Shown in pieces: positions 1-64,000 of a stretch of DNA of 64,000 nt. Every line of letters begins with the position of its first letter. Positions within the stretch are counted from its first letter, which is position 1. The notes beneath the pieces were generated by a model, which was given only the letters and a program-made list of their open reading frames with translations, ran no database searches and had not been told where the DNA came from. Made by a program: the position numbers and the translations under genes. Source of the stretch: Granulosicoccus antarcticus IMCC3135 (GTDB lineage: Bacteria; Pseudomonadota; Gammaproteobacteria; Granulosicoccales; Granulosicoccaceae); contig NZ_CP018632.1 of assembly GCF_002215215.1 (NCBI RefSeq), positions 6,382,501 through 6,446,500 on the forward strand, given 5' to 3'.

Positions 1-1863
1 ATCGTTACCCAGCGTTACCAGCGCACCGTCTTCAATGCCGTAGCAGGCCATATCGTCCGGATGCAACCTGGCCAATGGTTTCTTTTCCATACGACGACTC
101 GACGGAGTTTCGGTGAAACTTGAATTCAGAAACTGTCTGGCAGGAGCTGCCACCAGTCGCAGCGGACACGCCTCTGTCGCCGAATCAATCACGGCCCAGT
201 GATCAGGAAACGCCGGCATACCCTCGGTATTGTTGCCCACAGAGGACCAGTCAGGCGAAAAATGGAATCGTTTGTCAGGAGTGCCGAAGCCATTGAGAAA
301 ATTGGCATCGCGGAACGAGGCATGAGCACAGTCCAGCCCACCACTGGCGAGCACCGCATCAAAGTCGGGCAGACCCGATGACAACAACATGTCGTTGATC
401 AGTTCCCGCTCGCTGAGCTGAAAACCGGCATGCGACAGTCCCAGCCGTTCAGCCAGTGCCTGCATCAGGGCATGATTGCTGCGGCATTCGCCCGGAGCGT
501 CGATCAGCTTCTGACCAATTTGCAGATGCGTATGACCACTGGCCGTGTAGATATCATCGTGCTCGAGAAACATGGTTGCGGGTAGAACGATATCGGCATA
601 TTCAGCCGTTTCAGTCATGAACTGCTCGTGCACAACGCTAAACAGGTCATCACGTGCCAGCCCTTGCAGCACCAGGCGTGTTTCCGGTGCAACCACCGCC
701 GGATTGGTGTTTTGAATGAACAGGGCTTCAATAGCAGGCCCACCCTGCAGATCTGCAGCATTGCCCGTCAGCACTCGGCCAATACGGGATTGGTCAATCG
801 CTCGTGTGTCAGGGACAATATCCAGGCCCTGGATTTTTGTTCTGTCCAGCTTGTAGATACTCGAATTACCATACAAGGCCCCACCCCCTTCATACTGCCA
901 GGCACCGCTCACCGCCGGCAGGCAAGTGACGGCGTGCAGATTGACCGCGCCATTGCGTGAGCGGGAAAAACCGTAGCCGATACGCAGGAAGGATTTTTTC
1001 GTGCGACCGTAGAGTCGGGCAAATTCGACGATCTGTTCAACCGGCAAACCGGTAATTTCAGCAGCCCAGGCCGGTGTGCGAGTCGCAAGATGCTGCCGCA
1101 GATCATCAGCTTTTGCGGTGTAGGCCGCCATATAGGCCTGATCGGCCAGCCCTTCTTCGAACAGGACATGCATGACTGCGCAGGCCAGAGCCCCGTCAGT
1201 ACCAGGCTTCAGCATCAGGTGCAGGTCAGCCTTGTCTGCCGTTTTCGTGCGATAAGGGTCAACAACCACGAATTTGGCGCCATTGAGCCGTTTCGCCTGC
1301 GAGACATGGTGCATCACGTTGACCTGTGTGCTCACAGGATTACCGCCCCAGACCACGATCAGATCGCTCTGATGCATCAGGCGTGCATCACTACCACTCT
1401 TGACCCCGGCTCCGGCCTTGAATCCGGCATCCGCAACAGACACACAATAAGTTGAATGCTGCCGTGAGGTGCCATAGGCATGTCGAAACCGGTCCAGTCC
1501 GTCGCGCTGCACCAGTCCCATGGTACCGGCGTAGTGAAATGGCCAGATGGCTTCAGCACCGCTGTTCTTGCGGATACGCTCAAAGCGTTCGCAAATGGTG
1601 TCCAGCGCATCATCCCAACTGATAGCCTCAAAGCCTGCCGAAGAGGACTTGCTCCCTTTGCGTCGCAGTGGCTTCATCAATCGATCCGGATGATGCACGC
1701 GTTCGGCATAGCGAGACACTTTTGCGCAGATCACACCCTGTGTGTAGCTGTGATCCTTGGCACCATAGATACGACCGATGGTGCTCTGGGATACCACTTC
1801 CACATCCAGCGCACAGACACTGGGACAGTCATGTGGGCAGACACTGCGCATACGGGTAGTCAT
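1..1863 (-). CDS. Molybdopterin-dependent oxidoreductase, catalytic subunit (C-terminus cut by window edge)
   Basis: The reverse strand is open from an ATG at 1863 to the window edge: 621 codons with no stop. The product belongs to the molybdopterin oxidoreductase (DMSO reductase) superfamily, which transfers electrons between a substrate and a bis-MGD molybdenum centre. Residues Cys9, Cys13, Cys17 and Cys46 (CPHDCPSVC, then VICAK) form the N-terminal 4Fe-4S motif. The Mo/MGD-binding core follows, including WGGNPVSTQ and TNPAVVAPE; the dinucleotide-binding domain begins near the truncated end (RLHPDDMACYGI). Family members run to roughly 700 residues, so about 80 appear to be missing. There is no Tat signal, so it is probably cytoplasmic. 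The substrate cannot be named. Forward reading frames in this interval are antisense shadows. Confidence 0.85.
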   Translation of the reverse strand, partial: MTTRMRSVCPHDCPSVCALDVEVVSQSTIGRIYGAKDHSYTQGVICAKVSRYAERVHHPDRLMKPLRRKGSKSSSAGFEAISWDDALDTICERFERIRKNSGAEAIWPFHYAGTMGLVQRDGLDRFRHAYGTSRQHSTYCVSVADAGFKAGAGVKSGSDARLMHQSDLIVVWGGNPVSTQVNVMHHVSQAKRLNGAKFVVVDPYRTKTADKADLHLMLKPGTDGALACAVMHVLFEEGLADQAYMAAYTAKADDLRQHLATRTPAWAAEITGLPVEQIVEFARLYGRTKKSFLRIGYGFSRSRNGAVNLHAVTCLPAVSGAWQYEGGGALYGNSSIYKLDRTKIQGLDIVPDTRAIDQSRIGRVLTGNAADLQGGPAIEALFIQNTNPAVVAPETRLVLQGLARDDLFSVVHEQFMTETAEYADIVLPATMFLEHDDIYTASGHTHLQIGQKLIDAPGECRSNHALMQALAERLGLSHAGFQLSERELINDMLLSSGLPDFDAVLASGGLDCAHASFRDANFLNGFGTPDKRFHFSPDWSSVGNNTEGMPAFPDHWAVIDSATEACPLRLVAAPARQFLNSSFTETPSSRRMEKKPLARLHPDDMACYGIEDGALVTLGND

Positions 1864-2157
1864 GAGGCAATCAAGTATTCAAATTAGTGAAAACTAAAAA
1901 ATGAGGCTCACATTCAGCTTATCGACCTGCCATCGCATCGAATGTCATAGCTTGTGAGCTGTATCCCATAGTGCCAGTGTTACCCAGCCGATGCAGGGGT
2001 TCTCGTGTCCAAAGACACATCTTTCGACAGCGAGGTTTCAGTCCATCTGGTACTTTACGCAGCTATCGACTCCACGGGATGTGTCATCACACACCTTATG
2101 AAACGAACTCTTTATTCAGGGCAGAACCTGCCCCTTCCAACACGAGCTGACAAGCTC

Positions 2158-3942
2158 ATGTCTGGCCGCTGGCTGATCGGCGCTCTGCTGAGCGTGATTC
2201 TGGTGCTAAATGGCTGCAGTGACGGCGGTGTTGTCATCGACAATGCAGATTCAGGCAGCAACCCGGGCAGTAGCTCAGGTGGCAGCTCGGGCAGCGGTAA
2301 TGGTGACGGTACGCCCACCGGCGGTGACCTGTCAGAACCTGATGGTGGCGGACCGACTGGTGAATTGCCACCCGTGACCAGCGTCTCCAACCTGGATCCG
2401 GATGACGTTGAGGCCTCACGCCTGCTCGCACAGGCCACCTTTGGCGCCACCCTGGCGGATATCGCCACTGTAAAAGAATCAGGCTTTGAGGAGTGGATTG
2501 ACGAGCAGATAAGCCTGCCGGTTTCTCTGACAGAGCCCTACACACGGGCAAACAGCAACGGCAGCAGCGGCGCGGAACGTCATGAAGTCTGGTGGAACAA
2601 TGTTTTAGAGCAACCTGACCAGCTACGCCAGCGAGTCGCCTTCGCATTGAGCGAAATATTCGTGGTCTCCGACCTGGACTATCTGCTGGCCAACAATCAG
2701 TGGGGCATGGCCAGTTATTACGACATGCTCAGCCGCAACGCATTCGGCAATTATCGTGACTTGCTCGAAGATGTGACCCTGCATCCGGTGATGGGTGTAT
2801 TTCTGAGCATGGTCCGTAATGAAAAAGCCAACGTGGAGGAGAACATTCGTCCTGATGAGAACTACGCACGCGAAGTGTTGCAATTGTTCTCAATCGGTCT
2901 CTACGAACTGAATAACCGCGGAGAAGCTCTGCCACTGGCCAGTCCGGTACCCGCCTATTCGCAGGATCAGGTAGAGGAATTTGCGCGCGTTTTCACGGGC
3001 TGGAATTACGATCTGGTGACTTCCTGGGAGACTATAAACCTGGGCGGTGGCGATACCTTTACGACCCCCATGGTCCCTGACGAACGATTTCACGACACGG
3101 GCAGCAAAAATTTGCTTAACGGTGCCGTTGCACCCGCAGGGCTCAACGTACGCGAGGACATGGCCTTCGCACTCGATAACATTTTCCAGCACGCGAATGT
3201 GGGTGTACTGATCTCCAAACAATTGATCCAGCGTCTGGTCACCAGCAATCCCACACCTGACTATGTAGAGCGTGTCGTCACTGTCTTCAACGACAACGGC
3301 GCCGGAGAGCGAGGCGATCTGGCCGCTGTCGTCAAGGCCATCTTGCTGGACGATGAAGCCCGCAATGGCTATCTGGACAATCCTGATTTCGGCAAACTGC
3401 GTGAACCGGTCGTGCGACTGGCCCATCTCTGGCGTGCACTCGATGGCACCCCCGGCCCATTAGCCGATGACGTACACAACACACCTGATTTCACACTGAA
3501 CCGCGTTGATGAAATGACCGGTCAGGAAGTCATGCAAGCACCTTCAGTCTTCAATTTTTTCGATCCGGACCACCCGGTCGTACCCTCGGGCACCACGCTA
3601 TCGCCCGAACTGCAAATCATGACTGAAGCCAATCTGGCGGCCACCCACAACAACTATCACCATCAGGTATACCGCTTCAATGACCGCTCGGATCTGAGTG
3701 ATGACAACCCGCGTGTGACCGTTATCAATCTGCAGCCTCTGGTCGATCTGGCAGCGGATCCGGACAAACTGCTCGACTGGTACAACCTGGTTCTGTTCGG
3801 TGGTTCGATGCCTGACACCATGCGCCAGACCCTGTTCGATTACATCGGCAACCTGGGCTCCGATGATGCAGGTCGCTTCGCCGCCGTTCAGGACTCATTG
3901 TTCATGCTACTGGTCGCACCTCAATACCACCTACAGCGCTAG
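2158..3942 (+). CDS. DUF1800 domain-containing lipoprotein
   Basis: A 594-residue protein with a lipoprotein signal peptide (short basic n-region, hydrophobic stretch, lipobox LNGC about 20 residues from the chosen ATG). A Gly/Ser-rich linker of about 60 residues follows, then a DUF1800 domain. Typical segments are LLAQATFGATLADI, RQRVAFALSEIF, YAREVLQLFSIGLYEL and VFTGWNYD. The molecular function of DUF1800 is unknown; members are exported and usually paired with DUF1501 proteins, as here. The frame stays open upstream to a GTG at 2005 and an ATG at 2098; 2158 was chosen because it puts the lipobox at a normal distance. No start has a clear Shine-Dalgarno sequence. The DUF1501 gene follows after 77 bp, probably in the same transcript. 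Confidence 0.82.
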   Translation: MSGRWLIGALLSVILVLNGCSDGGVVIDNADSGSNPGSSSGGSSGSGNGDGTPTGGDLSEPDGGGPTGELPPVTSVSNLDPDDVEASRLLAQATFGATLADIATVKESGFEEWIDEQISLPVSLTEPYTRANSNGSSGAERHEVWWNNVLEQPDQLRQRVAFALSEIFVVSDLDYLLANNQWGMASYYDMLSRNAFGNYRDLLEDVTLHPVMGVFLSMVRNEKANVEENIRPDENYAREVLQLFSIGLYELNNRGEALPLASPVPAYSQDQVEEFARVFTGWNYDLVTSWETINLGGGDTFTTPMVPDERFHDTGSKNLLNGAVAPAGLNVREDMAFALDNIFQHANVGVLISKQLIQRLVTSNPTPDYVERVVTVFNDNGAGERGDLAAVVKAILLDDEARNGYLDNPDFGKLREPVVRLAHLWRALDGTPGPLADDVHNTPDFTLNRVDEMTGQEVMQAPSVFNFFDPDHPVVPSGTTLSPELQIMTEANLAATHNNYHHQVYRFNDRSDLSDDNPRVTVINLQPLVDLAADPDKLLDWYNLVLFGGSMPDTMRQTLFDYIGNLGSDDAGRFAAVQDSLFMLLVAPQYHLQR

Positions 3943-4019
3943 TCTCATGCCACTCTTTGAACCTCTTGAACTCATGAGCAAAAACCTCAGGCTCAACACC
4001 GAACGCCAGGACTCACAAC

Positions 4020-5426
4020 ATGCGTAATCCGATCGATAAAGAAAAACGCCGATTGCTGAAAACTCTGGCAGCTCTGCCACTGGGTGCGGGTGTATCCATG
4101 ATGGCGGGCAACGGCCGGGCCAATGCGGCAACTTGTGATGATGCCAGGTCACTCGTCTGCATTTTTCTCGCAGGTGGTGCTGACTCCTTCAATATGTTCG
4201 TGCCCGGTGGCAGTAGCTACACCGACTACCGCAACTCACGCAACGAACTGTCAGTCGCAGAGTCAGATTTGCTGACAGTCAGTGATGCGCAACAGGGGGA
4301 GTTCGGCTTCAACGCAATGTTGCCCAACCTTGAACGCTTGTATAGCGATAATCGACTCGCAGTACTGAGTAATACCGGCACACTGATTCAACCCACTACC
4401 AAGGACGACTACCTGGGAACCGTGGCCTTGCCACAATCGCTGTTTGCACATAACACGCAGCAGAAACTGTGGCAGACAGGCGCTGGTATCGTCAATGGCA
4501 GCAATGCCTTTGGCTGGGGTGGTGCAATCAGCACTCATGCGGCCAACTGCAATGGCAACATCGCCGTCGCACCGGCCTTCTCCATGAGCGGCAGCACCGA
4601 CTGGCTGGCTTCGGCCGATACCAACTACGTCACCCTCAACGCCGATGTCGCTGTACAACGAATGTTTGGTTACGACAACATCAGTGACTGGATTCCACCA
4701 GCCAGACTCAGCAATGTTGGTCGCACGCTCAACGAGCTGGTGGCACAGGGCCAGGACAGCGGCAACCCACTGATCATGCGCGCCATTGCCAATGCCGTGG
4801 GACGAGCCTCGGATGCAACCGCATCATTGTATACAGCCCTGGAAGCCAACCCTTTGCCACAGATGCAGTACAACGGCAGTAACAAGCTTGCCAAGCAGTT
4901 GCACCTGGTAGCAAGGCTGATTGCCTCACGTGAGGAGCTGGGGATGCAGAAACAGGTATTTTTCGTGATGATGGGCGGCTGGGATACCCATTCTGATCAG
5001 GTAGAGCGCATGCCGGATCTGCTGGAGGGTCTGAACGAGGCGATTGGCAGCTTTCAGGACACCATCGATGGCATCAATATGGCCAACAGTGTCACCTCCT
5101 TTACCGCCTCGGATTTTGGACGCACCCTGACCAGTAACGGCAATGGTACAGACCATGGCTGGGGTGGTCACAGCTTCGTCTTCGGTGGTGCCGTGGACGG
5201 TGGCCGCGTCATTGGTGATACACCTGACTATTCTGCCAGCAACAATCCTGACGATGCCGGTGAGGATGATGGCAGTTTTGCCGGTCGTCTGATTCCGAAA
5301 ATTTCTGTCAATCAATACGCCGCCACCCTGTCACGCTGGATGGGAGTATCGGAAGCCGAGTTGAGCGAGGCCCTGCCCGATCTTCAAAACTTCGCAGAAA
5401 CAGATCTGGGCTTCATGCAAAGCTGA
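4020..5426 (+). CDS. DUF1501 domain-containing exported protein
   Basis: A 468-residue DUF1501 protein. The N-terminus carries a twin-arginine-like signal (KRRLLKTLAALPLG, ending at about ANAA, residue 38), suggesting Tat export of a folded protein. The domain shows the usual LVCIFLAGGADSFNMFVP start, a GGWDTH motif near residue 320 and TSNGNGTDHGWGGHSFVFGG near residue 375. These His/Asp-rich motifs resemble the metal-binding parts of the alkaline phosphatase/sulfatase-like fold to which the family has been compared. Its substrate is unknown. It follows the DUF1800 lipoprotein, and the two families are commonly adjacent in Gram-negative bacteria, so a joint envelope role is inferred. Family assignment is firm; function is not. 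Confidence 0.85.
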   Translation: MRNPIDKEKRRLLKTLAALPLGAGVSMMAGNGRANAATCDDARSLVCIFLAGGADSFNMFVPGGSSYTDYRNSRNELSVAESDLLTVSDAQQGEFGFNAMLPNLERLYSDNRLAVLSNTGTLIQPTTKDDYLGTVALPQSLFAHNTQQKLWQTGAGIVNGSNAFGWGGAISTHAANCNGNIAVAPAFSMSGSTDWLASADTNYVTLNADVAVQRMFGYDNISDWIPPARLSNVGRTLNELVAQGQDSGNPLIMRAIANAVGRASDATASLYTALEANPLPQMQYNGSNKLAKQLHLVARLIASREELGMQKQVFFVMMGGWDTHSDQVERMPDLLEGLNEAIGSFQDTIDGINMANSVTSFTASDFGRTLTSNGNGTDHGWGGHSFVFGGAVDGGRVIGDTPDYSASNNPDDAGEDDGSFAGRLIPKISVNQYAATLSRWMGVSEAELSEALPDLQNFAETDLGFMQS

Positions 5427-5433
5427 TTGAACT

Positions 5434-5470
5434 CATGCCGCCCCCTGTGGCTACACAGGGAGTCGGCATG
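5434..5470. terminator. Hairpin between convergent genes, probable terminator
   Basis: CATGCCG (5434-5440) pairs with CGGCATG (5464-5470). Inside, CCCTGTG pairs with CACAGGG around a GCTA loop. It lies between the DUF1501 stop and the convergent DUF1840 stop. No strong T-tract follows on either strand, so termination is inferred from position and stem strength. Confidence 0.5.
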
Positions 5471-5496
5471 CATTGCATTTAGAAAAAGTCCGGGAT

Positions 5497-5835
5497 TCAG
5501 CTATCCCAGAGCACATTTTCCTTAACCGCAGCCGCCGCCTCGAGAAGCTCAACCAATGGGCCAGCACGGGTATGCAAGGCAACGGGCATCTCTTCCTCAT
5601 CATCGGAGAAACCGTCATGGGGATCGTTGCTCGATGCTGGCGCTGAAGAACCTGCCTCTTCAGCCTCCAACTTTGCCAATGCTTCGTGTAAAGTTTCCAG
5701 AGCTTTCGGAACATCCGCGGCGAGTATCGCACCGGGCACATTGCCGCTCTGGCCCATCAATTTCAGCAGAGCTACAGCTGGCTCTCCGAACATGGTGATA
5801 TCAGAATATGCGCTTGTCTTGAAGGTTACTAGCAC
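5497..5835 (-). CDS. DUF1840 domain-containing protein
   Basis: A small 112-residue protein. The chosen GTG start gives an N-terminus reading LVTFKTSAYSDITMFGEPA, the typical DUF1840 opening, with a GAGGT ribosome site about 6 bases upstream. The frame is open further upstream to 5883, but those 16 residues do not look like the family. The middle is Ala/Glu-rich helix (ALETLHEALAKLEAEEA), followed by an acidic linker (DDEEEMP) and a C-terminal helix with hydrophobic LVELLEAAAA. It is soluble and cytoplasmic; its function is unknown. Its start faces the start of the YdjM-like gene only 27 bp away. Confidence 0.8.
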   Translation of the reverse strand: MLVTFKTSAYSDITMFGEPAVALLKLMGQSGNVPGAILAADVPKALETLHEALAKLEAEEAGSSAPASSNDPHDGFSDDEEEMPVALHTRAGPLVELLEAAAAVKENVLWDS

Positions 5836-5862
5836 GATGACCTCATTTAGGAAAACCCAATA

Positions 5863-6570
5863 GTGGCCGACTTTAACACACACGTTTTTGGTGCAGCAGC
5901 CGTTGTTAGCCTGGGGGCAACCTGTTGTACCAAACTGCTGTCTCTGGGCATGACCGACGGACTCATGCTGACCGTTGCTGGCATGGTCGGAGGCATCTTG
6001 CCCGACATCGATCTTAAACAGTCGCAGCCTTCGCGCGCCCTGTTCTCGGGACTTGGCACCATTGCCGCGCTTGCCTGGTTATTTGCCAACGTTGATGCAT
6101 TTACCGGACTGGAACTCTGGCTGGGAGCCATTACCGTCTTCTTGCTGGTGCGTTTTCCACTGTGGTGGATGTTTCATTCAATTACCAAGCATCGCGGCAT
6201 TCTGCACTCTCAGATTGCAGCCATCATGGCTGGCGTGCTCATGAGTGCCGCCGCCTGGCAGCTTCTGGAGAGCAACGAGTTGCAAAGCTGGTTGCTGGGA
6301 ATATTCATGACACTGGGTTACCTGATCCATCTGATACTGGACGAGCTATACAGTGTCGATTTTACCGGCGTTCGTGTTCGTCGCTCTTTTGGCAGTGCGA
6401 TGAAGCCTCTGGACATGCAGCAACTGCCCGCCAGTTGCCTGGTTATCTTCATCACACTGGTTGCCTGGTTCTGGACAGCTCCCTACGACACAGCATGGCA
6501 ACAGTGGCAGGCACTGTATACCGACTGGCGCCCTGCACTGATACCTCACTGGATCTGGAACAACCTCTAA
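5863..6570 (+). CDS. YdjM/DUF457-family inner-membrane metal-dependent hydrolase
   Basis: A 235-residue integral membrane protein of the YdjM (LexA-regulated membrane protein / DUF457) family. The GTG start has AGGA about 9 bases upstream. Family hallmarks are GGILPDIDLKQSQPSR (residues 44-59), HSITKHRGILHS (around 105-117) and the late IHLILDELYSVDF; the Asp/His residues in these motifs are the presumed metal ligands. Four or five hydrophobic segments are visible. Family members are described as predicted phospholipase-C-like metal hydrolases, without a proven substrate here. The next gene is convergent, with stops 15 bp apart. Confidence 0.8.
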   Translation: MADFNTHVFGAAAVVSLGATCCTKLLSLGMTDGLMLTVAGMVGGILPDIDLKQSQPSRALFSGLGTIAALAWLFANVDAFTGLELWLGAITVFLLVRFPLWWMFHSITKHRGILHSQIAAIMAGVLMSAAAWQLLESNELQSWLLGIFMTLGYLIHLILDELYSVDFTGVRVRRSFGSAMKPLDMQQLPASCLVIFITLVAWFWTAPYDTAWQQWQALYTDWRPALIPHWIWNNL

Positions 6571-6584
6571 AAGGGCCCCTCTGC

Positions 6585-7982
6585 TTACAGTTTGATGTTG
6601 AGACGTTCAAGCAGCTCAAGCGTGATTCCACCACGATCAATGCCTTCTGCTGTCTGGTATTGCTCCATCGCCTTGAGAGTGCCCTGGCCTACGATGCCAT
6701 CCGCAGGGCCTGGATCATAACCTTCAGTCTTCAGTGCACTTTGCAGTGAGCTTATGATCTCTTCCGTCATATTGACTTTACACAGAACCTGTTTCCACTC
6801 GACCTGTGCCGGAGCGATTTGAACCTGCCGACTGATCGACTTGGTTTTCTCAGGCATCGAGATGCGACGTTCCGTCGCCGGTGTTGCCAATCGTTGTACC
6901 GCGATGGTCTCGGATACTGCCGGGATCTCCGATATCACGCTCTTGGCCGGCTCGCTGACCACTTCGCGATCCACAGTAACAAACTCTGCAGGGCGTTCAG
7001 TCAGGCAGATTTCACGACCGGTAGCAATCGCACTCTTGTCAGCATCTTCGCCCTTGGCCAACCAGAAAAACCGGGCTTCGGCCGACAACACCTGTTTTGT
7101 GATCGTCGTATATTCAGCTGGAATGTCCACCATCTTCTCGGCGGCAGGGCTGACCAGGCGTTGCACCTGAACCGTCTGGTATTCAGCAGGAACGTTAACG
7201 GTTTGGGTGGTTGCAGGTTTTACCAGCACTGTCTTTGTCAGCTCCTCATAACGTGCAGGAACCTCAACCAGACATAACACGTCGCCGGTGGCATTCGCTA
7301 CCTGCTCAATGACACCACAATCCTCTTTCCAGACACTGCGGGCAGGCTCCACCATTACAGATTCGGTCTCTGCTTTGAAGATCGCCGGTACATCAACGAT
7401 GACGCTGGAGGCCTCCTTGATCAACACCTGCTCTTCATCCGTTTCAAACACAGCAGGCTCAATCTCAATAACTTGAGTGGCCTCCTTGATCAGCACTTGC
7501 TCGGACTCGGCTGTGTACTGCGCCGGCGTGACATACTCGACAAAGCAACTATCAGGCTCGACCGCATCGGTATCAATGCCCGACGCTGCAAGTTGTGCAA
7601 TCGCTTCGGGGTTGATCGGCAAACTGTTGCCACCCACCTGCGTGGTCCAGCTCAGCGTGGCCGCGCGCACCTGCAGCTGCTCGACTTCTCTGGCGAAGAC
7701 TGTTGGCGTCACCGTGATCTGTTGTGACGCTTCCTTGACGACTACGCTCTGATTAACAGCTTCAAAGCTTGCAGCATCTGTCTCGATACGCTCAGCAGCC
7801 TCCTGAACGACCAGATCTTCACTGCTCGTTTCAAAGCGTGCCGGCGTAATGACCTTGGCATAGCATTCACCCGGCTTGGCATCAGGCAGAGTAAGACTGT
7901 TGTCGAATTGTTGAGCCGTTGCAGGCAGAGCCACAAAACAACTACCCAATACGCCCAACAGGGACAATGTCAATTTACGCAC
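6585..7982 (-). CDS. Periplasmic repeat protein with C-terminal peptidoglycan-binding domain
   Basis: A 465-residue exported protein. The GTG at 7982 gives a clean signal peptide (MRKLTLSLLGVLG, cleavage after ATAQ) and has a GAGGT site 9 bases upstream; the frame extends to 8060 but that part is not signal-like. The mature protein has twelve repeats of about 24 residues (pattern PAxFETxxExVLVKEAxxxI). They fall into four blocks of three, each opening with Cys and closing with Trp: Cys40-Trp112, Cys146-Trp218, Cys237-Trp307 and Cys326-Trp396. A PG_binding_1 domain (about residues 405-463, GYDPGPADGIVGQGTLKAM) ends the protein, so it probably anchors to the cell wall. Repeats of this type occur in uncharacterised proteobacterial peptidoglycan-binding proteins. 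No enzymatic motif is visible. Confidence 0.7.
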   Translation of the reverse strand: MRKLTLSLLGVLGSCFVALPATAQQFDNSLTLPDAKPGECYAKVITPARFETSSEDLVVQEAAERIETDAASFEAVNQSVVVKEASQQITVTPTVFAREVEQLQVRAATLSWTTQVGGNSLPINPEAIAQLAASGIDTDAVEPDSCFVEYVTPAQYTAESEQVLIKEATQVIEIEPAVFETDEEQVLIKEASSVIVDVPAIFKAETESVMVEPARSVWKEDCGVIEQVANATGDVLCLVEVPARYEELTKTVLVKPATTQTVNVPAEYQTVQVQRLVSPAAEKMVDIPAEYTTITKQVLSAEARFFWLAKGEDADKSAIATGREICLTERPAEFVTVDREVVSEPAKSVISEIPAVSETIAVQRLATPATERRISMPEKTKSISRQVQIAPAQVEWKQVLCKVNMTEEIISSLQSALKTEGYDPGPADGIVGQGTLKAMEQYQTAEGIDRGGITLELLERLNIKL

Positions 7983-8102
7983 AATGAAATACCTCAATTG
8001 TTCGAAAGCACTGCCTCTCGGCACAAGCGCAATTGTCGTATGCCCAGCAACATTATTCAATGCTTCTGTAAGTTAGCTCAGCAGTTAAATCCGAAAGCTC
8101 GA

Positions 8103-9764
8103 CTATTTCGCAACAATCGCCCCTGAAATTCTCCGACGTCGATTGACACCGACGATTGCCAGCACCGCCAATAACCATGTTAACGCACCACCACCGTTAC
8201 CGCCGGTAACGACTTCTGTAGGCTCTGTAGGCTCCACCGGGGTAGTCGGGTCAGTGGGCTCTGTCGGATTCGTCGGTTCAACCGGCTCAGTAGGCTCGAC
8301 AGACTGAGGTGTCAATGGCTCAGGATCCTCGGAGTCGTTCAGGCCATCATCGTCCGTGTCTGATTTCAGCGGATCAGTTCCAGCGATGATCTCTTCACTA
8401 TCACTGAGTCCATCCGAATCAGAATCGGCCACATTGATGTCCGTACCTCGCTCCACCTCGTCAGCATCAGCCAGGCCATCGTCGTCCGAATCGCGCTTCA
8501 GTGGGTCAGATTCCCATATCAAGACCTCAGCACCGTCCCCCAGACCATCCTCATCCGTGTCCACAATCACCGGGCTGGTGCCATGGGTATTTATTTCCTC
8601 ACCATCACTCAGGCCGTCATCATCGGAGTCCACCTGATTCGGATCGCTGCCGGCATCCACTTCATCACCGTCGTTAGCCCCATCCCCGTCGCTATCAGGG
8701 TCCAGAGGATCGGTATTGTAGATTGAGGTCTCAGCAACATCGATCAGGCCATCACCGTCCGAATCCGTGTCCGTGCCCAGCTCGAGCATTTCATGTGAAT
8801 CCATCTCACCACCACCGCCAGTCACATTGCTGCCAGCGACCAGATGCCACTGCGAACCAATAACAGCACCACCACCACTGTGTCGCCCGGTATTGAGCGA
8901 CTTGAGACTGCGCCAACTGTCTGCTGTCACATCGTAGGCTTCGGTGGTACTCAGCGCCTCACTGCTGGTGTTGATCTCGCCACCCGCTACCAGCACCTCG
9001 TTGCCGGCAGCGGCGGCCAGGGCGCCGGCTCGCACCGTGGGTATGTCTTTTCCAACGCTCCAGGTATTGGTCGAAAAGTTGTAAATATCCGTCGCCTTTA
9101 CAGCGTTCGTGAAGGGGTTGGGTTGCTCGGTGGTTCTACCAGCTGCCGCCACCAGCCGACCATCGACAACAACCGCTGCGAAATGATCTCGCGCATGCGG
9201 TGCGTTTGGCAGAATGTCCCAATCCTTGCTGACCGGATCATAGCGATCAAACCAGTTCACAGCTCCCCCGGCATGCCCCTTGGTATTGCCGCCCAGCACA
9301 TAGATTTCCCCATCGAAAACCACGGCGGCAGCAGAACCCCGGACACGCCCCGAGGGCATTGTGCCGTCCGTTGACCATGTCTCAGTAACGGTATCGAACA
9401 CATATATAGTCGAAACACTGGGCTCATCCGGATAGCAGCAGGTGAAGGCGGCGAGTGCATATATCTTCGAACCGATGGCGACGGGCTGAAAATGGTGCAA
9501 CTCCATTGGCGGATCGCCAATAACCCGCCACCGATTGCTTACCGGGTCATACACTTCCACCGGTCGAGCCGAGCGCCCCCCCAACAGGTAGTAAAGCCCG
9601 TCCACCACCACAGCGGCCGCCTCGTGTCGATCGACGGCCGTACTGTCATCACTGGTCGTGACAATTTGCCAGGGGGTATCGGCACTGGTGGCTGCCAGCC
9701 CCTCCGCACAATGCAAAGACGAAGCAAGCAGTAGCCACAATGGCATGAGACGGAACAGGGGCAT
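8103..9764 (-). CDS. Kelch-repeat / TSP3 calcium-repeat surface protein with GlyGly-CTERM tail
   Basis: A 553-residue exported protein. Residues 1-25 form a signal peptide (MPLFRLMPLWLLLASS). Residues 30-330 hold about six kelch blades, for example EVYDPVSNRWRV and IYVFDTVTETWSTDGTMPSGR, forming a beta-propeller. About seven acidic thrombospondin-type-3 repeats follow (DSDGDGLIDVAE, DSDDDGLSDGEE, DTDEDGLGDGAE and similar), expected to bind calcium. A Pro/Thr/Glu linker leads to a C-terminal Gly-Gly motif, a hydrophobic segment and a basic cluster (GGGALTWLLAVLAIVGVNRR), the GlyGly-CTERM architecture. Known GlyGly-CTERM proteins leave via type II secretion and are processed by rhombosortase; neither is encoded here. 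It is probably surface-exposed or released. The ligand is unknown. Confidence 0.82.
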   Translation of the reverse strand: MPLFRLMPLWLLLASSLHCAEGLAATSADTPWQIVTTSDDSTAVDRHEAAAVVVDGLYYLLGGRSARPVEVYDPVSNRWRVIGDPPMELHHFQPVAIGSKIYALAAFTCCYPDEPSVSTIYVFDTVTETWSTDGTMPSGRVRGSAAAVVFDGEIYVLGGNTKGHAGGAVNWFDRYDPVSKDWDILPNAPHARDHFAAVVVDGRLVAAAGRTTEQPNPFTNAVKATDIYNFSTNTWSVGKDIPTVRAGALAAAAGNEVLVAGGEINTSSEALSTTEAYDVTADSWRSLKSLNTGRHSGGGAVIGSQWHLVAGSNVTGGGGEMDSHEMLELGTDTDSDGDGLIDVAETSIYNTDPLDPDSDGDGANDGDEVDAGSDPNQVDSDDDGLSDGEEINTHGTSPVIVDTDEDGLGDGAEVLIWESDPLKRDSDDDGLADADEVERGTDINVADSDSDGLSDSEEIIAGTDPLKSDTDDDGLNDSEDPEPLTPQSVEPTEPVEPTNPTEPTDPTTPVEPTEPTEVVTGGNGGGALTWLLAVLAIVGVNRRRRISGAIVAK

Positions 9765-9833
9765 GATTCACGTTTGCGGGGTATCAGCCCCCCACGTTGC
9801 AATAAACCGGCCTGCCGATCACTTCAGATCAGA

Positions 9834-11321
9834 TCAAGCCTCAGCTAATTGCCTGACCAGACCAGCCAAACGATCGATACCTGCATCGATACGATCCTCG
9901 GGAATGGAGGAGAACCCCAGGCGACAAAAATTGCCTGGCCCTTCTCGACTGGCAAAGTAATGATCACCGGCATTGATCACGATGCCGTTTTCGGCAGCCA
10001 GGACTTCCAGCTCCTGCGCCGAGACATTGGCCGGCAACTGGACCCAGAACGAGGATCCTCCGAAAGTCGGTGTTGAGGCAGAGAAAACCTCATGCCGCTT
10101 CAAGGCCTGCTCCATGACCTGCCAGCGGGCCTTGAAGGATTGAGTCAGACGCAGCAAAGCCGAATCATGGTGTCCCAGTGACAGAAAATGGGCAACCGTG
10201 CGCTGGTTATTGGTCGGCGGATGACGGTACATCAGTCGACGCAAGGCACGCGCCTGACGGATGAACTTCTTCGGCCCCACCATGAATCCGACACGCAAAC
10301 CCGGCGCCAGAGTCTTGGACAGACTACCGACATAGATAACCCGGTGCTCGGTATCCAGACTTTTCAAAGCCGGGGTCGGCTTGCCGACAAAATTGAGCTC
10401 GCTCTCATAGTCGTCCTCGACGATGGTGACATCGTGCAGAGCAGCCTCGCTCAACAGCTTTTTACGCGACTCCAGAGGCATGGTTGCGGTGGTCGGACAC
10501 TGGTGGCTGGGAGTGACGTAGATCATCTTGCAGCCACCTAGCCGTTCATCGGTCACAACACCCTGCTCACCCACTGGAAACAGGACTTTATGCTCGGTGA
10601 ACAGTCTGAAAATATTTCTTGCATCGACATAACACGGATCTTCCAACCCCACAGTGCTTTCACTATTGAGCAACAGCTGGGCGATGAGAAACAGTGCATT
10701 CTGTGCACCTGTCGTAATGAGAATCTCGTCCTTGTCAGCCCACACGCCCCGGCGCGGCAGGACACGCGTATGTATCTGCTCAATCAGCAGATCATCATCG
10801 TGATCCACCCGGTCCTGAGTCCAGCGACTGATGGCATCAACACGCAAAGACAATCGACAGGCTTCTCTCCAGTCATTGACTGGGAACAGAGATGAATCCG
10901 TCTGCCCGTAGATAAAGGGAAATTCGAACTGTCGCCAGTTCAATGGCCGATTGATGCTGCGCCGATCAAGCACGTCCAGCACGACTTCCGGCCCTTGATC
11001 ATGGTTGGCAAGTTCGCCATCCAGCAGTGCAGCACCCTCAGCGGGCCTGGGTGTATCCACACGACCGTCAAGGATTTCCGGATTGACAAAATAGCCTCGT
11101 CGCTCGTGCGATATCAGGTAATGCTCATCAATCAGATGCTGATAGGCCAGCACGACGGTATTGCGTGCAACGCCAAGCTGGCGAGATAGCTCACGCGACG
11201 ATGGCAGCGGAATATCCACTGGAATACGGCTGTCAAGAATGGCTTTGACCAAGGCCTGTCGCAATTGCGCCTGAAGGCTTTGATCATCATCAGAGTCCAG
11301 CCTGATCAGCTGATACCACAT
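9834..11321 (-). CDS. MocR-type GntR/aminotransferase-fold transcriptional regulator
   Basis: About 495 residues. An N-terminal GntR winged helix (LPSSRELSRQLGVARNTVV) is joined to a fold-type I aminotransferase domain with the PLP lysine in YVGSLSKTLAPGLRVGF. This is the MocR/PdxR architecture, in which the aminotransferase half senses PLP or an amino compound rather than catalysing. The chosen ATG (WYQLIRLDSDDDQSL) matches the usual MocR beginning and leaves 16 bp after the upstream stop; another ATG at 11366 would overlap that gene by 29 bp. MocR genes often diverge from their target, but this one is last in a same-strand group with two membrane coiled-coil genes, so its target is unclear. 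Confidence 0.85.
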   Translation of the reverse strand: MWYQLIRLDSDDDQSLQAQLRQALVKAILDSRIPVDIPLPSSRELSRQLGVARNTVVLAYQHLIDEHYLISHERRGYFVNPEILDGRVDTPRPAEGAALLDGELANHDQGPEVVLDVLDRRSINRPLNWRQFEFPFIYGQTDSSLFPVNDWREACRLSLRVDAISRWTQDRVDHDDDLLIEQIHTRVLPRRGVWADKDEILITTGAQNALFLIAQLLLNSESTVGLEDPCYVDARNIFRLFTEHKVLFPVGEQGVVTDERLGGCKMIYVTPSHQCPTTATMPLESRKKLLSEAALHDVTIVEDDYESELNFVGKPTPALKSLDTEHRVIYVGSLSKTLAPGLRVGFMVGPKKFIRQARALRRLMYRHPPTNNQRTVAHFLSLGHHDSALLRLTQSFKARWQVMEQALKRHEVFSASTPTFGGSSFWVQLPANVSAQELEVLAAENGIVINAGDHYFASREGPGNFCRLGFSSIPEDRIDAGIDRLAGLVRQLAEA

Positions 11322-11337
11322 GGGTTTGTCGTGTGCT

Positions 11338-12024
11338 CTACCCACGTGACTGCTCTCCGCTTGCATCCAGATCCGCCAGTTCGAACTTCAATTCATCGAC
11401 AGAATCTGGCAGTTCTGACTCGGCCAGAGCCGGAATGTCCAGCTCTCTGGACAACGGGCTGCTCAAGCCATTGGGATTACGCGGTGATACTCGCGAGCTT
11501 CCATCCGCTCTGGAACGTGGAGCTGGAGACTGAGTGCCGCGTTTGGCCACAGGCTCGACGATGCGCTTCTGCAGCACCGGAAGTTCATTGATACCGGACC
11601 AGGCATCGGGTTTGTTCTTGGCCAATTCAAGCTCTCTGGACTTGTTGGATTTATAACTTGCAAAATCACGTTTCAGACGAATCTGCTGCTCCTCATAGGA
11701 GGACACTTGAGACTCCAACGTCTGGATACGTTGCGCCTGCAATTGTGAATGCAGCTCCAGCGCGGCTTCACGCTTCAAAGCTTTATGTGCCTGTTCGGTC
11801 GCCCGGACTTGCGTACCGCGCTGATCGGCGAGCATGGCTTGCACCGATAGCAGCTCGGTTTCAGCGGTGGTCTGCTTTCTGGCAAGCTCCGAACGCATGC
11901 CATTGATTGCACGACCTGCTCGTCCCTTGGTGCGCAGAACCGCAATGCAATAGCCCATGAAGGCGCCTAGCAGCGTAGCTCCCACCAGGTAGATCAACAG
12001 AGATATAGGTGTATCGACCATCAT
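11338..12024 (-). CDS. Membrane-anchored coiled-coil protein, unknown function
   Basis: A 228-residue protein not assigned to a family. Residues 7-30 form one transmembrane helix (ISLLIYLVGATLLGAFMGYC). A long Gln/Glu/Lys/Arg-rich helix (about 40-130) predicted to be a coiled coil follows, then a Pro/Ser-rich disordered stretch and an acidic C-terminus (ELKFELADLDASGE). The layout is broadly like YhcB-type proteins, but no diagnostic motif is seen. Its ATG overlaps the stop of the OmpA-like gene by one base (TAATG), so translation is probably coupled and the two products may work together at the inner membrane. Confidence 0.65.
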   Translation of the reverse strand: MMVDTPISLLIYLVGATLLGAFMGYCIAVLRTKGRAGRAINGMRSELARKQTTAETELLSVQAMLADQRGTQVRATEQAHKALKREAALELHSQLQAQRIQTLESQVSSYEEQQIRLKRDFASYKSNKSRELELAKNKPDAWSGINELPVLQKRIVEPVAKRGTQSPAPRSRADGSSRVSPRNPNGLSSPLSRELDIPALAESELPDSVDELKFELADLDASGEQSRG

Positions 12025-13133
12025 TAACGAACTTCCTCTGCAGACACTTTGACATGATATGTGCCTTCCGACAAATCTTCGCCGGATTCGATGAGAATTT
12101 GAAACCGCTCTTTCTCTAACCCTCGATTGATCAGGTAGGAGGCAATTGCACGGCCACGATCACGACTCAACAGGCCATTCTTCGCCGTTGTATCGTACTC
12201 ATTGCTCGCAACCGATACCAGTACAGGGACCTCAGAGCGGAGATAGAGTACGTTGAAGATATCATCGAGCACCCGTTCCGTTTCGCGCGACAGCGTCACA
12301 GAATTGGCCGCAAATTTCATCTGTAAAGACAGTTCATCCAAGACCACCAACTCACGATCTTTACCGCGAGCGTTATCACGCTGCTGCCTGGCAAGCGCTG
12401 CGATCCTGGAAGCCTCGGCGGCGGCCGCTCGTCGAGCTTCTTCTTCAATTCTGGCTTTTTCATTGGCGAGCCTGGCCTGCGTTAACGCTTCAGCCTCAGC
12501 AGCAACCCTGGCCTGCTCCGCCGCCGCCTCAGCCTCTGCCGCCACTCTGGCCTGCTCCGCCGCCGCTTCAGCCTCAGCCGTAACCCTGGCCTGCTCTGCT
12601 GCCGCTTCAGCTTCAGCCGCAACCCTGGCCTGCTCTGCTGCCGCTTCAGCCTCAGCCGCGACCCTGGCCTGCTCTGCTGCCGCTTCAGCCGCAACCCTGG
12701 CCTGCTCTGTCGCCGCTGCCTCAGCAAGCCGCCTGGACTCTTGCTCAACCAGTTCCTTGGCCTTGAGCGCTGCCAATCTGGTCTCTTCTGTTGCAATCTT
12801 GCGACGTTCAGCCGCCTTGCTCTGCGCTTCCAGACGCACTTGCTCTTCCGCTTCGAGTGCTATCCGTGCCAGCTCCGCCTCGGCAGCTAACCGCGCCTGC
12901 TCTGTCGCTTCAGACTGTCTGGATGCCTCCTCAGCTTCAAGCTGTTGCAATCGGAGCTGCTCCTGACTCAGCTCTGCCTGCTCGGATGCCTTGCTCGATT
13001 CAGAAGCTGCCCCAAAGTCGGTGGCAACAAAAGCCCAGGCAGACAGCGCTACCCACAAAATCGCGGCAAATGCCAGCATCAGCCAGGTGCTGCGAGTTCG
13101 GGTAAATGCGTCGTATCTGGTTTCGCTATTCAT
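12024..13133 (-). CDS. Inner-membrane Ala-rich coiled-coil protein with OmpA-like C-terminal domain
   Basis: A protein of about 369 residues from the ATG at 13133; the frame continues to a GTG at 13181. One transmembrane helix (about 16-37) precedes a long Ala/Glu/Arg coiled coil. Part of this is a near-perfect tandem array of a 13-residue unit (EQARVAAEAEAAA, about five copies) encoded by 39-bp DNA repeats. The last roughly 105 residues resemble an OmpA/MotB-like domain: MKFAANSVTLSRETERVLDDI, then GLLSRDRGRAIASYLINRGL. Such domains usually bind peptidoglycan, suggesting a tether between inner membrane and wall with a TolA-like helical spacer. The canonical OmpA peptidoglycan motif is only partly recognisable, so that role is inferred. 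Confidence 0.72.
   Translation of the reverse strand: MNSETRYDAFTRTRSTWLMLAFAAILWVALSAWAFVATDFGAASESSKASEQAELSQEQLRLQQLEAEEASRQSEATEQARLAAEAELARIALEAEEQVRLEAQSKAAERRKIATEETRLAALKAKELVEQESRRLAEAAATEQARVAAEAAAEQARVAAEAEAAAEQARVAAEAEAAAEQARVTAEAEAAAEQARVAAEAEAAAEQARVAAEAEALTQARLANEKARIEEEARRAAAAEASRIAALARQQRDNARGKDRELVVLDELSLQMKFAANSVTLSRETERVLDDIFNVLYLRSEVPVLVSVASNEYDTTAKNGLLSRDRGRAIASYLINRGLEKERFQILIESGEDLSEGTYHVKVSAEEVR
12487..12720 (-). repeat. 39-bp tandem coding repeats (13-residue coiled-coil unit)
   Basis: Forward-strand units of the type CTGGCCTGCTCTGCTGCCGC recur every 39 bp about five times, with a shorter 33-bp unit at one end, all in frame in the OmpA-like gene. They encode EQARVAAEAEAAA. 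Near-identity at DNA level implies recent expansion or homogenisation, so copy number may vary between strains. Confidence 0.85.
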
Positions 13134-13324
13134 CAATACATCAGGTTGGCTGGCAATTAGCTTGTTTGACTCTGACAACACAACTGAGAAGAAGCCAGCA
13201 ATTTGACTAAACGGGGCACAGTCTCATTTTTCAACGCGACCACTTTGAGAGCAAGACCACGGACATTCTGAACCAGCCCCATAAGATGCACATCTCACCT
13301 GACAAGTCCGTTGGACACCCTGCC

Positions 13325-14725
13325 ATGTACAACTTCACAAGGACCTTCACAGCTCGATTACCGGTCGTCCTGTTACTCATGAACGTGTCCGCCTGCGGCT
13401 GGGTAGATTCTACCGGAGTGCAAGGCACAACAGTACCCGTGACTCTGCGCAATGCTCAGCCAGTCGCCGTTATTGAAGGGACCTCGCTGACCGCACCGCT
13501 AGCCGGGGAAGGCACCGAGCTACGTAACTGGAGTTGGAGGATTGAGGAAAGCGATGCCAGAGGCAGCTGTGCCAGCATCAGCGACTTTGATGAGAACCTG
13601 TCGACAACTTCTTTGAACGATGCCTGCAGCCAGGAAGGCGGCGACTGTGCAGTTCTGATGGAAGAGTCGGTCGATGAAAATAATGCTACCCAATTCAAAC
13701 TCACCATGCCTGCCTTGCGCTCGCCTGTGGCCCTGAACTATCGGCTCAGCGCCGTGCGGGACGATGGAGCGATCGTGGAGCGCCAGCAATTGCTGTGTGG
13801 CTTGTCGGTCAACGAGGCTCCCATTGCCAATGATGACAGCTACCTGGTCATGCTGAACAATCTGCTGGTCATCAACCCTTCCGACAACAACAACTTGCTG
13901 GCCAATGACAGCGACGATGACGATATAAGAAACACTCAACTAACCGTAACCGGAATCACGCAGGCGCCCCAGCATGCCTCCCAGTTTTCATTCGACCAAC
14001 AGGGCGGCTTCATCTATGCCCTTGCCGAGTCTGCACCGGTATCCACCAATGGCTATACCGAGGACAGTTTCGTGTACAGCATTTCGGATGGGCTTCATGA
14101 AACTCAAGCCAGCGCCGTGATTCGTATCGTCGCCGGTAATACCTTGCCTGTGCAGCTCCAGAAAATCCCCGATCTGTCTATCGACGCCGCCCGCACATCT
14201 TCAACTGCGCAAGCACAGCAATTCGATCTGTCGCAGTATTTTATCGACATTGATGGCGACTCACTGAGCTTTACCATCCTCAATGATCAACTGCCCTCTT
14301 CGGGCAGCGTCACACTCGACACGGACGGACAACTACACACACTGGCAAGCCTTCAGGATATCGGTAGCTACCGCCTGGACATCAATGTCAGTGATGGTAT
14401 CGACTCCATCAGCGACGCATTCATATTGCAGATATTCGAGCCTGAACAACTGGCCCGCAATCACAGCCCTGATGTGATCGACATCAGCAACAAGACGGTG
14501 AAAAACTCTTTCAGCTACGACGTCAGCGGCTTTTTCTCAGATTCGGATGGTGATGAACTGACGTTCAGCGCCACCGGATTACCCGAGGATGTGACCATTA
14601 GCACCAACGGCATCATCAGCGGCGAGTCGAGCAAGGATAATCGCGGTAAGTGGATCATTCGAGTCAGCGCCGATGATGGCAATGGTGGAACGGTCGAAGA
14701 TGGCTTTCAGTTGCAGATCAAGTGA
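13325..14725 (+). CDS. Cadherin-like / tandem Ig-like repeat lipoprotein
   Basis: A 466-residue lipoprotein from the ATG at 13325 (signal TARLPVVLLLMNVSAC, lipobox VSAC); an in-frame ATG at 13286 is possible. After an N-terminal region of unknown type there are cadherin-like or Ig-like beta domains: NDDSYLVMLNN...NDSDDDD, then FDLSQYFIDIDGDSLSFTI, then YDVSGFFSDSDGDELTFSAT. These match the putative-Ig/dystroglycan-type cadherin repeats common in large bacterial adhesins, with Asp-rich calcium sites. It is probably an outer-membrane or surface protein binding calcium and perhaps polysaccharide. Its stop overlaps the convergent hisN stop by 8 bp. Confidence 0.72.
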   Translation: MYNFTRTFTARLPVVLLLMNVSACGWVDSTGVQGTTVPVTLRNAQPVAVIEGTSLTAPLAGEGTELRNWSWRIEESDARGSCASISDFDENLSTTSLNDACSQEGGDCAVLMEESVDENNATQFKLTMPALRSPVALNYRLSAVRDDGAIVERQQLLCGLSVNEAPIANDDSYLVMLNNLLVINPSDNNNLLANDSDDDDIRNTQLTVTGITQAPQHASQFSFDQQGGFIYALAESAPVSTNGYTEDSFVYSISDGLHETQASAVIRIVAGNTLPVQLQKIPDLSIDAARTSSTAQAQQFDLSQYFIDIDGDSLSFTILNDQLPSSGSVTLDTDGQLHTLASLQDIGSYRLDINVSDGIDSISDAFILQIFEPEQLARNHSPDVIDISNKTVKNSFSYDVSGFFSDSDGDELTFSATGLPEDVTISTNGIISGESSKDNRGKWIIRVSADDGNGGTVEDGFQLQIK

Positions 14726-15545
14726 TCTGCAGCAGACTCAGTGCCTGGGCGTGGAGCTGTCTGGATCCCGCCGCCACAACGTAGCCGCCATCCACGGCAC
14801 TGTTACCTTCCCAGTTACTGACAACGCCACCGGCTGCCTCGATCAACGGGATGAGCGCCAGAATATCGTAGGGCTTCAGATCACAGTCCAGAACTACATC
14901 GACATGACCTGCTGCCAACATGGCATAGGCGTAGCAATCGCCACCGTAGCGAGTCAGTCGAGCAGTTTCGCGAACCCGCTGAAAAGCCGCCTTTGATTCA
15001 GCTGTGTCGAACATATCCGGCGTCGTGCAGTACATTGTCGCCTGCTCCAGAGTCACGTTTTTTCGAGTCTGCAAACTGTGCAGCCCATCTCTGGCCAGCA
15101 GATTCGCCTGTGATCCAATCGCCGTATAACGCTCCGCCATGAACGGCTGATCCATCAACCCCAGAATGGCATCGCGCCCGTTGAACAGGCCGATCAAAGT
15201 CCCCCACAAAGGCATGCCACTCATGAAGGCCCGTGTGCCATCGATAGGATCCACAACCCAGGTCAGCCCACTGCCGCCGGCAATAGCGGCATGTTCCTCA
15301 CCATGGAAACCGATATCAGGAAAATCAACCTTCAGGCTTGCACGTATGGCCAGTTCCGCCAGGCGATCTGCCTCGGTAACCGGGTCAAAGGCATGCTCAC
15401 CGGCCTTGTTCACCACGTTCATATCACTGCGAAAATAGCGCAATGTGACATCCGCAGCGGCATCTGCAGCCCTCTGGGCAGCAGCGAGCAATAGCATCAG
15501 TTTCTCGTCGGAAACAGCCACGGGGGAGCTTTTGATCAGACTCAT
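14718..15545 (-). CDS. hisN: Histidinol-phosphatase, inositol-monophosphatase family
   Basis: A 275-residue Mg-dependent phosphatase of the IMPase superfamily. Metal-binding motifs are DPVTEADR (about 54-61), GEEHA (about 82-86) and WVVDPIDGTRAF (about 95-106). The C-terminal motif is DLKPYDILALIPLIEAAGG, where KPYD replaces the WD of true inositol monophosphatases; this is typical of HisN-type histidinol-phosphate phosphatases, which carry out the penultimate step of histidine synthesis. A more general phosphatase role cannot be excluded because no other his gene is nearby. Confidence 0.8.
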   Translation of the reverse strand: MSLIKSSPVAVSDEKLMLLLAAAQRAADAAADVTLRYFRSDMNVVNKAGEHAFDPVTEADRLAELAIRASLKVDFPDIGFHGEEHAAIAGGSGLTWVVDPIDGTRAFMSGMPLWGTLIGLFNGRDAILGLMDQPFMAERYTAIGSQANLLARDGLHSLQTRKNVTLEQATMYCTTPDMFDTAESKAAFQRVRETARLTRYGGDCYAYAMLAAGHVDVVLDCDLKPYDILALIPLIEAAGGVVSNWEGNSAVDGGYVVAAGSRQLHAQALSLLQIT

Positions 15546-15831
15546 AATTCAGTACAACTCGCATAGGTCACAGGGAACTACCTGAGATAGCCTTAAGTGG
15601 AAATAACCTGGCAATGATAAGCATAATCCGATAAGTCGGACAAAGGCAGTACCTGTTATCCGGTAGCCAGTAAATCGCCTTCAATTGCCGCTCTCATCGG
15701 CCGATACAACAGAGCCAGATTGTTTTTTCAGGACTACCGCCAATGTAAACAATGTTAGCCGATAGCCAGATTTCCTTGATTTGCCTGAGCCTGACGCCTA
15801 TACCTGTTTGCCGCTGATCATATTCTTCTAC

Positions 15832-16128
15832 ATGACTTCACTTTACTCAATATTCCGACCCACCCGCGTCGGCCTGACGATGATGATCGCCAGCTTTCCT
15901 TTTCTGGAAGGCTGCGCCCATATCAACGTCACGCAGATTGCCTACGAAATGTTGCGTCAGGAAGACTGCAAGATGAACCAGTTGGAAAGTTTCTGTACTC
16001 GCACCTTTGCGCGTGAGTATCAGGAGTATGAACTTGTCAGGCAAGAATTCATCAGGAATCAGACGCAACGTGCGTGGCGAGTCAAGCGAGACGAGCCTAC
16101 ACTAACGGCCTATTCTGACTACTTCTAA
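15832..16128 (+). CDS. Small putative lipoprotein, unknown
   Basis: A 98-residue product. The ATG at 15832 gives a signal-like segment with a possible lipobox (FLEGC); the frame extends to a TTG at 15781, which would spoil the signal. The mature part is short, charged and helical (ITQIAYEMLRQEDCKMNQ-like), with two further cysteines. No family is recognised. It ends 9 bp before the glycerophosphodiesterase gene on the same strand, so the two may be cotranscribed. Confidence 0.55.
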   Translation: MTSLYSIFRPTRVGLTMMIASFPFLEGCAHINVTQIAYEMLRQEDCKMNQLESFCTRTFAREYQEYELVRQEFIRNQTQRAWRVKRDEPTLTAYSDYF

Positions 16129-16137
16129 ACTGCTTTC

Positions 16138-16887
16138 ATGATTGACGTCTCAGGCCCCGCACTACTAGCGCGTATCATCGCCCATCGTGGCGCTTCAGGC
16201 AATGCTCCAGAGAACACTCTGGCAGCACTCTCCCTGGCTGCTGATGAGGGCGCAAGCTGCGTCGAAATCGATGTATCCATCAGTGCCGACCATATCCCCT
16301 TCGTGCATCACGATGACACCCTTGAGCGTTGCACAACCGGCACCGGCTTATTGTGTGACAGCAACGCTGCAGACCTGGACCAGCTGGATGCCAGCAAGGG
16401 TATGGCGAATTTTATCGGCGAACCCCTGCCCAGGCTCAGTGCCGTGTTTGATCTGCTTGAAGCTCGCGGAATGGGCCTGAATCTGGAAATCAAACCTCGC
16501 AAGGGACTGGAAAAAGAAACGGTTGAAGCCATCTGCTCTCTGGTAGGAAAAAGCTGGCCCAGCCACTTGCCGCTGGTCTTTTCAAGCTTCAGCAGACTTT
16601 CACTGGAGCTGGCCAGAGATCGATTACCCCAAACTCCACGCGGATTGCTGGTAGGCGGCATACCATCAAACTGGCAATCGCTCATGAGCGAACTTGAATG
16701 CCGCAACATCCACTGCGATGGGAATGCCTTGACGCCTGAACAGGCTGCAGAATTACTAGCCGCCAATGTGGGCATATTCTGTTACACGATCAATGACGTT
16801 GATCGGGCACGCATGCTTCTGGAGATGGGAGTTCATGGCGTGATTACCGACTTTCCGAAGCGTCTAGCAAGCTATCTGGATACTTGA
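16138..16887 (+). CDS. ugpQ: Glycerophosphodiester phosphodiesterase
   Basis: A 249-residue cytoplasmic GDPD that hydrolyses glycerophosphodiesters to glycerol-3-phosphate and an alcohol. The catalytic pattern is clear: IAHRGASGNAPENTLAAL (about residues 13-30, His-Arg and Glu-Asn), EIDVS, and FVHHDDTLERCTTGTG. The metal/substrate Glu in NLEIKP and the terminal GVITDFP motif are present. There is no signal peptide, which favours the cytoplasmic UgpQ type. The 3' end overlaps the convergent hydrolase gene by 44 bp. Confidence 0.9.
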   Translation: MIDVSGPALLARIIAHRGASGNAPENTLAALSLAADEGASCVEIDVSISADHIPFVHHDDTLERCTTGTGLLCDSNAADLDQLDASKGMANFIGEPLPRLSAVFDLLEARGMGLNLEIKPRKGLEKETVEAICSLVGKSWPSHLPLVFSSFSRLSLELARDRLPQTPRGLLVGGIPSNWQSLMSELECRNIHCDGNALTPEQAAELLAANVGIFCYTINDVDRARMLLEMGVHGVITDFPKRLASYLDT

Positions 16888-17788
16888 ACTGACGCGCTGG
16901 AATTCTTTTCGGCTCATCAAGCGCCAAAGCCTCCAGCACCTCTGACCAAACCAGCTGCCAGCAACAACCGTGCGAAAAGCGATCAAATTGAAACCCGCTC
17001 GCCTGCGATTGACGCATGATGAATGGGCGTACAAGCGGTGGGGGTATCACCGCATCACGCCCTCCAAGCAGATGCCATTGCCAGACACTTTTGCGTAAAT
17101 CCGGCTGCTTTACCGGGTTAAGGGAGCTGAACAAAGGCGTGTAACCGTGATGTCTGGTCCAGGCCTGCGTATCCAGGTTACCCGCTATTGTCACTATCCG
17201 TGTCACATCAGGCAGCCTGGCGGCCAACAGCATAGCCAGCGCCCCACCACCACTGTGACCAAACAGCCACAGTTCGCTCGCCTGGTGACGACGCTGTAAA
17301 TCATTCAAGCCCGAAGCCATACTCTCAATGACAGCCGGCGAGTAACGGCCGGAGGTCCACAATGCATTCGTGCAAGGCTTCTCCATCGAGGTACCGTTAT
17401 AGCAAGGCCGCCCCAGGTAGACCGACGGCTGCCGATCCAGCTTCATCAACTCCAGCATCAATGGTCGGCGTGGCGTGGGATCGGCCATGATGAAGACACG
17501 GTGTCGCCATGGTGAGCCATCACCTTCCAGATAGACGTGCAATATGGAATTGTCAGCATTTGCAGGGAAACCCGCAACAGCTTGCCGATTCTTGTAGACC
17601 AGCAGCTTGTAGCCTGCCGCATTGACCGTCTCGCGCGAAAAACCCTGCTCCTGTGCCAGTTTATTCAGATTTCCAGCCGGGGTTGCACAGGCTTGCAATG
17701 CCAGGCAGACAAGCATCAGGCAAGCATAGCGGGCACTCGCTGAGACCTTGAAGCCAAGCCATTCACACAGAGCGCGTGCAAACATCAT
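16844..17788 (-). CDS. Alpha/beta-hydrolase lipoprotein
   Basis: A 314-residue protein with an N-terminal lipoprotein signal (LMLVCLALQAC; Cys at about residue 34). The body is an alpha/beta hydrolase: a strand/oxyanion region HVYLEGDGSPW, the nucleophile elbow LFGHSGGGALAML (catalytic Ser in GHSGG), and a late His in FDRFSHGCCW; the acid is probably the Asp in LLGGRDAVIP. The substrate, an ester or peptide, is unknown. It probably faces the periplasm on the inner or outer membrane. Its 3' end is antisense to the ugpQ 3' end. Confidence 0.78.
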   Translation of the reverse strand: MMFARALCEWLGFKVSASARYACLMLVCLALQACATPAGNLNKLAQEQGFSRETVNAAGYKLLVYKNRQAVAGFPANADNSILHVYLEGDGSPWRHRVFIMADPTPRRPLMLELMKLDRQPSVYLGRPCYNGTSMEKPCTNALWTSGRYSPAVIESMASGLNDLQRRHQASELWLFGHSGGGALAMLLAARLPDVTRIVTIAGNLDTQAWTRHHGYTPLFSSLNPVKQPDLRKSVWQWHLLGGRDAVIPPPLVRPFIMRQSQASGFQFDRFSHGCCWQLVWSEVLEALALDEPKRIPARQFKYPDSLLDASESR

Positions 17789-17921
17789 GCATTACTCGCC
17801 ATTGCAGGTTATTCAGGGAAATTCGACTAGTGTGACTGCGCCGCAACAAACACGCCACCAACACCCGCCTTCAGGTTCAACCACTATACTGTAGCCAGAT
17901 CCCCTCTGGAGTGAGATATTC

Positions 17922-19085
17922 GTGAACAAGTCATGGCTTGCAGCCGGCGCCGTGGTCATTGTCCTGAGCCTCTGGATGGCATCTGGTCTGCTCAAGCCCG
18001 ATGATTCGGGAATAGCAGAAAATGACAAGACTGACCCCTTGATGACTGTTGAGGTACAGCTTGTCGAGTTGGCAAGAATGGCTCGAGAAATCTCGTTACA
18101 GGGCCAGCTTGAACCCGTTCAGTATTTGCAGCTCAAGGCGGAGACCCACGGCAAAGTGGAAAATCTGCCCATCAGCAAGGGCGTTCGAGTCAACGCCGGT
18201 GACATTATCGTGCAACTTGATCAAGGCAACCGGCAGAACATGCTGACGGAAGCCAGCGCACGCGTCAAATCGGCACGCAGCGAACAGGAAGCGGCAGCAT
18301 CGCTGCGCCGCCAGCGACTCCAGTCCAAAGTGCAGTCCGAGCAAAGCGAAGCAGCACTGGAGTCCGCGCTTGCGCAACTACGTTCGATCGAACTGGATAT
18401 CAGTTACACCGCTATCAAGGCACCGTTTGCAGCCGTTCTCAACGCATTGCCAGTGGACAAGGGCGCTTTGGTAGAACGCGGCGATGTGGTTGCCGAACTG
18501 GTGGATGACAGCGCCTTTGATGTCACCGCCAGAGCCTCGCAGAATGTATTGGCCAAGCTGACAGTCGGACAAAGTGTCAGCATCAGACTGATCACCGGAG
18601 AAATACTACCCGGCACCCTGACGTTCATCTCCTCGGTCGCCGATGCTCAGACCCGCACCTTTCTGGTAGAAGCACGCGTAAGCAACACCAACGGTGCGAC
18701 AGCCGCTGGCATCAGCGCATCTCTGACGATCCCCATCGAACAGGTGGAAGCCGCCTTCATCTCACCCTCTGCCCTGTCGCTGGGCCTGGATGGCGAACTG
18801 GGTGTCAAGGCTGTGGATGAGGACAACCGAGTCCTGTTTCTGCCGATCAAGCTGGTCAGCACCGACATCGACGGCGCCTGGGTCAGTGGCATTCCTGCCG
18901 GCACCCGAATCATCACACTGGGCCAGGGCTTCGTCAGTGTTGACGAACAGGTAAACCCACAAGAAGTTGCAGGTGCAAGTGCGGCTGCAAGCGAGGATGC
19001 AAGAGCAGCTTCATCTGCGGATGCACCCACAGATGAAGCTGTTGATACGGACAAGGCTCAGCCAGCTTCTGACGGAAACAGCTGA
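17922..19085 (+). CDS. RND efflux periplasmic adaptor (membrane fusion protein)
   Basis: A 387-residue HlyD/AcrA-type adaptor. The GTG start follows a TGGAGTGAG ribosome site. It has an N-terminal membrane anchor (WLAAGAVVIVLSLWMASGL), a split lipoyl domain (LKAETHGKVENLPISKGVRV ... IKAPFAAVLNALPVDKGALV) around an Ala/Gln/Glu helical hairpin, then a beta-barrel and a membrane-proximal domain. The acidic Ala/Ser tail (about the last 40 residues) looks disordered. It links the inner-membrane pump to an outer-membrane channel. The pump gene begins 1 base after its stop, so the two are certainly cotranscribed. Confidence 0.9.
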   Translation: MNKSWLAAGAVVIVLSLWMASGLLKPDDSGIAENDKTDPLMTVEVQLVELARMAREISLQGQLEPVQYLQLKAETHGKVENLPISKGVRVNAGDIIVQLDQGNRQNMLTEASARVKSARSEQEAAASLRRQRLQSKVQSEQSEAALESALAQLRSIELDISYTAIKAPFAAVLNALPVDKGALVERGDVVAELVDDSAFDVTARASQNVLAKLTVGQSVSIRLITGEILPGTLTFISSVADAQTRTFLVEARVSNTNGATAAGISASLTIPIEQVEAAFISPSALSLGLDGELGVKAVDEDNRVLFLPIKLVSTDIDGAWVSGIPAGTRIITLGQGFVSVDEQVNPQEVAGASAAASEDARAASSADAPTDEAVDTDKAQPASDGNS

Positions 19086-19086
19086 T

Positions 19087-22000
19087 ATGTACGCTCTCAT
19101 CGATGCCGCATTTGATCGTAATCGCACGGTCATCATGCTGATGATTTTCCTGATGGCCAGCGGTATCGTTGCCTATCGCAGCATTCCCAAGGAATCCGAG
19201 CCTGACGTGCCGATCCCCATCATCTATGTGTCCATGTCACACGATGGCATCTCACCAGACGATGCCGAACGATTGCTGGTGCGCCCCATGGAGACAGAGC
19301 TACAAAGCATCAGTGGCCTGAAAGAGATGAGCAGCACAGCAAGCGAAGGTCATGCATCGGTGTTGCTCGAATTCGATGCAGGCTTCAACGGTGACACAGC
19401 CCTTGCCGATGTGCGGGAACGTGTCGACATGGCCAAGTCCAAGCTACCGGCCGCCACCGACGAGCCCACCGTTAACGAGGTCAACATCGCCTTGTTTCCG
19501 GTACTCAACATCAGCCTCTCAGGCCCCATGCCCGAACGCACGCTGATCAGCATTGCCCGCGCCTTGCAAGACAAGCTGGAAGCCCTGCCCGGTGTACTGG
19601 AAGCCGATATCGCCGGCGAGCGCGAAGAGGTGCTCGAGATCGTGGTCGACCCACTGGTCATGGAAAGCTATCAGCTGGACTTCGACTCACTGTTCGGGCT
19701 TATCAGAAACAACAATCTGCTGGTGGCGGCAGGCGCTATCGATACCGGCGTCGGGCGCATGGTGCTGAAGGTGCCAGGAGTCATCGAAAACATTGAAGAT
19801 GTCATGAAGCTGCCGGTGAAGGTCACAGAAACCTCCGTCGTAACCTTCGGTGACGTGGCCACCATTCGCCGAACCTACAAAGACCCGACAAGCTTTGCCA
19901 GGCTGGATGGCCAGCCGACTCTGGTACTTGAGATATCCAAACGTCTGGGCGCCAATATCATCGAAACCATCGACGAGGTGCGCGCGATTGTCGAACAGGA
20001 ACGTCAAAGGCTGCCATCAACATTGGTGGTCGGCTTTCATCAGGACAAGTCGGAAGAGACACAAATCATGCTCACCGATCTGCAGAACAACGTCATTTCT
20101 GGTGTTGTGCTGGTCATGATCGTCATCATGGCAACTCTGGGAATTCGTTCATCGATCCTTGTCGGCCTGGCCATACCCGGATCGTTCCTGACCGGCATTC
20201 TGGTGATCTACGCCATGGGCTACACCATGAACGTGATCGTACTGTTCAGCCTCATACTGGTGGTTGGCATGCTGGTTGACGGTGCCATCATCGTCTCCGA
20301 GCTGGCCGACCGGAATATCGATGCCGGCATGAGCACTGCGGATGCCTACGCCAATGCCAGCAAGCGCATGTCCTGGCCCGTCATCGCCTCCACTTTTACC
20401 ACCCTCGCCGTTTTCTTCCCGTTGCTGTTCTGGCCAGGCCTGATCGGTCAGTTCATGCGCTACATGCCCATCACGGTTATCAGCTGCCTGCTGGCCTCGC
20501 TGGCCATGGCGCTCATCTTCATACCGGTTATCGGCAAGTTCATCGGTCGCAAGAACCTGCAAAACACAGATACTGCAACGGCATCACAGGGCCACGAAGA
20601 TCGGCTGAATCCTGACAAGCATGCCATTGCACAGCTTCTGGAGCGCACTGAAGGCTTCAAATCACGCTACCTGAGGGTGTTGCATACACTACTACTCAAA
20701 CCGGTAACAACACTACTCTCGGTGCTCGCCTTCACTATCGCCAGTTATGCCCTGTATGGCGTACTGGGCAAGGGCGTGGATTTTTTCCCCAGTGTTGAGC
20801 CTGAATCCATGGCCATTCAGGTACATGCCCGTGGCGATCTGTCGATCTACGAAAAAGACAGGATTCTGAAACGGGTAGAAAAGCGATTATTCAATCGCGA
20901 TGAAATCGAATCGGTCTACACACGCACCGGCACATCCGGCCAGGATGATGGCGGTGACATCATCGGTACCATCACGCTGGAACTCACCGACTGGGACCAG
21001 CGCAGGAAGGCAGCCGATATCACCACCGAGCTGCGCGCCGAACTGAGTGACATTGCGGGCATCCAGGTGGAATTCGCCGCCAATGAAGGCGGACCCGATG
21101 GTGGCGGCAAACCGATCAACATCCAGCTCAGTGCACCAGCCGACAAGCTTGACGGTGCCGTGAATACCTTGCGCGACATCATGCGCAAACAGGGCAACTT
21201 TGTTGATATCGGCGACAACAGGGCCCTTCCAGGTGTGGAGTGGCGCCTGCAGGTAGACCGTGAAGAGGCGGCTCGCTATGGTGCTGATGTCGCTTTGATC
21301 GGCAATGCCATCCAGTTGATAACCACCGGCATTCGCCTCGCCGGCTACCGCCCCGACAACGCCACCGATGAGCTGGATATCAGAGTTCGCTACCCTCTGG
21401 CGCAGCGCAACCTTGACCAGATCTCCCAGCTTCGGGTGCCTACCAGTCGCGGCATGATTCCCATATCCAACTTTGTAACGACTACCCCGGCACCCAAGAC
21501 TGGCGTCATCAAGCGTGCTGATGGCCGACGTGTCATCACGGTGGATGCCGACGTAGCCGAAGGCAGCCTTGCCGATACGGAACTCAAGACTTTGCAAGAG
21601 TCGCTACTGGCGCAGGCTAACGATCCTGAGATCAATGTCGTATTCAAGGGTGAGGCTGAAGAGCAACAGGAAACCATGACGTTTCTGCTGTCAGCTTTCG
21701 TCTCGGCCATTTTCCTGATGACGCTGATACTGGTCACACAATTCAACAGCCTGTATCAGGCCTTTCTGGTACTCACCGCCATCCTGTTCTCGACCTCCGG
21801 CGTGCTGATCGGCCTGATGATTACCGGACAGACCTTTGGCATCGTCATGGTAGGCATCGGCATCATTGCCCTGGCTGGCATTGTGGTGAACAACAACATC
21901 GTATTGATTGACACCTACAACAGCTTCATTCGCCAGGGGGCACCAGCTATTCAGGCAGCCCTGATCACAGGCTCGATCAGAGCGCGCCCTGTCCTGCTGA

Positions 22001-22275
22001 CAGCCGTCACCACCATACTGGGGCTGGTGCCCATGGTCTTTGCCATGAACGTGGACCTGATCGACCGTGAGCTTACGTTTGGCGCCCCCTCAACACAATG
22101 GTGGACACAACTATCCAGTGCCATTGCCGGAGGCCTGGCTTTCACGACATTGCTGACTTTGTTTCTGACACCTTGCCTGCTGGTACTGGGAGAGCGGGTA
22201 TCGGAGTCACGGGCACGACGCAAGCAATCCAGACTCATCAAGAAGGCAGCCATCGCGGCACCGGCCAAAGGATGA
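19087..22275 (+). CDS. RND efflux transporter permease
   Basis: A 1062-residue inner-membrane proton-driven pump of the AcrB/MdtB/CusA superfamily. The ATG at 19087 was chosen (MYALIDAAFDRNRTVIM); the frame is open further back but only inside the adaptor gene. The usual 12 membrane segments and two large periplasmic loops are present (SIPKESEPDVPIP; late LAGIVVNNNIVLIDTYN). TM4 reads VDGAIIVSELADR: one Asp where AcrB has the Asp-Asp pair, as in several other RND subgroups. The substrate, drug or metal, cannot be told. No TolC-like channel gene is adjacent, so a channel encoded elsewhere is presumably used. Confidence 0.92.
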   Translation: MYALIDAAFDRNRTVIMLMIFLMASGIVAYRSIPKESEPDVPIPIIYVSMSHDGISPDDAERLLVRPMETELQSISGLKEMSSTASEGHASVLLEFDAGFNGDTALADVRERVDMAKSKLPAATDEPTVNEVNIALFPVLNISLSGPMPERTLISIARALQDKLEALPGVLEADIAGEREEVLEIVVDPLVMESYQLDFDSLFGLIRNNNLLVAAGAIDTGVGRMVLKVPGVIENIEDVMKLPVKVTETSVVTFGDVATIRRTYKDPTSFARLDGQPTLVLEISKRLGANIIETIDEVRAIVEQERQRLPSTLVVGFHQDKSEETQIMLTDLQNNVISGVVLVMIVIMATLGIRSSILVGLAIPGSFLTGILVIYAMGYTMNVIVLFSLILVVGMLVDGAIIVSELADRNIDAGMSTADAYANASKRMSWPVIASTFTTLAVFFPLLFWPGLIGQFMRYMPITVISCLLASLAMALIFIPVIGKFIGRKNLQNTDTATASQGHEDRLNPDKHAIAQLLERTEGFKSRYLRVLHTLLLKPVTTLLSVLAFTIASYALYGVLGKGVDFFPSVEPESMAIQVHARGDLSIYEKDRILKRVEKRLFNRDEIESVYTRTGTSGQDDGGDIIGTITLELTDWDQRRKAADITTELRAELSDIAGIQVEFAANEGGPDGGGKPINIQLSAPADKLDGAVNTLRDIMRKQGNFVDIGDNRALPGVEWRLQVDREEAARYGADVALIGNAIQLITTGIRLAGYRPDNATDELDIRVRYPLAQRNLDQISQLRVPTSRGMIPISNFVTTTPAPKTGVIKRADGRRVITVDADVAEGSLADTELKTLQESLLAQANDPEINVVFKGEAEEQQETMTFLLSAFVSAIFLMTLILVTQFNSLYQAFLVLTAILFSTSGVLIGLMITGQTFGIVMVGIGIIALAGIVVNNNIVLIDTYNSFIRQGAPAIQAALITGSIRARPVLLTAVTTILGLVPMVFAMNVDLIDRELTFGAPSTQWWTQLSSAIAGGLAFTTLLTLFLTPCLLVLGERVSESRARRKQSRLIKKAAIAAPAKG

Positions 22276-22529
22276 TCTTGTAAGCGGATCGTGAAAGGAA
22301 GGCTCGAGCACAGGAGCAGCTCATGGGCCTTCCTCACGCAATGTTCCTGAAGAACAGAATGGTGAAAAAGCCAGAGTCTGGCAAGTACAAGATTGGTTGA
22401 GGGTGAGCGTCAGACCTGTAGTAATACAGGTTGATAAACGATAGTGGCTCGAGAGTAATGGTGACGCTTTATCATCGTTGCGCAGATCACTTTGATTACT
22501 ACGTGATCTGCGTAAATCGCAACGAAAGA
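22276..22529. other. Intergenic region with inverted repeat
   Basis: No gene is seen here. CGCAGATCAC (22481-22490) and GTGATCTGCG (22503-22512) form a perfect 10-bp inverted repeat with a 12-base loop, just downstream of the reverse-strand tRNA. It may terminate the tRNA transcript, although no T-run follows. Confidence 0.45.
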
Positions 22530-22605
22530 TGGCGTCCCCTAGGGGACTCGAACCCCTGTTACCGCCGTGAAAGGGCGGTGTCCTAGGCCACTAGACGAAG
22601 GGGAC
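22530..22605 (-). tRNA. tRNA-Glu (anticodon UUC)
   Basis: The reverse strand reads GTCCCCTTCGTCTAGTGGCC at the 5' end, an anticodon arm CCGCCCTTTCACGGCGG with anticodon TTC, a T-arm GGGTTCGAGTCCC, and an acceptor end GGGGACG followed by genomically encoded CCA. It is nearly identical to the E. coli tRNA-Glu. It is 76 bases including CCA, with all four arms pairing. Confidence 0.98.
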
Positions 22606-22645
22606 GCTGTGTTGCCGGTGTTACCCGACGCCTTCGAAGGACCGT

Positions 22646-22675
22646 AGTATACGCAAAAAAAAGAGGCTGTGTGCA
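22646..22675 (-). promoter_or_regulatory. Sigma-70-type promoter for tRNA-Glu
   Basis: On the reverse strand TGCACA (22675-22670) lies 18 bases upstream of TATACT (22651-22646), followed by a GC-containing discriminator. The start of transcription would fall about 33 bases before the tRNA 5' end. The spacer contains a run of eight T. Confidence 0.5.
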
Positions 22676-22691
22676 TTTGTTGTGAAAAAAA

Positions 22692-23630
22692 TCAGAATTC
22701 TTTTGAATCATCGTTCTCGCAGACAACCTCAGCCGCGATGGCACGTACCTGATTAGGCCCCAGCTCACTCGCTACGCGCAGTGCCTCGCCGGCTCTGGCC
22801 AGTACCGAAACAGCATCATCGGCCTCACTCAATTCAGTGACACCCGCATTCGCTGTCAGAACAAACTGCACATTGTCGAAACTGACACAGTGATCCACCA
22901 CCTGCCGCAAACGCTCTGCCAGTATCAGAGCTCCCTCCAGATCAGTCTGGTTGAGCAGGATGCAGAAGTTATCGTCATCGCTGCGAAAGATCAGATCGCT
23001 CTGGCGCAGTCGACCACTCAGAGTGGTGGCAACCGAAAGCCATGCATCCTTGCCAACGGCTTCGCCATGATCCGATGCAATCGAATCCAGATAATCAACT
23101 GAGAGCAGGATCACAGACAAGGGCTGCTCAACCCGACGCACCAGCCGGATCTCTCTGGGCAGCATATCGTCCAGCGCCAGCTGATTGCGCAGCCCGGTCG
23201 CAGGATCGGTTGTTACCTTCATGATGGCTTTGTGATGCTCAAGAGCATTGTCCAGCGGATACACAAGACTTTCCGCCAAACGTTCAGCGTCGCGTGCGTC
23301 ACGTGCCGTGAAGGCCCTGGAGCGCATCAGGATGACTTCACCCAATGAGTGCTCACCCAGCTTCAATTCGAAGCGTTGACGGTGCTGACGACTGAATCCG
23401 AGCATGATATCCACGCCGCGATCAGCGGCCAGATATTGCAACCCGTCAAATTTTACGAAACTCTGCCCTTCCGTCAGCAGACATTCGAACAAGCGTTCGA
23501 GGTCCAGCTTGCGAAATAGCAAGGCGTTGAACTCAAGTTGCTTCAACTGAGTATCCAGGCGCTGTTGGCTCAGGATATCGGATGGGGTTACTGCGGTCTG
23601 CTTCGAACTGAGAGCGATCATGAAAACCAC
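22692..23630 (-). CDS. GGDEF-domain protein with degenerate active site
   Basis: A 312-residue cytoplasmic protein. The first ~130 residues look like a GAF-type sensor (FDGLQYLAADRGVDIMLGF). The rest is a GGDEF domain: TDPATGLRNQLALDDML start, VILLSVDYLDSIASDHGEAVGKD, and the active-site loop. That loop reads SDDDNF where catalytic cyclases have GGDEF, so both glycines and the Glu are lost. It is therefore predicted to be catalytically inactive, possibly a nucleotide sensor or protein partner. It is the last gene of a reverse-strand group with FliA and FlhG, hinting at a motility role. An alternative ATG lies 3 codons inside. Confidence 0.78.
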   Translation of the reverse strand: MVFMIALSSKQTAVTPSDILSQQRLDTQLKQLEFNALLFRKLDLERLFECLLTEGQSFVKFDGLQYLAADRGVDIMLGFSRQHRQRFELKLGEHSLGEVILMRSRAFTARDARDAERLAESLVYPLDNALEHHKAIMKVTTDPATGLRNQLALDDMLPREIRLVRRVEQPLSVILLSVDYLDSIASDHGEAVGKDAWLSVATTLSGRLRQSDLIFRSDDDNFCILLNQTDLEGALILAERLRQVVDHCVSFDNVQFVLTANAGVTELSEADDAVSVLARAGEALRVASELGPNQVRAIAAEVVCENDDSKEF

Positions 23631-23708
23631 GTCAGGATAGAGGATTCAGGGAAGCATAATCCTGCAAGCAGTGGACCAAAAAAGAACTGGACTATTCACA
23701 AAAATGAA

Positions 23709-24149
23709 CTACCCCGTTACACCAACGACCGCATTCAGGTAGAGAACCACTCCCAGAGCGGCCAGGGTAATTCCCAATAATGACCACGGCAGCACACTTT
23801 GTGACATGGGCGGCGGCGGCGCCTGCCATTCGTCACGCAGTTGTTGCGGCACCGGGTCGGGAAAGGTTCGACGCTCTTGTTTGACAACGGTGTCACTGCG
23901 GCGCTCATCTTCGCCTTCGCGCACTTTCAGAAATGTATTCCAGCCATCGTCTGACTGTAGATTCAGGAGTTCTTCGGGAATCAGTTCGGGCACCTGCGTT
24001 ACCGGCTCCCAGAGTTCGCCGTCGCGGCTGACACGATCGGTATTCCTGACGCGCCCCAGCAGCAAAAAACGTCCGACTTCTGTCGTCGAAAAGGGACCCT
24101 GAACGCGGGAGCCTTTCTGCACATACCATTGAGATTCATCAGTGACCAT
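23709..24149 (-). CDS. GYF_2 (DUF4339) domain protein with C-terminal membrane anchor
   Basis: A 146-residue protein. Residues 7-55 form a GYF_2/DUF4339 domain (WYVQKGSRVQGPFSTTEV, then a DRVSRDGELWEPV end), a small fold that usually binds proline-rich peptides. A charged linker, a Pro stretch (QAPPPPMSQ) and one C-terminal transmembrane helix (LPWSLLGITLAALGVVLYL) follow, so the domain probably faces the cytoplasm as a tail-anchored protein. It lies 9 bp downstream of fliA and is probably in its operon. A link to flagellar function is inferred only from position. Confidence 0.75.
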   Translation of the reverse strand: MVTDESQWYVQKGSRVQGPFSTTEVGRFLLLGRVRNTDRVSRDGELWEPVTQVPELIPEELLNLQSDDGWNTFLKVREGEDERRSDTVVKQERRTFPDPVPQQLRDEWQAPPPPMSQSVLPWSLLGITLAALGVVLYLNAVVGVTG

Positions 24150-24158
24150 AATAGTGAC

Positions 24159-24887
24159 CTACTTCATTGTCCATTCAGTCATGCGTGCCTTCAGGCGAAC
24201 CAGAGCCTGACCATGAATCTGACAAACCCTCGATTCACTGACGCCCAGAATATCGCCGATTTCTCGAAGATTCAGATCATCATCGTAGTACAGCGACATG
24301 ACGAGTGCTTCACGCTCAGGTAAGTTCTTGATCGACATTGCCAGAGCTTCGCGAAAGGATTGATACTCGACCTGGTCGCCTGGACTGGCCTCGGCACTTT
24401 GCGGCAAAGCGATCGTCTCGCCGGTATGCTCATCAGGTTGATCGAAGCTGAATATATGAGCAGCCGAACTTTCAGTGAGTATCAGATGATAGGCCGACAG
24501 CGCGATGCCCAGTTTATCGGCAACCACTTTCGCCTTGGCCTCACGTCCACTGCCTTGTTCGATGTCACGTAACACCTCGGCAGCTTCGCGCGACTTGCGA
24601 TGCACCGAGCGAGGCGTCCAGTCCGAACGACGTATTTCGTCAAGCATGGCCCCCCGTACCCGGATCCCGGCATAGGTCTCAAAGCTTGCGCCCTGCGACT
24701 TGTCGTAATGTTTGTGTGCCTCCAGCAGGCCGATCATCCCGGCCTGTATCAAGTCTTCGGCCTGAACACTGGGAGGCAGGCGATTCATCAGATGAAACGC
24801 TATTCGCTTGACCAGATTGGCGTTGGCGGCAACGACCCCATCCGGATCAACCGTGGTAACTTCGTTGTACATCGCGTGTGCATTCAT
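24159..24887 (-). CDS. fliA: Flagellar RNA polymerase sigma factor FliA (sigma-28)
   Basis: 242 residues from the ATG at 24887, preceded by a GAGAGAAGAG ribosome site; a start at 24926 would overlap flhG. Sigma-70 region 2 is clear (ANLVKRIAFHLMNRLPPSVQ, EDLIQAGMIGLLEAHKHYD, FETYAGIRVRGAMLDEIRRS), followed by region 3 and region 4 (LPEREALVMSLYYDDDLNL, REIGDILGVSESRVCQIHGQ). The DWTPRSVHRKSRE segment is typical of FliA. It directs late flagellar and chemotaxis transcription and is held in check by FlgM, whose gene is on the opposite strand near 28.1 kb. Confidence 0.95.
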   Translation of the reverse strand: MNAHAMYNEVTTVDPDGVVAANANLVKRIAFHLMNRLPPSVQAEDLIQAGMIGLLEAHKHYDKSQGASFETYAGIRVRGAMLDEIRRSDWTPRSVHRKSREAAEVLRDIEQGSGREAKAKVVADKLGIALSAYHLILTESSAAHIFSFDQPDEHTGETIALPQSAEASPGDQVEYQSFREALAMSIKNLPEREALVMSLYYDDDLNLREIGDILGVSESRVCQIHGQALVRLKARMTEWTMK

Positions 24888-24900
24888 ACGGACTCTTCTC

Positions 24901-25824
24901 TCACCGTGTACCGTCGGCGACTTCAATAAGTCGCTCTACGAAAAATTCGATATGCCCACAGGGCGTCTGAGGCTGTGGCCAGCGTGCGACTCTGGTTGCA
25001 AGCTTGCGAAATGCCAGTGCGGAGGCTGAGCGAGGAAATGCTTCGACAACCGCGCGTTGCTGGCGAACCGCCTGCTTCAAATGTGTATCAAGCGGAATAG
25101 ACCCGCAATAATCGAGCAGGACATCCAGGTGTTTATCTGTCAGATCACTCAGAGCCGCATAAAGATCCAGGCCATGACGAGAACTTTCAGTTTTGTTAGC
25201 CACCACTCGAAAACGTCTGACGTGGCAACGTTCGTGTAACGCCCGTATGGTAGAAAAGGCGTCCTGTAATGCTGGTGGCTCATCAACGACCACTATGATG
25301 ACTTCCCTGACAGCGCGACAGAAGCTCACAACACTCTCTGAGAGCCCCGTAGCAATATCCACTATCAATGTGTCAGCCTCGGTGGGCAACTCACTGAAAA
25401 GCCCGATAAGGCCTGCGTGCTGGACATTCGACAGATGTGACATACCCACAGCACCACTGGCACTGGGTATGACAGAGACACCGACAGGCCCCTGCAGAAC
25501 CACCTCGTCAAGCTGGCAAGTTCCTGCGAATACGTCGATCAGGGTATGTGTGGGACGCAAGTTCAGAAGACGATCAATGTTGCCCAGCTCAAGGTCGCCA
25601 TCGACCAGCAGGACTTCATGATCAACCACTCCCAGTGCCGCAGCCAGATTGACTGCCACGTTGGACTTGCCAACACCACCTTTGCCACCGGCAACGGCGA
25701 TCGTCTGCACCGGCCGACGGTGCTGTGACAGCTGTGGTGGTAGCTGGAAATTCACCGGGCAATAACCCGCAAGGTGGACTGGTAAGAGATCAACGCTAAC
25801 TTCCTCGACAGTTCGTGTCGACAT
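24901..25824 (-). CDS. flhG: Flagellar number regulator FlhG/FleN (MinD-like ATPase)
   Basis: A 307-residue ParA/MinD ATPase. The Walker A deviant motif is AGGKGGVGKSNVAVNLA (around residue 45). Switch motifs LLVDGDLELGNID and LIVDIATGLSESVVSF follow, with the FlhG-like VVANKTESSRHG. FlhG/FleN limits flagellar number; in Pseudomonas and Vibrio it binds and antagonises FleQ/FlrA, and here a FleQ homologue lies just upstream. Start chosen at the ATG encoding MSTRTVEEVSV; an ATG 10 codons earlier is possible. Only 13 bp separate it from fliA. The GTPase FlhF, usually upstream, is absent from this locus. Confidence 0.92.
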   Translation of the reverse strand: MSTRTVEEVSVDLLPVHLAGYCPVNFQLPPQLSQHRRPVQTIAVAGGKGGVGKSNVAVNLAAALGVVDHEVLLVDGDLELGNIDRLLNLRPTHTLIDVFAGTCQLDEVVLQGPVGVSVIPSASGAVGMSHLSNVQHAGLIGLFSELPTEADTLIVDIATGLSESVVSFCRAVREVIIVVVDEPPALQDAFSTIRALHERCHVRRFRVVANKTESSRHGLDLYAALSDLTDKHLDVLLDYCGSIPLDTHLKQAVRQQRAVVEAFPRSASALAFRKLATRVARWPQPQTPCGHIEFFVERLIEVADGTR

Positions 25825-26125
25825 CAGCCCAGTGGCAGGATGACATAACGACACGGTTTCAAGCTGTCTGGGAGCAAGTCTCGAACCACCAAGAGCCAGC
25901 TAACCGTCAGTCTCGGCACTGGCAAGGGGTAAATGATGCGTTTTGGGAAGCATCCCTCAAATTGGATGTGAACCAGCACCTATCCTGTGAGGCCTGATTC
26001 TCGGATCGCTACTGCTGGCATGGAGCGTAGATGGCAGCTACATACAGTACTGAACCGGCAACCGAGGTGGTCCCAGAGCTGTTAGCCGGAAACCCGACGC
26101 AGCTCTGGTACCGCCTTTGTCAGAC
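25825..26125. other. Intergenic region between fleQ and flhG with hairpin
   Basis: No gene is supported. GGTGGT-C-CCAGAGCTG (26066-26081) pairs with CAGCTCTGG-T-ACCGCC (26100-26115): 15 base pairs with one mismatch, just past the fleQ stop. It probably ends or attenuates the fleQ transcript, though no T-run follows on the reverse strand. The rest should contain the flhG-fliA promoter; no clear consensus is seen. Confidence 0.45.
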
Positions 26126-27613
26126 TTACGACACCTCTTCGGGGCGTTGAATGCTGTACTTGCGCATTTTCTCGACCAACGTGGTGCGTCGGATCTTCAA
26201 CCGGTTCGCAGCGTGAGCCACCACCCCGGAACATTCATCCAGCGCCTGTTCGATCAGACTGATTTCGATATCAGTCAGGTGCTGCTTCAGATCGATACCT
26301 TCACGCGGCAGTCTTGGCTTGTTGTTCAAAGGCACAGCCGGCATCCCTGAGACCATCGGCAGAACACTGGCCGTGCTCGTCGTGGCGCTGGTAGTGCTGA
26401 CATCCGAGTCAGCCTGACTATCATTATGAGCACGTCCATGAGGTGCCATCTTGGGTGGTAGATCACCCGCATCGACAACGCCATAGGGATGCAGGATCGT
26501 CAGCCTTTCCATCAGATTGGCAAGTTCACGCACATTACCCGGCCAGTCATAGTTGCACAGTGCCATCAGCGCGGCAGGCGTCAACCGTACCGAGGACTTC
26601 TTCTCGTGCTCCAGACGGGTGATCAGCTCATTGACCAGCAGTGGCAGATCCTCGGCACGGCTGCTCAATGGTGGCATCTCGATGGGGAATACATTCAGTC
26701 GATAAAAAAGATCCTCGCGAAAGCGCCCATCTTCGATGAGTACTTCCAGATCGCGATGGGTTGCCGCCACGATGCGCACATCACTCTTGATGCTCTTGTT
26801 ACTGCCAACACGTTCAAATGAACGTTCCTGGATCACTCTCAACAGCTTTACCTGCATGGCCAGAGGCATGTCACCGATCTCGTCAAGAAAGATGGTACCG
26901 CCTTCTGCCATTTCGAAACGACCCTGACGAGCGCCAACAGCACCGGTGAAGGATCCTTTTTCATGACCGAACAGTTCGCTCTCCAGCAACTCGCCGGGAA
27001 TAGCCCCGCAGTTAATGGGGACAAAGGGCTTGTTGCGCCGGTTCGAGTAGTAGTGAATGTTACGCGCCACCACTTCCTTACCGGTACCAGACTCGCCCAG
27101 TATCAGAACGGTTGCTTCAGTGGGAGCAACCTGGTCGATCATCTTGCGAACTCGCTGCACAGACCGGCTGTTGCCGACCAGAGAGCGGAACAGTTCGGGG
27201 TTCTGCGTGCCCTCCTTCGCCGGTGCGGCCGAATTGGCCGGACCACGCACTTTGGAGCGATGCAGGATGTCGGACAAGGTCGCAAAACGAACCGGGGATT
27301 TCAGACAACCCACAAAATGGGTATCGATCTCCTCTTGCGATATATCGGCCGGCTGGCTGCCCAGTAGCAGCACCAGTGGTGGGAAGTTCTCATGGCTGGC
27401 GCGCAGCTTTTCCGCCCACGGGACGATGCCATGGAAATTGGCCACGAGTATGGAGGCGTAGTCTGACAGGTCACCCATGCTGTCAAGCAGCTCTGGTGAA
27501 CTAAGCGATTTCGCTTCGTACTCGATGAACTCCAACTGGTGTGAGAGACGTTGGGCATTGTCAGCGTCCTGATCCAGAATCAGGATTTTTCGGATTTCTT
27601 TTCTTGCACTCAT
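26126..27613 (-). CDS. fleQ: Flagellar master regulator FleQ/FlrA (sigma-54 enhancer-binding protein)
   Basis: A 495-residue activator. Residues 8-120 form a FleQ-type receiver-like domain, with no phosphorylatable Asp at the usual place (SILVANFHG). A LFRSLVGNS motif follows. The AAA+ domain has Walker A GESGTGKE, ESELFGHEKGSFTGAVGARQ (sigma-54 contact loop GSFTGA rather than GAFTGA), Walker B GTIFLDEIGDM and the arginine-finger region. The C-terminus is a Fis-type HTH (AANRLKIRRTTLVEKMRKY). The LFRS arginine and the VVARN pair correspond to c-di-GMP contacts known in Pseudomonas FleQ, so nucleotide control is likely. It is adjacent to its presumed antagonist FlhG. A GGAGAG ribosome site precedes the ATG. 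Confidence 0.92.
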   Translation of the reverse strand: MSARKEIRKILILDQDADNAQRLSHQLEFIEYEAKSLSSPELLDSMGDLSDYASILVANFHGIVPWAEKLRASHENFPPLVLLLGSQPADISQEEIDTHFVGCLKSPVRFATLSDILHRSKVRGPANSAAPAKEGTQNPELFRSLVGNSRSVQRVRKMIDQVAPTEATVLILGESGTGKEVVARNIHYYSNRRNKPFVPINCGAIPGELLESELFGHEKGSFTGAVGARQGRFEMAEGGTIFLDEIGDMPLAMQVKLLRVIQERSFERVGSNKSIKSDVRIVAATHRDLEVLIEDGRFREDLFYRLNVFPIEMPPLSSRAEDLPLLVNELITRLEHEKKSSVRLTPAALMALCNYDWPGNVRELANLMERLTILHPYGVVDAGDLPPKMAPHGRAHNDSQADSDVSTTSATTSTASVLPMVSGMPAVPLNNKPRLPREGIDLKQHLTDIEISLIEQALDECSGVVAHAANRLKIRRTTLVEKMRKYSIQRPEEVS

Positions 27614-28068
27614 TTTGACGCTCTCCGCATTGCGGCCGTGTCGAAGTTTAAAAAGGACTCCCAGAGGATAGAAGACAGTTTACAGAAGACAAAGAATTGA
27701 CGAGCAAATCACAGCTTTTCGCAACCATTGACACCCGTCAGGACGCCGTCGGTTTTTTGTCAGCAATGGCGTAATTCAGATCGGTTCAAGCTTTTCATTG
27801 AACTTAATGGCCCTGGCTCCGATTATGACCTCATGCTTTGTGACCTGTCCGTGTGTCCAGCAATTTGGGGTTACATAATAAAACGACCACGCCGATCCCT
27901 TGGTTTATCCGGCCTAGATACGGACAGACTGAACGGTTTCAAGTACATACCCGTCTACGAAACCGTTCTTTCCAGTCAGAATCCGGACGGCTAAACATAA
28001 AAACTAGAATAATCCGGCTAGTCATCGGCAGAGGTGCTGGCCAAAGGATTGCGAAGAGGACGAACAAA
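27614..28068. other. Intergenic region between divergent fleQ and flgM
   Basis: 455 bp without a convincing gene; short open frames here have no family features or ribosome sites. It must carry the fleQ and flgM promoters. A sigma-54-like string next to flgM was examined and rejected. No other motif stands out. Confidence 0.4.
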
Positions 28069-28383
28069 ATGGCTCTATCCAAGAGCGGAAAGTCGAGCAG
28101 TAATGTCTCGAAACTGGATGATGCACGAAAGAAGCGCTCAAAATCAGGCCCGTCGACCAAGTCGACTGCAGCACAAAAAGAAGAAGAGCCCCCCCAACTC
28201 GCTGATACGGAGGTAAAGAAACCGGTTGCAAAGGCCAAAACCAGCAGCAAACCCAAGGTCAGTAATCGGCGCTTCGACACCGTCAAGGTCGAACGGCTGA
28301 AATCCGAAATTGCCAGTGGCACCTATCAAATCAACTTCCTCAACGTCGCTGACAAGTTCATCGAGCACGAACGTTACGCCTGA
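28069..28383 (+). CDS. flgM: Anti-sigma-28 factor FlgM
   Basis: A 104-residue protein. The ATG at 28069 follows GAAGAGGA at good spacing; the frame opens earlier but without FlgM features. The N-terminal two thirds is Lys/Ser/Ala-rich and disordered. The C-terminal segment DTVKVERLKSEIASGTYQIN plus FLNVADKFIEHE is the sigma-binding part of FlgM. FlgM binds FliA and is exported through the completed hook to release it. It is transcribed away from fleQ and is not next to flgA or flgN, which is unusual. The N-terminus is longer and more basic than in enteric FlgM. Confidence 0.85.
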   Translation: MALSKSGKSSSNVSKLDDARKKRSKSGPSTKSTAAQKEEEPPQLADTEVKKPVAKAKTSSKPKVSNRRFDTVKVERLKSEIASGTYQINFLNVADKFIEHERYA

Positions 28384-28418
28384 GACTGACCCCGCATACA
28401 AGCCCAGCTCAAACAGAG

Positions 28419-28451
28419 CGCCGTGCCCCACCGGGCAGGGCCTCGACGGCG
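28419..28451 (+). terminator. Possible terminator after flgM
   Basis: CGCCGT (28419-28424) pairs with ACGGCG (28446-28451), with further GCCC/GGGC pairing inside. Only a short T-pair follows, so this is a weak call. Confidence 0.35.
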
Positions 28452-28518
28452 TTCTGAAACTAATTGTCTGCGTGGTAGTCTCTAAACTGTTCTAGCCACT
28501 GCCTTTGAGCTCTGAATC

Positions 28519-29028
28519 ATGAAATACGCGCGTGCTGTCGTCTCCTGGGCCATCGCTTTATGGATGTGCTATGTCTTTTTGAGCTCTCTGCCCTACAAGT
28601 TCACTCAGCACCCGGACACCCAGCACATATTCGGCACCATCGGAGACTGGTTAGGCACGTTCCTCGGCACGGGTATCGGCAATTTGTTCACTGAACTGGG
28701 GGGGTATGTCATCGGTAGTTTCGAATTACTGACTTCCATCGTATTACTGCTACCCGCCTTGTTGTGGGTCATATCCCGCCTGAACGGCTCCTTCTTCGGC
28801 GTAACCCGCCGCAGATTTCACATGATAGGTGGGCTGATGGCCTCTGCTGTCATGGCCGGTGCCGCCTTCTTCCACCTGGTATCACCATTGGGAGTGGAGG
28901 TGCTGCACGAGGGGAAAAGTGATGGCGGCAGCCTGTTCTATGCAGCCGTCTCCATTCTAGTGCTCGGTCTGGTGTTGTTTGCCATCAATCGGGGCTGGAC
29001 TGACGACGATAAATTCTCTCAGCTCTGA
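28519..29028 (+). CDS. Inner-membrane protein, DoxX-like
   Basis: A 169-residue protein with four hydrophobic helices (about 7-22, 65-85, 105-122, 138-155) and short loops (YKFTQHPDTQHIFGTIGDWL between the first two). The size, helix count and FTxHPDTQHIF segment suggest the DoxX-like superfamily, whose members are small membrane proteins of mixed function. No catalytic residues are evident. It stands alone on the forward strand, 135 bp after flgM. Confidence 0.65.
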   Translation: MKYARAVVSWAIALWMCYVFLSSLPYKFTQHPDTQHIFGTIGDWLGTFLGTGIGNLFTELGGYVIGSFELLTSIVLLLPALLWVISRLNGSFFGVTRRRFHMIGGLMASAVMAGAAFFHLVSPLGVEVLHEGKSDGGSLFYAAVSILVLGLVLFAINRGWTDDDKFSQL

Positions 29029-29065
29029 ACTGCAAGCTGCCCGCTCACCTCATTGACGGGCAGAC

Positions 29066-29353
29066 TTATCTCTTGTCTGTCGTTGCGGCCTTATTGCTGT
29101 CGTCTCCCTGTCCGCCCATATCAACTGATCTCAGCCGGCTTTCTCTGGTCGGCTGCATCTGACTATGTGTGGCCAGTGGATTGGCTCCGCAGTCCACCAC
29201 CTCGGCGACCAGCTTGAGCCTCACCTGGCGGCCACTGACATCCCTCACACCCATGATGTACTCGCTCTTGACATTACCCTGAGCAATGGCTTCAAACAAT
29301 GGGGGGATGCGCAATGCCAGGCGCTCCAGAAAATCTTGTTGCTGCTTGTTCAT
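29066..29353 (-). CDS. Small conserved-looking hypothetical protein
   Basis: A 95-residue frame convergent with the DoxX-like gene. The N-terminus is helical (QQDFLERLALRIPPLFEAIA), a short beta-rich part follows (YIMGVRDVSGRQVRLKLVAE), and the C-terminal third is polar and probably disordered. Composition is protein-like and there is no larger competing frame, but the ribosome site is weak and no family is recognised. Confidence 0.5.
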   Translation of the reverse strand: MNKQQQDFLERLALRIPPLFEAIAQGNVKSEYIMGVRDVSGRQVRLKLVAEVVDCGANPLATHSQMQPTRESRLRSVDMGGQGDDSNKAATTDKR

Positions 29354-29473
29354 GGTCAGATAACTGTTGTTACATACAGTGTTTCTGGCCAGACTACAGC
29401 AATTCTCATGCTCAGAGGTTTACGTGTGGCCTCACGATACCCCCAGTCATTGAGGATACGAGCGCTCAGAGAG

Positions 29474-30412
29474 TCAATCCGCCTGCGTACTCAACAGGGG
29501 ATCAAACGAGCCTTCAGCCAGACGGTTCCTGATGGATGACTGGAAGGCATCCAGCACCAGGCTTCGCTCCAGACTGCGCCGGAAGATGATGCCCGAATCA
29601 AACCCCACCTCGGCGATGTCTGTACTGATGATCTGCAGATCAAAACCGGGCATCAGCGTTATGAAGGTACTTGGCAAAAAAGCCAGATAATTGCCATTGT
29701 TCAGCAGATTCAGCGCAGCGAGCATCGAATCGCAGAATACGACAGCCTCCTTGCGTTGCCCGGTTGCCGCCTGGACCTTGTCCATGAGCATGCCCAAATA
29801 GGCTCGATCGCTCATATAGGAGACCCAGGGGTAATCCAGCAGCGGATCCAGTCGAGCCAGCGGCCTGGACAGGATCGGATGCCCCTTGCGTGCGACCACA
29901 TTCAACCGTGTACCGAACAATGGCTGGCTAACCAGAAACGAGGGCATTTTCTCGGTTTTCTGAAAACCACCACAATAGATATCCAGCCCGCCATTATCCA
30001 GCTCTTCGAGGGCTACCGTGAACTTCATGGAGCTGAGCTGTATCTGCAAGTCCGGATAAAGCTCGTGCATGTCGACGATCACCTGAGGCAGGATAGTTGA
30101 CATCCAGACGGGAGCCCCTGCCAACCGTATCAGCCCCATTCCACCTCCGCTCAGAGCCGTCAGGTCGTCCTCTGCCAGTTGGCACTCGCGTAACAAATGA
30201 CGGGCATGCTGGCAGGCTCGCTCACCAAATGGCGTCAGTCGGAGTCCACGAGGATGGCGTTCGAACAACTGTACATTCCATTCCTCCTCGAGTAGACGAA
30301 TGGAACGCGACAGAGCCGGTTGCGTCAATGACAGCATTTCTGCCGCAGCGTGCACAGTACCGCAATCGGCAATGGCAACCAGCCTTCGCAGTGCCTGGAG
30401 ATTGGCAAACAT
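29474..30412 (-). CDS. LysR-family transcriptional regulator
   Basis: 312 residues from the ATG encoding MFANLQALRRLVAIADCG. The N-terminal winged helix is typical (AAAEMLSLTQPALSRSIRLL EEEW) and is followed by the co-inducer-binding domain (LIRLAGAPVWMSTILPQVI onward). It diverges from the ABC uptake/sulfatase operon, with 133 bp between starts holding two palindromes, so it very probably controls that operon. The ligand is likely the transported compound or its sulfated form; this is inferred from position. Confidence 0.9.
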   Translation of the reverse strand: MFANLQALRRLVAIADCGTVHAAAEMLSLTQPALSRSIRLLEEEWNVQLFERHPRGLRLTPFGERACQHARHLLRECQLAEDDLTALSGGGMGLIRLAGAPVWMSTILPQVIVDMHELYPDLQIQLSSMKFTVALEELDNGGLDIYCGGFQKTEKMPSFLVSQPLFGTRLNVVARKGHPILSRPLARLDPLLDYPWVSYMSDRAYLGMLMDKVQAATGQRKEAVVFCDSMLAALNLLNNGNYLAFLPSTFITLMPGFDLQIISTDIAEVGFDSGIIFRRSLERSLVLDAFQSSIRNRLAEGSFDPLLSTQAD

Positions 30413-30445
30413 CAACAAACCTTTATGTAAGAGCGATCATGACAC

Positions 30446-30481
30446 TGATAACGTTTCGTTATCAATACCACATAATATGTG
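30446..30481. promoter_or_regulatory. Two palindromes between lysR and ABC operon, probable operators
   Basis: TGATAACG-TTT-CGTTATCA (30446-30464) is a perfect 8-bp inverted repeat. CACATA-A-TATGTG (30469-30481) is a second perfect palindrome, centred 20 bp away (about two helical turns). LysR proteins bind paired sites of this sort in divergent intergenic regions. Confidence 0.6.
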
Positions 30482-30545
30482 ATTGGATTTTATTTGTCGC
30501 TCATGGCATTTTTCTATCACCACTCAGGAGCCGCAGGAATACACC

Positions 30546-32069
30546 ATGTCGAGCGAATACCCCATGTCAGCCTCTCGCCGCCGTTTCATTCAGCAGATGG
30601 CAGTCGGTGCAGTCGGGCTGGGTGCAGGAGCGGAGTCACTGTTTGCACAGTCAGCCGCCACCCTGCCACCTTCAATCAATGATCTGACACCCGACAGCGT
30701 TCTACGCTGGATCGACAGTGGCGACCAGAAAGCAGTTTTCTTCAAAGCTTTCTTCGAACAGTACGCACGCGAAAGAGGTGTTGAAATCGTCTATGACCCC
30801 CTGCCCTGGAACGAGATTGCCAAAGTTGTCCCCCTTGGCGTCCGTAACAAGACCGCTCATGATGTTTTTGTACTGCCACAGAACTCGAACCCTGCCGATG
30901 CGGTGCGCGAAGGCTGGGTTCAGCCCTACGATGATTTCATCCCAGATATCGAAACCTGGAAGGCAGGCTTTCCTGAAGGTGCGTTTCTGCCGGGCATCAA
31001 CGTGTTCGACGGCAAGACCTACGGTTTGCCCTTCACCTCCAACAAACGTCAAACCACACACTTGTTATTCAACCGTGCCTACCTGCACGACGCCGGCTTC
31101 GACCCTGAACAAAAAGCGCTGACACACAGCGAGTTCAGAGAGGCGGCGCTGAAGATCACGCAAAATGGCAAGGGCCGCTACTTCGGTTTTATTCTGGGTG
31201 GGAGCCAGATTGGCCGTTGGGCTGCCATCACACGGGATATTGGCAGACTCGCCGGTGCCAGTGCAGGCGCCGACAGCGTGATCGAAGCTGATATCGATTT
31301 TCGCACTGGACAGTTCGTATTCGACAGTGATCAGTATATAGAGGCGGTTGAACTACTCATCGCCTTGCAAAAGGATGGCAGCATGTTCCCCGGCGTCATG
31401 GGCGTCAATGCCCCGCAGGCTCGCGCATTCATGCCACAGGGCGCTGCAGGAATGATTCTTCAGGGACCGTGGAACATCCCCACCTGGGAAAGCCAGAACC
31501 CGGACTTCGACTTCGGTATCGGCTCAGCGCCACTGCCGGACGAGGGTCCTGCCAGCATGCTGACAATTGGTCAGGGTGCCACCACCACCAACACCATGTG
31601 GTTGTGGAGCGGGTCTCAGAACGGCGCCATCGCCGGCGATATCTTCCATTATCTAGGCACTCTGGAAGGACAGATTGCCTGGGCCAATATCGTGGGCGCC
31701 GGTGACCCGCCCATCATGCCGGAAGCTATCGAAAAGGCAGATATGTCCGTGCGCGCCAAGGCGATACTCCAGCAATTCAACGAACAGATCCGTGTCGGGC
31801 CCAACCCGGTTGTTGGCACACCGGCTCTGGCTGAAGTGGCCAGCGCATTCCAGGCACCTGACCAGAGCTTTGCCCTGACCGTACAGGGATTGGTGGGTGG
31901 CCAGCTGACTGATGTTGCCAAACAGATGAAAGCACTCAAGGTCAGCTACGAGGATGCCATGGACCAGGCCTTTGACAAGGTCCGGGCTAATGGCACGGAT
32001 GTATCTCGTGACGATCTGGTGTTTGCCAACTGGGATCCTGCCAAGGATTTTGGCAGCAAGGATTATTGA
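30546..32069 (+). CDS. ABC transporter substrate-binding protein (Tat-exported)
   Basis: A 507-residue extracellular binding protein, family 1 type. The ATG has AGGA upstream. The N-terminus is a Tat signal (SASRRRFIQQMAVGAVGLGA, cleavage near LFAQ). The mature protein has the two-lobed family layout: VFVLPQNSNPADAVREGWVQ, DGKTYGLPFTSNKRQTTHLL (the binding-cleft strand) and PQGAAGMILQGPWNIPTWES. It captures a solute, probably a carbohydrate or sulfated organic compound, for the two permeases that follow. Tat export implies folding before export, possibly with a cofactor or metal. Confidence 0.9.
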   Translation: MSSEYPMSASRRRFIQQMAVGAVGLGAGAESLFAQSAATLPPSINDLTPDSVLRWIDSGDQKAVFFKAFFEQYARERGVEIVYDPLPWNEIAKVVPLGVRNKTAHDVFVLPQNSNPADAVREGWVQPYDDFIPDIETWKAGFPEGAFLPGINVFDGKTYGLPFTSNKRQTTHLLFNRAYLHDAGFDPEQKALTHSEFREAALKITQNGKGRYFGFILGGSQIGRWAAITRDIGRLAGASAGADSVIEADIDFRTGQFVFDSDQYIEAVELLIALQKDGSMFPGVMGVNAPQARAFMPQGAAGMILQGPWNIPTWESQNPDFDFGIGSAPLPDEGPASMLTIGQGATTTNTMWLWSGSQNGAIAGDIFHYLGTLEGQIAWANIVGAGDPPIMPEAIEKADMSVRAKAILQQFNEQIRVGPNPVVGTPALAEVASAFQAPDQSFALTVQGLVGGQLTDVAKQMKALKVSYEDAMDQAFDKVRANGTDVSRDDLVFANWDPAKDFGSKDY

Positions 32070-32113
32070 TCAAGCTCCGTTCAACTCACCACTAACCAGC
32101 TGAGAATCATGCC

Positions 32114-33016
32114 GTGTCCAACCTGAGACGAAATCCGCGCGCCCTGTATCTGGCGATGGTGCCCGGACTGGTATTGGCCGGCATGTTTACTTTCTACCCG
32201 ATTCTGGCGGCAGGCTACTATGCCCTGTACGACTGGTCAGGATTCAACTCCCCACGCATTTTTGTCGGCCTGGATAACTTCACCCGACTGCTGAGCGACC
32301 CCTTTTTCTGGGGCGCGTTCAAACGATCGCTGATCTTTCTACTGGGCACGGTCCCCCTACAGATGTTCATCTCCTTGTGGTTGGCTGTGTTGCTGAACAA
32401 CCAGATGCTGAAGTTGTCGAATGTATTTCGGACCCTGATATTTCTGCCCGTTGTGACCCCTGTGGCTGTCATCGGCATTGTATGGACTTTTCTGCTGAGT
32501 CCATTCAATGGACCGATCAACGGCTTGTTGCTGGATCTGGGCCTGGTGACACGCCCCATCGACTTTCTGGGCTCCTCCAGTACCGTCATGCCCTCCCTGG
32601 TCATGGTCTATGTCTGGAAGTGGCTGGGGCTTACGATGATCTACTGGCTTGCCGCATTACAAACCGTCCCCGATGATGTCTATGAAGCCGCAAAGCTTGA
32701 CAACTGCAAGGGTGGCCGCCTGTTGCTTCTCATTGTTTTTCCTATCATCCGCCCCTTTGCACTGGTCATATTCCTGATATCTGCAGTGGGAGCCCTGAAC
32801 GTCTTTCCGCTCATCATGAGCATGACTAACGGCGGGCCCTTCTTCTCCTCGGAAGTCATCGAGATCTTCATCTATCGCTCGGCGTTTGCAACAGCGGAAG
32901 GCACACGTACCCAGCTTGGCTACGCTGCCGCCGCCGGCGTGCTCTTTGGCCTGTTGATCATGATGTTGACGCTGCTGCAGGCCTTCATATCCCGCCACTC
33001 AGGCAAATCCCGATGA
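32114..33016 (+). CDS. ABC transporter permease (carbohydrate type, MalF-like)
   Basis: A 300-residue membrane protein with six helices, GTG start. The EAA loop that contacts the ATPase is visible (YEAAKLDNCKGGRLLLLIVFP). The start MSNLRRNPRALYLAMVPGLV and the FVGLDNFTRLL segment are typical of the MalF/UgpA-like carbohydrate uptake subfamily. It pairs with the next permease, which overlaps its stop by 4 bp. Confidence 0.9.
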   Translation: MSNLRRNPRALYLAMVPGLVLAGMFTFYPILAAGYYALYDWSGFNSPRIFVGLDNFTRLLSDPFFWGAFKRSLIFLLGTVPLQMFISLWLAVLLNNQMLKLSNVFRTLIFLPVVTPVAVIGIVWTFLLSPFNGPINGLLLDLGLVTRPIDFLGSSSTVMPSLVMVYVWKWLGLTMIYWLAALQTVPDDVYEAAKLDNCKGGRLLLLIVFPIIRPFALVIFLISAVGALNVFPLIMSMTNGGPFFSSEVIEIFIYRSAFATAEGTRTQLGYAAAAGVLFGLLIMMLTLLQAFISRHSGKSR

Positions 33017-33882
33017 ACAGACTTCTCACTCTGCCAAAACGTCTGGTTTTCGGAGATCGGAAACCTACAACACATATTGCCGTGACCAGCCTGTTATTGG
33101 CCGCTCTGTGTTGTATCTGGATTTACCCTTTTCTGTGGATGATTTCAACCAGCCTTAAAACCACAGCAGAAATATTCATGGGCACCGGACTCATACCCGA
33201 GTCCGCCGTTGTGGAAAACTATTCACGGGCCTGGACAGAGGCCCATATGGGCTCCTACTTCATCAATACCGTACTGGTCACCGTCGGCTCGCTGATCATC
33301 GTTACCATTTGTACCTCGCTACTTGGCTATGTACTGGGGCGTTATCCTTTTCGAGGTAAGTCATTGCTGATCGGTGCTTTTGTAGCCACCGTTTTCATAC
33401 CGCAGGGTTTCACCATCATTCCGATTTTCGAGATGCTCAGTTTCCTTGGGCTCTCGACCAGTCTCTGGGGTCTGACGCTGGCAACCAGTGGCCATGCCAT
33501 GACGATCTACGTACTGCTGTTCGCCGGTTACTTCAAGCAATTGCCCGACGAGCTCGAGGATGCTGCCATCGTCGATGGCGTCAGCTTCTTCAAGACCTTC
33601 TGGTATGTCATGTTACCGCTGGCCCGGCCCATTGTCGTCACCGTGATCATCATGCAAGTACTGCATGCCTGGAATGATTTTCTGCTGCCATTGGTCATCA
33701 CGCTGGCCAACCCTGCCATCCGCACCTTGTCGGTCGGCATCTACGCCTTCAAGGGTGAACAATCGATCGACTGGTCAGGAATGGCCGCCGCCTCCACCAT
33801 CTCTGTATTGCCTATCGTTCTGCTTTTCATTGTTCTGCAACGCTACTTCATCAATGGGCTAGCGGGTGCGGTCAAAGGTTGA
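33013..33882 (+). CDS. ABC transporter permease (carbohydrate type, MalG-like)
   Basis: A 289-residue six-helix permease of the MalG/UgpE type. The EAA loop reads ELEDAAIVDGVSFFKTFWYV. It starts within the stop of the previous gene (ATGA), so translation is coupled. The two permeases would form the channel for the upstream binding protein. No ATP-binding subunit gene lies in this operon. Confidence 0.9.
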   Translation: MNRLLTLPKRLVFGDRKPTTHIAVTSLLLAALCCIWIYPFLWMISTSLKTTAEIFMGTGLIPESAVVENYSRAWTEAHMGSYFINTVLVTVGSLIIVTICTSLLGYVLGRYPFRGKSLLIGAFVATVFIPQGFTIIPIFEMLSFLGLSTSLWGLTLATSGHAMTIYVLLFAGYFKQLPDELEDAAIVDGVSFFKTFWYVMLPLARPIVVTVIIMQVLHAWNDFLLPLVITLANPAIRTLSVGIYAFKGEQSIDWSGMAAASTISVLPIVLLFIVLQRYFINGLAGAVKG

Positions 33883-33918
33883 GCCTCTCGCTTGCATCCT
33901 CTTCAAACTGAAAACTCC

Positions 33919-35466
33919 ATGAGCGATAAAACCAATATCTTGCTGATTTCCACAGATCAGCAGCACTTCAACGCCCTGGGCGCAGTCAATTCGGACATCA
34001 AGACACCCAATCTGGACAGACTTTGCCGTGAAGGCACACGATTCAATCGTGCCTACTGCCCCAGCCCGGTTTGCACACCGTCACGGGCCAGCATGATTAC
34101 CGGCCTGTATCCGTCTCATCACGGCGCCTGGACCATCGGCGTCAAGCTTGATGAGAATGTTGATACGATTGGCAGCAAACTATCAGCTGCAGGTTATCAA
34201 ACCGGTTTGATAGGCAAGGCTCATTTCCAACCGCTGGCTTCCCGCCCTGGCTCCGAATCTCTGGAGGCACAGCCAACCCTGCGTGACCTGGATTTCTGGC
34301 GCAATTTTCATGGCCCCTGGTATGGCTTCGACCATATCGAGCTATCACGTAATCATGCTGACGAAAGTCACGTCGGTCAGCACTATGCAATCTGGCTCGA
34401 AGAACAGGGCTTGATGAATTGGCGGGACTATTTCCAGCCTCTACCGGGCGAGAGTGCCAAACATGCCCCGGATACAGGCACCGGCCTCCCCTATTGGGCA
34501 CGCGAACAGCGACATTGGGAGCTACCGGAGAATCTGCATTACACGCGCTGGACAGCAGAACGCAGCCTTGCCTTCATCGACAAACACGCCGCAGCAGAAA
34601 AACCTTTCTTCCTGTGGTCCAGCTTCCATGATCCTCACCCCCCCTATGTCGTCCCCGAACCCTGGGCATCCATGTACAAGCCCGAGGATATGAATCCGGG
34701 ACAGTTGGTGCCAGGAGAACATGACCGTAATGGGCCCCACTTCGCCAAGACTCAGGAAACCAACCCGGATTTTGGGCAGTGGCATACCCCATTCGAGGCT
34801 CACGGCTGTGGTAGCCATCTGTACTCGATGGATGCGCTTAGAAAGGACATGGCCATCTACTACGGCATGATGAGTTTTGTCGACCAGCAAGTGGGTAGAA
34901 TCCTCGACCGGCTGGACGAGCTTGGCATAGCCGATAACACGCTATTGGTGTTTACCACCGATCACGGTCATTTTCTGGGCCAGCATGGCCTGGTTGCCAA
35001 GGGACCATTCCACTATGAGGATATGTTGCGCATTCCCATGATCGTACGCTGGCCAGGCAAGGTCCCAGAAGGAAAAGTCAGCGAGGCGATTCAAAGCCTG
35101 GTAGATCTGACACCCAGTTTTATGGACGCCGCAGAGCTCGGGGCTCCCGATGATCTTCAGGGCATATCCCAGATTCCTGTATGGACAGGCGAAAAATCGG
35201 AAGTTCGTGATTTTGCACTTTGTGAGAATCGACACAATCCGCATATGCCTCACCTGGTGACGTATATCGGCAAGCGCTACAAGATCACAGTCTATAAGGA
35301 AGGCGAGTTCGGGGAATTGTTTGATCTGGAAACCGACCCGGACGAGCTGCAGAATCTATGGGATTTACCCTCGGCAGCTAACATCAAAAAGGCCTTGCTT
35401 CAGGATTTTGTGCAGGGACTGCTGAAGTCAGAGCCTATGAGCATGCCGCGCATCGCGCATGCATAG
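33919..35466 (+). CDS. Sulfatase (formylglycine-dependent)
   Basis: A 515-residue sulfatase of the alkaline-phosphatase superfamily. The signature PVCTPSRASMITGLYPS puts the Cys to be converted to formylglycine at residue 52 (C-T-P-S-R). Metal-site residues are in the N-terminal STDQQH and the later TTDHGHFLGQHGL. There is no signal peptide, so it is cytoplasmic, which fits import of an intact sulfated substrate by the preceding transporter. The ATG at 33919 was chosen; an in-frame ATG 9 codons earlier lacks family residues. The substrate (sulfated sugar, aryl or choline sulfate) cannot be told. A formylglycine-generating enzyme must be encoded elsewhere. Confidence 0.9.
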   Translation: MSDKTNILLISTDQQHFNALGAVNSDIKTPNLDRLCREGTRFNRAYCPSPVCTPSRASMITGLYPSHHGAWTIGVKLDENVDTIGSKLSAAGYQTGLIGKAHFQPLASRPGSESLEAQPTLRDLDFWRNFHGPWYGFDHIELSRNHADESHVGQHYAIWLEEQGLMNWRDYFQPLPGESAKHAPDTGTGLPYWAREQRHWELPENLHYTRWTAERSLAFIDKHAAAEKPFFLWSSFHDPHPPYVVPEPWASMYKPEDMNPGQLVPGEHDRNGPHFAKTQETNPDFGQWHTPFEAHGCGSHLYSMDALRKDMAIYYGMMSFVDQQVGRILDRLDELGIADNTLLVFTTDHGHFLGQHGLVAKGPFHYEDMLRIPMIVRWPGKVPEGKVSEAIQSLVDLTPSFMDAAELGAPDDLQGISQIPVWTGEKSEVRDFALCENRHNPHMPHLVTYIGKRYKITVYKEGEFGELFDLETDPDELQNLWDLPSAANIKKALLQDFVQGLLKSEPMSMPRIAHA

Positions 35467-35481
35467 ACTATTTTAAATCAG

Positions 35482-35516
35482 CCCGGGGCGGTGTTCATGG
35501 ACACCGCCTCGGGTTT
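35482..35516 (+). terminator. Rho-independent terminator of the sulfatase operon
   Basis: CCCGGGGCGGTGT (35482-35494) pairs over 13 bp with ACACCGCCTCGGG (35501-35513), loop TCATGG, followed by TTT. It lies between the convergent sulfatase and hsp20 stops, and may act in both directions. Confidence 0.8.
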
Positions 35517-35561
35517 AAAAAATCTGCTACTGGAACTCAGCAGACAGACCCGAGATCACGA

Positions 35562-36014
35562 TCAACTCTCTACGGCATTCTCGATTGCCTGAGTTGTATT
35601 ACCAACCGGAATCTTGCGTGGCTTCATAGCTTCAGGAATTTCCTTGACCAGAGATATTTTCAGCAAGCCATTGTCCAGTTGAGCATTGACGACTTCGACA
35701 TGGTCAGCCAGGTTGAACTTGCGCTCGAAGGAGCGGGTCGCTATGCCACGGTGCAGATAACGTGAATCCTTTTTGGCTTCATCTTTTCTGCCCCGAACAG
35801 TCAACACGCCCAGCTCTACCTGAACATCAATTTCGTTATCCTGGAAACCTGCGACTGCGAGTGTGATGGCGTACTTGTTCTCGCCTACCAGTTCGATGTC
35901 ATAAGGGGGATAGCCCGCGGATTGACGATCTGCGCTGAGCGCAGCGTCGAGCAGTGATCCAAATCGGTCAAAACCAACTGTGTTTGCGTAGAGGGGAGTC
36001 AAATCGATCTTCAT
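35562..36014 (-). CDS. Small heat-shock protein Hsp20/IbpA-like
   Basis: A 150-residue ATP-independent holdase chaperone. The ATG at 36014 follows GGAG at 9 bases. The alpha-crystallin domain spans about residues 35-125: YDIELVGENKYAITLAVAGF, VQVELGVLTVRGRKDE, YLHRGIATRSFERKFNLADH and LDNGLLKISLVKEIPE. The terminal RKIPVG is the I-x-I/V-type assembly motif. It binds unfolding proteins in the cytoplasm during heat stress. A heat-shock promoter and a thermometer-like leader lie just upstream. Confidence 0.95.
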   Translation of the reverse strand: MKIDLTPLYANTVGFDRFGSLLDAALSADRQSAGYPPYDIELVGENKYAITLAVAGFQDNEIDVQVELGVLTVRGRKDEAKKDSRYLHRGIATRSFERKFNLADHVEVVNAQLDNGLLKISLVKEIPEAMKPRKIPVGNTTQAIENAVES

Positions 36015-36019
36015 TACAG

Positions 36020-36040
36020 TATTCTCCAATAGAAGCAATA
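36020..36040 (-). promoter_or_regulatory. ROSE-like RNA thermometer hairpin over the hsp20 ribosome site
   Basis: On the transcript, UAUU-G-CUUC-UAUU-GGAG-AAUA folds into an 8-bp hairpin with one bulged G opposite the Shine-Dalgarno GGAG. The UUGCU element with the bulged G is the hallmark of ROSE thermometers, which melt at heat-shock temperature to free the ribosome site. Folding was done by hand. Confidence 0.6.
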
Positions 36041-36084
36041 TGATTTAGTGCGCCGACTCTCATAGAGACCTCGGCACAACAACA

Positions 36085-36113
36085 AACTAGGGATTGAGAA
36101 TCTTATTTTCAAG
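36085..36113 (-). promoter_or_regulatory. Sigma-32 heat-shock promoter of hsp20
   Basis: The reverse strand has CTTGAAA (36113-36107), a perfect -35 match, then 14 bases, then CCCTAGTT (36092-36085), close to the CCCCATNT -10 element. It would give a leader of about 65 bases containing the ROSE-like hairpin. Confidence 0.7.
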
Positions 36114-36431
36114 TGTCTGATCGTTCACGATTCAGGCCACTTCCAGACGCTCCAGTTTGTTGACAAAGCCTATGATTGGGGACTATTGGGAAAGTTCAAG
36201 TATATTGAATACCAAAGCTACCTACCCGGTATCTTGCTCTTCTGAACAGGTAGTAAACATGAGATTCGGGGATACAGTTCCATTCACCCCGAAAGCATGA
36301 AAACTGTCGATGGACGAGTGCTGATGGGATCAAAGCCCTGACGCAAGCAAGACAATATTCCTCGTTTTGATGCCCGCCTGCTCTGCTATCCTAGAAACAC
36401 TCGAATCCCTAAACTAAGTCGTCATGGACCT
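36114..36431. other. Intergenic region upstream of the diguanylate cyclase
   Basis: No gene is seen. TTCGGGG (36265-36271) and CCCCGAA (36287-36293) form an inverted repeat with a 15-base loop. A possible -10 element TATCCT lies about 50 bp before the cyclase start, without a good -35. Confidence 0.35.
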
Positions 36432-38174
36432 ATGATTGGTCTCTCAGGTGCAACACTGCGCCAGATGTTAACCATACCCTACGTGGCCCTGGTCCTGATC
36501 GCAGCCTCCATTATCGGCCTGCTTTCCTACCTGGCGGGCCTCAATGCGGTTAACACCTTGTCCAACTACGCGTTGAGCGAAACCGTGAGCCGTATCGCGC
36601 AGGCGGTTGACAAGCACATAGAGGGTTCCGAGGCGGTGCTGGAAACAGCCTTTCCGACCGATATGCTTCCTCCCACTTCCGTCAAGGATGATCTGACTGC
36701 ATTACGCACTCGCCTCTGGCTAGCCACGACCATCCATCGTAATCCGAACAATTATGCCTATTACGGTGACAAGGACGGACAGTTCATCGGGCTGTACCGA
36801 TTCAATGAAACAGACGCCGAACTACGCCTGCGAACCAACGGCGAATCGCCGCGATCCATTTACACGTTTTCTCGCATTTTCGGCCAACTGGGAACCCCGG
36901 TAACTGAGGAGCGTATTTTCGAACCTCGCGAACGCCCTTGGTACAAGGCAGGTCAAAGCACGACCGAACAGACCTGGACCGCCATTTACATAGACTTCAA
37001 GACACTGGAACTGGTCAGCACCAGAGCCCGTCGAGTCAACAATGCAGAGGGGGAATTTCAGGGGGTTGTGGCAACCGATGTGTCGCTGGAACTTTTGAAT
37101 GACTTCCTCAGGAGCCTGACGCTTACGCCCAATGGTTTTGCCTTTATCGTAGAACCTGACGGCAATCTGGTGGCAACATCACGAGGCCCGCACATCCAGA
37201 CAGGCGTAAACAACGATAACAGCCGCCTCAACGCCGCACAGAGCTCCGATCCCCTGCTAGCCGCTGCCTTCCAATCTCTCCGCAAACAATCAGAACCGCA
37301 TAGTCCGCAAACCAAACCCATGACCAGCTCTTTTGAAGGTCCCGATGGCAAAATCGTGCAAACGGGCTATTTCATGTTACGCGACTCGGCTGGACTGGAC
37401 TGGACGATCGTGGTGGCCGTTCCCAGAAGCGACTTCATGCACAGTGTTGAACAAAATGTGCAACGTACCGCCTGGCTCTCCCTGGCCGTCTGCGCGCTGA
37501 TCGCCCTCGTCGGCCTGGTGGTCCTGAATATCATCTCCAGAGATCTTCGTCAGTTAGCCAAGGCTGCCAAGGCACTAGGTGAGGGCAACAAGTTTCCGAA
37601 CATCCCGGTTCACAGAAAAGATGGTATCGGTGAGCTGGCAAGATCATTCGCCGCCATGCAAGAACGCCTGCTGACCGACCGTTTGACCGGCATTCCCAAT
37701 CGAGAGGCCGTCATCCGCCGCATTGAAGATCGCATCATTCAAAATCGACGACGACGTGACAGCCTGCCGTTCGTGGTGATGTTTGTCGATCTGAACGGTT
37801 TCAAGGCAATCAATGACCGTTATGGTCACGAAGTGGGTGACCGGGTACTGGTGGAAGTCAGTCAGCGACTGGAAGCCAGCCTGCGCCTGGATGACTTGGC
37901 TGCACGCTACGGCGGTGATGAATTCATCGTCATGCTCAATGAAGTGTCCGACAGAAATGATGCAATCAAGGCGCGCACCAAGCTGGAAATCGTGCTGGCT
38001 GAACCATTGCAATCATTGGCAGAATTTGGCGAGACTGCCGCTATAATGACGACGGGAGCGGCAATCGGGCTGGCACTATGTCCCGAAGATGGCAATGATC
38101 TGGATACCTTGCTCAATCACGCCGATCAGGACATGTACCAACGCAAGCAAATCACCTCGAAAACGCCTGTTTAG
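36432..38174 (+). CDS. Membrane diguanylate cyclase with Cache sensor
   Basis: A 580-residue inner-membrane enzyme that makes c-di-GMP from two GTP. A first helix (about 14-33) is followed by a periplasmic double-Cache-like sensor (about 35-330; ERPWYKAGQ and GVVATDVSLELL are typical). A second helix (about 340-362), a HAMP-like segment and a complete GGDEF domain follow (TDRLTGIPNREAVIRRIED, FVDLNGFKAINDRYGHEVGD, RYGGDEFIVML). No EAL domain is present. Periplasmic small-molecule binding probably controls output. Its stop overlaps the convergent aminotransferase stop by 4 bp. Confidence 0.9.
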   Translation: MIGLSGATLRQMLTIPYVALVLIAASIIGLLSYLAGLNAVNTLSNYALSETVSRIAQAVDKHIEGSEAVLETAFPTDMLPPTSVKDDLTALRTRLWLATTIHRNPNNYAYYGDKDGQFIGLYRFNETDAELRLRTNGESPRSIYTFSRIFGQLGTPVTEERIFEPRERPWYKAGQSTTEQTWTAIYIDFKTLELVSTRARRVNNAEGEFQGVVATDVSLELLNDFLRSLTLTPNGFAFIVEPDGNLVATSRGPHIQTGVNNDNSRLNAAQSSDPLLAAAFQSLRKQSEPHSPQTKPMTSSFEGPDGKIVQTGYFMLRDSAGLDWTIVVAVPRSDFMHSVEQNVQRTAWLSLAVCALIALVGLVVLNIISRDLRQLAKAAKALGEGNKFPNIPVHRKDGIGELARSFAAMQERLLTDRLTGIPNREAVIRRIEDRIIQNRRRRDSLPFVVMFVDLNGFKAINDRYGHEVGDRVLVEVSQRLEASLRLDDLAARYGGDEFIVMLNEVSDRNDAIKARTKLEIVLAEPLQSLAEFGETAAIMTTGAAIGLALCPEDGNDLDTLLNHADQDMYQRKQITSKTPV

Positions 38175-39373
38175 GCGAATTCATGAGCGTCAAGAGTGCC
38201 TTCAAGCGCCGCCACTCCGGCGGGCAGATCAAGCGACATGCCCATTGATTGAAGACTGCTGCCCAGCGCGTGCAAAGTGCGAAACAGATTATGAGTACGA
38301 CACTGCTCACCCATCTGCCCGATACGGACAATATTGGCACCAAACGAGCCGGATATCTCGACGCGATAGCGTTTTGACATGTACTGGAGCAGCGCCCCTG
38401 CATCAATACCGTCAGGTACGTGGATGCCAAGCACCGATGTCAGACGGGCACTCTTCTCCACATAAAGCGACAAGCCCAAGGCCTGCACGCCGTTCTGCAG
38501 CGCTTCTGAACAGCGCATATGACGCTGAAATCGAACCGGCAGGGTTTCATTGCAAATCAAACGCAGAGCTTCATGCAAGGCAAGAATGCCGGAGACCGGT
38601 GCCGTGTAGTGATAGGACTTTTCATACCAGAAGCGATTAGCCAGGCGCGCATCGAGGCACCAGTGTTTCAAGGTATCGTTGCGGCTCTGAATGAACTGCC
38701 AGGCACGCTCGGAGAACGCCACCAGCGACACACCCGGAATACAAGAAAGACCCTTCTGACCACCTGTAATGACAGCATCGATATTCCATTCATCCATATC
38801 CAGTGGCATTGTGCTGAGAGTACACACCGCATCAACGATGATCAGGCAGTCATGCTCATGAGCAAGACGCGCAATTTCGGGCAGATGGTGGTTCCATGTC
38901 GTGTTGGATGTCTCCCCCTGCACGATAGTCAGAACATGTGGCTTGTATTGACGCAGATATTCTTCAACTTGCTCAGGCTGGGCAGCCAGGCCCTCCCCCA
39001 CCGGTAGACGGGTAACTTCAGCTTCAAGTCGTTCCGCCATATCAGCCAGACGACCACTGAACAGACCATTGACGATGCTCAGTACCCGACTACCAGGCCT
39101 GACCAGATTGGCGACGGCCATCTCCATGGCAGCCGAACCAGGACCTGCCACACCAAGTATGCGACCGTTCTCTGTCTGAAAGACATAACGGGACATCGAC
39201 TTAACTTGCTCGACAATCTGGGACATGGTCTCGCCCAGATGATTGATCACGATGCCATTAGCCGCAGCCACTCGAGCCGGTACGGGTACGGGACCAGCAC
39301 CCATCATGAGCAGTGGTTCCTCTGGCAGAATGCTGTCCAGAGGGACTAGATGTTCGGGTACTTTGATACGCAC
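38171..39373 (-). CDS. Class V PLP aminotransferase (alanine/serine-glyoxylate type)
   Basis: A 400-residue fold-type I enzyme. The start MMGAGPVPVPARV and GVAGPGSAAMEMAVANLV are typical of the alanine-glyoxylate/serine-glyoxylate aminotransferase family. The PLP Asp lies in LIIVDAVCTLS and the Schiff-base Lys in ITGGQKGLSCIPGVS. It would exchange an amino group between an amino acid and glyoxylate or pyruvate. It stands next to the GlxA-type regulator and the methylamine cluster, so a role in C1 or glyoxylate metabolism is plausible but unproven. Related 2-aminoethylphosphonate enzymes are an alternative. Confidence 0.8.
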   Translation of the reverse strand: MRIKVPEHLVPLDSILPEEPLLMMGAGPVPVPARVAAANGIVINHLGETMSQIVEQVKSMSRYVFQTENGRILGVAGPGSAAMEMAVANLVRPGSRVLSIVNGLFSGRLADMAERLEAEVTRLPVGEGLAAQPEQVEEYLRQYKPHVLTIVQGETSNTTWNHHLPEIARLAHEHDCLIIVDAVCTLSTMPLDMDEWNIDAVITGGQKGLSCIPGVSLVAFSERAWQFIQSRNDTLKHWCLDARLANRFWYEKSYHYTAPVSGILALHEALRLICNETLPVRFQRHMRCSEALQNGVQALGLSLYVEKSARLTSVLGIHVPDGIDAGALLQYMSKRYRVEISGSFGANIVRIGQMGEQCRTHNLFRTLHALGSSLQSMGMSLDLPAGVAALEGTLDAHEFA

Positions 39374-39449
39374 TGGAAACTGCTCACCTGGATCAAGACC
39401 GGCAATTGTACTCCTGTGCCAGAACCGTGCAAAGTGTGTCTATCGATGC

Positions 39450-40433
39450 TCAGATTTTACCGGTTTCTTGCAAGCGTGCTTGACTGGGTGATTGACCATA
39501 GTGCTGTGTGAACAGTCGGCTCAAGTGCGCGCCATTGGCAAAGCCTGTTGCCACAGAAATATTTGCCAGCGACCATGAGGTTGATGTCAATAGCTCTTGC
39601 GCCTTTTGCAGTCGCAGGCGTCGATAGAACTCAATGGTGCTTGTGCCCAGCTGTTGATGAAAGTGCCGATTCAACTGCCTGCCTCCCAGTCCCGCCAGAC
39701 TGGCCAATTGAGTCAGTGCCAGAGGGTCGGCCAGATGATTCTCCATTGCCTCGATGCTCTGTATGACGACACTGTCCACGATGTTGTACCTTTCCGCAAT
39801 ACTGGCACGCTGAGTCAGCTCGCCAGGCCTGATGTCGGTATGCATGAACCATTCGCTGATCTGTCGGGCAAGTGCCGGCCCGTGATGTTCGGTAATCAGG
39901 GCGTGCATCATGTCCAACGCAGCAGAACCTCCCGCACACGTCAGACGATCGCGATCCCGAACATACAGGGAACGCTCAATGGTCAGTTTCGGTGACACCT
40001 CTGCCAATTCCTGGGCATGCTCCCAGTGGACCGTCATGCGGCGGCCCTCCATGATCCCCGCACGAGCCAGAATCAGAGGGCCAGCTGAGACGCCGCCGAT
40101 CAGAATTCCCTTATCTGCCTGCTGCCGCAACCAATGAATCAGTGATGGCGTGAGATGACTTGAGGGATGTCCACCGGCGACCACCAGCACCAGATCAAGT
40201 TCAGTCTGGTTGTGTAGAGCGCGTGTGGCCGGTACCAACGCATCGGAAGAACTGCGTGCAAACGCACCTTTCACTGCCATGTTGCAGATCTGGTAGAGCG
40301 GATGCTCTGACAGCAGATTGCAGGCTCGCAGTGGCTCCATGGCGGAGGCATAGGACATCAGAGAAAAACCGTCCAGCAGCAAAAATCCGACGCGGTAGGG
40401 GCGATTCACGATTGTGGCAGACAGAATGTCCAT
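39450..40433 (-). CDS. GlxA-family AraC-type transcriptional regulator
   Basis: 327 residues from the ATG at 40433, which follows a TAAGG ribosome site; in-frame ATGs at 40454 and 40484 are possible. The N-terminal half is a DJ-1/PfpI (class I amidotransferase-like) domain (YRVGFLLLDGFSLMSYASAM, GVSAGPLILARAGIMEGRR). The C-terminal half is an AraC double HTH (LTQLASLAGLGGRQLNRHFH, then ISVATGFANGAHLSRLFTQH). GlxA-type regulators often control amine and carnitine/betaine catabolism. It diverges from the mgd genes and probably regulates them. Confidence 0.88.
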   Translation of the reverse strand: MDILSATIVNRPYRVGFLLLDGFSLMSYASAMEPLRACNLLSEHPLYQICNMAVKGAFARSSSDALVPATRALHNQTELDLVLVVAGGHPSSHLTPSLIHWLRQQADKGILIGGVSAGPLILARAGIMEGRRMTVHWEHAQELAEVSPKLTIERSLYVRDRDRLTCAGGSAALDMMHALITEHHGPALARQISEWFMHTDIRPGELTQRASIAERYNIVDSVVIQSIEAMENHLADPLALTQLASLAGLGGRQLNRHFHQQLGTSTIEFYRRLRLQKAQELLTSTSWSLANISVATGFANGAHLSRLFTQHYGQSPSQARLQETGKI

Positions 40434-40435
40434 AT

Positions 40436-40463
40436 TAGACAACCTTACGTCCATCGTAGACAA
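40436..40463. promoter_or_regulatory. 21-bp-spaced direct repeat, candidate AraC-type site
   Basis: TAGACAA occurs at 40436-40442 and again at 40457-40463, in the same orientation and exactly 21 bp apart (two helical turns), in the 88-bp gap between the GlxA-type regulator and mgdA. AraC proteins commonly bind such direct repeats. The first copy overlaps the regulator's ribosome site. Confidence 0.35.
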
Positions 40464-40521
40464 ACACAAGCTCGAGAATATCATGCATTCTCTTTGTTCA
40501 GTTAAACCGCCTGTGACCGTT

Positions 40522-41772
40522 ATGCGCTATTCCGCATTGAAAGTTCTCAAAGAAGGCCTGACCGGTAATCGCGGCTGGCGCCCGGTCTGGCGAGAACCAG
40601 ACCCCAAGACCCACTACGATGTGATTATCGTCGGTGGCGGTGGACATGGCCTGGCAACCGCCCACTACCTGGCAAAAGAACATGGCATCACCAATGTGGC
40701 CGTGCTTGAGAAAGGCTGGATCGGTTCGGGCAATATTGGTCGCAACACCACGATTGTGCGTTCCAACTACCTGCTACCAGGTAATGAGCCGTTCTACGAG
40801 CTGTCCATGAAACTGTGGGAAAACCTGGAACAGGATCTGAACTACAACGCGATGATGTCCCAGCGCGGCATCGTCAACCTGTATCACAGTGATGCCCAAC
40901 GTGACGCCTACGCGCGGCGCGGCAACACCATGCGCCTGGCCGGTGCCGACTCGGTCTTGCTGGATCAGGCTGGTCTACGGGAGATGTGCCCCTTTCTCGA
41001 TTATGACAATGCCCGCTTTCCCATCAAGGGAGGCTTGTGGCAACCACGTGCCGGCACCGCTCGTCACGATGCCGTGGCCTGGGGTTACGCTCGAGCCGCT
41101 GACAGCCGTGGCGTCGACATCATCCAGAACTGTGAGGTGACCGGTTTCACCATCAATAACGGTAAATGTTCAGGCGTGGATACCAGCCGTGGTCGCATCT
41201 CTGCCAATAAGGTCGCTGTTTGTGTCGCCGGCTCGTCCGGGCGAGTCATGGCTCAGGCAGGGATGCAACTGCCTATCGAAAGCCACGTTCTGCAGGCATT
41301 CGTAAGCGAAGGTCTGAAGCCTGTCATTCCGGGCGTGATTACCTTCGGCGCTGGACACTTCTACGTCAGTCAATCGGACAAGGGCGGTCTTGTTTTTGGC
41401 GGCGATATTGATGGCTACAATTCCTATGCACAACGCGGCAACCTGCCGGTCGTGGAAGATGTTTGCGAAGGTGGCATGGCGATCATGCCCATGATTGGCA
41501 GAGCCCGCATGCTGCGCATGTGGGGAGGCCTGATGGACATGTCGATGGATGGCTCCCCCTTCATAGACAAGACGTCAGTGTCAGGCTTGTATTTCAATGG
41601 CGGCTGGTGCTACGGCGGCTTCAAGGCAACCCCTGCCAGCGGCTGGTGTTATGCACATCTGCTTGCTACCGGTCAGCCGCATGAGAGCGCAGCCGCCTAT
41701 CGGCTGGATCGTTTCATGAGCGGCGCTGTCGTCGATGAGCGCGGTGCCGGCGCTCAACCCAACCTACACTGA
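40522..41772 (+). CDS. mgdA: N-methylglutamate dehydrogenase subunit A (sarcosine oxidase beta-like)
   Basis: A 416-residue flavoprotein. The start MRYSALKVLKEGLTGNRGW matches SoxB-family N-termini; an in-frame ATG at 40483 exists. The FAD motif is VIIVGGGGHGLATAHYLAKE (about 37-56), then VLEKGWIGSGNIGRNTTIVR. The C-terminal GGWCYGGFKATPASGW closes the substrate/flavin site. It oxidises a secondary N-methyl amine. Sarcosine oxidase SoxB and MgdA are homologous; the call to MgdA rests on linkage with mgsABC and gmaS. It is the first gene of the mgdABCD operon. Confidence 0.85.
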   Translation: MRYSALKVLKEGLTGNRGWRPVWREPDPKTHYDVIIVGGGGHGLATAHYLAKEHGITNVAVLEKGWIGSGNIGRNTTIVRSNYLLPGNEPFYELSMKLWENLEQDLNYNAMMSQRGIVNLYHSDAQRDAYARRGNTMRLAGADSVLLDQAGLREMCPFLDYDNARFPIKGGLWQPRAGTARHDAVAWGYARAADSRGVDIIQNCEVTGFTINNGKCSGVDTSRGRISANKVAVCVAGSSGRVMAQAGMQLPIESHVLQAFVSEGLKPVIPGVITFGAGHFYVSQSDKGGLVFGGDIDGYNSYAQRGNLPVVEDVCEGGMAIMPMIGRARMLRMWGGLMDMSMDGSPFIDKTSVSGLYFNGGWCYGGFKATPASGWCYAHLLATGQPHESAAAYRLDRFMSGAVVDERGAGAQPNLH

Positions 41773-41784
41773 GCGCTATCCGCC

Positions 41785-42087
41785 ATGTTGATCAATCACC
41801 CCCTGCTGGGTCTCCGCGATGCCTCCGAGTTTGTCTACCTGGGCGATGCCAATCTGCTGAACAGGCCCGAGGCGGATGCCAGCGATGCCTTGCAACAGTT
41901 CCATGACTATTTGCATATCCGCAAGAATGCAGCCGGCGAGCATCGCGAACTGTGGTACCACGAACAGGGCGATCGCTCTTGGCTGATCGTCACCAGAAAT
42001 ACCCTCACCCACGACATCAGCAAGGTCGAGCTGGCAAGAGATGTAGCCCTCGCACGCAATGTCCAGAACCAGGGAGCGCGCACATGA
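41785..42087 (+). CDS. mgdB: N-methylglutamate dehydrogenase subunit B (sarcosine oxidase delta-like, Zn ligands absent)
   Basis: A 100-residue SoxD-family subunit (DASEFVYLGDANLLNRPEAD ... RNTLTHDI). Sarcosine oxidase delta subunits bind zinc through two Cys in an N-terminal HCPYCG-type motif plus a His and a Cys in WxHxxGC. Here the first reads NHPLLG and the second WYHEQGD, so all three Cys are missing and only the His remains. It is therefore probably a zinc-free structural subunit. Its stop overlaps the mgdC start (ATGA). Confidence 0.85.
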   Translation: MLINHPLLGLRDASEFVYLGDANLLNRPEADASDALQQFHDYLHIRKNAAGEHRELWYHEQGDRSWLIVTRNTLTHDISKVELARDVALARNVQNQGART

Positions 42088-45077
42088 GCCCCTCTCCAGC
42101 TGAACCCAACCGTATAGGCAATGGGCTGCTTGATCCGCTCAAGTCGATCTCTTTCCAGTTCAACAAGACCCACTACACCGGACTGGAAGGCGACACGCTG
42201 GCCTCCGCCCTGCTTGCCAATGGCCAGCGCCTGGTTGGACGTTCCTTCAAATACCACCGGCCTCGCGGCATCTTCACAAGCGGTCCTGAAGAACCCAACG
42301 CCCTGGTAGAACTAGGCGTCGGTGCACACCGCGAGCCCAACACTCGCGCCACCGTCACAGAGCTCTACCAGGGCCTTGAGGCTCATAGTCAGAATCATCG
42401 AGGACCGTTGAGCTTCGATGTCATGGCCATCAACGATAAACTCTCATCCTTTCTCAGTGCCGGCTTCTACTACAAGACTTTCATGTGGCCAAAGGCTTTC
42501 TGGGAGAAACTCTATGAACCGATCATTCGCGCCGCTGCAGGTCTCGGGTCGCTGTCAATGGAGGAGGATCCTGACACCTACGACAAGGGCTATCTGCATA
42601 CCGATCTGCTGGTTATTGGCGCAGGCCCCACAGGGCTGGCCGCAGCACTGAGCGCAGGCCGTGCCGGACTTCGGGTCATCATTGCCGATGATGATTTTCT
42701 GGCAGGAGGCCGTCTCAATGCCGAACACATGATCGTGGATGGCCAAGCCTCTGCACTCTGGGCGGCCACCACCTACGCCGAGCTCCTGTCCCTGCCCACG
42801 GTTCGCTGTCTGTCGCGCACCAGTGTCTACGGCGTATTCGATCATGGTACCTACGGAGCACTGCAGCGTTGCACCGACCACCTGCCTGGCAAGAACAGCG
42901 ACAAACCCCGACAGGTACTGTGGCGTATCTACGCCAAACAGACTCTGTTAGCGGCAGGTGCAACGGAACGCCCCATCGCCTTTCCTGACAATGATCGCCC
43001 CGCCATCATGCTCGCCGCTGCCGTACGCACCTATGTGAATCGCTTCGGTGTCGCGCCAGGCAAACAGGTGGTGATCTTCACCAACAACGATGATGGCTGG
43101 AGAACGGCAGCCGATCTGTCCCGGGCCGGCGTCAGCATTGCAGCGCTCATCGATACCCGAGAAAACCCGGTCCTGGGCCGCCCGGTCCAGGGCCGCCCTT
43201 CCCTCATGGATATTCCCGGTGCCCGGATTATCACCGGCGGCCAGATTGTCGCAACGCGCGGACGCCTGGGTATCCAGTCGATAACACTGCGCGATGGCCA
43301 GAGCATAGACTGTGATTGCCTGGCTGTCTCCGGTGGCTGGAGCCCCAATGTCCATCTGACTTGCCATCTGCGTGGGCGACCGCAATGGCGAGAAGATATC
43401 GCCGCTTTCGTACCCGGCACAGAGCTACCCCGGGGCATGCGTGTGGCGGGGGGGGCCAGCGGATCGCTCGGGCTGGCGGACGCATTGAACGAAGGCCACC
43501 AGGCCGCTCTCGATGCTTTAGCCCATTCGGGTGTCAAACCCACTGCCAGTCAAGCACCGGTTGCCGATCAGGAATCAACCCGCATCAGTGCCTTCTGGCA
43601 AGTCCCCGACACTAAAGGTCGTGCGTGGATCGACCTGCAAAATGATGTCACGACCAAGGACATCGCACTCTCATTCAAAGAAGGCTTCCGTTCAGTTGAA
43701 CATCTCAAGCGCTATACAACGCTTGGCATGGCCACCGACCAGGGCAAGACCTCCAATGTACTGGGATTGGCGGTCATGGCTCAACTCAGTGGCCAGAGCA
43801 TAGAACAGACAGGCACGACGATTTTCCGACCACCCTACACACCGGTTCCCATTGGCGCGCTGGCCGGAAGATCCCGTGGCAAACACTTTCGCCCGACCAG
43901 GCTCACACCCAGTCATCAATGGGGTCAGGACAATGGCGCAGACTTTGTTGAAACGGGCATGTGGATGCGTGCTCAATGGTATACAAAACCAGGCGAGACG
44001 CACTGGCGACAAAGTGTAGACCGGGAAGTGTTGCAAACCCGTGGCTCGGTTGGCATTTGCGATGTCACCACCCTGGGCAAGATAGACATTCAGGGCAGAG
44101 ATGCTGCCGCATTCCTCGATCGTGTCTATGCCAATACCTTTTCAACGCTCGCGGTCGGCAAGGTGCGCTATGGCCTGATGTTGCGAGAAGACGGATTCGC
44201 CATGGATGATGGCACCACCGCCAGGCTGGCTGATACACATTTCATGATGACAACTACCACGGCCAATGCGGTCAGTGTCTTCCGTCATCTGGAGTTCTGC
44301 CGTCAATGCCTGTGGCCTGAAATGGATGTACACCTGATATCAGCCACCGAGCAATGGGCGCAATACGCCATCGCTGGCCCCAATGCTCGCGCCCTGCTCA
44401 AAACAGTCGTCGATGCCCCTTTTGACATCTCAAACGAAGCCTTCCCCTTCATGGCTTGCGCCGAACTGACGGTATTCAACGGCACACCCGCTCGCCTGTT
44501 CCGTATCTCGTTCTCCGGTGAAATGGCCTATGAATTGGCGGTACCAGCCCGCTATGGCCATGCTCTGATGCAGGCTCTGGTGGAGCACGGCAAACCCTTT
44601 GATGCGGTTGTTTATGGCACTGAGGCCCTCGGCGTCATGCGTATCGAGAAAGGTCATGCCGCTGGCAATGAACTCAATGGACAAACGACCGCCGCCAATC
44701 TGGGGCTGGGCCGAATGGTGTCAAGCAAAAAGGATTGCATCGGCGCCGTCTTGTCAAAACGTGCGGCGATGAACACGGACGACTCGATTCAACTGGTCGG
44801 TTTCATGCCCGAAGACACCACCCGGAAATTGAACGCCGGTGCCCATTTTCTACAGCAAGGAGCGGAAGCCACTCTGGACAACGATCAGGGCTGGATGAGC
44901 TCAGTGGCATATTCACCCACTCTGGGCAGTTATATCGGCCTGGGCTTCATCAGTCGCGGCGCCGAGCGGCTGGGTGAGAGCGTCATTGCACACGACCCGG
45001 TACGAGATGACAGCTACACCGTACGTATCGTATCCCCCCATTTCGTCGACCCTGATGGAGAACGCCTGCGTGGCTGA
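42084..45077 (+). CDS. mgdC: N-methylglutamate dehydrogenase subunit C (sarcosine oxidase alpha-like)
   Basis: A 997-residue SoxA-family protein. The N-terminal ~90 residues form a ferredoxin-like fold without iron-sulfur Cys (LEGDTLASALLANGQRLVG, FKYHRPRGIF). A dinucleotide-binding region follows (LLVIGAGPTGLAAALSAGRA near 175). The C-terminal ~390 residues form a GcvT-like folate-binding domain (GICDVTTLGKIDIQGRDAAA, FSGEMAYELAVPA). In sarcosine oxidase this half passes the methyl carbon to tetrahydrofolate, so 5,10-methylene-THF is the likely C1 product. The start overlaps mgdB by 4 bp. Confidence 0.88.
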   Translation: MSPSPAEPNRIGNGLLDPLKSISFQFNKTHYTGLEGDTLASALLANGQRLVGRSFKYHRPRGIFTSGPEEPNALVELGVGAHREPNTRATVTELYQGLEAHSQNHRGPLSFDVMAINDKLSSFLSAGFYYKTFMWPKAFWEKLYEPIIRAAAGLGSLSMEEDPDTYDKGYLHTDLLVIGAGPTGLAAALSAGRAGLRVIIADDDFLAGGRLNAEHMIVDGQASALWAATTYAELLSLPTVRCLSRTSVYGVFDHGTYGALQRCTDHLPGKNSDKPRQVLWRIYAKQTLLAAGATERPIAFPDNDRPAIMLAAAVRTYVNRFGVAPGKQVVIFTNNDDGWRTAADLSRAGVSIAALIDTRENPVLGRPVQGRPSLMDIPGARIITGGQIVATRGRLGIQSITLRDGQSIDCDCLAVSGGWSPNVHLTCHLRGRPQWREDIAAFVPGTELPRGMRVAGGASGSLGLADALNEGHQAALDALAHSGVKPTASQAPVADQESTRISAFWQVPDTKGRAWIDLQNDVTTKDIALSFKEGFRSVEHLKRYTTLGMATDQGKTSNVLGLAVMAQLSGQSIEQTGTTIFRPPYTPVPIGALAGRSRGKHFRPTRLTPSHQWGQDNGADFVETGMWMRAQWYTKPGETHWRQSVDREVLQTRGSVGICDVTTLGKIDIQGRDAAAFLDRVYANTFSTLAVGKVRYGLMLREDGFAMDDGTTARLADTHFMMTTTTANAVSVFRHLEFCRQCLWPEMDVHLISATEQWAQYAIAGPNARALLKTVVDAPFDISNEAFPFMACAELTVFNGTPARLFRISFSGEMAYELAVPARYGHALMQALVEHGKPFDAVVYGTEALGVMRIEKGHAAGNELNGQTTAANLGLGRMVSSKKDCIGAVLSKRAAMNTDDSIQLVGFMPEDTTRKLNAGAHFLQQGAEATLDNDQGWMSSVAYSPTLGSYIGLGFISRGAERLGESVIAHDPVRDDSYTVRIVSPHFVDPDGERLRG

Positions 45078-45660
45078 AATTACTCTCAAAGCCGTTTCTG
45101 CACTGAGTGGATTCGACACCCGTATTGGCGACACCCGCCTGGTCGCCATCGAAAATCTGGATATTCTGTCTATCGCCTTGCCACGCAGCATGCAGGCAGA
45201 GCCACCTGTGGACACGCGCTCGGCTCTGAATAACAGAATGCAGGAAGCATTCGGCATCGCTCTACCAGATCCGGGCAAGCTGAATAGCACGGATGAGACG
45301 ACAACCCTCATGGGGCTGCAGAGCGACCAATGGTTCATGACGACGAACAAGCAGGCAATTGATCCGGTCAAGTCATTCAAATCAGTACTGGCAGATACCG
45401 CCTACCTGACCGATCAATCCGATAGCTGGGCAATTCTTGAAATTAGTGGCCCCAATGCTCAGGCAGCTCTAGAGCGCATTTGCCTTTTGGATCTTGCCAG
45501 CGATGTCTTTGATGATAAAAAAGTTGCCCGTACTGCAATGGAACACCTGTCGGTCATCATCCACCGTCCCGAGCTGACCCGCTTCCGACTGTACTCGCCT
45601 CGTTCATCGGCACAGAGCTTTTTGCATGCGGTGCAGCTCTCATTGCAGAATGTGTCCTGA
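45070..45660 (+). CDS. mgdD: N-methylglutamate dehydrogenase subunit D (sarcosine oxidase gamma-like)
   Basis: A 196-residue SoxG-family subunit (ITLKAVSALSGFDTRIGDTR, WAILEISGPNAQAALERICL). The GTG at 45070 was chosen because GGAG lies 9 bases upstream; an in-frame ATG at 45055 is the alternative. It overlaps the end of mgdC by 8 bp. Gamma subunits are GcvT-like and complete the heterotetramer. It is the least conserved subunit, and its assignment rests largely on position. Confidence 0.8.
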   Translation: MAEITLKAVSALSGFDTRIGDTRLVAIENLDILSIALPRSMQAEPPVDTRSALNNRMQEAFGIALPDPGKLNSTDETTTLMGLQSDQWFMTTNKQAIDPVKSFKSVLADTAYLTDQSDSWAILEISGPNAQAALERICLLDLASDVFDDKKVARTAMEHLSVIIHRPELTRFRLYSPRSSAQSFLHAVQLSLQNVS

Positions 45661-45857
45661 GCTTCGAGTAGCCATAGCGGAGTGCGGCATCGAAAAAAAG
45701 TTTCAATACCAGCGTTGCCATCGTCACCATGATGAGCGCAAAGGGATGAATTAACTTCGAATCATTTGTTCATCCACATGAATACTTGTTTCCCTACTTG
45801 AAACACTAGTCGATCAATGGTACCGTGATTCAACTGTCTAACTCGGGCTTTCGAATC

Positions 45858-46811
45858 ATGTGCGGAATCGTCGGTTTATATCTGAAGAACGAGGCTCTCT
45901 ACCCTCAACTGGGAGCCTTGTTCAAGCCCATGCTCATTTCCATGACCAGTCGTGGTCCGGATTCGGCAGGTGTCGCCATCTACAGAAACCCCGTTGCCGA
46001 AGGTCAGGTGAAGTTTTCACTGGCCCATGAGCGCTCGGACCATGACTGGAATTCTCTATCAACAGCTCTGGCCGAAGCTCTCGCATGCGCCAATACCATC
46101 GTGCAGCGAGACACTCATGCCATTCTGGTTACCGATGGCGACGAAAGATCAGTGCAGTCCTGGCTGGCCGAACACGCACCTGACGTTCGGGTGGTAGGAC
46201 GTGGCAGTAGTGTCGAGATCTTCAAGGAAACAGGCCTGCCAGAACAGGTCTATGATCGATTCGATCTTGCCAGTGCTCAAGGTCGTCATATGATCGGGCA
46301 TACCCGCATGGCCACTGAAAGCGCGGTGACCACGGCAGGCTCACATCCGTTTGCGACAGGGGCAGACCTGTGTCTGGTACACAACGGCTCCCTGTCCAAT
46401 CACAATCGACTGCGTGAAGAGCTCAAGCGCCGTGGCGTCAGCTTCAGTACCGAGAATGACTCCGAGGTTGCAGCAGCTTATCTCACTGCCAAATTACAAC
46501 AAGGTATCTCACTCAAGGATGCGCTGGAACAGGCACTGGATGACCTTGATGGCTTCTATACCTTTTGCATCGGCACCGGTAACGGTTTTGCTGTATTGCG
46601 AGACCCCATTGCCTGCAAGCACGCCATTCTTGCCGAGACCGATGACTGGGTCGCCATGGCAACAGAGTACCGAGCTATTGCCACTTTGCCCGGAGCTGAA
46701 AATGCCCGCACCTGGGAGCCTCGCCCAGCGACCGTCTACGCCTGGGGTGCAGAGACTCTCGAAGGTCTGAGCGTCAATGATGAAAACCACATGACGGCGG
46801 GAGTTGCCTGA
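45858..46811 (+). CDS. mgsA: N-methylglutamate synthase subunit A (class II glutamine amidotransferase)
   Basis: A 317-residue Ntn amidotransferase-like subunit. The ATG at 45858 gives MCGIVGLYLKNEALYPQLGA, so Met removal exposes the catalytic Cys. Other motifs are SRGPDSAGVAIYR, GHTRMATESAV and CLVHNGSLSNHNRLREEL. The family is GlxB/MgsA, the amidotransferase-like part of glutamate synthase made as a separate chain. In N-methylglutamate synthase it would release methylamine from gamma-glutamylmethylamide for transfer to 2-oxoglutarate. A 197-bp gap precedes it, so it may have its own promoter. Its stop overlaps mgsB by one base. Confidence 0.88.
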   Translation: MCGIVGLYLKNEALYPQLGALFKPMLISMTSRGPDSAGVAIYRNPVAEGQVKFSLAHERSDHDWNSLSTALAEALACANTIVQRDTHAILVTDGDERSVQSWLAEHAPDVRVVGRGSSVEIFKETGLPEQVYDRFDLASAQGRHMIGHTRMATESAVTTAGSHPFATGADLCLVHNGSLSNHNRLREELKRRGVSFSTENDSEVAAAYLTAKLQQGISLKDALEQALDDLDGFYTFCIGTGNGFAVLRDPIACKHAILAETDDWVAMATEYRAIATLPGAENARTWEPRPATVYAWGAETLEGLSVNDENHMTAGVA

Positions 46812-47494
46812 TGAAACAACTGGATTTACAGGAACTGGGACTACGGCAGATAAACAGTACCCTGCAAAGCGCGATCCCGGAAACCGATGGCCAGCAATGG
46901 TCGGTCAGCAACCCCATGGGATTGCATGCCATTGCCTGCGGGCTCAATTCGAAACTGTCAGTCACTATTGATGGCAATGCCGGATTCTACTGTGCAGGCA
47001 TGAACCAGCAGGCCGATGTCACCATCAAGGGACATGCCGGTGTTGGCGTGGCCGAAAACATGATGAGTGGCATGGTCAGGGTCACCGGCAATGCCAGCCA
47101 ATCTGCCGGAGCAACCGGTCACGGTGGCTTGCTTGTCATCGAAGGCGATGCCTCCTCGCGCTGCGGCATCTCCATGAAGGGTATCGACATCGTGATCGGC
47201 GGATCTGTTGGTCATATGTCAGGTTTCATGGCACAACTTGGCCATATGGTTATCTGCGGTGATGCCGGAGAAGCATTGGGAGACTCCATCTACGAGGCGA
47301 TTCTGTATGTGGCAGGAGATGTCGAAAGTCTGGGAGCCGACTGCATCGAAAAGCAGATGACGCCCGAACATGAGAAGACATTGGCAGAGCTGTTATCACG
47401 CGCAGGCATGGACAAGGATGTAAAGAGTTTCCGCCGTTATGGTTCCGCGCGAAAACTGTACAACTTCAACATTGATCATGCCGGTGACTACTGA
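46811..47494 (+). CDS. mgsB: N-methylglutamate synthase subunit B (GXGXG/GlxC-like)
   Basis: A 227-residue protein of the GltB C-terminal (GXGXG) type. A right-handed beta-helix built from repeated glycine motifs is visible (VTIDGNAGFYCAGMNQQADV, VTIKGHAGVGVAENMMSGMV, VRVTGNASQSAGATGHGGLL, MVICGDAGEALGDSIYEA). In glutamate synthase this part is structural and helps shape the ammonia or amine tunnel between active sites. It lies between mgsA and mgsC, with TGATG coupling to mgsA. Confidence 0.88.
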   Translation: MKQLDLQELGLRQINSTLQSAIPETDGQQWSVSNPMGLHAIACGLNSKLSVTIDGNAGFYCAGMNQQADVTIKGHAGVGVAENMMSGMVRVTGNASQSAGATGHGGLLVIEGDASSRCGISMKGIDIVIGGSVGHMSGFMAQLGHMVICGDAGEALGDSIYEAILYVAGDVESLGADCIEKQMTPEHEKTLAELLSRAGMDKDVKSFRRYGSARKLYNFNIDHAGDY

Positions 47495-47571
47495 GACGAC
47501 TGTCATCAGCGGCACACTCTTCTACCTCACATACTAGCCGGCGCGCTAATCGGATCTACGGGCACAGAATA

Positions 47572-48900
47572 ATGGACGAGAACATTCCACGCGTTACCCC
47601 TCGGCAATCGGCCACTTTTGACGCCTATACAACGTCGGAAATACGCCGTGCTGCCAGTACCGGCATCTATGACATCCGTGGTGGTGGCGCCAAACGTGTA
47701 CTACCGCACTTTGACGATCTGCTGTTTCTCGGCGCCTCCATCTCACGCTACCCACTCGAAGGCTATCGTGAACGTTGCGGTACGGATGTGACTCTGGGTG
47801 GCCGATTTGCCAGCAAACCTTTAGAACTGAAAATCCCGATTACTATCGCCGGCATGAGTTTCGGCTCTCTATCTGGCCAGGCGAAAGAAGCTCTGGGCCG
47901 TGGTGCCAATGCGGCAGGCACATCCACAACGACCGGTGATGGTGGCATGACCCAAGAGGAACGGGGACATTCAAAGTTGCTGGTCTATCAATATCTGCCT
48001 TCTCGCTACGGCATGAATCCGGACGATCTGCGAAAAGCTGACGCCATTGAAGTGGTGGTTGGCCAGGGCGCCAAACCCGGCGGCGGCGGTATGTTGATGG
48101 GACAGAAAATCAATGACCGGGTTGCAAAGATGCGCAGTCTGCCAAAGGGCATCGACCAGCGCTCGGCCTGCCGCCACCCGGACTGGACGGGGCCGGATGA
48201 CCTTGAAATCAAGATACTCGAATTACGAGAACTGACCAACTGGGAAAAACCGATCTATATCAAGATCGGTGGCTCACGGCCCTACTACGATACCGCCCTG
48301 GCGGTCAAAGCCGGTGCTGACGTTATCGTATTGGATGGCATGCAGGGCGGAACAGCGGCAACTCAGAATGTTTTCATCGAACATGTAGGATTACCGATTC
48401 TGGCCTGCATACGCCCTGCCGTTCAGGCACTACAAGAGCTGGATATGCACCGCAAGGTACAGCTGATTGTCTCAGGTGGTATTCGCAACGGTGCAGATGT
48501 TGCCAAAGCCATGGCCCTGGGAGCCGATGCGGTTTCCATCGGTACGGCAGCCCTGATCGCCATGGGTGACAATGATCCTCGTTTTGAAAGTGAATACAAC
48601 AAGCTTGGCACCACCGCAGGCGCCTACGATGCATGGCATCTGGGACACGACCCGGCTGGCATAACCACACAGGATCCAGAACTGGCAGCGCGCCTGGACC
48701 CCGAAGCCGCAGGACGTCGCCTGGCCAACTATCTGCAGGTCATGACTCTGGAGGCACAAACCATTGCCCGTGCCTGTGGCAAGAACCATCTGCACAATCT
48801 GGAACCTGAAGACCTGTGCGCACTGACAGTGGAAGCCTCCGCCATGGCGAAAGTTCCGCTGGCCGGTACGTCCTGGATACCCGGACAAACACCTTTCTAA
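47572..48900 (+). CDS. mgsC: N-methylglutamate synthase subunit C (FMN-binding glutamate synthase domain)
   Basis: A 442-residue GltS central-domain homologue that binds FMN and 2-oxoglutarate and forms the N-methylated glutamate. Motifs are TIAGMSFGSLSGQAKEALGR, YIKIGGSRPYYDTALAVKAG, DGMQGGTAATQNVF, SGGIRNGADVAKAMALGAD and GITTQDPELAARLDP. The site where glutamate synthases have a CxxGxC-type iron-sulfur motif reads WHLGHDPAG, so the cluster seems to be lost and electrons must reach FMN another way. It is the third chain of the synthase, 77 bp after mgsB. Confidence 0.88.
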   Translation: MDENIPRVTPRQSATFDAYTTSEIRRAASTGIYDIRGGGAKRVLPHFDDLLFLGASISRYPLEGYRERCGTDVTLGGRFASKPLELKIPITIAGMSFGSLSGQAKEALGRGANAAGTSTTTGDGGMTQEERGHSKLLVYQYLPSRYGMNPDDLRKADAIEVVVGQGAKPGGGGMLMGQKINDRVAKMRSLPKGIDQRSACRHPDWTGPDDLEIKILELRELTNWEKPIYIKIGGSRPYYDTALAVKAGADVIVLDGMQGGTAATQNVFIEHVGLPILACIRPAVQALQELDMHRKVQLIVSGGIRNGADVAKAMALGADAVSIGTAALIAMGDNDPRFESEYNKLGTTAGAYDAWHLGHDPAGITTQDPELAARLDPEAAGRRLANYLQVMTLEAQTIARACGKNHLHNLEPEDLCALTVEASAMAKVPLAGTSWIPGQTPF

Positions 48901-48975
48901 ACGCTATTTTTTGTCCCTCACACGGCAAGAATATTTCAACCACACTGCTGCACAGTTACCGGGAGACTTATCTGC

Positions 48976-50283
48976 ATGACAATGGACCTGACCGACCATG
49001 CTGAAAAACACGGGATAAAGTTCTTCCTCTTCAATTTCACCGACCTGACGGGGACGCAACGTGCCAAGCTGGTCCCTGCCGGAACCGCCAGCCGCATCCA
49101 GAAAAACGGCGCAGGCTTTGCACCCTTTGCCAGCTGGCTGGACTACACCCCCGCTCACCCGGACATGCTGGTAACACCCGATACCAACTCATTGATCCAG
49201 CTCCCCTGGAAGCCCGACGTTGCCTGGGTAGCCGGAGACTGCTGGATGGACGGAGAACTACTTGCACAGTCTCCCCGCAATATATTGAAAAAGCTGCAGG
49301 GCGAGTCGTTTGAGCACGGTATGTTGATGAAGTCCGGTGTGGAGCCTGAGTTTCATATTATTTCCCCCGATGGACTGGATATTTCCGATGCGCGAGATAC
49401 CCAGATGAAGCCCTGCTATGACCAGTCGGCCATCATGCGCCGCATAGATGTCATCAGTGAGATCAGCCTGGCCATGACTCAGCTGGGCTGGAATCCTTAT
49501 CAGAATGATCACGAGGATGCCAACGGGCAGTTCGAGATAAACTGGGATTTCAATGATGCTCTGACCACTGCCGACCAGCTGGCCTTCTTCAAGTTCATGG
49601 TCAAATCCATCGCAGAAAATCACGGCCTGCGCGCCACTTTCATGCCAAAACCATTCTCACACCTGACCGGTAACGGTTGCCATGTACATATTTCCATGTG
49701 GTCACCGGATGGAGAAACCAATCTGTTCAGCGATCCGGCAGGTGAATTGGGACTCTCTGAATCAGGCTACCACTTTATAGGCGGCCTGCTGCAGCACTCT
49801 CAATCAATGGCAGCCATCACCAATGCTACGGTCAATTCCTATAAACGTATCAACGCAGCACCGACCCTCTCAGGTGCGACCTGGTCACCCAGCTCGATAA
49901 CCTATGGTGGCAATAATCGCACTCACATGATCCGTATTCCGGACGAAGGCCGGATAGAACACAGACTACCGGATAACAGCGCCAATCCCTACCTGCTGAT
50001 GGCAAGCATTCTGGCCGCAGGCCTGGATGGCATCAAGAAAAAAACACAACCTGGCAAACGACTTGATATCAACATGTATTCCGAATCCCACCTGGCCGGT
50101 GAAGTGAAGAAGTTGCCACTGAACCTGCTCGACGCCATTCGGACCTTTGATGACAACACTGTGCTCAAGCAGGCCTTGGGCAATGAGCTCAGCCAGGCTT
50201 ATATCAATCTGAAAAATGCCGAATGGGATCGATATTCTCAATCAATCTCGGATTGGGAACGCGAAACCACGCTGGATTGCTGA
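48976..50283 (+). CDS. gmaS: Gamma-glutamylmethylamide synthetase
   Basis: A 435-residue glutamine-synthetase-family ligase that joins methylamine to glutamate with ATP, the entry step of the indirect methylamine pathway. Core motifs are SGVEPEFHII, GQFEINWDFNDAL, GNGCHVHISMW, NSYKRINAAPTLSGATWSPS, NNRTHMIRIPDEGRIEHRLP. It is of the GlnT/GmaS type and lacks the usual adenylylation loop. Adjacent mgs and mgd genes favour GmaS over a glutamine synthetase. It ends the operon, and a 13-bp hairpin follows. Confidence 0.9.
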   Translation: MTMDLTDHAEKHGIKFFLFNFTDLTGTQRAKLVPAGTASRIQKNGAGFAPFASWLDYTPAHPDMLVTPDTNSLIQLPWKPDVAWVAGDCWMDGELLAQSPRNILKKLQGESFEHGMLMKSGVEPEFHIISPDGLDISDARDTQMKPCYDQSAIMRRIDVISEISLAMTQLGWNPYQNDHEDANGQFEINWDFNDALTTADQLAFFKFMVKSIAENHGLRATFMPKPFSHLTGNGCHVHISMWSPDGETNLFSDPAGELGLSESGYHFIGGLLQHSQSMAAITNATVNSYKRINAAPTLSGATWSPSSITYGGNNRTHMIRIPDEGRIEHRLPDNSANPYLLMASILAAGLDGIKKKTQPGKRLDINMYSESHLAGEVKKLPLNLLDAIRTFDDNTVLKQALGNELSQAYINLKNAEWDRYSQSISDWERETTLDC

Positions 50284-50293
50284 CAAGGTTGAC

Positions 50294-50327
50294 TCAACCC
50301 TTTCGCGGCAAGCAGCGAAAGGGTTGA
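50294..50327. terminator. Perfect 13-bp hairpin between gmaS and the XRE-cupin gene
   Basis: TCAACCCTTTCGC (50294-50306) pairs perfectly with GCGAAAGGGTTGA (50315-50327), loop of 8. It separates convergent genes, so it probably stops both transcripts. There is no T-run. Confidence 0.6.
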
Positions 50328-50335
50328 ACACACTG

Positions 50336-51058
50336 TCAATCGGTATCCATCGAAGCACTCTGCTGCGAGCCTGATTTCGGGTAGGTAATGATCGATAGAT
50401 AGCGGGCGGGCAATTCCAGCAATTTGTGTGGCCCGTGTGGAGCATCTGCATCAAAATACAATGAGTCACCCGGCTCCATAAGATAGATTTTATTCCCGTG
50501 ACGGTATTCCAGACGCCCCTCGAGAAAATAGAGAAACTCCAGGCCTTCATGCTGAAAGGTTGGAAAAACATCTGACTCTGTCGTCAGGGTGATCATATAA
50601 GGTTCTGTGACCACACCGCTCTGGTTCGGCCCCAAAGCACCTAACAGCTGGTATTGATGCCCTGCACGACTACCGCGACGCTCGGCAGTCAGACCATCGC
50701 CGCTTTTGACCTGTACCGACTGACGATCCTCTTCAAATCGACGCAACAGCTGGGAGATGGGTATTCCAAGAGCCTGCGACACCGAGTTCAGTGTCGTCAG
50801 CGAAGCCGACGTCAGCCCGTTCTCGATCTTGGACAACATACCAATTGAAATACCGCTCACTTCAGCCAGATCGGCAACCGTGATGCCTGCATGTTTGCGA
50901 GCCGTACGTATTTCATGCCCGATAGCCACCTCCAGTTGCCGTTCACCCTGCACACGAACAGCATGCGGATCCTGCTCCAGCGGTTGCCGGGGCAGTTGCC
51001 TGGACAATTGTCGAGACTTGCTGTTAGTGGCAGTTGCCACAGTACGTTTCTTGACCAT
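50336..51058 (-). CDS. XRE-family regulator with C-terminal cupin domain
   Basis: A 240-residue regulator. A basic, Gln/Ser-rich N-terminus of about 40 residues precedes a helix-turn-helix (RTARKHAGITVADLAEVSGI, SIGMLSKIENGLTSASLTTL). A cupin sensor follows (HEGLEFLYFLEGRLEYRHGN, LMEPGDSLYFDADAPHGPHK). XRE-cupin proteins often control amino acid, polyamine or amine catabolism and bind a small ligand through the cupin. It converges on gmaS and may regulate the methylamine genes, but that is inferred only from position. Confidence 0.88.
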   Translation of the reverse strand: MVKKRTVATATNSKSRQLSRQLPRQPLEQDPHAVRVQGERQLEVAIGHEIRTARKHAGITVADLAEVSGISIGMLSKIENGLTSASLTTLNSVSQALGIPISQLLRRFEEDRQSVQVKSGDGLTAERRGSRAGHQYQLLGALGPNQSGVVTEPYMITLTTESDVFPTFQHEGLEFLYFLEGRLEYRHGNKIYLMEPGDSLYFDADAPHGPHKLLELPARYLSIITYPKSGSQQSASMDTD

Positions 51059-51136
51059 AGGCTCCAGTCTGCCATAAACACTCAGACCGGGGTCAACTCA
51101 CGTAATGCAAAAATGGGGTAGCGTTCTGGTGCCTCC

Positions 51137-51709
51137 TCAAGAATCTAATGGCATCTGTGCTACCTGTGAACTCAACGCGATGGATACCAGCGATACGCCG
51201 GTGGTCAGCAGGTTGACCCCAATCAGCAAACCAATGGCCCAGGCAGCAGATCCAGGCCAACCCAGCATGATAAAAACAGCCAAGGCCAGGGAACTGATGC
51301 CACTGAACACCATCCACGTCCAGCTCCTGACACCTGTTCGGCGTAACTGAGCACTTAACCACAGAGAGGCCAGTCCTTCCAGCGCGAACAATGCAATAAG
51401 AAATAGCGTCATGGTGGCAACCCCGGAAAAGGGGTAGACCAGGAACACCAGGCCGAGAATCAGAGTCAACAGAAAGGTGACGCCTGTGTACCACCAACCC
51501 AGAAATCCCCGGGCTCGCCAACTGAATAACAATCCCGAAGCCCCTGCGACAATCAGAAGCCACGCCAGCAATATTTCAACGGCGAAAGTAATGAGCTGCG
51601 GAATCAAAATGGCGATGACACCCAGACCAGACAACACCAGACCGACATTGCGCAAATGTCTTTTTGTCTCCGGATCGCTCAACATCGGTATAGCATTTAG
51701 TGTTTTCAT
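51137..51709 (-). CDS. hdeD: HdeD-family acid-resistance membrane protein (DUF308)
   Basis: A 190-residue inner-membrane protein with six closely spaced helices in two DUF308 units (LVLSGLGVIAILIPQLITFA, LLTLILGLVFLVYPFSGVAT, WPGSAAWAIGLLIGVNLLTT). It resembles E. coli HdeD, linked to acid resistance at high cell density. The ATG at 51709 was chosen; an ATG 3 codons earlier is possible. It diverges from the two-component regulator 200 bp away, a possible target. Confidence 0.82.
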   Translation of the reverse strand: MKTLNAIPMLSDPETKRHLRNVGLVLSGLGVIAILIPQLITFAVEILLAWLLIVAGASGLLFSWRARGFLGWWYTGVTFLLTLILGLVFLVYPFSGVATMTLFLIALFALEGLASLWLSAQLRRTGVRSWTWMVFSGISSLALAVFIMLGWPGSAAWAIGLLIGVNLLTTGVSLVSIALSSQVAQMPLDS

Positions 51710-51908
51710 GGCGATCATTATCGCGCGTATGACTGAACTCAGATTCTCACAGTTCTTACATCTGTGTAAACCAGAAGCATTCGACAGAATATACAGGCGC
51801 GATGTAGAATCGCCCTGCTACAGCCTATGCCGACAACACCCAAGGCGGGTGATGTCATTTGCCGCGGCCCAGGCAATGTCCGCTATTGTTCCTATATCGA
51901 GAACACTC

Positions 51909-52586
51909 ATGAAGATTCTCGTCGCTGAAGACGATCAACGCACCGCCGACTTTCTCCGTAAAGGGTTGATTGAAATTGGCTACACCGTGGATTGCGTGTC
52001 CGATGGTCGTGATGCATTGAGCCATTGTCTCTACAACAACTATGACTTGGTGTTGCTCGATCGCATGATGCCCGGCATGGACGGCCTGGATGTGCTCAAG
52101 GCACTAAGGGCAGCCAAGAGTCAGGTCCCTGTCATTTTTCTTACAGCTCTAGCCGATGTGGATGATCGGGTGGAAGGATTGGTTGCCGGTGGTGATGATT
52201 ATCTGGTCAAGCCCTTCGCATTCTCCGAGTTGCTAGCCAGAATCACGGTCGTGTCACGACGCCCGAAAGCCACCGAAGTGACTACCAGCCTGAAGGTCCA
52301 CGATCTGACACTGGATCTGCTGACCCGAACGGCAATGCGCGGAAATGTGAAGATCGAATTGCATGCGAAAGAGTTCGCGATGCTCGAAATTCTGATGCGC
52401 AATAATGGCAAGATCGTTACCAAAACCATGTTGCTCGAACAGGTGTGGGATTTTAATTTCGACCCTCGCACCACGGTGGTCGAAACTCATATCAGCCGCC
52501 TGCGCGCCAAGATAGACAAACCCTTCGATATACAACTACTGCATAACACACGTAATTCTGGCTACTCTCTGTATGCCCCTTCGTAA
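51909..52586 (+). CDS. OmpR/PhoB-family response regulator
   Basis: 225 residues from the ATG encoding MKILVAEDDQRTADFLRKGL. The receiver domain has the acidic pair, a phosphorylatable Asp in DLVLLDRMMPGMDGL, Thr in FLTALADVDD and Lys in YLVKPFAFSELLAR. The C-terminal winged helix is of the OmpR type (LHAKEFAMLEILMRNNGKIV, TTVVETHISRLRAKIDKPF). It is coupled to the following kinase gene (14 bp overlap). Signal and targets are unknown; the neighbours suggest envelope or acid stress. Confidence 0.93.
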   Translation: MKILVAEDDQRTADFLRKGLIEIGYTVDCVSDGRDALSHCLYNNYDLVLLDRMMPGMDGLDVLKALRAAKSQVPVIFLTALADVDDRVEGLVAGGDDYLVKPFAFSELLARITVVSRRPKATEVTTSLKVHDLTLDLLTRTAMRGNVKIELHAKEFAMLEILMRNNGKIVTKTMLLEQVWDFNFDPRTTVVETHISRLRAKIDKPFDIQLLHNTRNSGYSLYAPS

Positions 52587-53946
52587 CGTTCTATCCGGAG
52601 CGGCTTTCAAGACCGCTCTGTGGTCTCTGCTAGCCTTTCTCATGACCTTGTTCCTGACCGGCTTTGCGGTGTACCGCATGGTCGAGACTGCCATGTATGA
52701 CGAGTTGGCGGAGCAGATGGTCGAAGAAGTCATGCTGTTCGAGCAGATTGAACAGGAAGGCGGCAAGCAAGCCCTGATCACAGCCATCGGAAGCCTGGAA
52801 TCACCTGCTGCCGGCTACTATCGTCTGCTTGGCCTGTTCGATTCTGATGGTAACCACCTGGCAGGCAACAGCCAGATAGCGCCGGATTTTATCGGTTGGC
52901 AATCGGTGACACTCAGCGCACTGATGCCGGCCAAGAATGGAGAGTACTACAGCCATGTCATGACGCTGAAGAACTCCACATTGGTTATTGGCAGAAACAC
53001 CCAATTCATCACATCAGTTCTGAACAGATTCCAGCGCTATATGCTGATTGCAGGTATCGCTGTACTGATATCGACCATCGTTCTGGGTTACACCCTGAGC
53101 CATCGCGTCAACAGCAAGCTGGGACGTATGACAAACACCCTTGATGCGGTTGCACGCGGCGACATGGACGCTCGTCTGGAAATTGGCTCGGGCAATGATC
53201 AGATCGATCGCGCTTCCAGACAGATCAATCTGCATCTGGAGCAGCTTGAAGGCCTGATGAAAAGTACTCGCAACACCATTCAAGCTATCGCTCATGATGT
53301 GCGTACACCTTTGAACAGAGCATTTCTGCAGCTGCAAGACTCATTGCAGAACCCGGCACTTGACGAGCCTCGGCAACAACAGCTGGAAGAGGCTGTAGGC
53401 GAACTTGAAAACGTTAGTGAGATTTTCGATACGGTGCTGCGAATCTCGAAGATTGCGGCTAGCCACAATAATCAGAATTTCACGGTGTTTCCAATTGGCC
53501 CCTTTCTACAGGATATTGTCGATCTGTTTGAGCCCGTTGCAGAGTCAAACGCTCAGAGCTTGTCCTGCTCGCTGGATAGTTCAGGCTCTGCCAACATTCA
53601 GGGTGACAAACGCATGCTGCGGCAAATGATGGTGAATCTGGTGGAGAACGCGATCTGCCATTGCCCAAAAGGCGCCCACATCACTCTTGCTGCAACCATG
53701 AGCTCAACAAAGAATCCAGGCATCGTGGTTGTCGATGATGGCCCCGGCATACCGTTGGAGAAAACGGCACAGGTTCTGGAACCATTCTATAGACTCGACG
53801 CCAGTCGCAGCTCGCCTGGCAGTGGCTTGGGCCTGGCACTCGTCGACGCTATCGCGAATCGCCATCAGGCGCAGTTGCGACTGGAAGACAATCAGCCGGG
53901 TCTGCGTGTGTCAGTGATATTTCCGGCACTCTCAAACAGCCATTGA
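52573..53946 (+). CDS. Sensor histidine kinase, EnvZ/QseC-like
   Basis: A 457-residue inner-membrane kinase. Two helices (about 13-33 and 155-176) flank a periplasmic sensor of about 120 residues. A HAMP domain (RMTNTLDAVARGDMDARLEI), the phosphoacceptor His in AIAHDVRTPLNRAF, and the ATPase domain (MMVNLVENAICHCPKG, VVDDGPGIP, SGLGLALVDAI) follow. The periplasmic domain is not recognised. It is the partner of the upstream response regulator. Confidence 0.92.
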   Translation: MPLRNVLSGAAFKTALWSLLAFLMTLFLTGFAVYRMVETAMYDELAEQMVEEVMLFEQIEQEGGKQALITAIGSLESPAAGYYRLLGLFDSDGNHLAGNSQIAPDFIGWQSVTLSALMPAKNGEYYSHVMTLKNSTLVIGRNTQFITSVLNRFQRYMLIAGIAVLISTIVLGYTLSHRVNSKLGRMTNTLDAVARGDMDARLEIGSGNDQIDRASRQINLHLEQLEGLMKSTRNTIQAIAHDVRTPLNRAFLQLQDSLQNPALDEPRQQQLEEAVGELENVSEIFDTVLRISKIAASHNNQNFTVFPIGPFLQDIVDLFEPVAESNAQSLSCSLDSSGSANIQGDKRMLRQMMVNLVENAICHCPKGAHITLAATMSSTKNPGIVVVDDGPGIPLEKTAQVLEPFYRLDASRSSPGSGLGLALVDAIANRHQAQLRLEDNQPGLRVSVIFPALSNSH

Positions 53947-53950
53947 TTAA

Positions 53951-53983
53951 AGAAACTCCCTTTGCACAACTTGCAAAGGGAGT
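53951..53983 (-). terminator. Terminator downstream of the BON-domain gene
   Basis: ACTCCCTTTGCA (53955-53966) pairs perfectly over 12 bp with TGCAAAGGGAGT (53972-53983), loop CAACT. On the reverse strand the stem is followed by TTTCTTT, so it ends the BON transcript; it may also act on the convergent kinase gene. Confidence 0.75.
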
Positions 53984-54036
53984 AAAAATGACTCAATACT
54001 GGCGGAAAAACACGCAGTGGTAGAAGGCTGTTGACC

Positions 54037-54309
54037 CTATTCAGTAGTAATCAGATCTCTTACGTCTGTGATGCCATCAGTCTTTTGTACAATTTGTACA
54101 ATCTGCTCTCTGATAGCGCCATCCTCAACATTACCTGAAAGGGTGGCAACACCATCCTCGACATTCACTTCCATCGAACCCGTATCAAGCCCCGCTGCTT
54201 GAAACGATTTCATCAGCATTTCATTTTGTGCCTGATCAGCCATGGCCACACCTGAACCTGCAAGAACCATGGATACAACCAACAACGTATTACGAATAGT
54301 TTTGTTCAT
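54037..54309 (-). CDS. BON-domain periplasmic protein (OsmY-like)
   Basis: A 90-residue exported protein. A signal peptide (NTLLVVSMVLAGSGVAMA, cleavage near MADQ) precedes a single BON domain (GSMEVNVEDGVATLSGNVED, QIVQIVQKTDGITDVRDL). BON domains bind phospholipid or the envelope and occur in stress proteins such as OsmY. It is divergent from the PRC-barrel gene and next to other stress genes. Confidence 0.88.
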   Translation of the reverse strand: MNKTIRNTLLVVSMVLAGSGVAMADQAQNEMLMKSFQAAGLDTGSMEVNVEDGVATLSGNVEDGAIREQIVQIVQKTDGITDVRDLITTE

Positions 54310-54505
54310 TTTCCTGATTTCCGTGTTTGTAGGATGATTGACTTGGAAAATACCGCCCTTTCGGAGTGCTAGCTTCGGCGGGGTGATAACACGATGCCAA
54401 CCTCGATTAACAGCAGGTATTCACGAAATATACGCCGATGCAATGTTCGCTACTGAGCAGTCATATTTGTATATTTCATGTCCAGGTAGTGTCAGGTTAG
54501 AGGTT

Positions 54506-54523
54506 CATCGTTGCCCAACGATG
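54506..54523. promoter_or_regulatory. 18-bp palindrome upstream of the PRC-barrel gene
   Basis: CATCGTTG-CC-CAACGATG is a perfect inverted repeat lying 23 bp before the start codon. It could be an operator or a short leader hairpin. Confidence 0.45.
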
Positions 54524-54546
54524 TTAATCACCAGGGAGAATTCATT

Positions 54547-55311
54547 ATGCTTATCAGCCTGAAAAACTTGAATGACTTTACCATTGCCGCCTCCGACGGC
54601 CCTATCGGACATCTGACGAATTGCTACTTTGACGACGCAAGCTGGGTAACGCGTTATCTGGTCGTCAAAACCGATGGAACCTGGTTCAATCGCCAGAGTC
54701 TTCTGGTGTCACCGATATCCATTCGAGTTGTCGATATAGAGACCCGGACGATTCATTTGACCCTCACTCGAGAACAGCTCAAGCACAGCCCGGACATTGA
54801 CACCGAGAAAACGGTATCAAGACAACACGAAATCGAATACCACAAATACTACGGCTACCCAACCTACTGGAAGGCTCTGGGTATCTGGGGCTACGGCGAT
54901 CACCCCTACGAGCTGAATTCTGAACATGCCCTTTACGATCCCACTTGCGCTGAAGGCCGTCAGTCATCATCCGATGAAGTTCCCGACGGAAGCAAGACAA
55001 AGGCTCACCACAATGATCCCCATTTGAGAAGTACTGAGGAGGTACTCGGATATTACATTTACGCCACGGACGGTGATATCGGGCACGCTGATGACTTACT
55101 TATCGACAATGAGTCCTGGAGCATCAGGTACCTCGTTGTAAAAACCGGTCACTGGTGGAAAGAAACCCGTGTACTGATCGTGCCGCGTGCCATCAAGGAG
55201 GTCAGCTGGGCTAAATCGGTTGTAACGGTTGCAATGACACGTGAAGGTATCAAGCATGCAGCGCAGTTCAGCTCTATTGCCAAGCTGAACCTGTCAACCT
55301 TACCGGACTAG
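54547..55311 (+). CDS. Double PRC-barrel domain protein
   Basis: A 254-residue soluble protein from the ATG at 54547, preceded by AGGGAG. Two PRC-barrel units of about 70 residues are visible: FTIAASDGPIGHLTNCYFDD ... RYLVVKTDGTW, and YYIYATDGDIGHADDLLIDN ... RYLVVKTGHWW. A His/Tyr-rich linker separates them (YHKYYGYPTYWKALGIWGYG). PRC barrels bind RNA, protein or small molecules, and stand-alone double versions occur near stress genes. Function is unknown. Confidence 0.85.
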   Translation: MLISLKNLNDFTIAASDGPIGHLTNCYFDDASWVTRYLVVKTDGTWFNRQSLLVSPISIRVVDIETRTIHLTLTREQLKHSPDIDTEKTVSRQHEIEYHKYYGYPTYWKALGIWGYGDHPYELNSEHALYDPTCAEGRQSSSDEVPDGSKTKAHHNDPHLRSTEEVLGYYIYATDGDIGHADDLLIDNESWSIRYLVVKTGHWWKETRVLIVPRAIKEVSWAKSVVTVAMTREGIKHAAQFSSIAKLNLSTLPD

Positions 55312-55484
55312 TCTCAAAGAGTAGATCGCAACGCATTTATTCCGGTTTACATGAAAGTAAAACTCATATAACTCTGGTGACAATCCACTGCCCTAAGCTG
55401 CGGTCTCTGCTCTGGACGAGCCGGCAATCAGCATGAAGACTTGAACCACCTGTATCGGGTGCTTCAAGCCTTCGGAGAATAATC

Positions 55485-56603
55485 ATGCCCAATCCGCAAA
55501 CCATAAAAAATGAGCAATCCGTTCTCGTATTGCAAGGCGGAGGAGCATTAGGCGCCTATCAGGCAGGCGCCTATGAATGTCTCGCCGGAAACATGGGAGG
55601 GGTCGACTGGGTTGCTGGTATCTCGATTGGCTCGATCAATGCCGCCATCATTGCCGGCAATACTCCGGATCTGCGTCTTGCACGTCTACGACAGTTCTGG
55701 GAACGAGTGACATCCGGAAAAGTGACCACATCAATGTTCAACAGCGGCTGGATCAGCGCTTTAGTCAATGAGGCCAGCGCCGCTGCAACAACGCTCACCG
55801 GTGTACCGGGATTCTTTGATCTGCGATTCCCGCCAGCCTCGGTAATGCCTCCGGGAACTCCCGGTGCTATCAGTTTTTATGACACATCGGCTCTGAGGAA
55901 CACGTTGCAGGAGTTAATCGACTTCAGGCTGATCAATGAAGGTGATGTGCGATTGAGTGTCGGTGCCGTTAACGTCACAACGGGCAACATGACCTGGTTT
56001 GACTCAAACCTGTGTTGCATTGGTCCCGAACACATCATGGCCTCAGCGGCACTACCGCCAGGTTTTCCAGCCATTGAAATCAACGGAGAACACTATTGGG
56101 ATGGTGGTCTGGTATCCAACACACCACTTCAGTACGTGCTGGACACACCCGACATTCAGGACGATCTTTGCATCTTCCAGATCGATCTATTCAACGCCCG
56201 AGGCGCACTGCCCAACTCGGTCTGGCAAGTCGAGGCCCGTGAGAAAGAGATCCGTTTCTCCAGTAGAACTCGCCTCAACACCGACATGATGCAACGACTG
56301 CAACTCGAACGCGATGCCCTGCGACGACTGTACGACAAGCTACCGACTGAGCTGCGAAACGATCCAGAGACCGAGGCATTGCTATCCAGTAATCGCAATC
56401 CGCGTATCACCATTGCGCACTTGATCTACCGCCAGAGTCGCTACGAAAGAGGTTCGCGAGATTACGAGTTCTCACGCTCCTCTATGGAAAACCACTGGGC
56501 TGCAGGTCATACCGATGCACAGAAAACACTAAACAATCCCGCCTGGAAGAGACGCCAGGCGAGCCACGACCGGGTTCAGGTCTACGATCTGAGCGCTGCA
56601 TGA
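55485..56603 (+). CDS. Patatin-like phospholipase
   Basis: A 372-residue serine hydrolase. The oxyanion motif VLQGGGALGAYQAGAYECL, the nucleophile elbow GISIGSINAAIIAG (Ser in GxSxG) and the catalytic Asp in HYWDGGLVSNTPL form the Ser-Asp dyad of patatins. The C-terminal ~100 residues are helical and charged. There is no signal peptide. Patatins cleave phospholipids or storage esters; the acetoacetate/3-hydroxybutyrate genes downstream suggest a link to polyhydroxybutyrate turnover, which is an inference. A GGAGAA ribosome site precedes the ATG. Confidence 0.88.
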   Translation: MPNPQTIKNEQSVLVLQGGGALGAYQAGAYECLAGNMGGVDWVAGISIGSINAAIIAGNTPDLRLARLRQFWERVTSGKVTTSMFNSGWISALVNEASAAATTLTGVPGFFDLRFPPASVMPPGTPGAISFYDTSALRNTLQELIDFRLINEGDVRLSVGAVNVTTGNMTWFDSNLCCIGPEHIMASAALPPGFPAIEINGEHYWDGGLVSNTPLQYVLDTPDIQDDLCIFQIDLFNARGALPNSVWQVEAREKEIRFSSRTRLNTDMMQRLQLERDALRRLYDKLPTELRNDPETEALLSSNRNPRITIAHLIYRQSRYERGSRDYEFSRSSMENHWAAGHTDAQKTLNNPAWKRRQASHDRVQVYDLSAA

Positions 56604-56628
56604 ATCATAGGCAACAGGAGTCATTCAC

Positions 56629-57036
56629 ATGAAGGAAGAAGATGTAATCAGAAACGCGTTCGCCATGCCATTGACCAGTCCATCCTATCCGCGTGGCCCC
56701 TACCGATTCGTCAATCGAGAGTTTTTCATCATCACCTACCGCACAGATATGGACGCACTGCGCGCCGTCGTCCCCGAACCGTTGCAGCTGACAGAATCGA
56801 TTGTCAAATACGAATTTATCCGCATGCCTGACAGTACCGGGTTCGGCGACTACACCGAATCCGGACAAGTCATACCGGTGGAATTTTCAGGTCGCACCGG
56901 TAGTTATGTCCACTCGATGTTTCTCAACGACGACAGCCCTATCGCAGGTGGTCGCGAGATCTGGGGCTTTCCGAAAAAACTGGCCAACCCTCGGTTAAGA
57001 AAGGTCGTCCATGACTATCTGGCCACACCTCAATAA
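56629..57036 (+). pseudogene. Acetoacetate decarboxylase with large internal in-frame deletion
   Basis: A 135-residue frame; family members are about 245 residues. The first ~123 residues are collinear with acetoacetate decarboxylase ([55 protein letters not shown]), including the Lys of PKKL that forms the Schiff base. The sequence then jumps to KVVHDYLA, which resembles the extreme C-terminus of the family. About 110 residues of the barrel core are thus missing, yet the frame is intact. It is probably a non-functional remnant, unless it is a new short form. It sits 25 bp after the patatin gene and 47 bp before bdhA. Confidence 0.72.
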
Positions 57037-57083
57037 CCTCGACTCGACAATTCCTTAATCACATAACCGAACAGGAACTGAAA

Positions 57084-57869
57084 ATGATGAATCTGACTGA
57101 TAAACGATGCCTGATAACAGGCTCTGCCAGTGGTATTGGCAAGGCTATCGCTGAGCGCTTTGTGGCTGACGGAGCAAAGGTGGCTATTGCAGATATGAAT
57201 CTGGATGCGGCACAGACAACAGCGACGGCTCTCAACCGGATGGGACCCGGGCAGGCGATGGCAATCGAGATGAATGTCACCGACGAGACTGCCGTCAATA
57301 CGGGTGTGCAGAAGGTGGTCGACACCTGGGGCGGGGTCGATGTTCTGGTCTCCAATGCCGGCATTCAGATTGTTCACAAACTACAGGACTTCCCTTTCGA
57401 CGAGTGGAAGAAACTGCTCTCGATTCATCTGGATGGCGCTTTTCTCACCTCCAAGGCGTGCCTGTCTCATATGTATGAAGCAGGCTCTGGTTCGGTAATT
57501 TTCATGGGTTCAGTTCACTCCAAAGAGGCTTCCCCTCTGAAGTCGGCCTATGTCACAGCCAAGCACGGTCTGTTGGGTTTGTGCCGGGTCATTGCCAAGG
57601 AAGGAGCCCAGCATGGTGTACGGGCCAATGTAATCTGCCCCGGCTTTGTCAAGACACCATTGGTAGAAAAACAGATCCCTGAACAGGCCAGGGATCTGGG
57701 AATTTCTGAAGAGGATGTAATCAACAAGATCATGTTGGGCAGCACGGTCGACCAGGAATTCACAACCGTTGAAGACGTTGCCGAGATTGCACACGTGTTT
57801 GCAGCCTTCCCCACCAATGCACTGACCGGGCAGTCGATGATTGTCAGCCATGGCTGGTTCATGGAATAG
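57084..57869 (+). CDS. bdhA: 3-hydroxybutyrate dehydrogenase
   Basis: A 261-residue short-chain dehydrogenase that interconverts D-3-hydroxybutyrate and acetoacetate with NAD. The cofactor motif is [18 protein letters not shown]. Then come NAG in [11 protein letters not shown], the catalytic Ser in [11 protein letters not shown], YxxxK in AYVTAKHG, and [18 protein letters not shown], which is typical of the BdhA subfamily. Its position after a patatin and a decarboxylase remnant suggests ketone-body or PHB metabolism. Confidence 0.88.
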
Positions 57870-57978
57870 GATGACCGATCCAGGAGCCCCGGAACCATCA
57901 AAAGACGATAGACCCATAGTCAGACAATGAAGATTGTCAGAAACGTAAATATCGGGTCAAGCTTGTGTTAATCCCTGA

Positions 57979-58025
57979 CCTCATAGTATCAACTGTCCAC
58001 TCAGGACAGCCAACACACTATGAGG
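57979..58025 (+). promoter_or_regulatory. Leader hairpin covering the yfdX ribosome binding site
   Basis: CCTCATAGT (57979-57987) pairs perfectly over 9 bp with ACTATGAGG (58017-58025), whose TGAGG is the Shine-Dalgarno sequence of yfdX. Inside, CTGTCC (57993-57998) pairs with GGACAG (58004-58009) around a 5-base loop. The structure would block translation when folded; it could also be a DNA operator. Confidence 0.55.
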
Positions 58026-58034
58026 ACTTGGATC

Positions 58035-58796
58035 ATGAATCCACGTAAACAACTACTCACCCTGGCCATAGCCGGAATCCTCGGCAGTTCTACCCTTATC
58101 CTTGGCAGCAGTGCTTTTGCACAAAGCACCACGCCGGCCACTGACAAGCCCGTCGCAGAAGTCGTCACTCCTGCGCCCTCGGACGTCGCACAGAGCACCA
58201 AGGCAGCGACTGAGACAACGGCCACTGAGGCGGAAAAAATCGCCTCAAGCAATGAGGCAAAACCTTCGCTTATCAAGACGGTAGACGAGGCTTACAAAGC
58301 GCTGCAGGAGATTCGGGGTGCCCGTATGGCGATCTTCAACGGCTCACCTGAGCAGGCAGTAAAACTCACAGGCGAAGCTCGTACGGACCTGGCCGCGGCG
58401 AATGATTCAATGCAGGAAAACGCGCTTGCAACACAGAAAAAGGTTGATGACAACGAGACCTATATTCCATTCGATACAAGCATGTCGCTGGCCGAAGGTT
58501 TTGTACCCGATGAGGCCAAACAGGCGGCTCTGACCAAGGCGAACGAGCACCTGGCCAAGGGTGAAAAACAGCATGCAGTCGAAGCCTTGAAGCTGGGCAA
58601 TATCGACGTTGCGGTATCAGCCGCCATGATTCCAGCGTCCAACAGCCTGAAGCATGTGGATGAGGCCGTAAAGCTACTGAACGAGAAAAAGTACTACGAG
58701 GCCAATCTTGCGCTCAAGGCGGTCGAGGACTCAGTCCTGATCGAAACCTATGACATCAACAGCATCCCGGTACAGGGTGTTGCCAAACAGGGCTAG
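58035..58796 (+). CDS. YfdX-family periplasmic protein
   Basis: 253 residues from the ATG at 58035, 8 bases after TGAGGA; an in-frame ATG at 58020 is possible. A signal peptide (QLLTLAIAGILGSSTLILGS, cleavage at AFAQ) and a Thr/Ala-rich linker precede a YfdX domain (TVDEAYKALQEIRGARMAIF, QAALTKANEHLAKGEKQHAV, AAMIPASNSLKHVDEAVKLL). YfdX in enterics is induced by the EvgA acid-stress system. The neighbours (HdeD, a two-component pair, BON) support an acid or envelope stress role. Confidence 0.85.
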   Translation: MNPRKQLLTLAIAGILGSSTLILGSSAFAQSTTPATDKPVAEVVTPAPSDVAQSTKAATETTATEAEKIASSNEAKPSLIKTVDEAYKALQEIRGARMAIFNGSPEQAVKLTGEARTDLAAANDSMQENALATQKKVDDNETYIPFDTSMSLAEGFVPDEAKQAALTKANEHLAKGEKQHAVEALKLGNIDVAVSAAMIPASNSLKHVDEAVKLLNEKKYYEANLALKAVEDSVLIETYDINSIPVQGVAKQG

Positions 58797-58834
58797 TGAT
58801 ACAAGCCCACAACCTCTTTGACTTGATAGTGAAG

Positions 58835-58863
58835 CCCAGACGACAGGTCTGCTGTTGTCTGGG
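58835..58863 (+). terminator. Hairpin after yfdX, possible terminator
   Basis: CCCAGACGACAG (58835-58846) pairs with CTGTTGTCTGGG (58852-58863) over 12 bp with one G-U, loop GTCTG. No T-run follows. Confidence 0.45.
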
Positions 58864-58995
58864 TATCCGGGGCTCCAGGCGAGTGATTCTACGGATCTCC
58901 AGATTTACACAAAAGTATATTTCGTGGCAAACCCCTGTTAATCACCCATCCGATATTGACAAGAATACCTCCATCATCAATCGAGTGTCACCCTC

Positions 58996-59985
58996 ATGAA
59001 CGCAGCCAGCACCGCCCTTCAACCGGACCATAACCGCGATACGATCGAGCATCTGCTCTCCTATATGGAAAAGTCCATTGTCGGACAACGAGATTTCGTC
59101 GAACGACTAATGATTGGACTGCTCGCCGACGGTCACCTGTTGCTCGAAGGTGCACCAGGATTGGCAAAAACCAAAGCAGTCAAAGTGCTCTCGGAGGCCA
59201 TTGCCTGTGATGCCCAGCGTATCCAGTTCACACCCGACTTACTGCCAGGCGACCTGACAGGTACCGAGGTCTATCGCCCCGAGTCTGCCACTTTCGAATT
59301 CCAGCGTGGTCCCCTGTTTCACAACCTGTTGCTGGCAGACGAAATCAACCGGGCACCCGCTAAAGTGCAATCGGCACTGCTCGAAGCCATGGCGGAAAAG
59401 CAGGTAACTGTCGGCGGCAAGACCTACCCGCTGCCGCACCTGTTCATGGTCATGGCAACACAGAACCCGATCGAACAGGAAGGCACCTACCCACTGCCCG
59501 AAGCGCAACTCGACCGCTTCCTGATGCACGTGAAAATCGACTACCCGGACATGGAAGCGGAACGCCAGATACTGAGTATTGTCAGAAATGAAGCGATGGC
59601 GACACCGATCGAAAAGCCTGAGCCTGTGCCGCAGGAAGTCATTTTCCAGTGTCGCCAGCAAGCACTGGATGTACACGTATCTACCGCCCTGGAAGACTAC
59701 ATTCTGCAACTGATCTTTGCCACCCGCCAACCTGCCACCTATGGTGAGGATCTGCGCGAGTTGATCGCCTACGGTGCCAGCCCTCGAGGCACGATCGCGC
59801 TGGTGCGTTGCGCCCGTGTACATGCCTGGTTACGCGGTGCCGATTTCGCGACCCCTGCCGATGTGCAAGCGGTCATTCCTGATGTGCTTCGCCATCGAAT
59901 TATCCTGAGCTTCGAGGCAGAAGCTGATGGTGTCACACGTGATCAGTTCATTGCAGAGTTGCTGAAGCGCGTACCCGTGAGTTGA
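58996..59985 (+). CDS. MoxR-family AAA+ ATPase
   Basis: A 329-residue ATPase. Walker A is LEGAPGLAKTKAVKV, Walker B LLLADEINRAPAKVQSALLE, sensor 1 VMATQNPIEQEGTYPLPEAQ and the arginine finger lies in LDRFLMHVKI. MoxR proteins act as chaperones that insert cofactors or assemble complexes together with VWA partners, which follow in the same operon. It is the first gene of a Bat-type operon. Confidence 0.95.
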   Translation: MNAASTALQPDHNRDTIEHLLSYMEKSIVGQRDFVERLMIGLLADGHLLLEGAPGLAKTKAVKVLSEAIACDAQRIQFTPDLLPGDLTGTEVYRPESATFEFQRGPLFHNLLLADEINRAPAKVQSALLEAMAEKQVTVGGKTYPLPHLFMVMATQNPIEQEGTYPLPEAQLDRFLMHVKIDYPDMEAERQILSIVRNEAMATPIEKPEPVPQEVIFQCRQQALDVHVSTALEDYILQLIFATRQPATYGEDLRELIAYGASPRGTIALVRCARVHAWLRGADFATPADVQAVIPDVLRHRIILSFEAEADGVTRDQFIAELLKRVPVS

Positions 59986-60038
59986 TGCATCCATCGTTTT
60001 AAAACGCCTGAGAATCCTGATACAACGAGCAGACAGCC

Positions 60039-61016
60039 ATGAAACCAATCGCGCAACCCAATGACTACGGCGTGGTGGCAAGCGTCCACGAACTGGTACG
60101 CGCCCGCCCCGACCGGGCAGTGACCGGTTTCGCCCCCGGAGGCAAGGTCAGTACCCATCAATTCGGCACCAACCACTCGGTGTTTCGAGGACGTGGCATG
60201 GAATTCGATGAGTCTCGGCTCTATCAGCCAGGTGATGACAATCGCAGCATTGACTGGCGTGTCACAGCCAGGACGGGCAAAGTGCACACCAAGCTGTATC
60301 GTGAAGAACGCGAGCGACCCGTCTACGTACTGATCGACTGTCGCCGCATGATGCAGTTCGGTTCTCGTGTGAGATTCAAGTCTGTACTGGCGGCCCATAT
60401 GGCCTCAATGCTGTGCTGGGTAGGTATTGATGATGGTGATCGTGTCGGCGGTTTTCTGCTGACACCGACCGGACTCAAAAGCTTTCCAGCCAGTCGCAGT
60501 CGTAGCAGCATGCTTGCATTCCTGCACGCCATCAGCGACGCCACCCAAATAGTTGAATCATCAGGCAACAGTACGCAAGCAGAAGAGAACTCCGAACCTT
60601 CACTTGCGCACGCTCTGGTTCGACTGCGCAAAGCCTGCCTGCCCGGCACACTCGCCTTTGTCATCACCGACTTCAGTGATTTTGATGCTGCGGCGGAAAC
60701 GGAGCTCAAGCGACTCAGCGTGCGTGCGCACGTCACCAATCTGCTCGTATATGATCCACTGGACGCAAAACTGCCTACACAGGGTGACTATCGAGTCAGT
60801 GATGGCAATCAGGTGCTCTCATTGGAGCAACTGAATATCACGCAATCCGAAGCTCATGAAATGGCATTCGCAACACGCAAAGAGCGCGTTGCCCAGTTAT
60901 CACGTCAACGCTCGATGGCCTTTCTGTCTGTGTCCACAGCCGACAAGCCAGAAAGCGTATTACATCCACACAGAAAGCATGCCCGCCGGGCGCATACGCT
61001 CGGAGCCTCCTCATGA
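60039..61016 (+). CDS. DUF58 domain-containing protein
   Basis: A 325-residue protein. The DUF58 core is visible (FRGRGMEFDESRLYQPGDDN, RSIDWRVTARTGKVHTKLYR, EERERPVYVLIDCRRMMQFG). DUF58 overlaps a VWA-like fold and is routinely encoded after MoxR. No membrane segment is seen at the N-terminus. Its stop overlaps the next gene by 4 bp. Confidence 0.92.
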   Translation: MKPIAQPNDYGVVASVHELVRARPDRAVTGFAPGGKVSTHQFGTNHSVFRGRGMEFDESRLYQPGDDNRSIDWRVTARTGKVHTKLYREERERPVYVLIDCRRMMQFGSRVRFKSVLAAHMASMLCWVGIDDGDRVGGFLLTPTGLKSFPASRSRSSMLAFLHAISDATQIVESSGNSTQAEENSEPSLAHALVRLRKACLPGTLAFVITDFSDFDAAAETELKRLSVRAHVTNLLVYDPLDAKLPTQGDYRVSDGNQVLSLEQLNITQSEAHEMAFATRKERVAQLSRQRSMAFLSVSTADKPESVLHPHRKHARRAHTLGASS

Positions 61017-61546
61017 GCACTCAACCACCGGTAGCTGTACCCGTTGATATCAGCGCGCAACTGGCAGCATTACACGACATTCACCTGCCCGACCCAGTAG
61101 CGATGTGGCCACCAGCCCCTGGTTGGTGGATTTTGATGCTCCTTGCAATAGTCCTCATTGCCTCCGCTGCCCTGCTTCGACATTATCGACGACACTCGAT
61201 CAAGTTGGCGGCTTTGCGCGAGCTGAGCATACTGGAACAATCACTGGATGATGAAAACAATGTTCAGTCACTGGCAACCTCAGTCGGTGTACTGATTCGC
61301 CGGGTGGTTCTCAATCTGCCAGACGGTAAAAGATACGCCAATGTACATGGTCAGCAGTGGAGTGATTACCTGGCCACCGTGCCCAAAGGAATGCCGGCAT
61401 CGGTTGCCACGCTACTGGCGGCGGCTCCCTATGCGCAGCCGAATACGATGCAAGCCTCTGGTGCCGCCGGGCAGAATATCATAGAGCCTGTACCCAGTTC
61501 CGCCATCATCGCTGAAGCCAGAACCTGGATCAGGAGACATGCATAA
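61013..61546 (+). CDS. DUF4381 domain-containing membrane protein
   Basis: A 177-residue protein with one N-terminal helix (GWWILMLLAIVLIASAALLR, about 38-57) after the typical LHDIHLPDPVAMWPPAPGWW. A cytoplasmic region follows (LRELSILEQSLDD, VLIRRVVLNLP). Members lie between DUF58 and VWA genes in Bat operons; their molecular role is unknown. The stop overlaps the next start by one base (TAATG). Confidence 0.9.
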   Translation: MSTQPPVAVPVDISAQLAALHDIHLPDPVAMWPPAPGWWILMLLAIVLIASAALLRHYRRHSIKLAALRELSILEQSLDDENNVQSLATSVGVLIRRVVLNLPDGKRYANVHGQQWSDYLATVPKGMPASVATLLAAAPYAQPNTMQASGAAGQNIIEPVPSSAIIAEARTWIRRHA

Positions 61547-62601
61547 TGGAATTTCTCTTCCCCATCGTCTTCATTCTGCTGCCCCTGCCCTGGCTGGTAC
61601 GACGATTCGCACCCGCAGCCCCCTTGTCGACAAATGGTGCATTACGTGTCCCCTTTTTCCGCCAACTGACGCACGATGGCAAGCCTGACAATAGACGCAA
61701 ACCCTCCAGATCGTGGCGCCTGATCGGCGCCTCATTGATCTGGTTACTGTTGCTGTGCGCGGCGGCCAGACCCGTGTTTGTTGGCGACGAAATATCGCTA
61801 CCCGTAGAAAGCCGAGACTTGATGTTTGCCGTGGATCTGTCCGGCAGTATGGCACGCGAGGATTTCACTCTCGATGGCCAGGCCAGCGATCGATTGACAG
61901 TCGTCAAGGCCGCCGCCGATGATTTCATCACTCGCCGCACGGGCGATCGAATTGGACTTGTATTGTTCAGTGATCGCGCCTACCTGCAGGCTCCTCTGAC
62001 CCTGGATCGTCAAGTAGTCCGCTCGCTATTGGATGAGGCCCAGGTTGGTCTGACCGGAACTCAGACCGCGATAGGTGACGCCATTGCCATTGCCATCAAG
62101 CGTTTGAAAGATCGCCCGGTACAGAACCGTGTCTTGATTCTCATGACTGACGGCGCCAGCAATGCCGGTGTCTTATCCCCCATGAAAGCTGCGACACTGG
62201 CCAAGGAGCTGGGTGTCCGTATCTACACTATCGGTGTCGGTGCCGAGCAAATGGTCGTTCAGAGCTCCATGGGCCAGCGTATCGTGAACCCATCGGAAGA
62301 TCTCGACGAGGAAACACTAGCAGCAATCGCTTCGCAAACCGGTGGCCGATATTTCCGCGCCAATGACACCAGCGGACTGGCATCGGTTTACAAACAGCTC
62401 GACAAACTGGAACCCGTCTCGGCAGACCCCGTATTCGTACGCCCGTCCGTCAGCCTGTTTTTCTGGCCTCTGGCAGCCGCCGTGCTGCTAACTGCGCTGA
62501 TGATCATCTCCATGCTACTACCCGGAATGGTAGCTGCCTTCAACAAACGAGGCAGCACAACATCCAACACCCGCCGCCGTTCGACCGGACAAGCGACATG
62601 A
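61546..62601 (+). CDS. VWA-domain membrane protein, BatA-like
   Basis: A 351-residue membrane protein. Helices at the N-terminus (FPIVFILLPLPWLVRRF), near 60-78 and near 305-328 flank a VWA domain with an intact MIDAS (FAVDLSGSMAREDF; Thr in GLTGTQTAIGDAIA; Asp in LMTDGASNAGV). It binds a divalent metal and a protein ligand, probably with MoxR. The next gene starts within its stop (ATGA). Confidence 0.93.
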   Translation: MEFLFPIVFILLPLPWLVRRFAPAAPLSTNGALRVPFFRQLTHDGKPDNRRKPSRSWRLIGASLIWLLLLCAAARPVFVGDEISLPVESRDLMFAVDLSGSMAREDFTLDGQASDRLTVVKAAADDFITRRTGDRIGLVLFSDRAYLQAPLTLDRQVVRSLLDEAQVGLTGTQTAIGDAIAIAIKRLKDRPVQNRVLILMTDGASNAGVLSPMKAATLAKELGVRIYTIGVGAEQMVVQSSMGQRIVNPSEDLDEETLAAIASQTGGRYFRANDTSGLASVYKQLDKLEPVSADPVFVRPSVSLFFWPLAAAVLLTALMIISMLLPGMVAAFNKRGSTTSNTRRRSTGQAT

Positions 62602-64000
62602 ACCTTGACAGCTTCTTCTTCCTGCGCCCGCTGTGGTTGCTACTGCTGCTCCCCCTGATAGCACTGCTGTGGTATCTACTGCAGATCAGTCGACACAGTA
62701 TGACTAGCCCCTGGCAACGATTGGTTGATCCACACCTGCTCAAGTACCTGGTGGTGAAAAATGGCAGCAACCATGAATCATCCTGGCACAAGTCCGTACA
62801 CTCGATACATTTGGCTGCCTTGGGAACCGCACTTCTAGCTGCAACCTTTGCGCTTGCCGGCCCAACCTGGGAACGCAATCAAATACCTACCTACAAGGCG
62901 CGTATGCCCGTTGTCATGGTATTGAGTCTTGCACAGTCGATGAATGCCACCGACCTGTCGCCCAACCGACTGGCACGCGCCGAACACAAGGTGCGCGATA
63001 TTCTGCGTCGCAATAAAGGCGGTGACCTTGCCCTGGTGGTGTACTCGGACCAGCCATTCGCCGCAACGCCGCTGACCAGTGACGCCAAAGTCATCAGTGA
63101 CATGCTGCCCGAATTATCAACCAATCTGATGCCAGTGCTGGGCAACCGGCTGGACCTGGCCATTGAACAGGCCACCACACTGCTACAACAATCCAGTGCC
63201 CGCAAGGGAGAAATACTGGTACTGGCAGATGACGCCGGTCAGCAGCCAGAACTGGGCGTCGCAGCCGCTGAAAAAGCTGCCGACGCAGGCTATCAGGTCA
63301 GCATTATGGGTATTGGTACAGAGGCCGGTGCAGCGTTGCAAACAGCCTCTGGCCAAAGCATTACCAACTCATCAGGCAAAGGCTATACCACTCAAATGGC
63401 TACAGCTGATCTCACCAGAATCGCGGCCGCAGGTAACGGCCACTTTGCGATACTGACACCCGATGCCAGTGATCTGGACACCCTGTTGTCGGATGCCCCC
63501 ATAACAGACACAACAACATCGCAGCTGGAGCCTGCATTTCATGCCGACACATGGAACGACATGGGCTACTGGCTATTACTCATTCCCCTCTTGCTGGCGC
63601 CTTTGGCGTTTCGCAAAAACCTGTTGCTATCCATTTTTCCACTGGTGCTGGTACTAAACCTGTCCGTTGGCACACCCGATGTGCAGGCCGCCGAAGAGGC
63701 AACCACAAGCAGCAACATCGACAGCGTCACCTCCGACAACGCACAAGCTGCCATCAAGAAGAATAGTGATTGGTCCACGCATTGGAAGAACCTATGGCGC
63801 ACCCCCGATCAACAGGCCGAAAAAAACTTCCAGACAGACGATTTCAAAAGCGCAGCCAACAACTTCAGCACCCCCGACTGGAAAGCAAGCGCCCTGTATA
63901 GAGACGGACAATTCGAACAGGCAGCCACACTCTATGGTAGCCAGTTAGCAAGCTTCAACGACCACTACAATCACGGCAATGCACTGGCGATGGCTGGTCA
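62598..64000 (+). CDS. VWA-TPR membrane protein, BatB/BatC-like, degenerate MIDAS (cut by window edge)
   Basis: 467 codons are visible from the ATG at 62598 to the edge. An N-terminal helix (LWLLLLLPLIALLWYLL), a helix near 75-90 and a VWA domain are followed by helices near 315-355 and a soluble part that begins a TPR (WKASALYRDGQFEQAATLYG). The MIDAS reads VLSLAQSMNATDL instead of DxSxS, and the threonine is missing (VLGNRLDLA), so metal binding is probably lost. The fusion of VWA and TPR is typical of BatB-BatC. The C-terminus lies outside the window. Confidence 0.9.
   Translation, partial: MNLDSFFFLRPLWLLLLLPLIALLWYLLQISRHSMTSPWQRLVDPHLLKYLVVKNGSNHESSWHKSVHSIHLAALGTALLAATFALAGPTWERNQIPTYKARMPVVMVLSLAQSMNATDLSPNRLARAEHKVRDILRRNKGGDLALVVYSDQPFAATPLTSDAKVISDMLPELSTNLMPVLGNRLDLAIEQATTLLQQSSARKGEILVLADDAGQQPELGVAAAEKAADAGYQVSIMGIGTEAGAALQTASGQSITNSSGKGYTTQMATADLTRIAAAGNGHFAILTPDASDLDTLLSDAPITDTTTSQLEPAFHADTWNDMGYWLLLIPLLLAPLAFRKNLLLSIFPLVLVLNLSVGTPDVQAAEEATTSSNIDSVTSDNAQAAIKKNSDWSTHWKNLWRTPDQQAEKNFQTDDFKSAANNFSTPDWKASALYRDGQFEQAATLYGSQLASFNDHYNHGNALAMAG

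Follow-up and report, generated by a model that had tools for sequence, protein, structure and literature searches.

The question raised by this locus is what kind of object is built by a chain of repeats with regularly placed cysteines and tryptophans in front of a wall-binding domain. The window, i.e. the whole stretch of 64,000 nucleotides of the Granulosicoccus antarcticus IMCC3135 genome (7.78 Mb, single contig) that was analyzed, contains on its minus strand a gene (6585..7982; the features of the gene given below lie on the same strand) that starts with GTG and encodes 465 amino acids. As judged from the sequence, residues 1-23 (7914..7982) represent a Sec signal peptide, which is probably cleaved after ATA. 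Cys15 is missing in several orthologues (by eye), i.e. a lipobox is not conserved, and an AxA-type site is retained. Four blocks of three repeats each follow, running from a cysteine to a tryptophan: block 1 (C40-W112, 7647..7865), block 2 (C146-W218, 7329..7547), block 3 (C237-W307, 7062..7274), and block 4 (C326-W396, 6795..7007). They are connected by residues 113-145 (7548..7646), residues 219-236 (7275..7328), and residues 308-325 (7008..7061), respectively. A short segment that contains C401 (residues 397-404, 6771..6794) leads to the C-terminal peptidoglycan-binding domain (PGBD; residues 408-449, 6636..6761). The conserved head of the window protein is LPDAKPGECYAKV.

Residue positions and the Pfam search thus verified the arrangement given in a preliminary description of the locus, i.e. 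twelve repeats in four Cys...Trp blocks of three, followed by a PG_binding_1 domain, and the Cys-to-Trp spacings are 72, 72, 70, and 70, as had been claimed. The repeat itself is real, but its period is 23 residues and not about 24: self-identity within residues 24-401 was maximal at lag 23 (0.186), while the best lag over 2000 shuffles did not exceed 0.152. The distance from the proline to the tryptophan is 65 in all four blocks, and therefore the difference between 72 and 70 merely reflects the placement of the cysteine in the first strand. The cysteine lies seven residues before the proline in blocks 1 and 2 (type A head, C x6 P) and five residues before it in blocks 3 and 4 (type B head, C x4 P), which in both cases is the same side of the strand. 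The two halves also differ in charge, as blocks 1 and 2 are acidic and blocks 3 and 4 are basic (mean charges from block 1 to block 4 of -3.6, -1.9, +3.5, and +7.2 in 91 proteins). Tryptophans are found exactly at positions 112, 218, 307, and 396, and cysteines at positions 15, 40, 146, 222, 237, 326, and 401. Two of the cysteines had been overlooked, C222, which follows Trp218, and C401, five residues after Trp396; C401, unlike C222, is invariant among 18 aligned orthologues.

The C-terminal domain belongs to PG_binding_1 (PF01471). It scored 27.7 bits at residues 408-449, with a Pfam gathering cut-off of 23, and its modelled structure matched SltB3 (5ao8) in the VIA comparison with a Z of 10.6 over 61 aligned residues and an rmsd of 1.4. 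The earlier reading of a wall-binding C-terminus in a protein of unknown function was therefore upheld. By Pfam score and structure this domain resembles the PGBDs of SltB3 and SleB; these proteins are enzymes, whereas in the window protein the PGBD comes after a repeat region that stays below every Pfam and NCBIfam cut-off. Sub-threshold NCBIfam matches to HxsA (33.9 bits, cut-off 121.65) and NF004786 (25.3 bits, cut-off 329) span part of block 4 together with the PGBD, and a sub-threshold Pfam match in or near the repeats was to DUF4901 (14.6 bits, cut-off 27). Two PHROGs without an assigned function gave weak matches in the repeats of relatives: phrog_15777 matched the giant L050 described below (E 2.7e-7, with a best stretch of 16 residues), and phrog_21091 matched L047 (E 0.0017). 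A profile of the block found no sequence of a solved structure at E values up to 1. The OmpA/Pal domain PF00691 was absent among the Pfam matches at E values up to 1; Bacteroidota presumably possess relatives of the repeat protein with an OmpA domain. Among the papers listed in a literature search that took in few subscription journals, none appeared to deal with the repeat family or its architecture.

The genome of G. antarcticus encodes one copy of the family and contains five other PG_binding_1 matches. The family was found in 35 of 36 genomes of the organism's own family group (own genome included), in 41 of 321 sampled genomes of its class (own included, E up to 1e-12), and in 15 of 299 genomes of its phylum (centre genome included, 1e-15), where at least one match (G156) spans the wall-binding domain only. 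A second class of the phylum, probably the Alphaproteobacteria, had matches in 11 of 337 genomes (centre included, 1e-12), and the phylum of a Campylobacterales bin in 5 of 200 (centre included, 1e-15). A scan of named genomes yielded 117 relatives, the best 80 of which include Thiotrichales, Chromatiales, Campylobacterales, Desulfobulbaceae, and a Nitrospirae bin, the nearest being Granulosicoccus bins. A phage search for the family gave no match, and a plasmid search gave two records with 22% and 11% query coverage. Two apparent duplicate family members, each with an in-frame TGA, were noticed on contig 1 of genome G1025 (869523-870701 and 1088621-1089799).

The block ends are conserved, as the preliminary description had supposed. 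The spacings 72, 72, 70, and 70, together with five residues from the last tryptophan to the last cysteine, were exact in 78 of the 80 named loci, which come from several phyla; L090 and L094 lack the block-1 tryptophan at the expected place. Two peptide patterns, which include the first cysteine and the second tryptophan, were used to retrieve these 80 loci, so that the conservation of these two residues was partly selected for; the whole-genome searches used no such patterns. The linkers from a tryptophan to the next cysteine comprise 33-36, 15-19, and 17-20 positions in the 78 loci. Among 98 distinct proteins with four blocks of three repeats, all have the five cysteines (each within one residue) and 93 have the four tryptophans. 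C222 is a local addition: one extra cysteine in the region between blocks 2 and 3 occurs in 12 of the 98 proteins, and two occur in nine. Conservation is uneven along the chain. In 72 aligned proteins its mean was 0.75 for the linker between blocks 2 and 3 (residues 219-241), the best-conserved linker, versus 0.48 and 0.40 for the linkers between blocks 1 and 2 and between blocks 3 and 4; the base of the hairpin proposed below is also well conserved (0.91 and 0.78).

Neighboring genes were compared by eye in the 80 loci, which are cut at differing lengths. Of these loci, 24 contain a YdjM-like gene and 18 a kelch-like one. As these neighbors are common only to close relatives and other lineages have different ones, the context yields no function, and a functional assignment from the operon was dropped. 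In the window, the gene directly upstream on the same strand (8103-9764, -) encodes Kelch and bacterial TSP3 repeats and ends with a stretch resembling a sorting signal (GG, a hydrophobic segment, RRRR), and a DUF1800/DUF1501 gene pair is located at 2005-3942 and 4020-5426 on the plus strand.

Structure prediction was performed once for the whole mature protein and once for a single block. The model of the mature protein, which was based on 72 sequences, contains seven strands per block, with lengths alternating between about 7 and 12 residues. Its mean pLDDT was 79.6 and its pTM 0.42, with pLDDT values of about 80-90 inside the blocks and low values in the linkers; the model was read for strand content and confidence only. 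In contrast, block 2 alone, modelled from 142 block sequences, reached a pLDDT of 74 and a pTM of only 0.16, and the output contained no secondary structure. An empty DSSP output means either that hydrogen-bonded strands are absent or that DSSP failed, and the low pTM is therefore the firmer fact. A poor single-block model is what we would expect if the strands of a block need partners from another block. Foldseek gave zero PDB matches for the block model. For the whole model, the 50 best of 341 PDB matches include true PGBD matches, and the repeat part was matched to long-stemmed beta-hairpin proteins and to others with probabilities of at most 0.25. The VIA comparison covered essentially the PGBD alone, i.e. 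the repeat part was barely tested by it, and we claim no new fold from this comparison. The best BFVD match, a PA14 protein from a phage (E 7e-6, probability 0.77), was discarded as unusable (TM 0.12, rmsd 38).

Covariation was used to analyze which blocks pair. APC-corrected mutual information was summed along each antidiagonal or diagonal between blocks in 98 four-block cores (Neff about 66), and all other lines, 1158 in total, served as a control that preserves relatedness. The antiparallel line with a column sum of 79 between blocks 2 and 3 ranked first of 1158 in nine of nine settings of alphabet and sequence weighting, and in one separate run as well. The equivalent line between blocks 1 and 4 ranked third with the 20-letter alphabet (robust Z 4.4-5.7 in three settings); with reduced alphabets the best line within sums of 77-81 ranked between 4 and 30 (Z 1.9-3.2), and in the separate run the line was outside the top 14. 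A sum of 79 is the register at which the PA/EA breaks of the paired blocks coincide. Competing lines exist: the parallel line -11 between blocks 1 and 4 scored 4.07 versus 4.10 for the antiparallel line at 79, and the parallel lines -46 between blocks 2 and 3 (Z 3.7) and 0 between blocks 1 and 2 (Z 3.9) also rose without an explanation. For the 68 sequences distant from the window protein, the 2-3 line at 79 took rank 1 (Z 6.3) and the 1-4 line at 79 rank 4 (Z 4.0), whereas for the 30 near sequences (Neff 20) 1-4 at 76 and 79 led (3.7 and 3.3) and the antiparallel 2-3 line was outside the top six. Charge complementarity peaked at 80 for blocks 2 and 3, and for blocks 1 and 4 the register 79 was merely the fifth best of this pair. 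Swapping halves between proteins (30 times) removed the signal, a control that destroys relatedness too. Two-block relatives gave an independent peak close to the register predicted for them: in 41 proteins with four repeats per block (Neff about 35), antiparallel sums of 99-102 ranked first in nine of nine settings, sums of 101-102 led with the 20-letter alphabet (Z 5.2-5.9), the register predicted from the breaks is 102, and charge complementarity peaked at 103. Together, these covariation results support a side-by-side, antiparallel placement of blocks 2 and 3 in the register in which the breaks match; for blocks 1 and 4 they suggest the same placement and register less firmly.

Arms lying side by side would naturally be equally long, and the repeat numbers of the relatives agree with this. 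Repeats were counted with a tool that had been trained on four-block proteins and favors a spacing of 23. The 98 four-block proteins count as 3,3,3,3 (L270-L272 also have four blocks and are outside this set), and 60 two-block proteins fell into the classes 4/4 (49), 3/3 (5), 2/2 (3), 6/6 (2), and 10/6 (one, L144). The arms were thus equal in 59 of 60 proteins, versus a mean of 40.7 and a maximum of 49 in 100,000 shuffles of arm lengths; however, these proteins are relatives and 49 of them are 4/4, so that the informative cases are few and related. Clustering below 50% identity left 17 representatives, 16 of which have equal arms (proteins fetched later, including the 6/6 pair, are outside this set). 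The variation in arm length that was seen is variation between species. Excluded from the 60 were L263, a second record of protein L223, the unrelated chance match L055, truncated or incomplete frames (L050/L273, L216, L220, L258, and the second frame in both L178 and L179), and the irregular proteins L256, L260, L261, and L219 (three recognized chains, shortened block 1); the 3/3 protein L175, which has no head cysteines, was included here and omitted from the cysteine counts. Irregular repeat numbers, which had been named as a test of the block model, therefore do occur among homologues, but the arms change together and the cysteine heads are mostly retained: with a tolerance of one residue, all 98 four-block proteins and 38 of the 41 4/4 proteins have C x6 P heads on first-half blocks and C x4 P heads on second-half blocks.

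Several relatives deviate from the standard form. The longest is L050 (L050:2-4897 / L273, G029 contig 220), whose open frame extends over at least 1632 residues and encodes 3+51 repeats in the second arm, a PGBD, and a glycine-rich tail; its first arm is cut by the start of the contig, and a search for a further piece of the gene found none. L144 comprises two frames of very basic repeat proteins, 10/6 and 4/4, that end at the last cysteine and leave no room for a PGBD. L219 has an unrelated N-terminal part with a likely membrane segment, and its block 1 is reduced to one recognizable repeat. The two 6/6 proteins, L255 and L257, have in common an unusual Cys-Asp-Cys stretch, located in repeat 2 of the descending arm, and possess an additional region at the N-terminus.

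In the hairpin register, C40 is opposite V399 and C401 opposite G38, which leaves a distance of two positions between C40 and C401 at the base; the middle joint contains both C146 and C326, and C237 is at the tip. W112, W218, W307, and W396 are opposite L327, L238, E149, and K43, respectively, i.e. each tryptophan closes an arm facing the head of the partner block. The first and the last cysteine occur together in all 98 four-block and all 41 4/4 proteins. Only four complete proteins (L140, L141, L145, and L185) lack the last cysteine, and these are exactly the ones with an extra cysteine just before the first; L142 and L143 do have it, nine residues past the last tryptophan and thus outside the scoring window. 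The tip cysteine alone is lost in L134, L136, and L137. The block-linking disulfides that had been suggested are accordingly probable, and the conserved cysteines would best be connected as C40-C401 and C146-C326, while the tip cysteine may be free or engaged between molecules.

We propose that the repeat region is a single, nested, giant antiparallel beta-hairpin that is stapled at its base by C40-C401 beside the wall-binding domain and works as a stiff spacer or boom, and we put the probability of this reading at about 0.6. Blocks 1 and 2 would be the proximal and distal parts of the ascending arm, the conserved tip loop would reverse the chain, and blocks 3 and 4 would form the distal and proximal parts of the descending arm. 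Block 2 would thus pair with block 3 and block 1 probably with block 4, with their two-residue PA/EA breaks facing each other. The linkers between blocks 1 and 2 and between blocks 3 and 4 would be joints, C146-C326 could staple the hairpin there, and the segment with C401 would be the base next to the PGBD. As long solitary two-stranded ribbons are seldom stable, a second layer beside the hairpin may be needed.

Three other arrangements of the repeats were considered. The modular view of the preliminary description, in which each block is an independent domain such as a short beta-solenoid and the protein resembles four beads on a string, is quite improbable. The clean Cys/Trp block ends and the lower-confidence linkers between confident blocks would suit it, but the isolated block was modelled poorly and without a PDB match, with the reservation about DSSP given above, covariation runs between blocks 2 and 3 and between blocks 1 and 4, and independent domains give no reason for the equal-arm rule. 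On the basis of the single-block model and the covariation lines, the block is not supported as a domain. A solenoid is also disfavored, as the block model reported no strands, DSSP failure being possible, and the within-block lines were not leading (the best scored 3.2 versus 4.9 for blocks 2 and 3); no solenoid is among the Foldseek and VIA matches listed for the repeat part, which alone proves nothing. Pairing of adjacent blocks, 1 with 2 and 3 with 4, into two separate hairpins or a four-stranded meander is hardly to be expected. The antiparallel 3-4 line at 79 did reach a Z of up to 2.4 in some settings, and those at 77 and 74 reached 2.6 in the 30 near sequences; however, the best lines within 77-81 ranked 18-353 for blocks 3 and 4 and 34-168 for blocks 1 and 2 of 1158, versus rank 1 for blocks 2 and 3, and the two acidic blocks would face each other, as would the two basic ones. 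Distinctly unlikely, in our estimation, is a pairing between molecules, where arms of separate chains would associate into an antiparallel homodimer or a larger assembly, perhaps with the chains cross-linked by tip or odd cysteines. Covariation is blind to the difference between intra- and intermolecular contacts, the conserved cysteines are odd in number (five with four blocks and three with two), this odd set is found without an extra tip cysteine in 77 of 98 and 35 of 41 proteins, respectively, and the 10/6 arms of L144 cannot fully pair inside one chain. The short, conserved 18-residue linker between blocks 2 and 3 and the co-occurrence of the first and last cysteines nevertheless fit a single-chain hairpin more simply.

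As for the role of the single-chain hairpin, a wall-bound base and a conserved tip with a rod of set length between them suggest a spacer or boom. The signal peptide would export the protein, the C-terminal domain would attach the base to the cell wall, and the conserved tip would be offered to a putative partner at the end of the hairpin, the repeat number of the arms determining how far the hairpin reaches. A crude lipobox test was positive for 30 of 41 4/4 and 12 of 98 four-block proteins, and such lipobox-bearing relatives would additionally tie the outer membrane to the wall. An extended strand measures about 3.3 Å per residue, so that a 72-residue block would span about 24 nm and a fully extended four-block hairpin about 48 nm. 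For E. coli under hyperosmotic conditions, one study gives values of 9.7-10.8 nm for the distance between outer membrane and wall and of 30-32 nm for that between the two membranes (PMC8824477). Extended lengths exceed this periplasm, and longer members must therefore run parallel to the wall, be bent back at the joint, or extend beyond the periplasm. The last option leads to a different role, i.e. that the repeats are the stalk of a secreted or surface-exposed, adhesin-like fibre with the wall-binding domain as its root instead of a periplasmic spacer. This role is possible though unlikely: fully extended hairpins outgrow the periplasm, 54 repeats in one arm would correspond to hundreds of nanometres, and short basic relatives without a PGBD exist, but a surface-sorting signal was not spotted by eye in the window protein, and the lipoboxes of the 4/4 relatives, crude as the test is, point to an outer-membrane lipoprotein.

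Known systems have some of these properties in common with the proposed hairpin. The nearest working analogues are the Periscope Proteins and the SasG-Aap rods, which, according to two reports, are elongated and project a terminal domain to a distance set by the repeat number (PMC8201768; PMC4458895). Repeat-number-dependent reach would thus be common to both, but their repeats, as described there, are tandem folded domains in line, whereas the repeats described here appear as strand segments paired between the arms of a hairpin, and this paired-arm arrangement is the new element. Periscope Proteins are also marked by a repeat number that varies among strains at a single locus, and the variation seen here is between species. 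Furthermore, those rods are found in Gram-positive bacteria, in contrast to a putative non-covalent anchoring by a PGBD in diderms. Tethers such as Lpp, Pal, and OmpA also combine an extended element with wall attachment, and the distance between the outer membrane and the peptidoglycan is, according to the study cited above, a constrained length (PMC8824477). Unlike them, the window protein has no conserved lipobox, its repeat part is beta in the model and neither a coiled coil nor a barrel, and its PGBD family differs from the PF00691 domain of OmpA and Pal. The computations show the repeat anatomy and its conservation, the antiparallel register between blocks, the equality of the arms, and the PGBD family membership, and they support the giant repeat hairpin as a structure; its exact fold, the disulfides, the attachment to the cell wall in vivo, and the role as a wall-anchored spacer or boom are inferred from them.

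Tentatively, the proposal can be extended to the whole family: mirror-matched repeats on both arms of a giant wall-anchored hairpin would change in step, with 2, 3, 4, 6, 3+3, and possibly some 54 repeats per arm. In diderm envelopes, a single gene could thereby place a conserved tip at a distance of tens to hundreds of nanometres. If this is true, a length code is written twice in one chain, and a repeat that is added in one arm must be matched in the other. The family would then be a natural series of molecular spacers of differing length in the bacterial envelope, where length matters, and it would be one without a name in the searched libraries, yet present in 41 of the 321 sampled genomes of the window's class.
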